The notes under the pieces were generated by a model. It was not told the DNA's origin. It made no database searches and worked only from the letters and a program-made list of their open reading frames with translations. Shown here in pieces: positions 1 through 33,400 of a stretch of 33,400 bases of DNA. The DNA comes from a virus, in IMG/VR virus record IMGVR_UViG_3300027851_000081, positions 1 to 33,400 of that record; one strand, written 5' to 3'. The position numbers and the translations under genes were made by a program. Numbering within the stretch: the first letter of the stretch is position 1; every line of letters starts with the position of its first letter.

Positions 1-69
1 GTGCGCACCGCTGACAAGAAGAACGAAGGCATGTACCGCTTCCGGCTGAAGGATGTGGTGGTTGTCTGA
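1..69 (+). CDS. 3' end of an unidentified gene (partial)
   Basis: The first 22 codons are open in frame 1 and end in TGA at 67-69. The visible tail reads ...EGMYRFRLKDVVVV and is rich in basic and aliphatic residues. The 5' end lies outside the window, so no family can be assigned. A strong intrinsic terminator follows about 40 bases later, so this is probably the last gene of an upstream rightward unit that ends just before the DNA polymerase gene. That it is coding is inferred from the open frame, the clean stop and the terminator position. Confidence 0.6.
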   Translation: MRTADKKNEGMYRFRLKDVVVV

Positions 70-108
70 TAGCTCGCGCTATTCATGCTAAGTATTTAGT
101 GTGAGACT

Positions 109-139
109 GCTCGCTACTCTACGGGGTAGCGGGCTTTTT
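109..139 (+). terminator. Rho-independent terminator upstream of the DNA polymerase gene
   Basis: A 9-bp stem (109-117 pairing with 126-134, one G-T wobble) encloses an 8-base loop and is followed at once by five T residues. It lies about 40 bases after the stop of the partial upstream gene and would end rightward transcription from it. The T-tract overlaps the left arm of the 18-bp inverted repeat described separately. Confidence 0.8.
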
Positions 140-256
140 ACTTCTGATGAGTGTGGCATGCCAAGCCACTATAGGCACGTAACTGTTGACGCGAGCATTG
201 CCAGATCAGTGCTACAGTAAGCTGGAGATGGGCGCCAGTCATCAGAAGTAAAAAGC
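133..256. repeat. 18-bp perfect inverted repeat flanking an 88-bp spacer
   Basis: The 18 bases at 133-150 (GCTTTTTACTTCTGATGA) are the exact reverse complement of those at 239-256. The left arm begins inside the 3' arm and T-tract of the terminator at 109-139. The right arm ends 30 bases before the polymerase start codon. The pair could form a long stem-loop in RNA, be the target of a site-specific protein, or be a relic of an inverted duplication. Both arms were read base by base; the function is unknown. Confidence 0.85.
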
Positions 257-286
257 TAAACAACATATTGCCCAGCATAATACATC

Positions 287-2524
287 ATGCAGAAGATATT
301 TGCACTGTTCGGGAGTGAAGCTGATCGCTCGTACCTCACAAGATTCCGTGAGTTGGTCGGCGCACATGCCCTAAAAGTATCTCTTGACCCACAAGAGTAC
401 GCCGCAAGCATTGGCGCCAAGTGCAAGGCGCACGGCATCACCCACATCTTTTGCAGCAACCAAACAACTCTGGCGACACTCTTGAAGTGTCTGCCAGATT
501 TTCGCCATCCAATCAACAAGCTGGGCAAGCCTGCGAATCTGACGCTGAATGACTACGCTGGCAGCTGCTTCACTATTCCCGGTGATAAGCTGCGCTGTGA
601 GCATGATGTTAAGGTTGTGGTTCTTGATCCGCTTGAGCAGCTTGTCACCAGACCTGAAGGTGCGTTCATTGCCAAACGCTTCATGTCAAAGCTTCTCACA
701 CCTGAGAAGTGGCCGCAACAAACTAACTTCAGTTGGACCATCTGGTCAACCAACAATTCCGATGAACTACTTGCTAAGTTTTCTACTGCGCGACTACTGT
801 CTGTTGACATTGAGACTTACCGCAATGATGATTTTCGCAGGATTCGCTGCGTTGGTTATTGTGGGCTGTTTCCTGATGGCAGCACTCACACTGTGGTGGT
901 TCCTTTCAAGGATCCTCTTGCAATTCAGTTCGTTCGTAAGCTGAATGCTACGGAAATCCCAAAGCTGTTCCAGAACGGGATGTATGACAACGCATACTTC
1001 ATGCGCTGGCATGTTCCTGTCACTGCATGGCTGCATGATACGCTCCACTTCTTCCACAGCTGGTACGCTGAGCTCTCCAAAGATCTAGGCTTCATCACTG
1101 CATTTTGTGTGCGGGATGTTCGCTACTGGAAGGATGACAGCTATGGTAGCGAGTTCGATCTGTACGAGTATAATGCTCGCGACTGCTGGGCTACGCTCAA
1201 TTCTTACTTGAGCATGATCGCAGAAGCTCCTGAGTGGGCGCATAAGAACTATCTCATGGAGTTTCCACTTGTCTTTCCATGCCTGCACATGGAGATTGAT
1301 GGTCTCAAGGTCAACAAGGAAAGATTTGAAATCAACAAGGCGCGAGCTGAACATAAGCTTGCAGGCCACGCAAAGAATCTTGCTGAATGGATTCACCCCA
1401 GATTCAATCCTCGTAGCCCTGTGCAAGTTAAGAATCTGCTCAAAATTCTTGGCATGGGCAACGTGGAAAGCAGTGACGCTAAGGCACTTAATGCAGCAGC
1501 CGCTGTTCACCCCTTCAATGAATTGATTATCTCTGAAATCATTGCCTACCGAGAGCAGGCTAAACTTCTTTCTACTTATTTTGTTTGGGAGAAATTCTGG
1601 AATGACCGCTTACACTACAAAACTAACCCAGCAGGAACTGAATCTGGTCGCTTTGCAAGCACAGAATCTAATTTCTGGTGTGGACTTCAAATCCAAAACG
1701 TTCCCGGTGGTCCGGACGTCAAGGGTTGGATTGAGTGTGATGCCGGATGGGACGGCTTCGGAGAAGGAGATTATTCTCAGTCTGAGGCTCGATGCGTTGG
1801 ATACCTTTCCGGCTGTCATGCTCTCATTGACCTTGTTGAGTCGGATAAAGACTACCACTCATGGAATGCTCATAAATTCTTCGGTGTTCCTTATGAGCGA
1901 GTTGACAAACCGCTACGTAACCTTTCAAAGAGAGTCAATCATGGCTCTAACTACAACATGGGCGCGGCAGTATTGCTCGACACGATGGGACCAAAGGCAG
2001 TGGCAGAAGCAAGACTTCTCCTGAAGTTGCCTGCAAGCTGGACACTGATTCAAGTCTGTCAGCATCTGTTGCAGACTTATGAAAAAACTTACCCAGAGGT
2101 CAAGCGCGATTGGTACGACAGCATCAAGAGTGCCATCAAGCTCACAAAGAAACTTGTCTCCCAGCTGGGTTGGACTCGCTACTTCTTTGCTGATCCCACA
2201 AAATCCAAGCCAGCACTGAACGCTGCCGTTGCTCATGGTCCGCAGAATCTTTCTGTGCAGATCATCAACAAAGTGTTCTATCAAATCTGGCGAGATAGCT
2301 TGTATGGCGATCTTCGCGGTAAGGTGCGCATCAAGGCACAGATTCATGATTCCATCTTCTTCGCCTACAGGGGAGCAGACACTCCTGCAATTGTGCAAGA
2401 GCGCATGAAAAATCCTGTGCAGATCAGAGATATCAAAGGCGTCACCAGAACCATGCTCATTCCACCTGACATGGCCATCGGCAATGGAAAAGTTCCCGCT
2501 AAATTTTGGAGTGACATAAAATGA
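287..2524 (+). CDS. Family A (Pol I-like) DNA polymerase with 3'-5' exonuclease
   Basis: This is a 745-residue replicative polymerase that would copy the phage genome in the host cytoplasm. The N-terminal half carries the DnaQ-like proofreading exonuclease: Exo I D174/E176 (DIET), Exo II around N230-D234 (NGMYDNAYF) and Exo III Y295-D299 (YNARD). The polymerase motifs follow: motif A D495 with E500 (DYSQSEAR), motif B R544-K548-H552-Y556 spaced R-x3-K-x3-H-x3-Y, and motif C H687-D688-S689. Two positions are unusual: the Pol I F762 equivalent is His, and the Glu of the usual HDE is Ser. No 5'-3' exonuclease domain is present, as is normal for phage enzymes. I see no clear Shine-Dalgarno sequence before the ATG at 287, but this is the first in-frame ATG and gives a sensible length. 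Its stop overlaps the HNH gene start (ATGA). Confidence 0.95.
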   Translation: MQKIFALFGSEADRSYLTRFRELVGAHALKVSLDPQEYAASIGAKCKAHGITHIFCSNQTTLATLLKCLPDFRHPINKLGKPANLTLNDYAGSCFTIPGDKLRCEHDVKVVVLDPLEQLVTRPEGAFIAKRFMSKLLTPEKWPQQTNFSWTIWSTNNSDELLAKFSTARLLSVDIETYRNDDFRRIRCVGYCGLFPDGSTHTVVVPFKDPLAIQFVRKLNATEIPKLFQNGMYDNAYFMRWHVPVTAWLHDTLHFFHSWYAELSKDLGFITAFCVRDVRYWKDDSYGSEFDLYEYNARDCWATLNSYLSMIAEAPEWAHKNYLMEFPLVFPCLHMEIDGLKVNKERFEINKARAEHKLAGHAKNLAEWIHPRFNPRSPVQVKNLLKILGMGNVESSDAKALNAAAAVHPFNELIISEIIAYREQAKLLSTYFVWEKFWNDRLHYKTNPAGTESGRFASTESNFWCGLQIQNVPGGPDVKGWIECDAGWDGFGEGDYSQSEARCVGYLSGCHALIDLVESDKDYHSWNAHKFFGVPYERVDKPLRNLSKRVNHGSNYNMGAAVLLDTMGPKAVAEARLLLKLPASWTLIQVCQHLLQTYEKTYPEVKRDWYDSIKSAIKLTKKLVSQLGWTRYFFADPTKSKPALNAAVAHGPQNLSVQIINKVFYQIWRDSLYGDLRGKVRIKAQIHDSIFFAYRGADTPAIVQERMKNPVQIRDIKGVTRTMLIPPDMAIGNGKVPAKFWSDIK

Positions 2525-2937
2525 CGTATAAGTGCATTGACCACAATAGCGCAGGCCGCGGACCTGGATACGCTCAGGCTACAATAGATGGAATAACTAC
2601 AGAAATTCATAGGCACGTATATGCTAACTCTGTAGGAGTCTCTGTGCTAGCTTTGACAGGTAAGGTGGTCATGCATACTTGCGATAATCCTCGCTGCATA
2701 AATCCAGCCCACTTAAAGCTCGGAACGCAGGCGGATAACATGCAGGACATGAGAGAAAAGAAAAGAAGCCTAGCAGGAGCAAAAAATCCCCAAACAAAGC
2801 TGACAGAAGAAGCAGTAAAAGAAATAAAAGCGCAGTGGGCTAGCGGAAAATTCAGCATGAAGCAGCTAGGTGCGCTTCACGGCTGCACCAGCTCTCAAGT
2901 GTATAGGATAGTACACAACCAAAGTTGGAAAGCTTGA
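2521..2937 (+). CDS. Free-standing HNH homing endonuclease
   Basis: This 138-residue protein has an HNH_3-type core: H52-x-C54-x-N56...C59-x-N61...H64 followed by L65, the usual Cys/His-bracketed pattern ending in NPAHL. This fold cuts DNA with one metal ion and typically spreads its own gene to unmarked sites. Residues about 90-130 look like a helix-turn-helix of the kind that gives such enzymes target specificity. The ATG at 2521 overlaps the polymerase TGA in an ATGA tetranucleotide, so translation is probably coupled to the polymerase. The gene sits between polymerase and helicase, a common landing site for phage homing endonucleases. It is more A+T-rich than the later accessory genes. 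No intron is apparent, because the polymerase reading frame is complete. Confidence 0.9.
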   Translation: MTYKCIDHNSAGRGPGYAQATIDGITTEIHRHVYANSVGVSVLALTGKVVMHTCDNPRCINPAHLKLGTQADNMQDMREKKRSLAGAKNPQTKLTEEAVKEIKAQWASGKFSMKQLGALHGCTSSQVYRIVHNQSWKA

Positions 2938-2940
2938 GCT

Positions 2941-4236
2941 GTGCAAAACATTTTGTTTGACAAATACTTTGAGTACGCCGAGGAAACGGAACCGCCGTTG
3001 GTGTTCCATCGCTGGAGTATGCTAGCCGCAGTGGGCGCTATGCTTGGTAGGCAATACTACCTGCCATTCGGCGAATTCAATCTCATGCCTAATCAATATA
3101 TCATGCTGATTGGTGACCCAGGTACTCGCAAGAGTACGGCCATCAAGCTGTCCAAGAAGATTCTTGCAGCTACAGGCTATCAGAAGTTTGCTGCGCCAAA
3201 GACAAGTAAGGAGAAATTCTTGCTTGACCTTGAGGGCATTGAAGATGACAGTGGCAAGATTCTGGACACAAACAGAGTCATGTCAAATCTTTTTGGAGAG
3301 GATCACGTAAATGCAGACCCTAGAGAGGTATATGTTGTCGCTGATGAATTCAATGAGTTCGTTGGAAATGGCAATCTTGAGTTTCTGTCTTTACTTGGTA
3401 GCCTTTGGGACTGGGATGATCCTACTGCACCTTTCACGCAGCGGCTTAAAACAAGTAGGAGTGTCAGCATATATCAGCCTACTATTTCTATTCTGGGCGG
3501 AAACACGCACACTGGCTTTGCTGCTGCATTTCCTCCCGAGTCAATAGGACAGGGATTTCTGTCTCGGCTACTGTTGATATATGGTGAAAGCAGTGGCAAG
3601 AAGATACCATTTCCTGTCGCTCCCCCGCAGGCGCTCAAGCAAGAACTCATCGGCCTCTTGCAGAACATCCAGAGTGAAGTAGTCGGAGAGGCCACATTCT
3701 CCAGCAAAGCCAAAGACATGGTGTCTGTCATCTATCGCACACATCCCGGTATTAATGATGTGCGATTTAAACACTACAACACCCGGCGACACACGCACTT
3801 CTTGAAACTATGTATGCTGTTTGCAGCTACAAACCTCAGGACGCAGATCATCCCTGAGGATGTTTTGTTTGCAAATACGCTGCTCACGTACACAGAACAC
3901 AAGATGCCGCAAGCTCTCGGAGAGTTCGGCAAAAGTAGGAATGCTGACGTAGCTGCAAGAGTTATATCTGTGCTAGCGGAAGCTGATAAGCCAATGGATG
4001 TGACAAGTATCTGGATGCACGTGCAGAGCGATCTTGAGCGCATTGAAGATTTGAACAAACTACTTGCAGGTATGCTGCAAGGAAACAAGATACAACATGT
4101 GACTGGCACGAAAGGCTCTGGCATCGTGGGTTATATGCTTGTTAAGCAACGGCTCAACAGCGGGCTGGTATATGTTGATTACTCTTTACTCAAGGAAACA
4201 AACTATGGAAAACCCCAGCAATCTCAAAAACTCTGA
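2941..4236 (+). CDS. DUF3987-type P-loop ATPase, probable replicative helicase/primase-associated protein
   Basis: This 431-residue AAA+/RecA-like protein is probably the phage replication helicase. Walker A is G58-DPGTRK64-S65-T. Walker B is YVVADEFNEF with D136/E137. A GGN segment near 186-188 is a possible sensor, and a candidate arginine finger (FLSR, R209) follows. The N-terminal stretch (FHRWSMLAAVGAMLGRQYYLPFG) and the order of motifs match DUF3987 proteins of phages and mobile elements. No zinc-ribbon or TOPRIM primase domain is visible, so the label helicase is inferred from context and the P-loop. The start is GTG at 2941, 3 bases after the HNH stop, with only a weak GGAAAG upstream; no later start would keep the N-terminal domain. 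The 3' end overlaps the MazG-like gene by 32 bases. Confidence 0.8.
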   Translation: MQNILFDKYFEYAEETEPPLVFHRWSMLAAVGAMLGRQYYLPFGEFNLMPNQYIMLIGDPGTRKSTAIKLSKKILAATGYQKFAAPKTSKEKFLLDLEGIEDDSGKILDTNRVMSNLFGEDHVNADPREVYVVADEFNEFVGNGNLEFLSLLGSLWDWDDPTAPFTQRLKTSRSVSIYQPTISILGGNTHTGFAAAFPPESIGQGFLSRLLLIYGESSGKKIPFPVAPPQALKQELIGLLQNIQSEVVGEATFSSKAKDMVSVIYRTHPGINDVRFKHYNTRRHTHFLKLCMLFAATNLRTQIIPEDVLFANTLLTYTEHKMPQALGEFGKSRNADVAARVISVLAEADKPMDVTSIWMHVQSDLERIEDLNKLLAGMLQGNKIQHVTGTKGSGIVGYMLVKQRLNSGLVYVDYSLLKETNYGKPQQSQKL

Positions 4237-4717
4237 GCAGCTCACTGCAGTGTGTACCACCTTCCCAGAGAAGATTCGTGCATTCAATGAGATGTACGGC
4301 CTGCCAGTGAACACCGTGCCGACGATTCTGTTCAGCAATCCTGCGCACTTCATTGCGCGCATGCAAGCTTTCAAGAAGATTCTGCGGGATGAAATTGAAG
4401 AAGTTGAGGATATCATCCTGCGCGTGAAAGATGGCACAGCTGGTCCCACTGACGTGCTTGTTGATCTTGCGGATTGGCTTGGAGATATCCAAGTTTACTG
4501 CGCCAGTGAGATGCTCAAGTTCGGCTTGGACCAAGAGATTATCCTGAGCATCATCATGGCCAGCAACATGAGCAAGCTCATGCCAGATGGAAGCGTGCTC
4601 ATGGAAGGCGGCAAAGTTCAGAAAGGTCCGAACTACTGGAAACCTGAGCCTATGATTCGACGTTACATTCAGGCCGCAGTGCGTCAGCATGATAAGGAGC
4701 AAGGAGCAGAATCATGA
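4205..4717 (+). CDS. MazG-like all-alpha NTP pyrophosphohydrolase
   Basis: This 170-residue enzyme of the MazG/PRA-PH/all-alpha NTP-PPase superfamily would hydrolyse nucleoside triphosphates to monophosphate plus pyrophosphate, a nucleotide-pool or alarmone-lowering role often found in phages. Metal-binding acids are in E63-x-E65-E66 and in D87-LAD90-WLGD94. The C-terminal segment has the conserved NMSKLMPDGS...GKVQKGPNYWKP signature of one MazG-like subgroup. An upstream in-frame ATG exists at 4139, but the start at 4205 is preferred: AAGGAAA lies 7-8 bases before it, and the extra 22 residues would lie wholly inside the helicase gene. Its stop overlaps the next start (ATGA). Confidence 0.88.
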   Translation: MENPSNLKNSEQLTAVCTTFPEKIRAFNEMYGLPVNTVPTILFSNPAHFIARMQAFKKILRDEIEEVEDIILRVKDGTAGPTDVLVDLADWLGDIQVYCASEMLKFGLDQEIILSIIMASNMSKLMPDGSVLMEGGKVQKGPNYWKPEPMIRRYIQAAVRQHDKEQGAES

Positions 4718-4857
4718 CCGCAAGACTTCACACAAAATTCAGCTGGTCCATGTGGTATTGGACTGAAGCAACTGAGTCTCTATTTGACCTGACAGCTGAA
4801 GAGCTGTTCATGTTCAATGAGTTTGTTGGCTATGCTAATGGAAGGAAAATTGTATGA
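4714..4857 (+). CDS. Small hypothetical protein, 47 aa
   Basis: A 48-codon frame (MTARLHTKFSWSMWYWTEAT...NGRKIV) starts in the ATGA overlap with the MazG-like gene and ends in a second ATGA overlap with the next gene. AAGGAG/GGAG sequences lie 8-17 bases before the ATG. The two-sided coupling and the Shine-Dalgarno sequence are the main arguments for a real gene. The product is acidic in its second half and rich in aromatic residues, with no transmembrane pattern. I recognise no family. Confidence 0.7.
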   Translation: MTARLHTKFSWSMWYWTEATESLFDLTAEELFMFNEFVGYANGRKIV

Positions 4858-5606
4858 GTCCGGCCACTACGAATTTTACGCTAGATAGCGCGTACGCATA
4901 CGCAACTAAGTATGCGGCAGATTACAATGAACTTTGTGATCTGATCGGCAGCGCTTGTGCTGTACTGCGGGCGGAGAACGAGGGCCTGAAGCAGCAGCTT
5001 GAAGATGAAAAGCAAGCTCGCAAAACCTGGGAAAACGAGGCCGAACGACGGAGTGACAGATACACAAAGGACGTTGCCGCTTTGCAGCAGCAGCTTGCGC
5101 AGCGGGTGCCGGATGGGAGCAAGCTGGTGCGAACGGATGCGCTGAAGCTGGCCCTCGATTTTGCCGTACCCGCAATGGAGCGTGACAGAGATAGCCCATC
5201 GAACTCTGCGTGGATGGTGGAGGCCGCTGACCGCAACATCAACGCGGTTCGTGCAATGCTCGCCGCAGCACCAGCACAGCCGGAGCAGCCAGCAGCGCCA
5301 GCCGGCACGCCTGCGGCATTTCCGTGGCCGCTGAAGACGGATAGGCCAGCAGCGCAGGATGAGCCGGTGATGATCTATCACGGTCGCTGCATCATCGACT
5401 GCGGCGAGCACGGGCACCAAGATGTGGAGATGCTCAAGATGATCCCGGCTGGAACCAAGCTCTACACCCGCCAGCAGCCTGCCAGCAAGCCGATGACGCT
5501 GGATCAGGCCGCTGAGATTGCAAAACAGCTTGGCTGGGATTCGATGCCGGGCAGTTTTCCGCTGATCGTTCGCGCAGTTGAGCGTTTCCACAACATCAGG
5601 GAGTGA
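4854..5606 (+). CDS. Ea22-like coiled-coil accessory protein
   Basis: This 250-residue protein begins with a helical region and a coiled coil (about residues 35-80, rich in E, K, Q and R, including the repeat-like QQQLAQ). A low-complexity Ala/Pro/Gln linker follows (about 140-150), then a short C-terminal domain (about 170-250) with a CIIDCGEHGH segment. This mosaic layout is typical of phage Ea22-type accessory proteins, which vary greatly and have no settled function. AAGGAAAA lies before the ATG, which overlaps the preceding stop. The gene is richer in G+C than the polymerase region, suggesting separate ancestry. Confidence 0.75.
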   Translation: MSPATTNFTLDSAYAYATKYAADYNELCDLIGSACAVLRAENEGLKQQLEDEKQARKTWENEAERRSDRYTKDVAALQQQLAQRVPDGSKLVRTDALKLALDFAVPAMERDRDSPSNSAWMVEAADRNINAVRAMLAAAPAQPEQPAAPAGTPAAFPWPLKTDRPAAQDEPVMIYHGRCIIDCGEHGHQDVEMLKMIPAGTKLYTRQQPASKPMTLDQAAEIAKQLGWDSMPGSFPLIVRAVERFHNIRE

Positions 5607-5609
5607 ACC

Positions 5610-5735
5610 ATGCTTAAGTTTTTCAAACGGTTACTGTGCCGCCACACCCACGGCCGCCTGATTGCAATTGAGTTCGATGGTGAGTCTGTGTATGTGTGCG
5701 AATCGTGCGGAAATGTTATTCGGGTTCCTCTATGA
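5610..5735 (+). CDS. Mini zinc-ribbon-like protein, 41 aa
   Basis: A 42-codon frame begins 3 bases after the preceding stop and ends in an ATGA overlap with the HTH gene. The product starts with a basic, hydrophobic segment (MLKFFKRLLCRHTHGR) and has Cys/His pairs: C10-R-H12 and H14, then C30-x2-C33 (CESCG). This spacing suggests a tiny zinc-binding knuckle. Such 40-50 residue proteins are common in phage accessory regions. The coding call rests on spacing, coupling at both ends and the metal-ligand pattern. The function is unknown. Confidence 0.7.
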   Translation: MLKFFKRLLCRHTHGRLIAIEFDGESVYVCESCGNVIRVPL

Positions 5736-5956
5736 CCATTAAGGACCGAATAAACGAACTTGTGGAACAGCATGGGAGCCTGCGAGCAGTTGCCCGCGTG
5801 ACTGAGATTGACGTTGGCTACCTGTCTCGGTTGCGCACTGGCGAAAAGGCGAACCCGGACAAAGACAAGCTGCGCCGGCTTGGCCTGCGCCGTGTTGTTA
5901 CCTTTGAACGCCTCAAGCAGCCCAACACCAATTCGGGAACACCGCCCGTTGCATAA
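5732..5956 (+). CDS. Small helix-turn-helix (Cro/C1-like) DNA-binding protein
   Basis: This 74-residue protein (MTIKDRINELVEQHGSLRAV...) has a helix-turn-helix: residues about 16-35 read GSLRAVARVTEIDVGYLSRL, with the typical 'RAVARxTxIxxxYLSRLxxG' shape of XRE-family regulators. It probably binds DNA to regulate this accessory block or a host gene; the target is not known. The frame is open up to 5696, but the start at 5732 overlaps the stop of the zinc-ribbon gene (ATGA) and sits directly at the conserved N-terminus, so it is preferred. The C-terminal 20 residues look unstructured. Confidence 0.8.
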   Translation: MTIKDRINELVEQHGSLRAVARVTEIDVGYLSRLRTGEKANPDKDKLRRLGLRRVVTFERLKQPNTNSGTPPVA

Positions 5957-5993
5957 CACCGGCAAAAGCATTTACGCACGACAAGGAGAGAAC

Positions 5994-6812
5994 ATGAACA
6001 CACCGAAACTGCCGCCGCTGCCTGAGCGCGACACCAGCAAGCCCGCAGAACAGCAGGGCCTCTTCCGCAAGTTCGACGTGCGCCGCACCGACGGCAGCAG
6101 CGAGCCGGGCCGAAAACACCACGGCTGCGAATACTTCGTTCTGGACGTTTACCACGACCCTGCTGCACGCGCCGCACTGAAAGCCTACGCCGATGCTGTC
6201 GAAGCCCCGCACCCACTGCTGGCCGCCGACATGCGCGAACGCTACGCCATCGCAGCCATTCAGGCGCAGGGTGTGCCAGATGGTGTCGTCTTGCAGATTG
6301 ACGCCGCCGTGGTGCAGCAGGAGCCGCTGTCACGCGAAGAACGCGAGGTTGTTGTGCGTTCGATACGTGACGGCTGCGACCTCATTCATGCGGGCGTAAT
6401 GCAGCAGGAGCCGTTTGCTTACTACCAGCCGGAGTGCCACCAAAACATCATGGAGGCCAAATGGAGGGACCGCGAAGCAAGCCGAAGCGACACCAGCACG
6501 ATGATCGCCTACGCAAAAGCGTGTACCGAACCGCTCTACACCCGTCCCGCCCAGCAGACCGCCGCAGTGCAACAGGACAGGATGGTGTTTTGCACCTACC
6601 CGAGTTGTCATGGCGAAGGAAAAACCTGCACAGGACCGTGCGCAACGCAACCGATACAGAAGGCCGCCCAGCAGGCCAAGCCGCAGCCGCTCAGTGATGA
6701 GCAAGTCGATCAGCTGTATGAGGCTGCGGTTAAGGCTCGCAAGTTTGTCACGAGGCAAGACTTTGAACTCGGCATTCGGCACGCAGAGGCCGCTCACGGC
6801 ATCAAGGAGTGA
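5994..6812 (+). CDS. Ea22-like/mosaic phage accessory protein
   Basis: This is a 272-residue mosaic protein. An N-terminal segment (about 25-70, FRKFDVRRTDGSSEPGRKHH followed by an HGCEYFVLD motif and ALKAYADA) resembles small domains in Pseudomonas and Burkholderiales phage accessory proteins. Middle parts contain repeated QQEP-like linkers, a Cys-rich CTYPSCHGEGKTCTGPC stretch that may bind metal, and a C-terminal helical module. The start at 5994 has a strong AAGGAGAG eight bases upstream; the open frame extends earlier only by overlapping the HTH gene. This is the most G+C-rich gene in the window: bases 6001-6060 contain 42 G or C by hand count, against a visibly A+T-rich polymerase gene. 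No function is established. Confidence 0.75.
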   Translation: MNTPKLPPLPERDTSKPAEQQGLFRKFDVRRTDGSSEPGRKHHGCEYFVLDVYHDPAARAALKAYADAVEAPHPLLAADMRERYAIAAIQAQGVPDGVVLQIDAAVVQQEPLSREEREVVVRSIRDGCDLIHAGVMQQEPFAYYQPECHQNIMEAKWRDREASRSDTSTMIAYAKACTEPLYTRPAQQTAAVQQDRMVFCTYPSCHGEGKTCTGPCATQPIQKAAQQAKPQPLSDEQVDQLYEAAVKARKFVTRQDFELGIRHAEAAHGIKE

Positions 6813-6814
6813 AT

Positions 6815-7195
6815 ATGCTGACAGATGAACAGATTGCGAACATGAACCCAGCCCCAAAACTGCTGTTTGATGCACAGTGGGCAGAGGCTGCCCGCGCCAT
6901 CGAAGCTGCATCCTGCGCAGAGCGTGACAAGCGCATTGCGGAGCTTGAGCGAGAGCTTGTCGCCGCAAAGTCTGTTCCAATGAAGTACAGACGCATGGCT
7001 TTCAATGCTGAGTTACAAGTGGAAAATGCAAACCTGCGCAAAGAGCTTGAGGCTGTGCGCAAGGATGCGGAGCGGTACCGGTGGCTGCGCGACAGTGACC
7101 ATTGGCCCGCTGCATTTGATTCGCACATCGCACCAGAGCCGGTTCGAGGGGGCTACCTTGACGCAGCCATCGACGCCGCAAAGGAGCGCACATGA
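6815..7195 (+). CDS. Coiled-coil phage accessory protein with DAERYRWLRD motif
   Basis: This 126-residue protein has a predicted coiled coil from about 30 to 88 (ERDKRIAELERELVAAK..., ENANLRKELEAVRKDAERYR). It is followed by the YRWLRD motif that recurs at the end of coiled coils in many phage Ea22-like proteins, then a short C-terminal helix (DAAIDAAKER). The start at 6815 has AAGGAG five bases upstream, which also spans the previous stop; a GTG two codons earlier is less likely. The stop overlaps a 12-codon mini-ORF (ATGA). The function is unknown. Confidence 0.75.
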   Translation: MLTDEQIANMNPAPKLLFDAQWAEAARAIEAASCAERDKRIAELERELVAAKSVPMKYRRMAFNAELQVENANLRKELEAVRKDAERYRWLRDSDHWPAAFDSHIAPEPVRGGYLDAAIDAAKERT

Positions 7196-7230
7196 ACATT
7201 GAACCATTGAAAACTTTGAAAGGAAACTGA
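7192..7230 (+). CDS. 12-codon mini-ORF, possible coupling peptide
   Basis: ATG at 7192 overlaps the previous TGA. The frame reads MNIEPLKTLKGN and stops one base before the next gene's ATG at 7231. Its last codons carry the AAAGGAAA that serves as the Shine-Dalgarno of the next gene. It may only keep ribosomes moving through the gap (translational coupling) and need not make a functional peptide. Confidence 0.35.
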   Translation: MNIEPLKTLKGN

Positions 7231-7455
7231 ATGATTATCCTACTTGATAATTGGCGTGCAGTCGTCGTTGATTCTGTTAAAGGAATTGTTGTGCTGGATC
7301 TGACAGCTGACAGTGAAGCTGAGGCAAAGGGTCGCGCACGCACCGCAGCAGAAACCCACCTAAAATGCAAAGCAATCAAAAGTGTGATCGTGAAGCGTCA
7401 CACAGAAATGCCGATGGCATGGCTGCGCAGTGATGCTAATGCGAAGATTCACTGA
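7231..7455 (+). CDS. Small hypothetical protein, 74 aa
   Basis: A 74-residue frame starting MIILLDNWRAVVVDSVKGIV and ending in SDANAKIH. AAAGGAAA lies 5-12 bases before the ATG. The pattern of alternating hydrophobic residues followed by an Ala-rich helix and a second strand suggests a small alpha/beta fold with no transmembrane segment. It is the last gene of the rightward block and ends just before a strong bidirectional terminator. I recognise no family. Confidence 0.7.
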   Translation: MIILLDNWRAVVVDSVKGIVVLDLTADSEAEAKGRARTAAETHLKCKAIKSVIVKRHTEMPMAWLRSDANAKIH

Positions 7456-7492
7456 TTATCTAGCTGCTTGTTGACAAATACAACCTGACAAT

Positions 7493-7532
7493 AAAAAGCC
7501 CCCTCTCCTTGCGGAGTAGGGGGTTTCTTTTT
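7493..7532. terminator. Bidirectional intrinsic terminator between convergent blocks
   Basis: A G+C-rich hairpin (CCCCCTCTCC paired with GGAG-T-AGGGGG, one bulged T, TTGC loop) is preceded by AAAAA and followed by TTTCTTTTT. Read from either strand it has a U-rich tail. It lies between the stop of the last rightward gene (7455) and the stop of the last leftward gene (7564), so it would end both operons. Confidence 0.9.
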
Positions 7533-7554
7533 GCCTGCTACTTTTTTGCCTGCT
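7528..7554. repeat. Short direct repeat next to the terminator
   Basis: The 12-mer TTTTTGCCTGCT occurs at 7528-7539 and again at 7543-7554, offset by 15 bases, inside the terminator tail and the gap before the 3' end of the leftward gene. It is probably a slippage duplication. Confidence 0.7.
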
Positions 7555-7563
7555 TTATGTTGG

Positions 7564-10500
7564 CTATTCTTCAAATTGCTGGCTTGCTTCCTGACTCATC
7601 AGGTTGTTGCGATAATCAGAGAGTTCCTCCCCGCCCATAAGCATCTGCAACTTTTGTGCGTATGGATTGCCCATCTTCTGCGCAAGCTGGTTGACAATGC
7701 TAACATTGGAATCCCTACTCCAACGTTGCATAGCTTGTGAGAAGTTCTCAATTCTGCCGCCAGACCTTGTATAGCGCAGCATGAAATCTTCAAGTTCCTC
7801 AGTGCTTGGCACTTCATTTGAATAGAGCTTGGTTTTGACTTGCTCTCCAAGTCTCTCAATCCTGGCACGATCCATTGCTTCGTAACTCTTGTTACGATAC
7901 ATGGCATTAAGTGCCACGGCTTCATCCATCGGACGGGCACCAAGCAGCCTCGTTGCACCTTCAATGGAGATAGCCCGGTCCACAAAGTTGCTCAGATAGC
8001 TGGACGTCTCAAGATCAATAGATGCACTGATAAGCGCACCTTTATTATCTGTGCTCCGCCCAGCCAGCAGTTGCGCAAATCCAGCCAACGGACGATTCCA
8101 TCCTTGATGCTCCAGCCCCTGCAACAGTGTGTCGCCAAAGTCTGCGCCCTGCACAATATTCTTGCCAGTGTCGTACAGAGAAGTGGCAAGCTTTATGCTT
8201 GCAGAAACGGCAGGCACATCTGCAATAGCAGTAGGTAGAATAAGAGCGTGGCGAGGGTTAATATCTCCTCGGGTAAAGAACGCAGGCGCACTGCCACTGA
8301 AAAGAGGAAATGCAGAAGCCGTTCCATAGAGCATCCAATCTCCAAGTTCTTTGTTGAAGGCAGGAAGTGCACTGTATGCATCTTTGTGTTCTGGGTTGTT
8401 TGCAATCATTCCCCCGATAAGGTGAGTGTTGACAGCATCAAAGAAAGGCAGACCATTCAAGCCGAAGATGCTTCCCTGCAGACCCGCAAAAATAGCAAGT
8501 GTCCTCTTATCGCCTCGCTCCATGTGCCGGTACAGCTGCTGCAGCACGTTGAATGCGTATGTCTGGAACAGGCTGACAGCTGCACCTGTGGTTCCTTGGA
8601 ACACGACTGGGCGCTGACTGGTGACATAGTTACCTTGTACCCTGTTGACAAATGTGCTGATGAATGCATTCTGCTCTTTGATGGTAAGCCTGCCGCCATC
8701 AACCAGCGGTTGACTCAGCTGGCGCATAACATCAGCAGAGATAAAGCGAGTGAAATCCTCAGTAAAGGTGTTGCCGCTGATCTTTGCGCCAAGCTCCACA
8801 GCAGAGTCAATGCGCTTGCTCCACTTTCCCATCTCCAGCTTAGGATCATACGCAACCATGTCAAGCATCTGATGGTACTGACTGCTAACATCCTTAACTG
8901 CTCCAATTCCCTTATAGCGAGCTAGCAGCTGATCTTTCTCACCTGAGAAGAAGTTGTTGATACTGTTGCCGATGAGCTTAGTGGTAGAGGGTGCGCGCCC
9001 AGGATGCCCTGGAATCTTGACAGAGGTCAATTCTCTCAATGCGCCAGCCATGGTGTCATCATCGCGAATCATCTTCTTGATGCTGGCCATCTCAGTGCCG
9101 AGCATGATAGGGGTACTGATGACGTTGATGAGACTGTTGGCAAAGTCAAAACGGAGCATGGTTGTTGCCAGCGCCATGTTTGCTTTTTGGAATGCAGTGC
9201 GGATCAAGTTCTTGGGATAGCGCTCATTGGCTGCAAGATAGTCATCCCAGCCCTTGTACATACCACCGATACCTTTTTCTTCCATGATCTTGTTGGCATC
9301 TTCCCAGCTTATGATACCATTCTTTGCATCGGCAAAGCCTTTGTTGATTGCATCCCACGCAGTAACTCCAAGCTTATCAACGAACTCATTCAACGAGTCA
9401 AGCAGCGGAAACTCTTGCTGTTTACTGATATTGAGCGCAGTCTTGATGTAGTCGCCGAATGGGTCAGCAACTTTACTCTTGAAGCGAGAACCAATTCCAC
9501 GGGTCACAGACTCGCTGACCTTGCGATACTGCTCAGACAGAAGTCTCAGCTCGGAGAAGAACTCGCGAGACTGAACTTGCACTGCCTCACGAACAAGTTT
9601 CTCTTCTTGCCGAGCGTGCCATTGTAGCCAATCTTCATTGATGTTTTCAAATCGCGTTTCAGGGAAAGCATCAGCAAGTTTTCCCCGACGTGACAATTCA
9701 GTCTGCACTGCACTTTCATGCAGGGTCATCTGATAGTCATACTCTCCCTTGATCTTGAAGTAGTTATCAGTATCTTGCTTGAAGAACACATCAAAGTCAT
9801 CGCTAACAGAATTAGCAAGTTCCCTGAGTTGTACTTCATCCTTGGCTGTAATCATGCCAACGTCCGTCCCAAGGCCGAGCTTCGGCTTGGTTTTGACAAA
9901 CGCATGGTACTGATATTTCACAGTGTTGATGGGCGGAGCATAGACAATAGGAGCTTCATCTAGGTTACGCGTGAGGCCTGCAGCATTGTGCAGCACACCA
10001 AACTTCTGTTGGCGAGCATGATTGATGTTTGCACTTTCTGCAAGAAAGTCTGCGACAGGCTTGTTTCTGATCTGAATGCTTGCAGGACTTCCCTTGATTT
10101 CAGGAATCAGCGCAAGAGCTTCATCAATACCAATCTTTTTGGACTTGGCAAGTTTAATCACTTCAGTGCTGATGAGTCGTGTAGGGTCTTCAGGGTCAAC
10201 GATGTAGCGATGCTGACTACGGCGCAACATAGTAGTAACAATGCCAAGCTCTGCAGCTGCTTCGGTATCTTCCCTCAGCGCGTTAACATGAGGTGCCAGC
10301 GACTCGACAGTTTGATCCATCCTGCGTTGACTAACTAACGCAACAGATTTACCAGTATTCTGCACCCACAGGCGCGCACGCTCGCCATAGCCAGCATTGC
10401 TAGCACCAAATAACGTAGCACCTGCGCCTTCAACACCAGTATCCCTTGAGAGGAGTTTGTATGCTGGCATAAACTGGTCAAGATCAGCTCCAAGCACGGC

Positions 10501-12660
10501 AGCAGCTGCGGTCTCATTAACCTGAGTACGTACAGCACGTTGGTACTCTTTAGTGAGTTCCTTTGTTATGAGGTGTGCTGGGCCCATATTCATGTTGTAC
10601 GCCTCTTCTGGCAACAACTTGGGAGTCCACCCGAAATCCCACGTAGCCATGACAGTGCGAGGTTTGAGCGCTTCCGCAGTGTCAAAGACTTTGCCATCTG
10701 TTGGATCTGGCATGTTCGGCTTACGTGGGGCGAATCCGCTCTCAATGCTCTTTTCAATCCACCGATAGTCAGTGTTCAAGTGAGCAGCCAGCACGCGAAC
10801 ATCTGGCACAGAGCCCATAGCTTCCGTCCAGTTTGCGAACTCAGTCTCCAGCCACTCAAGTCGCTTCTCGTCCAGCAGACTGCGCAAAGAGACAACATCA
10901 TCCCACTCGATTTCATTGCCAGCGGCAGAATCAAACAACTTGAAATTACGCAGCTGAGCTTCAGTGAGTTCTTTCTTATCCAGTGCCTCAGCCAGCCGAG
11001 TCAACATAGGGAAGTCGTACACATCCACGCCATCTTTCGCAGCAGTTTTCAACGCAGAAGCGTTGAGTTGGCTGACCCATGCCCAGCGAGCCGAAGACTC
11101 CAGTGGGGAATCTGCCATGCTAGCAGCCTTACTTGCTGCCATGGCATATTTCTGTCCGTTAACGTAGATCGCATCTGGGGAGATTTGCAATCGTCCCTTC
11201 TTGAGAATATCACCAATAACTGCAGCGGTCTCATTGGTGAGCGCACCAGTCTCAAGATCAATCAGTTGACTGATCTGAACAGGATTCTCCTTGAGTTTGA
11301 TGATCTTCTGAGAGAGTGGGTTAACCCGCACACTGCCATCGGCCAAGCGAATAATATCTGCGTCAGGGGCGCTCCTGAACATCTCTTTCAAGCTGGTGCC
11401 CACAACTTCGTCGGCGTTCTTGATAACAATGTCAGTTTCAGTGATATCATCTGCGAGCACATACGGAGACTTAAGCGTATCTTTAGTGCGCTTCTTGGAG
11501 AACATACCGGTCAGTCGCTCAAGCGGACTATCGCCGGCAGCTTTCGCAGTGACGTAAAACTTGCGCTTATCCAACTCAATCTTTGCAATGTCAATAGCTT
11601 TGATACTGTCGAGATTGGCAAGATATCCATGCAATTTCTGAGTAATCTCAGTTGGAGAGAGCCCAGCAGCTTTGCTGGCTTCAACCGCGTTTTGCATGAA
11701 TTGGAAGTATGCTTGTCCAATACGCTCGTCTCCCTGTGCGAGAGTATTGAACTTCATGGCTAGCTTGTCTGCGCCTAGGCGCTCAGCCTCCATGGTAATC
11801 CGCTGGAGAGCTTTCTCTGTATTGAGCGTGATGCTCTGCGCTTTGCCATCCAGCTTATAGCTGAATTTAAGATTGTCAGCAGTTTGCGGCAAAGATAGCA
11901 GAGACTCTGCCATAATCAAGGATTCCGTACCTTTGCTCAAGCCAAGTTTTGCAGGATCACTGAGCGCATCGTGCAGGCGAGCAGCAGATTGAATCTCCTT
12001 CTCTGCGCTGCGCATGATGCCCTTAGCAGCAATACTGCCAACCGCTCCGCCAATCACCCCACCGAATGCTGCGCCAAGCGCAACGTTCCAGCCAAAATCC
12101 CCGAGACTGTCGCCCTCAAATACCGGAGAATCATTCATGGTCGCAGCGATCATAAGCTCTGCAGCAGTGGCTTGCATAGCTTGGTCGGCAGTCTCCCAGC
12201 CAAGATACTTCAGACGATTCTTAGTAAGGAGTTTGGGAATAGTGCCACCAGTTGCTGCAGTTTCTTGCAATGCAGCTTGTAGGTACTTGGATTTATTGCT
12301 ATTGGCCAAGTTGAGGTACTTGCCAAAGTTACCAACTGTCACACCCGCACGAGCGAGCTGCAAACCCTTCACGCCAATGGAGCCAGGAATGAGTGCAGTG
12401 CCAACAAAGCCAACAAGATCAAGGGCATTGCGGTTCTCTGCGTAGTAATCCCCCATCTCATCGCCACCGAACCTGCGGACGGCAGATTCAATGTCTACTT
12501 CATTCTCTGTAGAGAGGAAAGAGTTATAGATGCTCATTGCCCCACTAACTGCTGCAGCTGGCACACCTTTGCTCATCGCTGCATTCAAACGTGTGAGCGT
12601 ACCGGCTTGATAGTCGGTAGTTTCTGCTGCGAGATTTACGGGATGGTACTCAAATGGCAT
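7564..12660 (-). CDS. Very large internal virion (DNA ejection) protein, 1698 aa
   Basis: This 1698-residue protein is presumed to be carried in the virion and to help move DNA through the host envelope, by analogy with large ejection proteins of podoviruses. The sequence shows Gly/Ala-rich hydrophobic stretches near 80-100 (LDLVGFVGTALIPGSIGVKG) and 190-215 (VALGAAFGGVIGGAVGSIAA) that could insert into membrane. A long helical body follows, and a segment near 1345-1380 (RPVVFQGTTGAAVSLFQTYA, then FNVLQQLYRHM) resembles the end of other phage polyvalent/ejection proteins. I find no lysozyme, lytic transglycosylase or single-subunit RNA polymerase signature, so it is not an N4-like virion RNA polymerase by eye. 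AAAGGAAA precedes the ATG. It is the last gene of the leftward block and contains one copy of the 12-bp palindrome. Confidence 0.85.
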   Translation of the reverse strand: MPFEYHPVNLAAETTDYQAGTLTRLNAAMSKGVPAAAVSGAMSIYNSFLSTENEVDIESAVRRFGGDEMGDYYAENRNALDLVGFVGTALIPGSIGVKGLQLARAGVTVGNFGKYLNLANSNKSKYLQAALQETAATGGTIPKLLTKNRLKYLGWETADQAMQATAAELMIAATMNDSPVFEGDSLGDFGWNVALGAAFGGVIGGAVGSIAAKGIMRSAEKEIQSAARLHDALSDPAKLGLSKGTESLIMAESLLSLPQTADNLKFSYKLDGKAQSITLNTEKALQRITMEAERLGADKLAMKFNTLAQGDERIGQAYFQFMQNAVEASKAAGLSPTEITQKLHGYLANLDSIKAIDIAKIELDKRKFYVTAKAAGDSPLERLTGMFSKKRTKDTLKSPYVLADDITETDIVIKNADEVVGTSLKEMFRSAPDADIIRLADGSVRVNPLSQKIIKLKENPVQISQLIDLETGALTNETAAVIGDILKKGRLQISPDAIYVNGQKYAMAASKAASMADSPLESSARWAWVSQLNASALKTAAKDGVDVYDFPMLTRLAEALDKKELTEAQLRNFKLFDSAAGNEIEWDDVVSLRSLLDEKRLEWLETEFANWTEAMGSVPDVRVLAAHLNTDYRWIEKSIESGFAPRKPNMPDPTDGKVFDTAEALKPRTVMATWDFGWTPKLLPEEAYNMNMGPAHLITKELTKEYQRAVRTQVNETAAAAVLGADLDQFMPAYKLLSRDTGVEGAGATLFGASNAGYGERARLWVQNTGKSVALVSQRRMDQTVESLAPHVNALREDTEAAAELGIVTTMLRRSQHRYIVDPEDPTRLISTEVIKLAKSKKIGIDEALALIPEIKGSPASIQIRNKPVADFLAESANINHARQQKFGVLHNAAGLTRNLDEAPIVYAPPINTVKYQYHAFVKTKPKLGLGTDVGMITAKDEVQLRELANSVSDDFDVFFKQDTDNYFKIKGEYDYQMTLHESAVQTELSRRGKLADAFPETRFENINEDWLQWHARQEEKLVREAVQVQSREFFSELRLLSEQYRKVSESVTRGIGSRFKSKVADPFGDYIKTALNISKQQEFPLLDSLNEFVDKLGVTAWDAINKGFADAKNGIISWEDANKIMEEKGIGGMYKGWDDYLAANERYPKNLIRTAFQKANMALATTMLRFDFANSLINVISTPIMLGTEMASIKKMIRDDDTMAGALRELTSVKIPGHPGRAPSTTKLIGNSINNFFSGEKDQLLARYKGIGAVKDVSSQYHQMLDMVAYDPKLEMGKWSKRIDSAVELGAKISGNTFTEDFTRFISADVMRQLSQPLVDGGRLTIKEQNAFISTFVNRVQGNYVTSQRPVVFQGTTGAAVSLFQTYAFNVLQQLYRHMERGDKRTLAIFAGLQGSIFGLNGLPFFDAVNTHLIGGMIANNPEHKDAYSALPAFNKELGDWMLYGTASAFPLFSGSAPAFFTRGDINPRHALILPTAIADVPAVSASIKLATSLYDTGKNIVQGADFGDTLLQGLEHQGWNRPLAGFAQLLAGRSTDNKGALISASIDLETSSYLSNFVDRAISIEGATRLLGARPMDEAVALNAMYRNKSYEAMDRARIERLGEQVKTKLYSNEVPSTEELEDFMLRYTRSGGRIENFSQAMQRWSRDSNVSIVNQLAQKMGNPYAQKLQMLMGGEELSDYRNNLMSQEASQQFEE
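11771..11782. repeat. 12-bp palindrome GCGCCTAGGCGC, copy 1
   Basis: Perfect palindrome inside the 1698-residue ejection gene, read there in the frame G|CGC|CTA|GGC|GC (Arg-Leu-Gly-Ala). It is the same 12-mer as at 29362, 30480 and 32197. Confidence 0.9.
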
Positions 12661-12720
12661 GATTTTCCTTTAGCCCCATCGGGCAACTTGGAGAGTTAAA
12701 CGCTACAGGAAGTAGCAGGC

Positions 12721-14514
12721 TTATTGCTTGGGAGCACCAAACAGCTGACGATTGAATCCACTCAGAATCGGGTTAGCCTGAAGGTTTTGAGACTGCTGCT
12801 GCGACAGGGCGCCAAGTGTGCCCTTTTTCTGGTCCACTGCCATGCGCGTGATTTCTTTCTTGACGCTAGCAGGATCCATCAGATCGAGCTTGAATGGTTG
12901 GCTGAACATGTTCAGCGCTGGAACTGTGATAATCGCAGAAGTTTGCTGCGGCAAGCCAAATTGTGTGTAGTTGTACAGATTCAAGTTCTGCGCAGCTGCA
13001 ACTTGGTGCAGGCGCACAATATCTTGGACAGCCTTGTCAAGCGGAAGTTTGCCATCTGCCACCTGCTGAGAGACAGTCTTGACTAGCGTCTCAATATCTT
13101 TACCGCGGAGGTTATCGCTAGCGCCCTGTCCCATGGTAGCAGAGCGCACAGTCTTCAGCGCGTCAACTGCCACGTTGCCTTTGAGGCTGGGGATTGTGCC
13201 AGCTTCCACCGCGTCCAGCAGGGCAAAGTATTGTGGTTTGTATGGATTGAGTGTGCTGTCCCATTGCGAGGAATTCAGCGACTTGGGAGCTGCGAAACTT
13301 TGTGCAGATTGCACAACTTCGTATTCATATTTATCTGCTGCCAGCTGGACAGCTTCTTTGCCAGAAACCTTTTGTCCAGAGGCAAGAGCTTCATTAACAA
13401 CAGCTTGCTGATAGTTCTGAATTCCAAGCTCGCTGGCCCGGATGAAATTAGCCATGCCCGGGTTGCTTGCAGTGATAACCTGCGGAATGCCAGCTTGCTG
13501 CACAGTTGCAATACTCTCCAGCAGACCGCCACCGAACTTGCCAGACACTGCAACTTTGACAAGTTGATCTTGCTTGTCCTTGGGCAGAACTTTGATGGAC
13601 GTGAGAGTAATCGGGCTGGTGTAGCCGAGCGCCATACTTGCTGCTGCCAACTGCTTGTTGAACAGCTCGCGCTCAGCATCAACTTCAGCTTTTGTCTCAG
13701 CCCGCGCCCGGCGCTCAGCAGCTGCAGCAGCACGCTGCTCTGCCAATGCTGCACGTTGAAGTGCCCACTGCTCCAGGGAAATTTGCTTATTGATGAGATC
13801 AGACTGAATCTGGAATACATCCCCTGCAAGCCGGTAGCTGTCTAGTGCTCGCGCCCCGATTTTAGAGATGTTGTCAATCTTCATCGTGTTGAGTTCTAGC
13901 TGCGCAGTGCGAGAAGCCACCTCTGCTTTCTTGAGTGCAAGAGTATTAGCAGCCTCTGCGGTATTAGCAACAACTGCGCTGTTGCGTGCATTGAGCAAAT
14001 TCATCCGCGTAGTGATGTTCTCTGCTGCACGCTCTCGACGTGTGATTGATTCGCTCTCTTGGTTCAAGAGAGAGTTATGTTTGGCTGCGACAGTGGGCAG
14101 AGCAAGTTGCGCCACAAGATACTGGATAGGATTCTCCAGCAAGTTCACGCTTTGCATTTGCTCAATAGTGCGCATCGCAACACCTCGTTGCTGCTCAAGT
14201 GCCTGAACTTGCTGCTGCTCAGAGGTGAATGCAGCCATGCTCCTGACCATCTCATTGTCAAGATCGTCAGGATTCATGCCAACCAGTGCTGCGTTTGCTT
14301 CCTTGGCTTTGCCTATTTTGTAGTCAATTGCAGCCTGCTCAGCTGCTGCAGCAGTAGATTGTTGCACCAATGCAGCAGCTTCTTGCTCATTTGTATTCAT
14401 GAGCGTTTTGATCTGCGCAGTGCCCACATCCAACTCCTGCTGTGCAGCAGTGTTCTGGTTGATGCGAGCATGTGCTGCGCCAGTGAACTGAGAGAGAAGT
14501 TGGTTAATGTCCAT
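12721..14514 (-). CDS. Coiled-coil internal virion protein, 597 aa
   Basis: This 597-residue Ala/Gln-rich protein is mostly helical, with long coiled-coil stretches from about 20 to 290 (for example AALVQQSTAAAAEQAAIDYK and QRAALAEQRAAAAAERRARA). The C-terminal half is less repetitive. It lies directly before the giant ejection gene, and together with it and the smaller upstream genes probably makes up the ejection apparatus. That role is inferred from position and composition; no enzymatic motif is seen. The ATG at 14514 has only a weak GAAAGAA upstream, and 15 bases separate it from the preceding stop. The 60-base gap before the ejection gene shows no clear promoter. Confidence 0.8.
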   Translation of the reverse strand: MDINQLLSQFTGAAHARINQNTAAQQELDVGTAQIKTLMNTNEQEAAALVQQSTAAAAEQAAIDYKIGKAKEANAALVGMNPDDLDNEMVRSMAAFTSEQQQVQALEQQRGVAMRTIEQMQSVNLLENPIQYLVAQLALPTVAAKHNSLLNQESESITRRERAAENITTRMNLLNARNSAVVANTAEAANTLALKKAEVASRTAQLELNTMKIDNISKIGARALDSYRLAGDVFQIQSDLINKQISLEQWALQRAALAEQRAAAAAERRARAETKAEVDAERELFNKQLAAASMALGYTSPITLTSIKVLPKDKQDQLVKVAVSGKFGGGLLESIATVQQAGIPQVITASNPGMANFIRASELGIQNYQQAVVNEALASGQKVSGKEAVQLAADKYEYEVVQSAQSFAAPKSLNSSQWDSTLNPYKPQYFALLDAVEAGTIPSLKGNVAVDALKTVRSATMGQGASDNLRGKDIETLVKTVSQQVADGKLPLDKAVQDIVRLHQVAAAQNLNLYNYTQFGLPQQTSAIITVPALNMFSQPFKLDLMDPASVKKEITRMAVDQKKGTLGALSQQQSQNLQANPILSGFNRQLFGAPKQ

Positions 14515-14529
14515 GATTTATTCTTTCAG

Positions 14530-15675
14530 TTAGTAGTATGGAGTAAAAGAAGAAAGGGATGCTCTAGTGAGAGTCCTCCCGTTAGCTCCAATAGATTGAA
14601 GCGCCCCTTCAATATCGTAGGCATCTGGCCATGCAGCCAGTGAAGCCAGGTACTGCGTGCCGGCCAGCACTAGCTCACCATTGATGGGGAACAGTAGCGG
14701 GCCGTTGCTGTCTCCTCCCTGCACGTCATCACTCCAGCCCGAGAACTGGCCGGCAGTAAAATGCCCGACTAGAAATCCGTTGTTGTAGTTCGTGCGGCTC
14801 TGAACCTGTAGGAATCGCAGCCGCGCCGCGCCACTGGCATGCTCTATGTTGAGAGCGGGCCACTGTATGCCGTCCGCGTAGAGCGTTCCAGGCCGCATGT
14901 AGGACTCCCAGCCAGTGGGCAGCAGTTTCATGGGGGCAATAGCAGTAATGGGACTGCCCAAGCGACACATCTGCCAAGTGTTTCCAACTCCTATAGCAGC
15001 AGAAATTGTCCGAGTGTGCTGCGTGCCATTCATCTCCACAAAGACAACTTTATCTCCAACGCTACGTGTGACGTGCATGCACCAGACGTGTTCAGGCGTA
15101 ACGAGGATGCCTGGATACTGACTGTTTGTCTGGTCACCAATGCAGGCACTAATGGCTGACATATCGTAAGCAGCAGCAATACTTCCACTGTTTCGCGTTG
15201 CTGACAGTGCGGAGGTGTTACCGGAAATACTGCTGTAGACCAGCCGCGTAGAGTCGCTAGGAGTCTTGCTAGCAATCATTGCGGCGCAGGCATCATAGAC
15301 ATGTGCCGCCAGAGACCCCGGCACCCAGCGCACAAAAGCCTTACTGACAGCTGGACCGTCCACTTCCCACTCCCGTATGACAGTGCCTCCACGGTAAGTA
15401 GCAGACAGTCTTGACAGTCCCGGACCACGGTACTCTGCACTGTTTCCACTCAGTGCAGCCACGTCCGGTGTGTTGTTAGCAAGTGTGTAGTCTGGATATA
15501 GCGTAGAGGGCTGCAACGACACATCAAACATGGTGGCGGAACCGGCGGAGAATGTGTAGTCGGACTCCACGTCGCGCTCTTGCAGGCGCTGCGTGCCTGC
15601 GGCAATGGCCTGCGTCCGAGCCGTCAGCGTCAGGCGCAGGTTCTGATCCCCCTGATAACCAATGATCCACACCAT
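14530..15675 (-). CDS. Virion protein with a trypsin-like serine protease fold (probably degenerate)
   Basis: This 381-residue protein has features of the chymotrypsin/trypsin-like fold in its second half. A His-bearing strand lies at 189-205 (GILVTPEHVWCMHVTRS, candidate H201). A Ser motif lies at 320-329 (GGDSNGPLLF, candidate S323), a variant of GDSGGP, followed by the usual hydrophobic strand INGELVLAGT. Where the catalytic Asp would fall, the sequence reads TWQMCRLGSPI (Q235), so the triad looks incomplete. The C-terminal ALQSIG...LTRASLSSF resembles the ends of related phage proteins. The N-terminal 110 residues are probably a virion-attachment region. The ATG lies 3 bases after the previous stop with no good Shine-Dalgarno, so translation is likely coupled. 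The gene sits among tail/ejection genes. The fold is inferred by eye; activity is unknown. Confidence 0.65.
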   Translation of the reverse strand: MVWIIGYQGDQNLRLTLTARTQAIAAGTQRLQERDVESDYTFSAGSATMFDVSLQPSTLYPDYTLANNTPDVAALSGNSAEYRGPGLSRLSATYRGGTVIREWEVDGPAVSKAFVRWVPGSLAAHVYDACAAMIASKTPSDSTRLVYSSISGNTSALSATRNSGSIAAAYDMSAISACIGDQTNSQYPGILVTPEHVWCMHVTRSVGDKVVFVEMNGTQHTRTISAAIGVGNTWQMCRLGSPITAIAPMKLLPTGWESYMRPGTLYADGIQWPALNIEHASGAARLRFLQVQSRTNYNNGFLVGHFTAGQFSGWSDDVQGGDSNGPLLFPINGELVLAGTQYLASLAAWPDAYDIEGALQSIGANGRTLTRASLSSFTPYY

Positions 15676-15678
15676 GGT

Positions 15679-16341
15679 TTAACCGAACAGAAACACGCTT
15701 CCAGTGACCGCCACGTCCGCGCCGGCGTCCACCTGAACGTCCATTGAGAGCACTGTGTTGGAACACGCCATTGCAGACGCGGTGACAATCTGGGTTCCGT
15801 TGTCCGATACAGCTAAGGGGCTACTGGCAGGGGCAAAATACCCTCCACTGTATTGCGGGAAGATAGCAACGCCAACCCCGGCAGATGCGTCACCAGTGGC
15901 GTCAATACTCACTGGGTGGAATCCATAGTACGCGCCGATATTCGAGGTGAAAGACAACACGATGAAACGCGGCTTGAAGGGAAGTGCTGTAGTGAGTGTA
16001 TTCCCGGCTGCGGTCGCATTGCCACTGATGCCTCGAACATCCGACCGCATACCGAGAAGCTGAGTTCCGCCCTGTCCGGCGGGAAGCTGCACCACAATGC
16101 CAGGAGCGTTGCTCGGCACCATCAGTTCCCCGAGATTTCCCGTCAGCGCCAGCAGGTTGGCCAGCGTGTCATAGCGCGGGATGATGTTTGCGACCAGCGG
16201 GTCTGGCAGTGTGCCACCCCCCACACTGCCAACCGGAACTGCCACATCTTCTCCGGTTTCCAAGTCATGCACAGCAACAAGATCAGTAGAATTCAACTGT
16301 GTGGGCCGCTGGCGTAGTTGATTGATTCCAAGTTTGCTCAT
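15679..16341 (-). CDS. Minor virion/tail-associated protein, 220 aa
   Basis: A 220-residue protein beginning MSKLGINQLRQRPTQLNSTD with a short adaptor-like N-terminus (LVAVHDLETGEDVAVPVGSV), typical of phage tail proteins that bind another virion part. A Gly/Thr-rich beta domain follows from about 100 (GNATAAGNTLTTALPFKPRF...), suited to a small trimeric or jelly-roll module. GGAGATATC lies before the ATG. Its end is 3 bases from the protease-like gene, so the two may act together at the tail tip. Assignment is by position and composition only. Confidence 0.7.
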   Translation of the reverse strand: MSKLGINQLRQRPTQLNSTDLVAVHDLETGEDVAVPVGSVGGGTLPDPLVANIIPRYDTLANLLALTGNLGELMVPSNAPGIVVQLPAGQGGTQLLGMRSDVRGISGNATAAGNTLTTALPFKPRFIVLSFTSNIGAYYGFHPVSIDATGDASAGVGVAIFPQYSGGYFAPASSPLAVSDNGTQIVTASAMACSNTVLSMDVQVDAGADVAVTGSVFLFG

Positions 16342-16386
16342 GAGATATCTCCAAAGAATTTGAGGGTAAGAGATTGAGTCACTATA

Positions 16387-17178
16387 TTATGCTTGATGAG
16401 ACCCGACGCCAGCAGCATTACCGCCAGATTGTCCAATGCCGCCACCATACCCGCCAAAGCCCCCACCACTGCCACCATCATCGCGAGAGTAGCGCAGATT
16501 GCCAAGATCGCTGCCAACTTGCCCGAATCCAGTCATGCCACTGCCGCCGACAGTAGAATCTGGCGTACTTGTGTCAGGAGAGCTGAATGTCTGCGCCAGG
16601 ACTTCTCCCAGTGTAGGAACTCCAAACAGGGAGGCGATTCCGTTAAGTGCGCCCAGTACGGGATTGGCAAGGCTAAGAGTACTATTGATGGCAAGCGAAG
16701 TGTTACCATTCAGCAGGCCACTTGCAATACCAATTGCACCTGTTGGTGCACCTGCAAGGCTCAGGGCAGGCCCAACAAAACTACCAAGTGCCTGTTGGTC
16801 TGTCTTGGATTTACTGAGATTACCGGCAAGTCCCAGCACTCCGCCTGCCATGCTAGCATCTGCGTTGCCTGCAATAGTTCCAAGGGCAGAACTGACTCTA
16901 CCAATGTTGCCAATCATACCGCCAAGTGCGGGATCAGCTGCGCCACCAAAAGTGCGATCAGTTCCACTTCCAGAGGAAGTAGCTGTGCCCATGCCAAACA
17001 CTTCTGACATATCAGTCGGTTGACGCTCGGCAGGCAGAGCAGCAACTAGCTGCCGGCGCATCAGCTCGTCAACCGACTGAGTAGGAATGCTATTGTCAGC
17101 AGTGCTCTTTGTTGGAGTGTATGGAGTGTAGAGCGGATTAGCGCTCCTGCGACTTCCACCAGCTTGAATAGTTGCCAT
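16387..17178 (-). CDS. Glycine-rich minor virion protein, 263 aa
   Basis: A 263-residue Gly/Ala/Ser-rich protein. The N-terminus (MATIQAGGSRRSANPLYTPY) is polar. The centre (about 85-205) is a set of hydrophobic Gly/Ala-rich helices (SLAGAPTGAIGIASGLL, LANPVLGALNGIASLFG) that could associate with membrane. The last 40 residues are a flexible Gly-rich tail. AAGGAGAAG precedes the ATG. Between two other low-complexity minor virion genes, it is a candidate small ejection protein, analogous in layout to the small internal proteins of podoviruses. I recognise no family. Confidence 0.7.
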   Translation of the reverse strand: MATIQAGGSRRSANPLYTPYTPTKSTADNSIPTQSVDELMRRQLVAALPAERQPTDMSEVFGMGTATSSGSGTDRTFGGAADPALGGMIGNIGRVSSALGTIAGNADASMAGGVLGLAGNLSKSKTDQQALGSFVGPALSLAGAPTGAIGIASGLLNGNTSLAINSTLSLANPVLGALNGIASLFGVPTLGEVLAQTFSSPDTSTPDSTVGGSGMTGFGQVGSDLGNLRYSRDDGGSGGGFGGYGGGIGQSGGNAAGVGSHQA

Positions 17179-17201
17179 TATCTTCTCCTTGCTGGAATTG
17201 A

Positions 17202-18101
17202 TCAGAAATCGTACACAGGATTGCCAACCAAGAACTCATCGAGGTTGAGGTCATCAAATCCTTGAGTAGCTCCAGGCTGATACATGTCTCCAGCCGCATA
17301 GCCAGGTACGCCAAGGTCCAACACAGGATTGTTGATTTGATAGCCTGGTTGATAGGCATCGCCAGGCACCATGCCGCCAACTTCACCAAAGCTGGGAGCA
17401 GCGCCGACAGTGCCGCCAAGTTCCAGTGGCATAGAGCTGTTAGCAAGGTACATATCAAAAGATGAATCAAGTGGGGCAAGTGCACCGTCAACAGACTGCA
17501 CAGGGCCCATGGATAGCGGAGCAAGATTGCCCATTACCGCACCGTTGCTACCACGCATACTAGCTGCAGGCGAACCGCCGTTCATCTTCTTCCACATTTC
17601 CTCGAAATTGTTTGCGCCTGTCAACTTCAGTGCAGCCTGTGCAAGCGCGAGTGTTCCTGCCAAGCTCTTAGCCTGCCCAGCTTGCTTGGTAACTGCTCCG
17701 CGAGTAGCATTGGCGATGTTGCCTGCTACTTGCCCTTGCAGCTGTTGGTTAGCCTGCTGCTGCTGTACAACCTGCTGCTGCCCCAGAAGTGCAGTTTGCT
17801 GCATTAGTCGCTCAAGATTAGCTTGCACGGCAGAATTGCTGCCAGAGCGAGCGCCAACAGCGTTACTGTAGGCTGCCTGCATTCCAGGAATCTGACCTCC
17901 TGCCTGCGCAAAGATGCTATTCAACAGCTGAGTGTAATCTTGTCCTTGCAATTGGCTCAAGAGAGCTGTAAGCGCAGACGTGTCAGCAGTACCAGTCTGT
18001 GTGGTTTTGCTACCAAACAGCGTTGCAAGCAGGTTAGACAGCTGACTCAGCTGATCACCTGAATTAGTTTGTACCGGTTGGCCAGAGACAGGAGTTGCCA
18101 T
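17202..18101 (-). CDS. Gln/Ala-rich minor virion protein, 299 aa
   Basis: A 299-residue protein starting MATPVSGQPVQTNSGDQLSQ. The first half is rich in Gln, Ala and Ser and probably helical (QQQVVQQQQANQQLQGQVAG). The second half is Gly/Pro-rich and low in charge (VPGDAYQPGYQINNPVLDLG). The frame is open 99 codons further upstream, but the start at 18101 is chosen because AAGGAT lies 8-12 bases before it and the extra upstream residues (Cys/Trp/Arg-rich, overlapping the next gene) look non-coding. A 98-base gap separates it from the preceding gene. It is a likely minor capsid or ejection protein by position. Confidence 0.7.
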   Translation of the reverse strand: MATPVSGQPVQTNSGDQLSQLSNLLATLFGSKTTQTGTADTSALTALLSQLQGQDYTQLLNSIFAQAGGQIPGMQAAYSNAVGARSGSNSAVQANLERLMQQTALLGQQQVVQQQQANQQLQGQVAGNIANATRGAVTKQAGQAKSLAGTLALAQAALKLTGANNFEEMWKKMNGGSPAASMRGSNGAVMGNLAPLSMGPVQSVDGALAPLDSSFDMYLANSSMPLELGGTVGAAPSFGEVGGMVPGDAYQPGYQINNPVLDLGVPGYAAGDMYQPGATQGFDDLNLDEFLVGNPVYDF

Positions 18102-18166
18102 GACAATATCCTTTACACGATGAATTACATTGTACGCAGGTGTGCTTAGTTGCGTAGGTTCAAATC

Positions 18167-18182
18167 TTAGCAAGGTTGCTAA
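18167..18182. repeat. 16-bp dyad TTAGCAA-GG-TTGCTAA
   Basis: Perfect 7-bp inverted arms around GG lie in the 98-base gap between two leftward genes, just after the stop of the 185-residue gene. No T-run follows on the minus strand, so it is not a classic terminator. It could be an operator-like or RNA-processing site. Confidence 0.45.
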
Positions 18183-18199
18183 TAGCAAGGAGGAAAGCA

Positions 18200-18757
18200 T
18201 CACGCCCCACCTGGAACAATCTGTAGATAGAATCCAGCACTGCCTAGGCCAACTCCCACAATCTGCACAAGGTTGCCGGCAGTACTTGGAGGAGATAGCT
18301 GAACGCCACCAGCAGTAGTGCTGAGGAAGTAGCGGGAACCGAACACAGTTCCTGCAATACCTTGACTGCGACCTGACATGAAAATAATCTCTCCCCACTG
18401 GCCCGCTGAAAGACCTGTAGGATTGTCACACAGTCCATGACATGGCTTGGTGGTATCTGTCGCGTTGGCTTTTCTTGCCATAACAATGCCACCTGACAAA
18501 TAGAGATTAACAGCCTGCCCATAGCCAATTGTTTCACCTGCCTGCACTTTGAGGTGATTAAATCTATGGGTTAGCAGCTGGTCAAACTGATCGGAGAGCG
18601 CCATCTCACTCTCAGAGAGTTGCAGCTGTCCTGTTCCTGCACTAGCTTTTTGTGCTAGAGAGGTCATTGCTTTATAGAGCGGTAGAACCAAACCTGCATC
18701 CCTATCGTTCAGGCCTGCAGGATATTGAGGTAGGCCAATGTCAATACCGAATTTCAT
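18200..18757 (-). CDS. Structural protein with a DUF2190-like C-terminal beta domain
   Basis: A 185-residue protein. The first 75 residues are mixed and helical. The rest has the pattern of small phage capsid/tail beta-barrel domains: GETIGYGQAVNLYLSGGIVM, later SRYFLSTTAGGVQLSPPSTA followed by GNLVQIVGVGLGSAGFYLQI. The 'yLst.aGg.....p...g.lvQivG.a......y' ending is shared with DUF2190-type capsid-stabilising or fibre-associated proteins, though this similarity is by eye. AAGGTG lies before the ATG, which is 3 bases after the preceding stop. It sits between the large tail protein and the minor virion genes and is probably part of the tail or its tip. Confidence 0.65.
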   Translation of the reverse strand: MKFGIDIGLPQYPAGLNDRDAGLVLPLYKAMTSLAQKASAGTGQLQLSESEMALSDQFDQLLTHRFNHLKVQAGETIGYGQAVNLYLSGGIVMARKANATDTTKPCHGLCDNPTGLSAGQWGEIIFMSGRSQGIAGTVFGSRYFLSTTAGGVQLSPPSTAGNLVQIVGVGLGSAGFYLQIVPGGA

Positions 18758-18759
18758 GA

Positions 18760-20472
18760 CTACACCTTGCCAGTTGTAGTTGCTTCAAGAATCAAGGTAG
18801 TAAGATTAAAGCTGCCCTCAATCATGAGGTTGAAATTCAGGCAGTCAATCATCTCACCCTGACACAGATAGCCATCGACGCGCTCCACATCTATCAGAGC
18901 GATTGGAGTAGTTAGAGTTCTACCATTTGCGGAAGGTGCAATGAACATGTTTCCACTTTCCATGCCCTCTGCCTCTACTCGATTCAATTGGATGTTGCTG
19001 CTTCTGGTAAGTTGCACACGGCCGATAACGAGGCATGCAACATCCTCAGTTCGTGCTTGGTCCGTCCACACTGCAACTTTCACCTCTCCAGTGGAGAGCA
19101 GAAAAGCAAGAGAGTGCTGTGCTACAGAAGTTGCTTGCGTGGGCGCGGCAGATGCATCATACACAAGAGCATCGCCACCAGCAGCTGCATAGGTAACATC
19201 ATGCATCATGCTATACGTGAGTGCTCCTGGCTGTGTCTGTTGAGTGTAGTAGAAGCAATCCTTGTGGATGATCCTGAGTTTTCCCCAGCGCTTCATTGCA
19301 AGATCGATTACAATGGCATAGCTGAAGATGCCAGGATAGTATCCGTAGCTCACTACTACAAAGCGCGTCGAAATGGAAGTGACTTTGGTGAACAAGTCAA
19401 CAGTGGTTCCGCCCTTAAGGAGAGCGTGAGTACCAAAGTCATAGCGCTCCGTTTGGCGCCCAGCAATAAAGTCACTGATTTCAGGATACACAGTCTCTGC
19501 ACTGTTCAGTGAAATCTTCTGCATACCTGCTGTTGTATAGGCATATACTTCCCCCATGGAGGAGTACACAGTGGCTTGCTCATAATCTTCAATGCCACCT
19601 GCACCAGAAATCTCACGGAACACCCACGGAGCAGACAGCGACTGCGCGTAGTAGTTTGCAGCTACAGCGTTTCTAGCTGTGAAGATAATAAATCCACCGG
19701 GCACAGCAATCAACGCAGTGATTTTGCCCTTTACATCTTCAGGGATTTGATTGCCAGCGCCAGTAAATGCCCCATTATTAAATGGCTGAAAATCAAACGC
19801 AGTACCGTTATACGGTGCCCAAGCTACACTCAGTCCACTCCACATCAACAAGAATCCATTAGACGCAGAGATGCCATCAATTTCACCTGCAGCAAATGGC
19901 ACATTTGCTAGAATAGTAGTGGCAGGAACTAGAGCTTTTGTGGACTCATTCCACTGCATGATGCTCATATCAGTGGGAGAACCAGCATTGCTCTTCAGGC
20001 GTGAGTAGCATACAAACGTCTTGCCATCAACATAAGAATACGTCACAGACGAGTCAGCAGGATCAAGTCCAGCAGCTAGTACAGTTGGCGCCCACACATC
20101 TGCATATGGGTCAGTGGTCCAAGCACTGGCAACATCATCATAGACATAATTCTGTCCCCGTGCAGGAGAGTACAGAACTGTGTTCTCTTCCGAATCCCTC
20201 AGTGGAAAAATCTGGTCAAAATCATTGTTTACTGTGGCACCAACAACAGACTCGTAACCAACACTCCGCACACCTTCACCAATCGGCATGAAATTCTCGC
20301 CGTAGAGAATCTGAGCCAGATTGAAATCCACGGAATCATCAGTGCCAGTGAACCCACGGTTCTGGCGAGGTGCACTATCCAGTTGCGGCACAAATACTGC
20401 ACGCGGTGCCTTGGTCGAGACTAAAGGAAACACCGCGTTGTTCATTGATACTTTGAAGCGCTGAACAGCCAT
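18760..20472 (-). CDS. Large tail protein (nozzle/stabilisation-like), 570 aa
   Basis: This 570-residue protein is predominantly beta-strand. Repeats of short strands separated by turns (for example GISASNGFLLMWSGLSVAWA and ITALIAVPGGFIIFTARNAV) suggest a beta-propeller or a stack of beta sheets, as in podovirus tail-nozzle or stabilisation proteins. The N-terminal motif (MAVQRFKVSMNNAVFPLVST...APRQNRGFTGTDDSV) looks like a docking region. There is no signal peptide or transmembrane helix. GCGGAGAG lies 9-15 bases before the ATG. It follows the endolysin gene directly (2-base gap), so it is co-transcribed with the lysis genes. The tail role is inferred from size, beta-rich composition and position. 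Confidence 0.7.
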   Translation of the reverse strand: MAVQRFKVSMNNAVFPLVSTKAPRAVFVPQLDSAPRQNRGFTGTDDSVDFNLAQILYGENFMPIGEGVRSVGYESVVGATVNNDFDQIFPLRDSEENTVLYSPARGQNYVYDDVASAWTTDPYADVWAPTVLAAGLDPADSSVTYSYVDGKTFVCYSRLKSNAGSPTDMSIMQWNESTKALVPATTILANVPFAAGEIDGISASNGFLLMWSGLSVAWAPYNGTAFDFQPFNNGAFTGAGNQIPEDVKGKITALIAVPGGFIIFTARNAVAANYYAQSLSAPWVFREISGAGGIEDYEQATVYSSMGEVYAYTTAGMQKISLNSAETVYPEISDFIAGRQTERYDFGTHALLKGGTTVDLFTKVTSISTRFVVVSYGYYPGIFSYAIVIDLAMKRWGKLRIIHKDCFYYTQQTQPGALTYSMMHDVTYAAAGGDALVYDASAAPTQATSVAQHSLAFLLSTGEVKVAVWTDQARTEDVACLVIGRVQLTRSSNIQLNRVEAEGMESGNMFIAPSANGRTLTTPIALIDVERVDGYLCQGEMIDCLNFNLMIEGSFNLTTLILEATTTGKV

Positions 20473-20474
20473 GG

Positions 20475-20813
20475 TTACACTCTCCGCTCAAAGTGAGGAA
20501 CATCCTTAAAGGATTTCCAGAACATGCCAGCACTGTTCTTGGGGGAAAGTGATTGCCAGAACTCACCGACAGGGCGCAAGACACCAACATCGTAAATCAG
20601 CTTGCCATCCTTGAAGAAGTTCAGGTCAATGGCAAGTCGCTGACCATGCTTAGAGTTCATGGTCTTACTGCGTCCAGTTTGGACGTAAATCTTCTGCATT
20701 TCTGGCGGGCGATACAGTTCGCCTGCAGTAATCACAAAGTTGTGGTCTGCACAGAATTCAATGAGACGTGCAACATCTTGAATAAAGAGGAATTGCTCTT
20801 GTACGAGGCTCAC
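20475..20813 (-). CDS. Endolysin, M15-type L-Ala-D-Glu/D-Ala peptidase-like
   Basis: This 112-residue protein would cleave peptidoglycan cross-links or stem peptides at the end of infection. Zinc ligands of the M15 (VanY/T5 endopeptidase-like) family are visible: H56 and D63 in SKHGQRLAIDLNFF, and H107 in DVPHFE. An upstream Y-R-P-x-E-x-Q motif (LYRPPEMQ) is also typical. It has no signal peptide, so it needs a holin to reach the wall. The start is GTG at 20813 with AGGAGAA 5-12 bases upstream, and lies 2 bases after the holin stop. At 112 residues it is slightly short for the family but keeps all the metal ligands. Confidence 0.9.
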   Translation of the reverse strand: MSLVQEQFLFIQDVARLIEFCADHNFVITAGELYRPPEMQKIYVQTGRSKTMNSKHGQRLAIDLNFFKDGKLIYDVGVLRPVGEFWQSLSPKNSAGMFWKSFKDVPHFERRV

Positions 20814-20815
20814 AG

Positions 20816-21346
20816 TTATTCTCCTTTATTGCGAGAGCTCAGCTGCTCAATCGTAGCATCCTTCTGCTTGCTGCTGCGAGTGGTGCCAAATTCAAAGTTG
20901 TAGATATTGTCCATGTAGCCCAGCATGCGACCAAGCACAAGAGTGACAATACCCTTCACATACTCATTGATATCAGGCGTATCCCAGACAAGATACACCA
21001 GTGCAGCCACGCTTACAGCTGCGATGAGCACAAGAATATCAGCTCGGTAGTTGCGGGTGCCAGCTTTCAAGAACTCGGCATCACGCTCACGTGCAGAATC
21101 TTTGTCCTTGACTTCTTCTTTGAAGCCCTCCAGTTCGCGCTCCGCTTCACGCTGTGCAGCATTCACCAGAAATTCTTCATGCTCAACTTCGATCTGCTTG
21201 AGTTTGATAAGCCCTTCTTCGGAAGCTGTGAGCTTGGACAGATCAATCCCAAACTTCTCCTCAACTGCCTCTTTGCCCTTGGTCATGACAACATTGGCCA
21301 GCAGGTTAAGTCCAGCTTTAGCGAGCGTTGCAACGATAGGTGCCAT
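20816..21346 (-). CDS. 3TM-type (GTA-like) holin
   Basis: This 176-residue membrane protein is likely to make holes in the inner membrane and release the endolysin. After a charged, helical N-terminal half (about 30-95, rich in E and K), it has hydrophobic segments at 103-121 (DILVLIAAVSVAALVYLVW) and 131-147, then FEFGTTRSSKQKD. The 'FyFG.s.gs..K' ending is a hallmark of holins of the GTA_holin_3TM family. ATG at 21346 is preceded by a near-perfect AAGGAGG six bases upstream; a GTG one codon earlier is less likely. The start overlaps the previous stop (TGATG), and the endolysin follows immediately. Confidence 0.85.
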   Translation of the reverse strand: MAPIVATLAKAGLNLLANVVMTKGKEAVEEKFGIDLSKLTASEEGLIKLKQIEVEHEEFLVNAAQREAERELEGFKEEVKDKDSARERDAEFLKAGTRNYRADILVLIAAVSVAALVYLVWDTPDINEYVKGIVTLVLGRMLGYMDNIYNFEFGTTRSSKQKDATIEQLSSRNKGE

Positions 21347-21555
21347 CACACACCTCCTTTTATTTTGCCAAAGTACAACACAGCACCAACGGTAACTGCG
21401 CCGATGGTCCAGGTCAGTTTTTGAATGATAGACTTGCCAACTTGCCTATAAACTTCGTCAGTGATCTTAGCAACAGCTTTCTCAGCTGCACGCTCTGCGA
21501 TCTCTTCTACTTGCTTCTCTGAAAGTTCCTTGAATCCAGAGTCTTGCGCATCCAT
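21346..21555 (-). CDS. Small single-TM lysis-region protein, 69 aa
   Basis: A 69-residue protein with an amphipathic, charged N-terminus (FKELSEKQVEEIAERAAEKA) and one transmembrane segment near the C-terminus (about 46-63, LTWTIGAVTVGAVLYFGK). This layout is common for small phage proteins encoded next to holins, possibly holin partners or antiholins. It is coupled at both ends: TAATG with the preceding gene and TGATG with the holin. The role is inferred from neighbourhood; no catalytic motif is present. Confidence 0.75.
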   Translation of the reverse strand: MDAQDSGFKELSEKQVEEIAERAAEKAVAKITDEVYRQVGKSIIQKLTWTIGAVTVGAVLYFGKIKGGV

Positions 21556-21992
21556 TATTCCTGTTCCTTTGCAATGTTAATACGATCCTTGAGTTGGTTG
21601 AGCACTTCCTGCGCCTCGGCGGCGAGTGGGTAATGCGCATCGTCCTTAGTGGCAGGAAACTGAAGAGTGCTGTATTGCGCCCACTCCTTCGCCAGCGTGG
21701 CCTGACCTGTCGCCACGCGCCACAGACTGCGAGATAACTGCTCAGCATTGCAAGCATCATATGAGCAGGAGTAGAAGAATGGAGTGACTCTGTCAGAGTC
21801 GTGATCTTTGCATGCCCACGCGAAATGGACACCGTACTGTCCGACATGCGCGATAGGCTCGACAAAATAATAGCCCCTACCATTTTTGATAAAGGGCTGA
21901 CAGGTATATAGCATGACAGGCTGTGCACCTGCTTCTGCACACAAGGCTAATGGCACAAATAGTGCCAATACCAGTTTCTTAGTGATGCCCAT
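21555..21992 (-). CDS. Exported Cys-containing lysis-region protein
   Basis: A 145-residue protein with a clear signal peptide: MGITKK, then a hydrophobic core LVLALFVPLALC and an AGA-Q-type cleavage site near 22-24. The LALC sequence is not a good lipobox, because the residue before Cys is Leu. The mature part has four further Cys (near 31, 61, 76 and 81) that could form disulfides in the periplasm. The start at 21992 is preferred over an in-frame ATG five codons upstream (22007), because AGGGGAAG lies 5-6 bases before it. It overlaps the preceding gene by 14 bases. It may act in envelope disruption or as a periplasmic effector; I recognise no family. Confidence 0.65.
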   Translation of the reverse strand: MGITKKLVLALFVPLALCAEAGAQPVMLYTCQPFIKNGRGYYFVEPIAHVGQYGVHFAWACKDHDSDRVTPFFYSCSYDACNAEQLSRSLWRVATGQATLAKEWAQYSTLQFPATKDDAHYPLAAEAQEVLNQLKDRINIAKEQE

Positions 21993-22263
21993 CGTCTTCC
22001 CCTGCATTCAGCAGAACATTGACAATGTGAGCAAACTCACGGCGTGACGGCAGAGGATCATTTACTTCCATCCAGTCAAGGCGCTTGCTGATGGTAGTGC
22101 AGCCTTTTGGAGGATAGCCAAAGATCCAGCTCCACTCAGTATAATTGGCAATGATATCGAGCACTGCAACAAAGAAAGCAGGAATCGCAAGAATTTTCCA
22201 CAGTCCGCCGCGTTTATACGGGATTACTGCGTAGTATCCGAGGAGGGTGAGAAGAGTGAGCAT
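21979..22263 (-). CDS. Small membrane protein, 94 aa
   Basis: A 94-residue protein with hydrophobic segments at about 1-13 (MLTLLTLLGYYAV) and 24-40 (LAIPAFFVAVLDIIANY), followed by a soluble tail containing CTTISKRLDWM. The LDIIANYTE...TISKRL arrangement resembles small membrane proteins often found near holin genes in phages of Proteobacteria. AAGGAG lies 6-11 bases before the ATG, the best Shine-Dalgarno in this stretch. Its 3' end overlaps the exported protein gene. It may be a holin or antiholin, or modify the membrane during lysis; this is inferred from position. Confidence 0.7.
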   Translation of the reverse strand: MLTLLTLLGYYAVIPYKRGGLWKILAIPAFFVAVLDIIANYTEWSWIFGYPPKGCTTISKRLDWMEVNDPLPSRREFAHIVNVLLNAGEDDGHH

Positions 22264-22280
22264 GTGTGACTCCTTAGTTG

Positions 22281-23576
22281 TTACAGTTCTGCATTCAACG
22301 TAATAAGCCTGTCCACACTATACACGTCTCCTGCTCCAGTAGATTGTATCTCAAGCCTAAATGAGCTCAAACTCCCCGGATGGAGTGTTACTGTGCCTAG
22401 ATTAGTAGCACCTCCTGACGCAGACGTTGCTGGTACTGCCCTCATCTGGACAGGATAGTATACTTGCGAACATAAATATTGTCCAGCAGCTGTAGCGTTT
22501 CCACGCACGGAACCAATAGCGTAAGAAAAATAACGCTGACACATAAGCAGCTCATGCCCATAATTACGATACTCAAAGGGCGTAGCAACACTGCCTTTTT
22601 CCAGCTGGACGCCTGTAATAGCGAAGATGTTTCCAACAGCATCCAAACAATTTACTTGATTTACCGTAGATATGAAATTTCCTGCCTGCCAGGCGTCTGC
22701 AGTTGTTTGGTATGTAGCGCCTGCTGCCAAGACAAAAGATACTACAAGTCCACGTCCACTGGTCCAATTCCAAGAACCTGCAGTCGTTAAGCCGCCGACT
22801 ACTGATACAGATTTAGTTTCCCAGGTGTTTGCAGCGGTGATAGTGTATTCACACACAAACGAGCGATCGCCGCCGTCATTTACAAACGCGACACAATGCA
22901 CGCCAGTTTTGCTGGAGCGCACTCTAAAAGATAGTGTAAATGTCTTACCAATCAAGTCACGAACATTGTAACCTTCTATGTACTGACGAATTGTGCTGTA
23001 CTGTCCGGCTGCAATAGTGACGTCCGCAGTCGTAACTGCTACGCGCAGGCTACTCTGAAACTCGTTGTCGGCAGGTACATCAGAATTTTGCGTTATGGTG
23101 ACCGCTCCGTCGTTACTGGACAGTTGAAGCCAACGATCCAATGTATACGCTCCAGCCGCAGGAGAAATAAACGACGTGCCCCGCTGCGCAATTATCATCG
23201 CACCATTGATAATCCGATTGCGCGCTCCAAGCATGGATACTGTTTCGGACTTGCTGTATACATCAACAAGACTGCGAGCCTCGGATGCAGTATCTACAGC
23301 CAACAGAGTTTCACCAAATACACCAGTCTCTAGTGCAGTAGTGGTAAAATCTCTGGCAACAGGTTGACCTGTTGATTCGTCGAATTTGAAGAACTTACCT
23401 GCACGATCAGCTGCTGCTGGCAGTTCAGCCCTGTTGCTTGCTAGGTCAGTTGCAGGAAAATATACTGCACGAAGCGTCTTAGCTTTGTGGGTACGAAATT
23501 CAAGCGCCGCAGTCTCCACTTCTTTGTCTTCCGTAGGCTGCGTAGAATCGTCAGCATTGGGGATGTAAGTTGCCAC
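22281..23576 (-). CDS. Tail fibre/receptor-binding protein with carbohydrate-binding-like domain
   Basis: This 431-residue protein probably contacts the host surface. After an N-terminal virion-attachment part (1-110), residues 120-149 carry the familiar fibre motif NRIINGAMIIAQRG...YTLDRW. A jelly-roll, carbohydrate-binding-like domain follows from about 160 to 330 (ISTxxQYIEGYN...KTFTLSFRVRSS, ending ITGVQLEKGSVATPFEYRN). The YGHELLMCQRYF motif (339-350) then leads into a C-terminal beta domain with GNATAAG. These motifs recur at the distal ends of many podovirus and siphovirus tail fibres. The start is GTG at 23576 with GGAGAA 8-13 bases upstream. No lyase or hydrolase catalytic residues are obvious. 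Confidence 0.85.
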   Translation of the reverse strand: MATYIPNADDSTQPTEDKEVETAALEFRTHKAKTLRAVYFPATDLASNRAELPAAADRAGKFFKFDESTGQPVARDFTTTALETGVFGETLLAVDTASEARSLVDVYSKSETVSMLGARNRIINGAMIIAQRGTSFISPAAGAYTLDRWLQLSSNDGAVTITQNSDVPADNEFQSSLRVAVTTADVTIAAGQYSTIRQYIEGYNVRDLIGKTFTLSFRVRSSKTGVHCVAFVNDGGDRSFVCEYTITAANTWETKSVSVVGGLTTAGSWNWTSGRGLVVSFVLAAGATYQTTADAWQAGNFISTVNQVNCLDAVGNIFAITGVQLEKGSVATPFEYRNYGHELLMCQRYFSYAIGSVRGNATAAGQYLCSQVYYPVQMRAVPATSASGGATNLGTVTLHPGSLSSFRLEIQSTGAGDVYSVDRLITLNAEL

Positions 23577-23592
23577 AAAATTCTCCAGAAGA

Positions 23593-24201
23593 TTAGTTCA
23601 CATTACCAAGCAAATGAGATGCAATGAGCATCTCTTTGAAGGGCTTAACATGAGTGTCTTGAAAGTCTCGCGCCATCTCAGCAAAGCCTGTACGAGCAAA
23701 CACAATGCCTGCGGCCCAGTTGGCAATCTCGTTGGGATACATGTCCACAATCCAACTGGTGACGTCCACGTCTGTGAATGCAGGATTTTTGTAGTAGATA
23801 ATTTCAAGCGCCCCGGTCCACACCTGCGGATAGATTCGCAGCGTATCACCAATAAGACTGTACACGCTTGGGCGCATGACATTATCACGATCGTATAAAT
23901 CGTCCAACTCACGATACTCCAACTTCTCTTGGTGGCGAAGAGTAATTGGGTCCACGCCATACACAGCTTTCAGGCTCCTATTGCTTACGGCTGTGTTGGA
24001 GATGCTGGAAAAATCCATGTACACCGGTGAGTTTGTAGGAATGGTGTACGGAAGCGTAACAGTGGCGAGATCTTTAGGGAAGAAGTCAGTGTGGTGAGCA
24101 CGCAATACTGCACTCTTGATTGCTGCAAGCGTTACATTGCCAACCTCAGGTCGGCGAGTTTGCTCAACAACAAGTGCGGTGATAGTTGCAAGGGATGCCA
24201 T
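23593..24201 (-). CDS. Head-tail connector/adaptor-like protein
   Basis: This 202-residue protein sits after the capsid genes and before the fibre, the place and size of podovirus gp11-like tail adaptors (tail tubular protein A type). It begins with a helical segment (ASLATITALVVEQTRRPEVG), followed by beta segments with short aromatic motifs (LRIYPQ, LEIIYYKNPAFTD) and a C-terminal helical part (FARTGFAEMARDFQDTHVKP) as in such adaptors. The function would be to join the portal ring to the tail. Evidence is size, position and general pattern; the family match is not certain. The Shine-Dalgarno is weak (GAGTGAG further upstream), and a 46-base gap precedes the ATG. Confidence 0.6.
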   Translation of the reverse strand: MASLATITALVVEQTRRPEVGNVTLAAIKSAVLRAHHTDFFPKDLATVTLPYTIPTNSPVYMDFSSISNTAVSNRSLKAVYGVDPITLRHQEKLEYRELDDLYDRDNVMRPSVYSLIGDTLRIYPQVWTGALEIIYYKNPAFTDVDVTSWIVDMYPNEIANWAAGIVFARTGFAEMARDFQDTHVKPFKEMLIASHLLGNVN

Positions 24202-24247
24202 TACGTGCTCACTCGACTGAACTCTTACGAGTTATTGCTGATAGTGC

Positions 24248-24592
24248 TTACTGCTGAGCAGCAGCGGTGACTTCCTTGGCAGGCGCGAGTTCCTGCTCAG
24301 CGAGCACAGCTTGACGTTTGCGATCGCTGGTAATCATGCTAGCAGACTTGTCTGCAACGGCATCCAGTTCTGCGATGATTTCCGGCTCTTCAGTGGTGAA
24401 CGAGCCACCAAGGAACTGGATCTGCAGGCCATTGGGCATGAAGAAGTTTGCGCCGGGGGTCTGATGGTAGTAAGTCTTGGATTTGGACGACTTCAGCGCA
24501 GCCTGCGTAGTGGCCAGCTTTTCGCCTGCGACCAAAGTTTTTTGCTGAGTGGCGCCCAGGTTTTGAGCAGAGGAAACAGTACCGACAGCCAT
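24248..24592 (-). CDS. Small head-associated protein, 114 aa
   Basis: A 114-residue protein encoded directly downstream of the capsid gene. It is Ala/Lys-rich at both ends with a compact middle (YYHQTPGANFFMPNGLQIQF, then LGGSFTTEEPEIIAEL). Proteins of this size and place are often head decoration or head-completion factors. AAGGAATT lies before the ATG. A terminator-like hairpin lies between the capsid gene and this one, so it may be expressed at a lower level than the capsid. The role is inferred. Confidence 0.65.
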   Translation of the reverse strand: MAVGTVSSAQNLGATQQKTLVAGEKLATTQAALKSSKSKTYYHQTPGANFFMPNGLQIQFLGGSFTTEEPEIIAELDAVADKSASMITSDRKRQAVLAEQELAPAKEVTAAAQQ

Positions 24593-24608
24593 GATAATTC
24601 CTTAATTT

Positions 24609-24651
24609 GGAGAAGACAAGAAGAAGGGAGCCAGCTTGGTTGCCAGCTCCC
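24609..24651 (-). terminator. Terminator-like hairpin downstream of the major capsid gene
   Basis: On the minus strand GGGAGC-TGGC pairs with GCTG-GCTCCC (10 bp with two G-U pairs) around an AACCAA loop, followed by a U-rich but interrupted tail (TTCTTCTTGTCTTC). It begins shortly after the capsid stop and probably acts as a partial terminator, giving more capsid than downstream mRNA. Confidence 0.7.
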
Positions 24652-24668
24652 CTAGAGACCTTCACTGA

Positions 24669-25877
24669 TTAGCCAGCTGCGCCAGCGGTGAAGTTGTAGA
24701 TGATGCCGAATGCAGCCGGGTTCTTGATGGTGTTGGTCAGTTCCGTGGTCAGCGTACCGCCTTCAGCATCAACACCGTTATCCACCAGCGCACCAGCAGC
24801 GTTGTAATTGGCATCACTGGTTTTACGCAGATATGCCAGAGAGAATGCGCTCAGGTCCATGATAACTGCCATCTTGGCCCAGACACTGGTGCTGCCGTAT
24901 GCGTTGAACAGCGGATGCTCAATCATCTCGAAAGTACCGCGCGGGGTGCGAATGGTATCCAGTTGCAGGCCCCAGCTGGTTTCGCTGGAGGTAATCTGGT
25001 AGGTAGAGTTCAAGCGCGCAATGTTGTGAATCACACGACGAGCAGTCCCGCCGAGGAACACAGTGCGGATGTTGCTGGACTTGGGATCGGTCACAGTTTG
25101 CAGCGTGACGTCCAGAGCAGCTTCAAACTGCGTCCAGTTGGTGGTAGCGCCAAGCGTGGTGACGTTGCCGGCAGCAGCAGCCTTGATACGCGGAATCATA
25201 CCTTCCATGGTGTGGAAAGGTTGACCATTGCGAGTACCCATGTACTTCTCGCCGAAGAACAGAGATTTCTCGATGGCCACAGCGTGCAAAGCTGCGCAGT
25301 CTTGGCGCGATTCGCTGACGTGGCCAGAACCTGCGATCTGCGGAATGGCAGCAGCAGTCTTGGTAACTGCCCAGCTGTTCCGGAAAATCTGCGTGTTGTT
25401 CACGTAGCGAGTAGCGATGATGTTCACTGCGCTCGGACGGACAGAACCTTCTTCGAAGGCATTGCCAATCGTACGCAGGAATTGACCAGCAGCCATGCTG
25501 GCAGCTGCGGTGGTGCCAACAGCACGCTGCACGCTGATGGTGGTAGCACCAGCAGTGGCAGCAGTCACAAGCACCACTTCGTTGGTGGTCTCGTTCAGCA
25601 GCATGTCACCGGGAACAACATCAGCGTTCGTAGCAGCAACCACGGTCAGAGTGGTGTCGCCAGCAACGTGCGCTGCGTTGACGGTGATGGACGGGAAGAT
25701 CATGGTCTTGGTGAAGTAACCATGCTCGATATTGCTCGCAGTTTCGTCAGAAAGCAGCGAGGTCAGGCCAACCAGCGGAGCCGAGCCGTTCGGCATCAGT
25801 CGTGTGATTGCAGATGCAAAGCTTACCGCATTCAGGTTCTGCGGTGCGCTTGCGGATGAAATGAGTCCGACGGACAT
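24669..25877 (-). CDS. Major capsid protein, SU10/DUF5309-type
   Basis: This 402-residue protein would form the icosahedral shell. An inserted beta domain at about 60-145 (AGDTTLTVVAATNADVVPGD...TISVQRAVGTT...FEEGS) and the conserved segment at 158-174 (YVNNTQIFRNSWAVTKT), followed by KSLFFGEK near 204-211, match the SU10/DUF5309 family of HK97-fold capsids. The gene lies after portal and scaffold genes, as expected, with AAAGGT before the ATG. The gene is more G+C-balanced and regular in codon use than its neighbours, in keeping with high expression. A terminator-like hairpin follows. Confidence 0.9.
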   Translation of the reverse strand: MSVGLISSASAPQNLNAVSFASAITRLMPNGSAPLVGLTSLLSDETASNIEHGYFTKTMIFPSITVNAAHVAGDTTLTVVAATNADVVPGDMLLNETTNEVVLVTAATAGATTISVQRAVGTTAAASMAAGQFLRTIGNAFEEGSVRPSAVNIIATRYVNNTQIFRNSWAVTKTAAAIPQIAGSGHVSESRQDCAALHAVAIEKSLFFGEKYMGTRNGQPFHTMEGMIPRIKAAAAGNVTTLGATTNWTQFEAALDVTLQTVTDPKSSNIRTVFLGGTARRVIHNIARLNSTYQITSSETSWGLQLDTIRTPRGTFEMIEHPLFNAYGSTSVWAKMAVIMDLSAFSLAYLRKTSDANYNAAGALVDNGVDAEGGTLTTELTNTIKNPAAFGIIYNFTAGAAG

Positions 25878-25923
25878 GATGAATTACCTTTCTGTGCTCA
25901 GCACAAAGAATAAGAGAAGATGA

Positions 25924-26697
25924 TCAAGAGAAAAGATACGAGAAATCTTGTTGCTTTGGTGCGGTCTTGGCTTCTTCAGCTTGGCGCTGAGGGGCAGTAA
26001 GAGCAGATGCCATTTCAGTGAAATAACCTTCTGCTGCTTTTTGCACCGCTTCCGGTGTCAGGTGAGGCTGGGCTTGTGCAATCTGCGCTTTCACTGCGTT
26101 GAACACAGGAGAAACTGCGGGATTGCTGAGGACCTCATTGCTAGTATTCTGCACTCGCAGCAGGTGATTTCGTACTTTCGAATCGACTTGTCCAAGTGCA
26201 CGTTCCGCGGCAGTGCGCGAACCATGTTCAACCATGCCCTGCGAGAGTTGGGTAGCAGCTGCGAATGCTTCACGGGCCGCTGCATTGATTGCATCCTGGA
26301 ATGCGGCAACATCACCACCAAGAGCTTTCTGAAAAGTCTCCACAGGGATATTGCTGGTGAAGTTTGCTGCCTGCACCTGTTCGCGCAGTTTTGCGGGATC
26401 AACCGGGCTGAGAATAGGATCTGCCAGTGTCAACGGCTTGGTAGCATTGGGGTCAACCGGCTGCGGCTTGAACAGCGTAGCATAGCTGGAAAGATCAGCA
26501 GGCTGCGGACCGCCAGCATTGGGAGTACCTTGGCCGTTGTTCGTGAGCATAGCAGCAGGAGCTGCGTTGGGATTTGCAGGTGCGGGCTGTTGCGACGCTG
26601 GCGCACTGGGCGCAACAGCAGGTGCGGGCTGTTGCACAACAGGAGCAGCAGGTGCAGGTGCAGGAGACTTGGAAAAGATACCAGGAAGGAAGGCCAT
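25924..26697 (-). CDS. Scaffold-like capsid assembly protein
   Basis: A 257-residue protein between portal and capsid genes. The first 60 residues are a Pro/Ala/Gln-rich, disordered stretch (APAPAAPVVQQPAPAVAPSA). The rest is mostly helical, with an acidic/basic coiled-coil character and a C-terminal tail (KTAPKQQDFSYLFS) that could bind the capsid. Composition, length and place agree with podovirus scaffolding proteins, which are removed before DNA packaging. No protease domain is seen. GGAG lies 8-11 bases before the ATG, 3 bases after the preceding stop. The function is inferred from context. Confidence 0.75.
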   Translation of the reverse strand: MAFLPGIFSKSPAPAPAAPVVQQPAPAVAPSAPASQQPAPANPNAAPAAMLTNNGQGTPNAGGPQPADLSSYATLFKPQPVDPNATKPLTLADPILSPVDPAKLREQVQAANFTSNIPVETFQKALGGDVAAFQDAINAAAREAFAAATQLSQGMVEHGSRTAAERALGQVDSKVRNHLLRVQNTSNEVLSNPAVSPVFNAVKAQIAQAQPHLTPEAVQKAAEGYFTEMASALTAPQRQAEEAKTAPKQQDFSYLFS

Positions 26698-26700
26698 GAT

Positions 26701-26991
26701 TTACTCCAGGGTGGTTGAGGTTGGCTGAGGAAGTGCTTGGATGATCTCACTCATGAGTTCCTCATAAGCTTCTACAAAGTGCTTCAGCTTCTCATGGGCA
26801 AGGATAGCTTCCACCTGCTTAGTTGGATCAGCAGAGAAGGGAAGTTCTTTTTCGACTACAGCTTCTGCGTAGTCTGCAATTTTGTTCTTCAGGTACATCA
26901 GGTACAGATCAGAAACCTGAAGCGCTGCAATGCTCTCCTGCTCAGAGAGATTGTAGCGAGAGAATTTACTGGAGAAATCTGGGGCAGGCAT
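26701..26991 (-). CDS. Small hypothetical head-region protein, 96 aa
   Basis: A 96-residue helical protein starting MPAPDFSSKFSRYNLSEQES. It is encoded between portal and scaffold, with GGAGAG before the ATG and only short gaps to its neighbours. The sequence has several amphipathic helices (LYLMYLKNKIADYAEAVVEK; EKLKHFVEAYEELMSEIIQA) and no membrane segment. Genes at this place are often portal- or scaffold-associated factors. I recognise no family. Confidence 0.7.
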   Translation of the reverse strand: MPAPDFSSKFSRYNLSEQESIAALQVSDLYLMYLKNKIADYAEAVVEKELPFSADPTKQVEAILAHEKLKHFVEAYEELMSEIIQALPQPTSTTLE

Positions 26992-27003
26992 TATTGCTCT
27001 CCA

Positions 27004-28938
27004 TTACTGCGCAATAGGAGCAGCAGGTTGTTGCGGCTGCTGCGGTTCTTGCGCGTTTGCTACAGCACGGATACTGCTCAACGCCTGTTGCTGCTGATCC
27101 GGACTGCGCTTAAATTCATCAAGCCACGTTGCGCCGCGCAGTTTCATCCAATAAATCATCATACCCAAGATGTCGTACTCGGTGGTCAGCTGAGGCAGAG
27201 CTTGGGCAGTCTGCATGAACACTGTAATAAGCTCAGTGTTGAGCATCTTGTCCGCAGGCAGCAAACCATCGGTCATCTTGAACTCAAGAATGGCTTTGCG
27301 CAACTCAATTGGATCTACATCAACGATCTGCTTTCGATCCCTATTGAGGATGGAGCCCGTCGTTTGGAACTGGAGAGTATTGCTCTTGATGATCTCTTTG
27401 ACGGGCGTGAAGAACTGCTGCTCAAGGGAAATGGCTGCGAGTTGCTGGCGACTGTTGCTATTCTGCATAGTCTCCGTGAACTCTGTCTTGGTCTTGTTAC
27501 CTTTCTGGAACTGACCACGATCCACGCGATTCTGCCCTGCTGCCTGATCTGCCATGCCTGAAATCATCTCACCCATTTGAAGGGTGCTGGCCATATTATC
27601 TTCGCGATACGGAATCTGGTAGACGGCAGATGTCATAGCATTCTGATCTTTTGCCATGCTAGCATTGCGCAGAGGAATGCGCGCAACGGAGCTGGCAGGA
27701 TCAATATCTTTCTTGTCGATAAGCTTAGGGTTGTAGACAAGTCGGTCAAAAATCTGGCGGCGCTTACTCTCAAGTGCAATATTCCAGAGAGACGAGCCCA
27801 TGTCTTGGAACGGCATAGCGTTGTCCAGCATGGATTGCGTCTGGTACCCAAGTCCATCATCCTGTGGAGTGGCGATCACGCACGGGAGATAGTCATGGCC
27901 AACATTCATCTCCTCCACAAAGATAACCCATTCCCAGTTCACAATGATCGCATGGAAGATTTTGGGAATGTTGCCAACAGACCCAAAGTCGGACGGCGCA
28001 GCGCGGCAGAGGAAGTGCGTGACAAGATACGTATCTTTGTACGCAATAGAACTCTTGTTCGTGCCTGGCAGCCCCATCCACTTACCCCAATGAGTCTGAC
28101 CAAGCATACTCGTAGTGCCAAGCTTGAGGAATGGATTGATTTCCGGAACACAGTAACTCATTGCGCTATCCATGTCAACGGTAGCACCTGCAAAGTTAGA
28201 TTCGTACGCCTCACGTGCATGAGTAGTTTTCTGCGCATCCAGTGTTTGCAGCATTCTGCGGAGCTTGACCCTGGGAACAATCTCATTCCAACCAAAGAAT
28301 GCCCCATCAATGTGCAGTTGGCTAGGAGCCACTGTCATATCCATGAAGCAGTTATATGGGTCAATGGCTTTGATAAAATTTCCGCCATAGCTGTACTCGC
28401 TGAGCTTAGCAGTACCTGCTGCCATGTTTGCATCCGTGTTCGTGACAATCTGCTTGAGTGGAGTCTTTTCCCACATGACAGCAGCTGGGCCAAAGTTGTA
28501 CTTGAACCCATTGCGCAGAACTTTGATGAGTTCTCGCGCCCAGCCGTACTTGATGCTTTGATCGCCCAACGCAGTTTCAAACTGGAGAGCAGCAGACTGC
28601 ATCTGCGGAGTACTGACAACCCCAAAGATTGGATAGCTGGTGAGGAACACGCCAGCTTGGTACGCAACAGCAGATTCAATCTGCGGCATGATAATAGGCA
28701 CAGTCATATCCTGCAGAGCGCGTGGGCGTCCTTCAAGATTAGCGCGAACTGCACGGATGTGTTCAGCTGTAGTATTCAGCTGACGCTGGTATGCTTTATC
28801 TCGATAGCGCAGAAGAGTGCGAAATTCTCCAAGACCGCTGCACATATCTTCAGCACATGATTTTGCGTAGTGCAGAAGTTCTTTGCGCTGTGGAATCGAG
28901 AGTGTGCTGAAGAGAGAAATATTGGGCTTGGCGGCCAT
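27004..28938 (-). CDS. Portal (head-tail connector) protein
   Basis: This 644-residue protein would form the dodecameric ring through which DNA enters and leaves the head. The N-terminal helical part, the central region with short beta segments (LVTHFLCRAAPSDFGSVGNI, IFHAIIVNWEWVIFVEEMNV) and the C-terminal helices with a Q-N-R-V-D-R-G-Q motif at about 469-476, followed by T/Q-rich helices to about 498, are typical of podovirus portals. The start is placed at 28938, where AAGGACA lies 6-7 bases upstream. An in-frame TTG 8 codons earlier would overlap the terminase gene. A Pro/Gln-rich tail (about 625-644) ends the protein. Terminase lies directly upstream in the operon. Confidence 0.88.
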   Translation of the reverse strand: MAAKPNISLFSTLSIPQRKELLHYAKSCAEDMCSGLGEFRTLLRYRDKAYQRQLNTTAEHIRAVRANLEGRPRALQDMTVPIIMPQIESAVAYQAGVFLTSYPIFGVVSTPQMQSAALQFETALGDQSIKYGWARELIKVLRNGFKYNFGPAAVMWEKTPLKQIVTNTDANMAAGTAKLSEYSYGGNFIKAIDPYNCFMDMTVAPSQLHIDGAFFGWNEIVPRVKLRRMLQTLDAQKTTHAREAYESNFAGATVDMDSAMSYCVPEINPFLKLGTTSMLGQTHWGKWMGLPGTNKSSIAYKDTYLVTHFLCRAAPSDFGSVGNIPKIFHAIIVNWEWVIFVEEMNVGHDYLPCVIATPQDDGLGYQTQSMLDNAMPFQDMGSSLWNIALESKRRQIFDRLVYNPKLIDKKDIDPASSVARIPLRNASMAKDQNAMTSAVYQIPYREDNMASTLQMGEMISGMADQAAGQNRVDRGQFQKGNKTKTEFTETMQNSNSRQQLAAISLEQQFFTPVKEIIKSNTLQFQTTGSILNRDRKQIVDVDPIELRKAILEFKMTDGLLPADKMLNTELITVFMQTAQALPQLTTEYDILGMMIYWMKLRGATWLDEFKRSPDQQQQALSSIRAVANAQEPQQPQQPAAPIAQ

Positions 28939-28958
28939 GAGCTGTCCTTGGGTTGGAA

Positions 28959-30431
28959 TCAAAATGGAAGTACAATATCACTAGTATGCGATGCGCCGCC
29001 GTGATTCGCCCCATCCAAATCGAATGTGTTCTTGACAATAAGTTCCGAGTAATCCTGCAGTACTTCTTCAACATAGCCCAAGCCGTCAATAATATCATCC
29101 TTGTTTGTGACCTTCATAGGATTCCACTCTGCGGCCTGAGAGATAACAAGAGAACGCACTTTAGGGTGCAGATAGGTCTCTCCCTTAATGCAGCGAAGAA
29201 GTCCTCTCTTGATACGATCATTCTTAGCTCGCCCTTTAGGGGAAGTCGGCATAAACTCAAAGCCAGAGATACCCTCTTGTTCGCATATATGCTCAAACCA
29301 GAACAACAAGGAAGACTGGTACGCAACGTCTTCTACACAAATTAGGCGAGTGTTGTGTTTGGCGCCTAGGCGCAGTGCTTCCTTAATTGTCTCAAGAGGG
29401 GTGAATACTCCATGCTCCATATCATCAAAGATAGGAACACCGTCAACAACAGAATAGTGCTCAATAGTACAATCATCTGCAGTCTTCTTAGCAGAGGAAG
29501 GGTCAATGAGAATAAAGCTGCCGTCAGGTTCTACTTCAAGGAAATAGGAAGGGCACTCTGGAATCAGAGAGAGATTCAAGCCTGAAGATGGAGTGATCTG
29601 CGTTGAGTTGAGAATCTCAGAGATGAAGATATCTTCCTCCCCAAGTTCTTTGAGCGACTGCCACTCTTCCAAAAGATCTTCTGCAGGCTTGAGTTCTTCC
29701 CACAGTGAACTGCCATCTGCCAACAGGCCACCAACAATGAAGCTGGTCCACTGCGTGTTATTCTTGAGTTTTTCCAGAATACAATTACGCGGGTACATGT
29801 TACCCACATAGATATAGGTACATCCTTCGTTAGAGCGAGCAAGTGACAGCGTACCAAGAATCCACTTCAAGAGCTTAGCTGCAAGTTCTGGATTCTCTGC
29901 ATCTTCTTTCCGCTGCACGTCATCCATGATAATAACGTCAGGACGATCGTTGTTTCTGTTGATACCACGCACAGAAGTTTCTGCGCCGATGGCTTTGAGG
30001 ATAATATTTCTACCACGGAAGTAGAACACCTTTGTGCCCTGCTGCTCCACATCTGCCTCTGTGTTCCAGCGACCAAACAGCTTAACAATGTTAAGGGAAG
30101 AGAGCAGGGAGCAAATGTCAGAGACTGTGTTAACTGCTAGTTCTTCACTCGCACCAACAATAAGGATGAAGCGCTTGTGAGAGAATAGAATATACCAAAC
30201 GCACAAGATCTTAATGAATGTGGTTTTTGCAAAGCCACGAGGAATACCAATAGCAAAGCGCTCCACGCGCTTTTTGAATGCTGTGAGAAGCTGAAATAGT
30301 GTAAGATAGAAAGGAGGGAATAGTAAAAAGAATGTCTCAGGAGCGGCCAGCATGGCTAGGAAGTTCAAGTCTTCCTTAGCCATCTTCATCGCACTGCCAG
30401 CGTTCGTCCCCAGTTGTGTTGTATCTGCCAT
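28959..30431 (-). CDS. terL: Terminase large subunit (packaging ATPase/nuclease)
   Basis: This 490-residue motor protein would translocate DNA into the head and cut concatemers. ATPase motifs: Walker A G62-IPRGFAK69-TT and Walker B D165-VIIMDD170-D171, with a coupling motif YVGN at 208-211. Nuclease domain acids: D310 (LIDPS), E367/D368 (CVEDVAYQ) and D445/D446/D449 (KDDIIDGLGY). The layout matches large terminases of podoviruses. The ATG at 30431 is preceded by a weak GAAGAG. It lies 15 bases after the small terminase stop. One copy of the 12-bp palindrome lies in the coding region at Arg354-Leu-Gly-Ala357. Confidence 0.95.
   Translation of the reverse strand: MADTTQLGTNAGSAMKMAKEDLNFLAMLAAPETFFLLFPPFYLTLFQLLTAFKKRVERFAIGIPRGFAKTTFIKILCVWYILFSHKRFILIVGASEELAVNTVSDICSLLSSLNIVKLFGRWNTEADVEQQGTKVFYFRGRNIILKAIGAETSVRGINRNNDRPDVIIMDDVQRKEDAENPELAAKLLKWILGTLSLARSNEGCTYIYVGNMYPRNCILEKLKNNTQWTSFIVGGLLADGSSLWEELKPAEDLLEEWQSLKELGEEDIFISEILNSTQITPSSGLNLSLIPECPSYFLEVEPDGSFILIDPSSAKKTADDCTIEHYSVVDGVPIFDDMEHGVFTPLETIKEALRLGAKHNTRLICVEDVAYQSSLLFWFEHICEQEGISGFEFMPTSPKGRAKNDRIKRGLLRCIKGETYLHPKVRSLVISQAAEWNPMKVTNKDDIIDGLGYVEEVLQDYSELIVKNTFDLDGANHGGASHTSDIVLPF
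29362..29373. repeat. 12-bp palindrome GCGCCTAGGCGC, copy 2
   Basis: Same 12-mer as at 11771, inside the large terminase gene, read as Arg-Leu-Gly-Ala in the same codon frame as copy 1. An extra G precedes it on the plus strand. Confidence 0.9.
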
Positions 30432-30446
30432 AGCTCTTCGTAAGAG

Positions 30447-31043
30447 TTAGATCATGTCAGGGGAAATGACAGAGGGAAGGCGCCTAGGCGCGCGACCTGT
30501 CGGAGTAAGAGTCTGCAAACGAGCTGCTGCTTTGTCCAAGTCAGAGACAACAGGAGTAAGAGTTTTTCCTGTTTTCATTTCCAGCAGAGCAGGAAGCTGG
30601 TGAGGATTTGCAGCGACCATAGTCTTTCCTTCCACCTCCACAATCTCACTTCTATCGTTCATGATATAGCGAGGTGCAGCAGTAGCTGGAAGTTGCAATA
30701 TGACATTAGTGACATGAACTTCTGGCGTGACAGGGCCATCTTTCCGCCGGCGAGCAGTGTTCAGAATCCTGAATGCAGCCAGTGCTTGGGAAGTATTGGC
30801 AAATGGCAGAGTTTTCTCAATTCGCTCCAGAGCTTTCTCTTCTGCACGGTCCAGCATCTCATCGAACGATGCATCCTTGACTGCGTAGTCTGCTTGCAGT
30901 TCTGCAACTTTCTGTTGGATGGTTTCATCCGATTTGAGTTGAGAAATATAGGATTCATCGCAGCCCATAGCATCAGCAATGTTCTTGGTGCTGATACCTT
31001 GGGAGAGATACTTGATGACTTTGTCTTGATCGATCATGCTCAT
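30447..31043 (-). CDS. terS: Terminase small subunit-like HTH protein
   Basis: A 198-residue protein with an N-terminal helix-turn-helix (about 8-36: VIKYLSQGISTKNIADAMGC...YISQLKSD). A helical middle follows (ADYAVKDASFDEMLDRAEEK... to ARRRKDG), then a flexible C-terminal tail. Small terminases use such an HTH to recognise the packaging site. Position directly upstream of the large subunit supports this. The start is ATG at 31043, overlapping the previous stop (ATGA), with GGGAG about 7 bases upstream. The third copy of the 12-bp palindrome lies near the C-terminus (Ala185-Pro-Arg-Arg188). The call rests on HTH plus position. Confidence 0.75.
   Translation of the reverse strand: MSMIDQDKVIKYLSQGISTKNIADAMGCDESYISQLKSDETIQQKVAELQADYAVKDASFDEMLDRAEEKALERIEKTLPFANTSQALAAFRILNTARRRKDGPVTPEVHVTNVILQLPATAAPRYIMNDRSEIVEVEGKTMVAANPHQLPALLEMKTGKTLTPVVSDLDKAAARLQTLTPTGRAPRRLPSVISPDMI
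30480..30491. repeat. 12-bp palindrome GCGCCTAGGCGC, copy 3
   Basis: Same 12-mer, inside the small terminase gene but in a different codon frame (GCG CCT AGG CGC, Ala-Pro-Arg-Arg) from copies 1 and 2. This shows that the DNA, not the protein, is conserved. Confidence 0.9.
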
Positions 31044-32161
31044 GGTTTGCTCCCAGCTTTTGTTGCAGATCCTGCAGGGGCCCCCAACACAAGATTCAAT
31101 AAGTCTGACAAGACTCCATCAGAATCTACCATATTATCCCTGATGGCACTGCGGGGGATGAGAGATGATTCAGGATACCCCATGCTCTCCATAAGGAGTT
31201 TAGGGTTGTCTGGGTAGAGATTTTCCTCGAACATCTTCTGCACAAGTCTTGCTTCAGTCTCTCCAGCTAGGCGCAAATAGTTTTGATGTGCTGCCTTCTT
31301 GTAGCCTTGCAGAGAAGAGAATAGATATTTGAGAGATTCTGGAGAAGAGAGGACTGCCTCCCTGCTCCCTACAGCTTCTTTTGGCGCCATGCTTGCATAT
31401 TGCTGCCTAGTTACGCCAGTTTGCTTTAGTCTGTCTTCTACTACCTGCTGAGCAGTAGCAAGTCTACGGTAGTTATTTGGAGAAATGAACTCTTTTGGAG
31501 AGCCACCCATAGGCATATCGTATAGATACTGCCCACTGTGAGAAACCTCATGTAGTCCAGTACTGAGAAGCTCTCTGCGAGTTGCAGGTGCAAGAGAAAT
31601 AGTATCGTCTAATGGGGAGAAACTTCCTGATGCACGTGGGCCATCTTTTGCAACAAGTTTAAGATTGCTGAGATATTCTACAAGATCAGGGGGAAGGCTT
31701 GAGTGCTTGGTAAAGAGATCAGCAGGAGAATATCCCGCCATTACTCTGTAGAGCATCTCCCCTGTTTTTGGGTCGGCGCCCACCTGCTCGATGATATCTT
31801 CATTGAGTTTCTGTAGAGATTGAGGAATGGTGGCTACTTGCTTTCCCGTGAGAGGCTGAGCATGGATTGAAGAGATCATACTCTTTGGTACAGCGCCCAC
31901 TGGCACGATAATTCCAGCATTTCCTGCGAGCATGCCCATCATGCTATCAACAAGTTGCGCCTGGGCGCCAGCTTTCTCTTCCTTTGAAACAAGCACAGAA
32001 TTGCTGTTTGCAGTGGCTAGCTGTTCCCTGAATTTGTTGGACTTGTCCAGCCCATAGCCAATACTCTTCTCTGCGTGCGCAACTGGATTTGCGACTGCAT
32101 CAAACAACTGACGTTTTAGAGAGTCAATTGAGGAGTAGATATAGGAAAGAGGAGATGGCAT
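31040..32161 (-). CDS. HExxH metallopeptidase-like protein upstream of terminase
   Basis: A 373-residue protein with a zinc-metallopeptidase-like core: L203-H204-E205-V-S-H208 (HEVSH) followed by GQYLYDMPMGGSP. Further on come helices and a NYLRLAGETEARLVQ motif (295-308, with E301/E303/R305). The pairing of HExxH...GGsp with GExEAR is the pattern of LPD23-like domains of phage and mobile-element polyvalent proteins, in which the acidic residue probably completes the metal site. A TGAGGAA Shine-Dalgarno lies before the ATG, and the 3' end overlaps the small terminase start. It is the first gene of the leftward late block. It may be a virion protein injected with the DNA or a factor in head maturation; activity is not shown. 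Confidence 0.7.
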   Translation of the reverse strand: MPSPLSYIYSSIDSLKRQLFDAVANPVAHAEKSIGYGLDKSNKFREQLATANSNSVLVSKEEKAGAQAQLVDSMMGMLAGNAGIIVPVGAVPKSMISSIHAQPLTGKQVATIPQSLQKLNEDIIEQVGADPKTGEMLYRVMAGYSPADLFTKHSSLPPDLVEYLSNLKLVAKDGPRASGSFSPLDDTISLAPATRRELLSTGLHEVSHSGQYLYDMPMGGSPKEFISPNNYRRLATAQQVVEDRLKQTGVTRQQYASMAPKEAVGSREAVLSSPESLKYLFSSLQGYKKAAHQNYLRLAGETEARLVQKMFEENLYPDNPKLLMESMGYPESSLIPRSAIRDNMVDSDGVLSDLLNLVLGAPAGSATKAGSKP

Positions 32162-32196
32162 GATATTCCTCAGATGACGGCTGAAGTGGACTGGTG

Positions 32197-32208
32197 GCGC
32201 CTAGGCGC
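32197..32208. repeat. 12-bp palindrome GCGCCTAGGCGC, copy 4
   Basis: The only intergenic copy, 36-47 bases upstream of the start codon of the first late gene. It is preceded by GTG and followed by GAA on the plus strand. Confidence 0.9.
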
Positions 32209-32454
32209 GAATCAATACTAATGATATGAATAGTATAGAGAGAAGCAGGAAGATTGCAGATTTCAAATCTACTGAAAATTGTAATTAGTGGGATGAAGTG
32301 AGGTGATGTTATTTATGCTGTGTATGGGGTAATAAAAAATTTAGAAATTTTGGAGAGCTGCTATAGGATATGCGGAGCCATAGAGCCCTAAAAGGGCCCC
32401 TCCCCCTCTGTATTTGTTCTCCATCCGAAGGATGGCTATTGAGTGGCGCAGCAT

Positions 32455-32479
32455 GCAAATAAGAATCATTCGCATTTGC
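32455..32479. promoter_or_regulatory. 25-bp Fur-box-like inverted repeat
   Basis: The arms GCAAATAAGAAT and ATTCGCATTTGC flank a central C and match as inverted repeats at 10 of 12 positions. The core AATAAGAAT-C-ATTCGCATT resembles Fur boxes of the AATGAGAAT-N-ATTCTCATT type. It may be an operator for a host regulator or simply a phage dyad; no binding is shown. Confidence 0.45.
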
Positions 32480-32490
32480 GCACGGTCCAC

Positions 32491-32531
32491 AAAAAAGCCC
32501 ACTGTTCACGCATGCGCGTTACTAGGTGGGC
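32491..32531 (-). terminator. Leftward intrinsic terminator after the 213-residue gene
   Basis: On the minus strand a GCCCAC arm (from 32531) and a GTGGGC arm (to 32497) enclose a 23-base loop containing a smaller ACGC/GCGT hairpin, followed by TTTTTT (the A-run at 32491-32496 on plus). It begins 39 bases after the gene's stop and separates that gene's transcript from the late block. Confidence 0.75.
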
Positions 32532-32569
32532 AGGTTGTCAACAAGACTAGACAGTCAGAGCTTGGAAGC

Positions 32570-33211
32570 TCACAAGCAATCCAGATCAACCTCAGTGCGT
32601 GCAGGCTTCTTGCTGATCTGATCTAGTCGCTTCACAATGAATGCACCGAGTTCCGTCTCCAGGTCAGCAGCGTCCAGCTTGGCCAGAATCTTGTCACATT
32701 CTTCCGGCTTGTAGGTAGTTGTCTTGCCTGCCAGCTTCAGTACCATGTCAGCGTAAGCATTCACGGCCTTACGATAGTTGGCATCTTGAGCATAGCGTGA
32801 TGCACGCTCACCACCCACCAGCTTTGCACGGGTCGCGCTCTTCTCCCACGCTGCGGTGAGTTCTTCCTTACTGAGCCACTCGGTGTTATTGCCTGCTGCC
32901 TCGCTCAGAATGGCGTCAGCAGAGAAGATGCTATCATCAATCTCGCTCGGGAATACGCTCATGTTCTCCAGCCGGGCAGAAAGGATGCTCTTTGCTGCTT
33001 TCTCCAGCACAGCGTCGAGCAAAGCACGGTACTGTGCATCACCCACGCTCACATTCAGGGCATCCCATGCAGCATTTGGCACAAAGCAGGCAGCGAAGCG
33101 GGCAGGAGCACGGAAAGAGACTTGGATCAGTCGTCCAGCTTGCGCAGCATCGGTAGTTTCGAGGTGGGCGAACTTCACAGAGTCGCGGGATTGAAAGATT
33201 TTGGTCATCAT
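32570..33211 (-). CDS. Hypothetical phage protein, 213 aa
   Basis: A 213-residue protein starting MMTKIFQSRDSVKFAHLETT. It has a beta-like N-terminal part (AGRLIQVSFRAPARFAACFV), then Ala-rich helices and a Glu/Lys-rich C-terminus (EVDLDCL at the end). There is no membrane segment or clear catalytic motif. The start at 33211 is preferred over a GTG at 33220, because AAAGGTGA, which includes that GTG, is the Shine-Dalgarno 6 bases before the ATG. It is a single-gene leftward unit with its own terminator, more like an early gene than a late one. I recognise no family. Confidence 0.8.
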   Translation of the reverse strand: MMTKIFQSRDSVKFAHLETTDAAQAGRLIQVSFRAPARFAACFVPNAAWDALNVSVGDAQYRALLDAVLEKAAKSILSARLENMSVFPSEIDDSIFSADAILSEAAGNNTEWLSKEELTAAWEKSATRAKLVGGERASRYAQDANYRKAVNAYADMVLKLAGKTTTYKPEECDKILAKLDAADLETELGAFIVKRLDQISKKPARTEVDLDCL

Positions 33212-33400
33212 GATATTCACCTTTAATAAAAACAGTCACTTGACTGCCATTGCAGTATCTCACATTTCCATTGTTTTGTCTAGTCCCAGTCATTGGATAT
33301 TTCTATCACTTTCTGTTCTTTTGTTAGATTCTTGCTATCAAGTCTGAAAGCTTCACTACTATCAAGAACAAGAACTATACAGCTCTATTGTTTGTTGTTC
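33212..33400. other. Non-coding upstream region at the window end
   Basis: About 190 bases without a supported gene. It should hold the leftward promoter for the 213-residue gene. I see two CTTGATAG repeats on the minus strand and CAAGAACAAGAAC near 33363, but no -35/-10 pair at good spacing. The sequence continues beyond the window. Confidence 0.5.
33233..33246. promoter_or_regulatory. 14-bp dyad CAGTCA-CT-TGACTG
   Basis: Perfect 6-bp inverted arms around CT lie 22 bases upstream of the start codon at 33211. Position and symmetry suggest an operator or a leader hairpin. A further CAGTCA lies at 33287-33292. Confidence 0.4.

Follow-up and report, generated by a model that had tools for sequence, protein, structure and literature searches.

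The 381-residue protein described here is, at somewhat better than even odds (a probability of about 0.55), a virion-associated pseudoprotease: a divergent member of an uncatalogued, fibre-linked family of trypsin-fold proteins that would be used for binding. It is encoded in the window analysed, a 33.4-kb IMG/VR virus record from a PaP2/PaMx41-like podovirus (Table 1), and consists of an amino-terminal beta-rich region followed by a predicted chymotrypsin-fold domain that lacks the catalytic aspartate. This reading is based on the homology of the protein to the family, its predicted fold, the presence of a His-Asp-Ser triad in the rest of the family, the occurrence of Thr233 and Asn324 in this protein only, the intact reading frame and the insertion of the gene as part of a cassette. 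The plus strand of positions 14530-15675 contains no open frame.

Table 1. Positions of the features discussed, in window coordinates
Feature	Position	Strand	Basis
Gene for the 381-residue protein	14530..15675	minus (15675 to 14530)	open reading frame; profile match, hhalign, model
Amino-terminal beta-rich region (residues 1-105)	15361..15675	minus	weak phmmer similarity; hhalign starts at residue 61
Profile-matched stretch (residues 105-380): linker helix and predicted trypsin-fold domain	14536..15363	minus	family profile; Foldseek to trypsins, Factor IXa
His196, second His	15088..15090	minus	conserved across the family
His201, putative catalytic His (His57 equivalent)	15073..15075	minus	sequence alignment
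Thr233, at the position of the catalytic Asp (Asp102)	14977..14979	minus	alignment, model, codon
Ser323, putative catalytic Ser (Ser195 equivalent)	14707..14709	minus	sequence alignment
Two-gene cassette (220 and 381 residues)	14515..16386	minus	absent from L024
Gene for the 220-residue partner	15679..16341	minus	stop 3 nt ahead of the start of the 381-residue frame
Upstream flank: 263-residue Gly-rich structural protein, positional equivalent of PaMx41 gp22	16387..17178	minus	locus comparison
Downstream flank: 597-residue protein, positional equivalent of PaMx41 gp23 (virion structural protein)	12721..14514	minus	locus comparison
1698-residue protein, homologue of PaMx41 gp24	7564..12660	minus	phrog_16165, E 1.7e-46; tblastn

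Fold and active-site residues

The model of the complete protein, calculated with AlphaFold using the family alignment, has a pLDDT of 83.7 and a pTM of 0.79 and predicts a chymotrypsin/trypsin fold. Comparison with the PDB by Foldseek gave 223 matches with E ≤ 1e-3, with plasminogen, Factor IXa and trypsins at the top; the best 50 of the 223 comprise proteases of trypsin fold, chains from complexes with that fold and chains of the Umb1 umbrella toxin. The best viral match is a protein from an uncultured Caudovirales phage (E 2.6e-16). The first-pass annotation had named structure prediction and a fold search among the ways to examine the chymotrypsin-like motifs that it described, and trypsins are what this search returned. 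When residues 1-120 were modelled separately, a poor model resulted (pLDDT 61.8). Residues 1-105 show weak similarity by phmmer to the amino-termini of family members L160 and L105, and Asp35, located in this region, is nearly invariant across the family. The region is probably Ig/Big-like; BACON/Big matches are found in other members.

The TPEHVWCMH motif begins at residue 193 and places histidines at positions 196 and 201. His201, rather than His196, is assigned as the putative catalytic histidine, because the family motif GtliTpRHvlfAaHy aligns with GTLITPNHVLTAAHC of chymotrypsinogen C in a profile search against PDB sequences; in the same search, the GDSGNP motif of the family aligns with GDSGGP of chymotrypsinogen C. 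The corresponding GGDSNGP motif begins at residue 320, so that Ser323 is followed by Asn324 and Gly325 where the family has Gly-Asn; the GDS and the Pro are retained, and Asn-Gly replaces Gly-Asn. Translation and alignments with the family and with PDB sequences agree with the first-pass annotation that His201 and Ser323 are present and that their order and placement fit a chymotrypsin fold; from these alignments, the two residues would be equivalent to the active-site His and Ser. Asp317 (14725-14727) precedes Ser323 by six residues, which by sequence count is the spacing of trypsin Asp189, the residue of the Arg/Lys pocket; judged by eye, this position is variable in the family.

The TWQMC motif begins at residue 233, which is assigned as the Asp102 site because the model puts a beta-strand at residues 234-239. 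The codon for Thr233 is ACT. No fewer than two base substitutions separate this codon from one for Asp, so one misread base would not account for the threonine, and an error at this position is unlikely.

A fibre-linked family with trypsin-like motifs

Searched alone, the 381-residue protein has no match in Pfam, PHROGs, NCBIfam or the PDB sequences, and no relative was accepted from tblastn against phages or from the search of viral contigs. The candidates were discarded: a weak tblastn match in MT835794 falls in an open reading frame without a protease motif, those in Xanthomonas phages run antisense to the annotated gene, and the sole encoded match in a scan of viral contigs for GDSNGP is an unrelated 929-residue protein. 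The family was recovered by scanning viral contigs for GDSGNPxF, which yielded about 58 proteins with a common [ST]P[RK]H....H motif; its signature is [ST]PRH....H, Asp and GDSGNP. Against a profile of 52 viral members, the 381-residue protein scores 110 bits over residues 105-380 (E 6e-36). With hhalign, a closer subset of 11 sequences aligns over residues 61-380 with a probability of 99.4% (E 4.7e-22). Both histidines of the [ST]PxH...H motif are present (TPEH196 and His201). With its homology beyond doubt, the protein is classed here as a variant member rather than an intact protease of the family.

Identities to the other members range from about 20 to 29%, with 29% the best to any of them. 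With the GDSGNP family (for example BFVD entry A0A6J7XEP5 and members L098-L170), the protein has in common the architecture over residues 61-380, the His motif with its preceding conserved His, the carboxy-terminus and the gene position after a fibre-type gene; it differs in having Thr and Asn-Gly instead of Asp and Gly-Asn, besides the low identity. The His preceding the catalytic one, equivalent to His196 and five residues ahead of the catalytic His, is present in all 94 viral members scored and in 72 of the 79 bacterial members. With the S1 (Pfam Trypsin) proteases, it shares the predicted fold and the His and Ser motifs that align with chymotrypsinogen C, but it has no Pfam match, no Asp, insertions relative to the cellular enzymes and an amino-terminal region of phage type. 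The other family members match the Pfam trypsin models weakly (best E 0.011 for Trypsin and 0.042 for DUF316) and have no common PHROG, and the family therefore appears to be uncatalogued in Pfam, PHROGs and NCBIfam. The profile search of PDB sequences with the family finds chymotrypsinogen C and elastases, weakly. No paper on the GDSGNP phage family was found in the open-access literature searched.

The family comprises phage proteins and secreted proteins of Verrucomicrobiota, Planctomycetota and other bacteria. Bacterial members (L219-L297) are common in Verrucomicrobiota, Planctomycetota, Lentisphaerae/Kiritimatiellae and Patescibacteria, often have signal-peptide-like amino-termini and reach lengths of about 1,500 residues. 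Viral and bacterial members are intermixed on the tree, where the supported branches force at least five changes.

Across phages, the family genes directly follow another gene on the same strand, usually a fibre, Mtd-N or minor-tail gene. In a sample of upstream genes made up of 50 family neighbours and the 220-residue partner in the window, the matches are to tail fibres, collagen-like minor tail proteins, Mtd_N (6 members), Phage_min_tail (4 members) and virion-structural proteins; a minority of the sampled genes have other functions. In many phages, the members are fused to tail proteins or adjoin them. For member L157, the matches to T4-like gp37 cover the amino-terminal fibre part and not the protease domain, and were set aside. 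Locus L099 contains three trypsin-like genes interleaved with fibre-like genes (7835-13821), and locus L209 two modules of a fibre-like and a trypsin-like gene (7935-13271); these tandem arrangements suggest module duplication. In the podovirus MW202510, a member is located between a 259-residue annotated rhamnogalacturonan lyase and a gene annotated fN3, following genes for internal virion and structural proteins. The first-pass annotation had considered proteases of this fold uncommon in the tail or ejection region of short-tailed phages. This is not supported: phage contigs commonly carry the family, in most cases next to a tail-fibre gene, and MW202510 provides at least one other podovirus member.

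The inserted gene pair and its surroundings

The terminase, portal and 1698-residue proteins of the window are related to those of Pseudomonas phages PaP2, 119X and PaMx41, the last classed in Fredfastierviridae, and also to those of Aeromonas phage P5, EBPR podovirus 3 and Polaromonas phage Tiera. Homologues of the 1698-residue protein are annotated as a structural protein (PaMx41 gp24) and, in Ph_15, as an ejection protein. In the closest relative found, L024, in which the 1698-residue protein is 69% identical, the gp22-like open reading frame (7236-8177) is directly followed by the gp23-like one (8181-9974). Since the genes for the 220- and 381-residue proteins sit between the equivalents of these two adjoining genes, they form an inserted pair. 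A recognisable homologue of either was found in none of the 80 loci related via the 1698-residue gene. The position between the gp22 and gp23 equivalents also agrees with the placement in a virion or ejection gene block given by the first-pass annotation.

The 220-residue partner has a fibre-type amino-terminus (MSKLGINQLRQRPTQLNSTDLVAVHD...), with a motif common to the upstream partners in L209, L212, L213 and L215. A regular expression for this motif matches 11 of 9,954 open reading frames, compared with 0.25 per shuffle; the count is descriptive, because the expression was written after the sequences had been seen, and the 11 include one unrelated frame and several copies. The partner has no matches to database families and no relatives in the viral contigs, and we call it fibre-like from its amino-terminal motif. 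Elsewhere in the window, the phage appears to have a further fibre besides the cassette, since a separate 431-residue gene on the minus strand (22281-23576) matches a PHROG of tail fibres (E 2e-67). On the plus strand, the frame at 5808-6812 matches, over residues 73-152, a PHROG for a sulfatase-modifying factor enzyme (E 1e-20) and has no Pfam match, while an HNH endonuclease frame (2521-2937), possibly a homing endonuclease, shares 4 nt with the end of the DNA polymerase gene.

In T2-type phages, the adhesin gp38 of the tail-fibre tip is encoded just downstream of the fibre gene. The gene order may be alike here, a fibre-like gene followed by that of a probable cap or adhesin, but the fold is different, and no sequence relationship between gp38 and the 381-residue protein was found. 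The arrangement of the cassette also bears on whether the protein belongs to the virion at all. It could be a non-structural or moron product, for instance a secreted or intracellular late factor that lies in the virion block by chance, as the gene was inserted and is absent from L024, and as related domains occur in bacterial proteins with signal-peptide-like starts. We regard this as improbable, given that family members are fused to or adjoin tail proteins in many phages and that the gene starts 3 nt after the fibre-like gene, directly downstream of it and inside a structural operon.

Loss of the catalytic aspartate and possible function

Catalytic residues were compared in 205 distinct, complete domains (126 viral and 79 bacterial), gathered by patterns for the Ser motif and for the His motif, by a scan of bacterial genome contigs and by a last viral scan, the two scans using a closer subset of the family because the alignment of all members was too diverse for this purpose; Asp was absent from every search pattern. 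The His-Asp-Ser combination is present in 204 of the 205. Only the 381-residue protein has His-Thr-Ser (His201, Thr233 and Ser323) and thus no complete triad, so the absence of Asp from the expected site, pointed out in the first-pass annotation, is real and set against Asp in 204 other complete domains. In the set gathered by the His motif only, all 32 scorable domains retain the Asp and the Ser. The residue after the catalytic Ser is Gly in 202 domains and Ser in two; Asn occurs only in the 381-residue protein.

The protein is among the most divergent members of the family, with an end branch of 2.15; its position on the tree is unsupported and no sister group is claimed. Divergence alone does not account for the loss of the Asp, because L218, L175 and L171 are equally long-branched, yet have His-Asp-Ser. 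Both the Asp and the post-Ser Gly are altered, which, with the long branch and a best identity of 29%, is what might be expected of a once-active protease gene that is decaying towards loss. We think this very improbable: there is no frameshift or stop, the frame is intact through the conserved carboxy-terminus with its LTxxxLSSFxxY motif, His and Ser are retained, and the equally long branches of other intact members indicate that such branches are normal in the family. Being full-length with conserved termini, the gene is not considered decayed, and an intact frame as far as the conserved carboxy-terminus at about 20-29% identity argues, for this single sequence, for selection at the protein level.

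The main rival to the pseudoprotease reading is a weak His-Ser dyad, because both residues are retained. The protein would then still be a protease, in which His201 and Ser323, perhaps aided by Thr233 or another side chain, slowly cleave its precursor, its partner fibre or a protein on the host surface. Not only His201 and Ser323 but also Asp322 and the oxyanion-hole residue Gly321 have been kept at this low identity to relatives, the other members appear to be catalytically competent, so that protease function would be ancestral, and Asp317 has the spacing of trypsin Asp189 from Ser323. However, an otherwise strictly conserved Asp has become Thr, the Gly present after the Ser in nearly all domains has become Asn, and no acidic residue is near position 233 in the sequence. 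In trypsin, loss of Asp102 is crippling at neutral pH; with Asn in its place, activity falls by some four orders of magnitude. On balance we consider the dyad unlikely. The reuse as a binding module put forward in the first-pass annotation is plausible, and this copy may be catalytically dead or a weak dyad. The retention of His201, Ser323 and Gly321, which binding would not need, counts against a pure binding module, and some residual activity may be present.

For the pseudoprotease reading, the closest parallel is UmbA of the Streptomyces umbrella toxin (PDB entry 8w20), chains of which rank 8, 10 and 12 in the Foldseek comparison. The trypsin domain of UmbA has an incomplete triad, as in our protein, is not active on a trypsin substrate and holds in its cleft, uncut, the extended amino-terminal peptide of its partner UmbB (PMC11062931). 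UmbA is part of a multi-protein particle that binds target bacteria. It differs in having carboxy-terminal lectin domains and in belonging to a bacterial toxin particle, while the 381-residue protein has no such lectin domain and ends at the conserved carboxy-terminus of the trypsin family; the likeness lies in the predicted fold and the incomplete triad.

By analogy with UmbA, a binding role is the best reading of the protein. The ancestor would have been a His-Asp-Ser trypsin-like protein tied to fibres. In this phage, a pair of fibre-like and trypsin-like genes was inserted into the ejection-gene block, and the triad has lost its acid and the Ser loop has changed, with the predicted fold and the frame preserved. 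The protein would be carried on the virion beside, or on, the 220-residue fibre-like protein. Without an Asp to orient and polarise His201, proteolysis would be lost or very weak, and the retained cleft may bind the partner fibre or a ligand on the host surface, as the cleft of UmbA binds its partner. A broader proposal, which we offer as tentative and rather doubtful in its entirety, is that phages carry a widespread module of a fibre and a trypsin-fold protein docked on the tail fibre, in most cases a working protease whose target is the host surface or the fibre, and in this phage a pseudoprotease serving as adhesin or clamp that holds the 220-residue partner in the old cleft, in parallel to UmbA and UmbB.

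Trypsin-fold pseudoproteases were already known; what is new is an uncatalogued fibre-linked phage family and one member of it without the Asp. A large family of phage proteins with trypsin-like catalytic residues, unmatched in Pfam, PHROGs and NCBIfam, is tied to tail-fibre genes, and within it a natural variant lacks the catalytic Asp, which makes the comparison of His-Asp-Ser and His-Thr-Ser members informative. Should the family act at the tip of the fibre, serine proteases, in this case an inactive one, may serve phages in recognising hosts or maturing their fibres.
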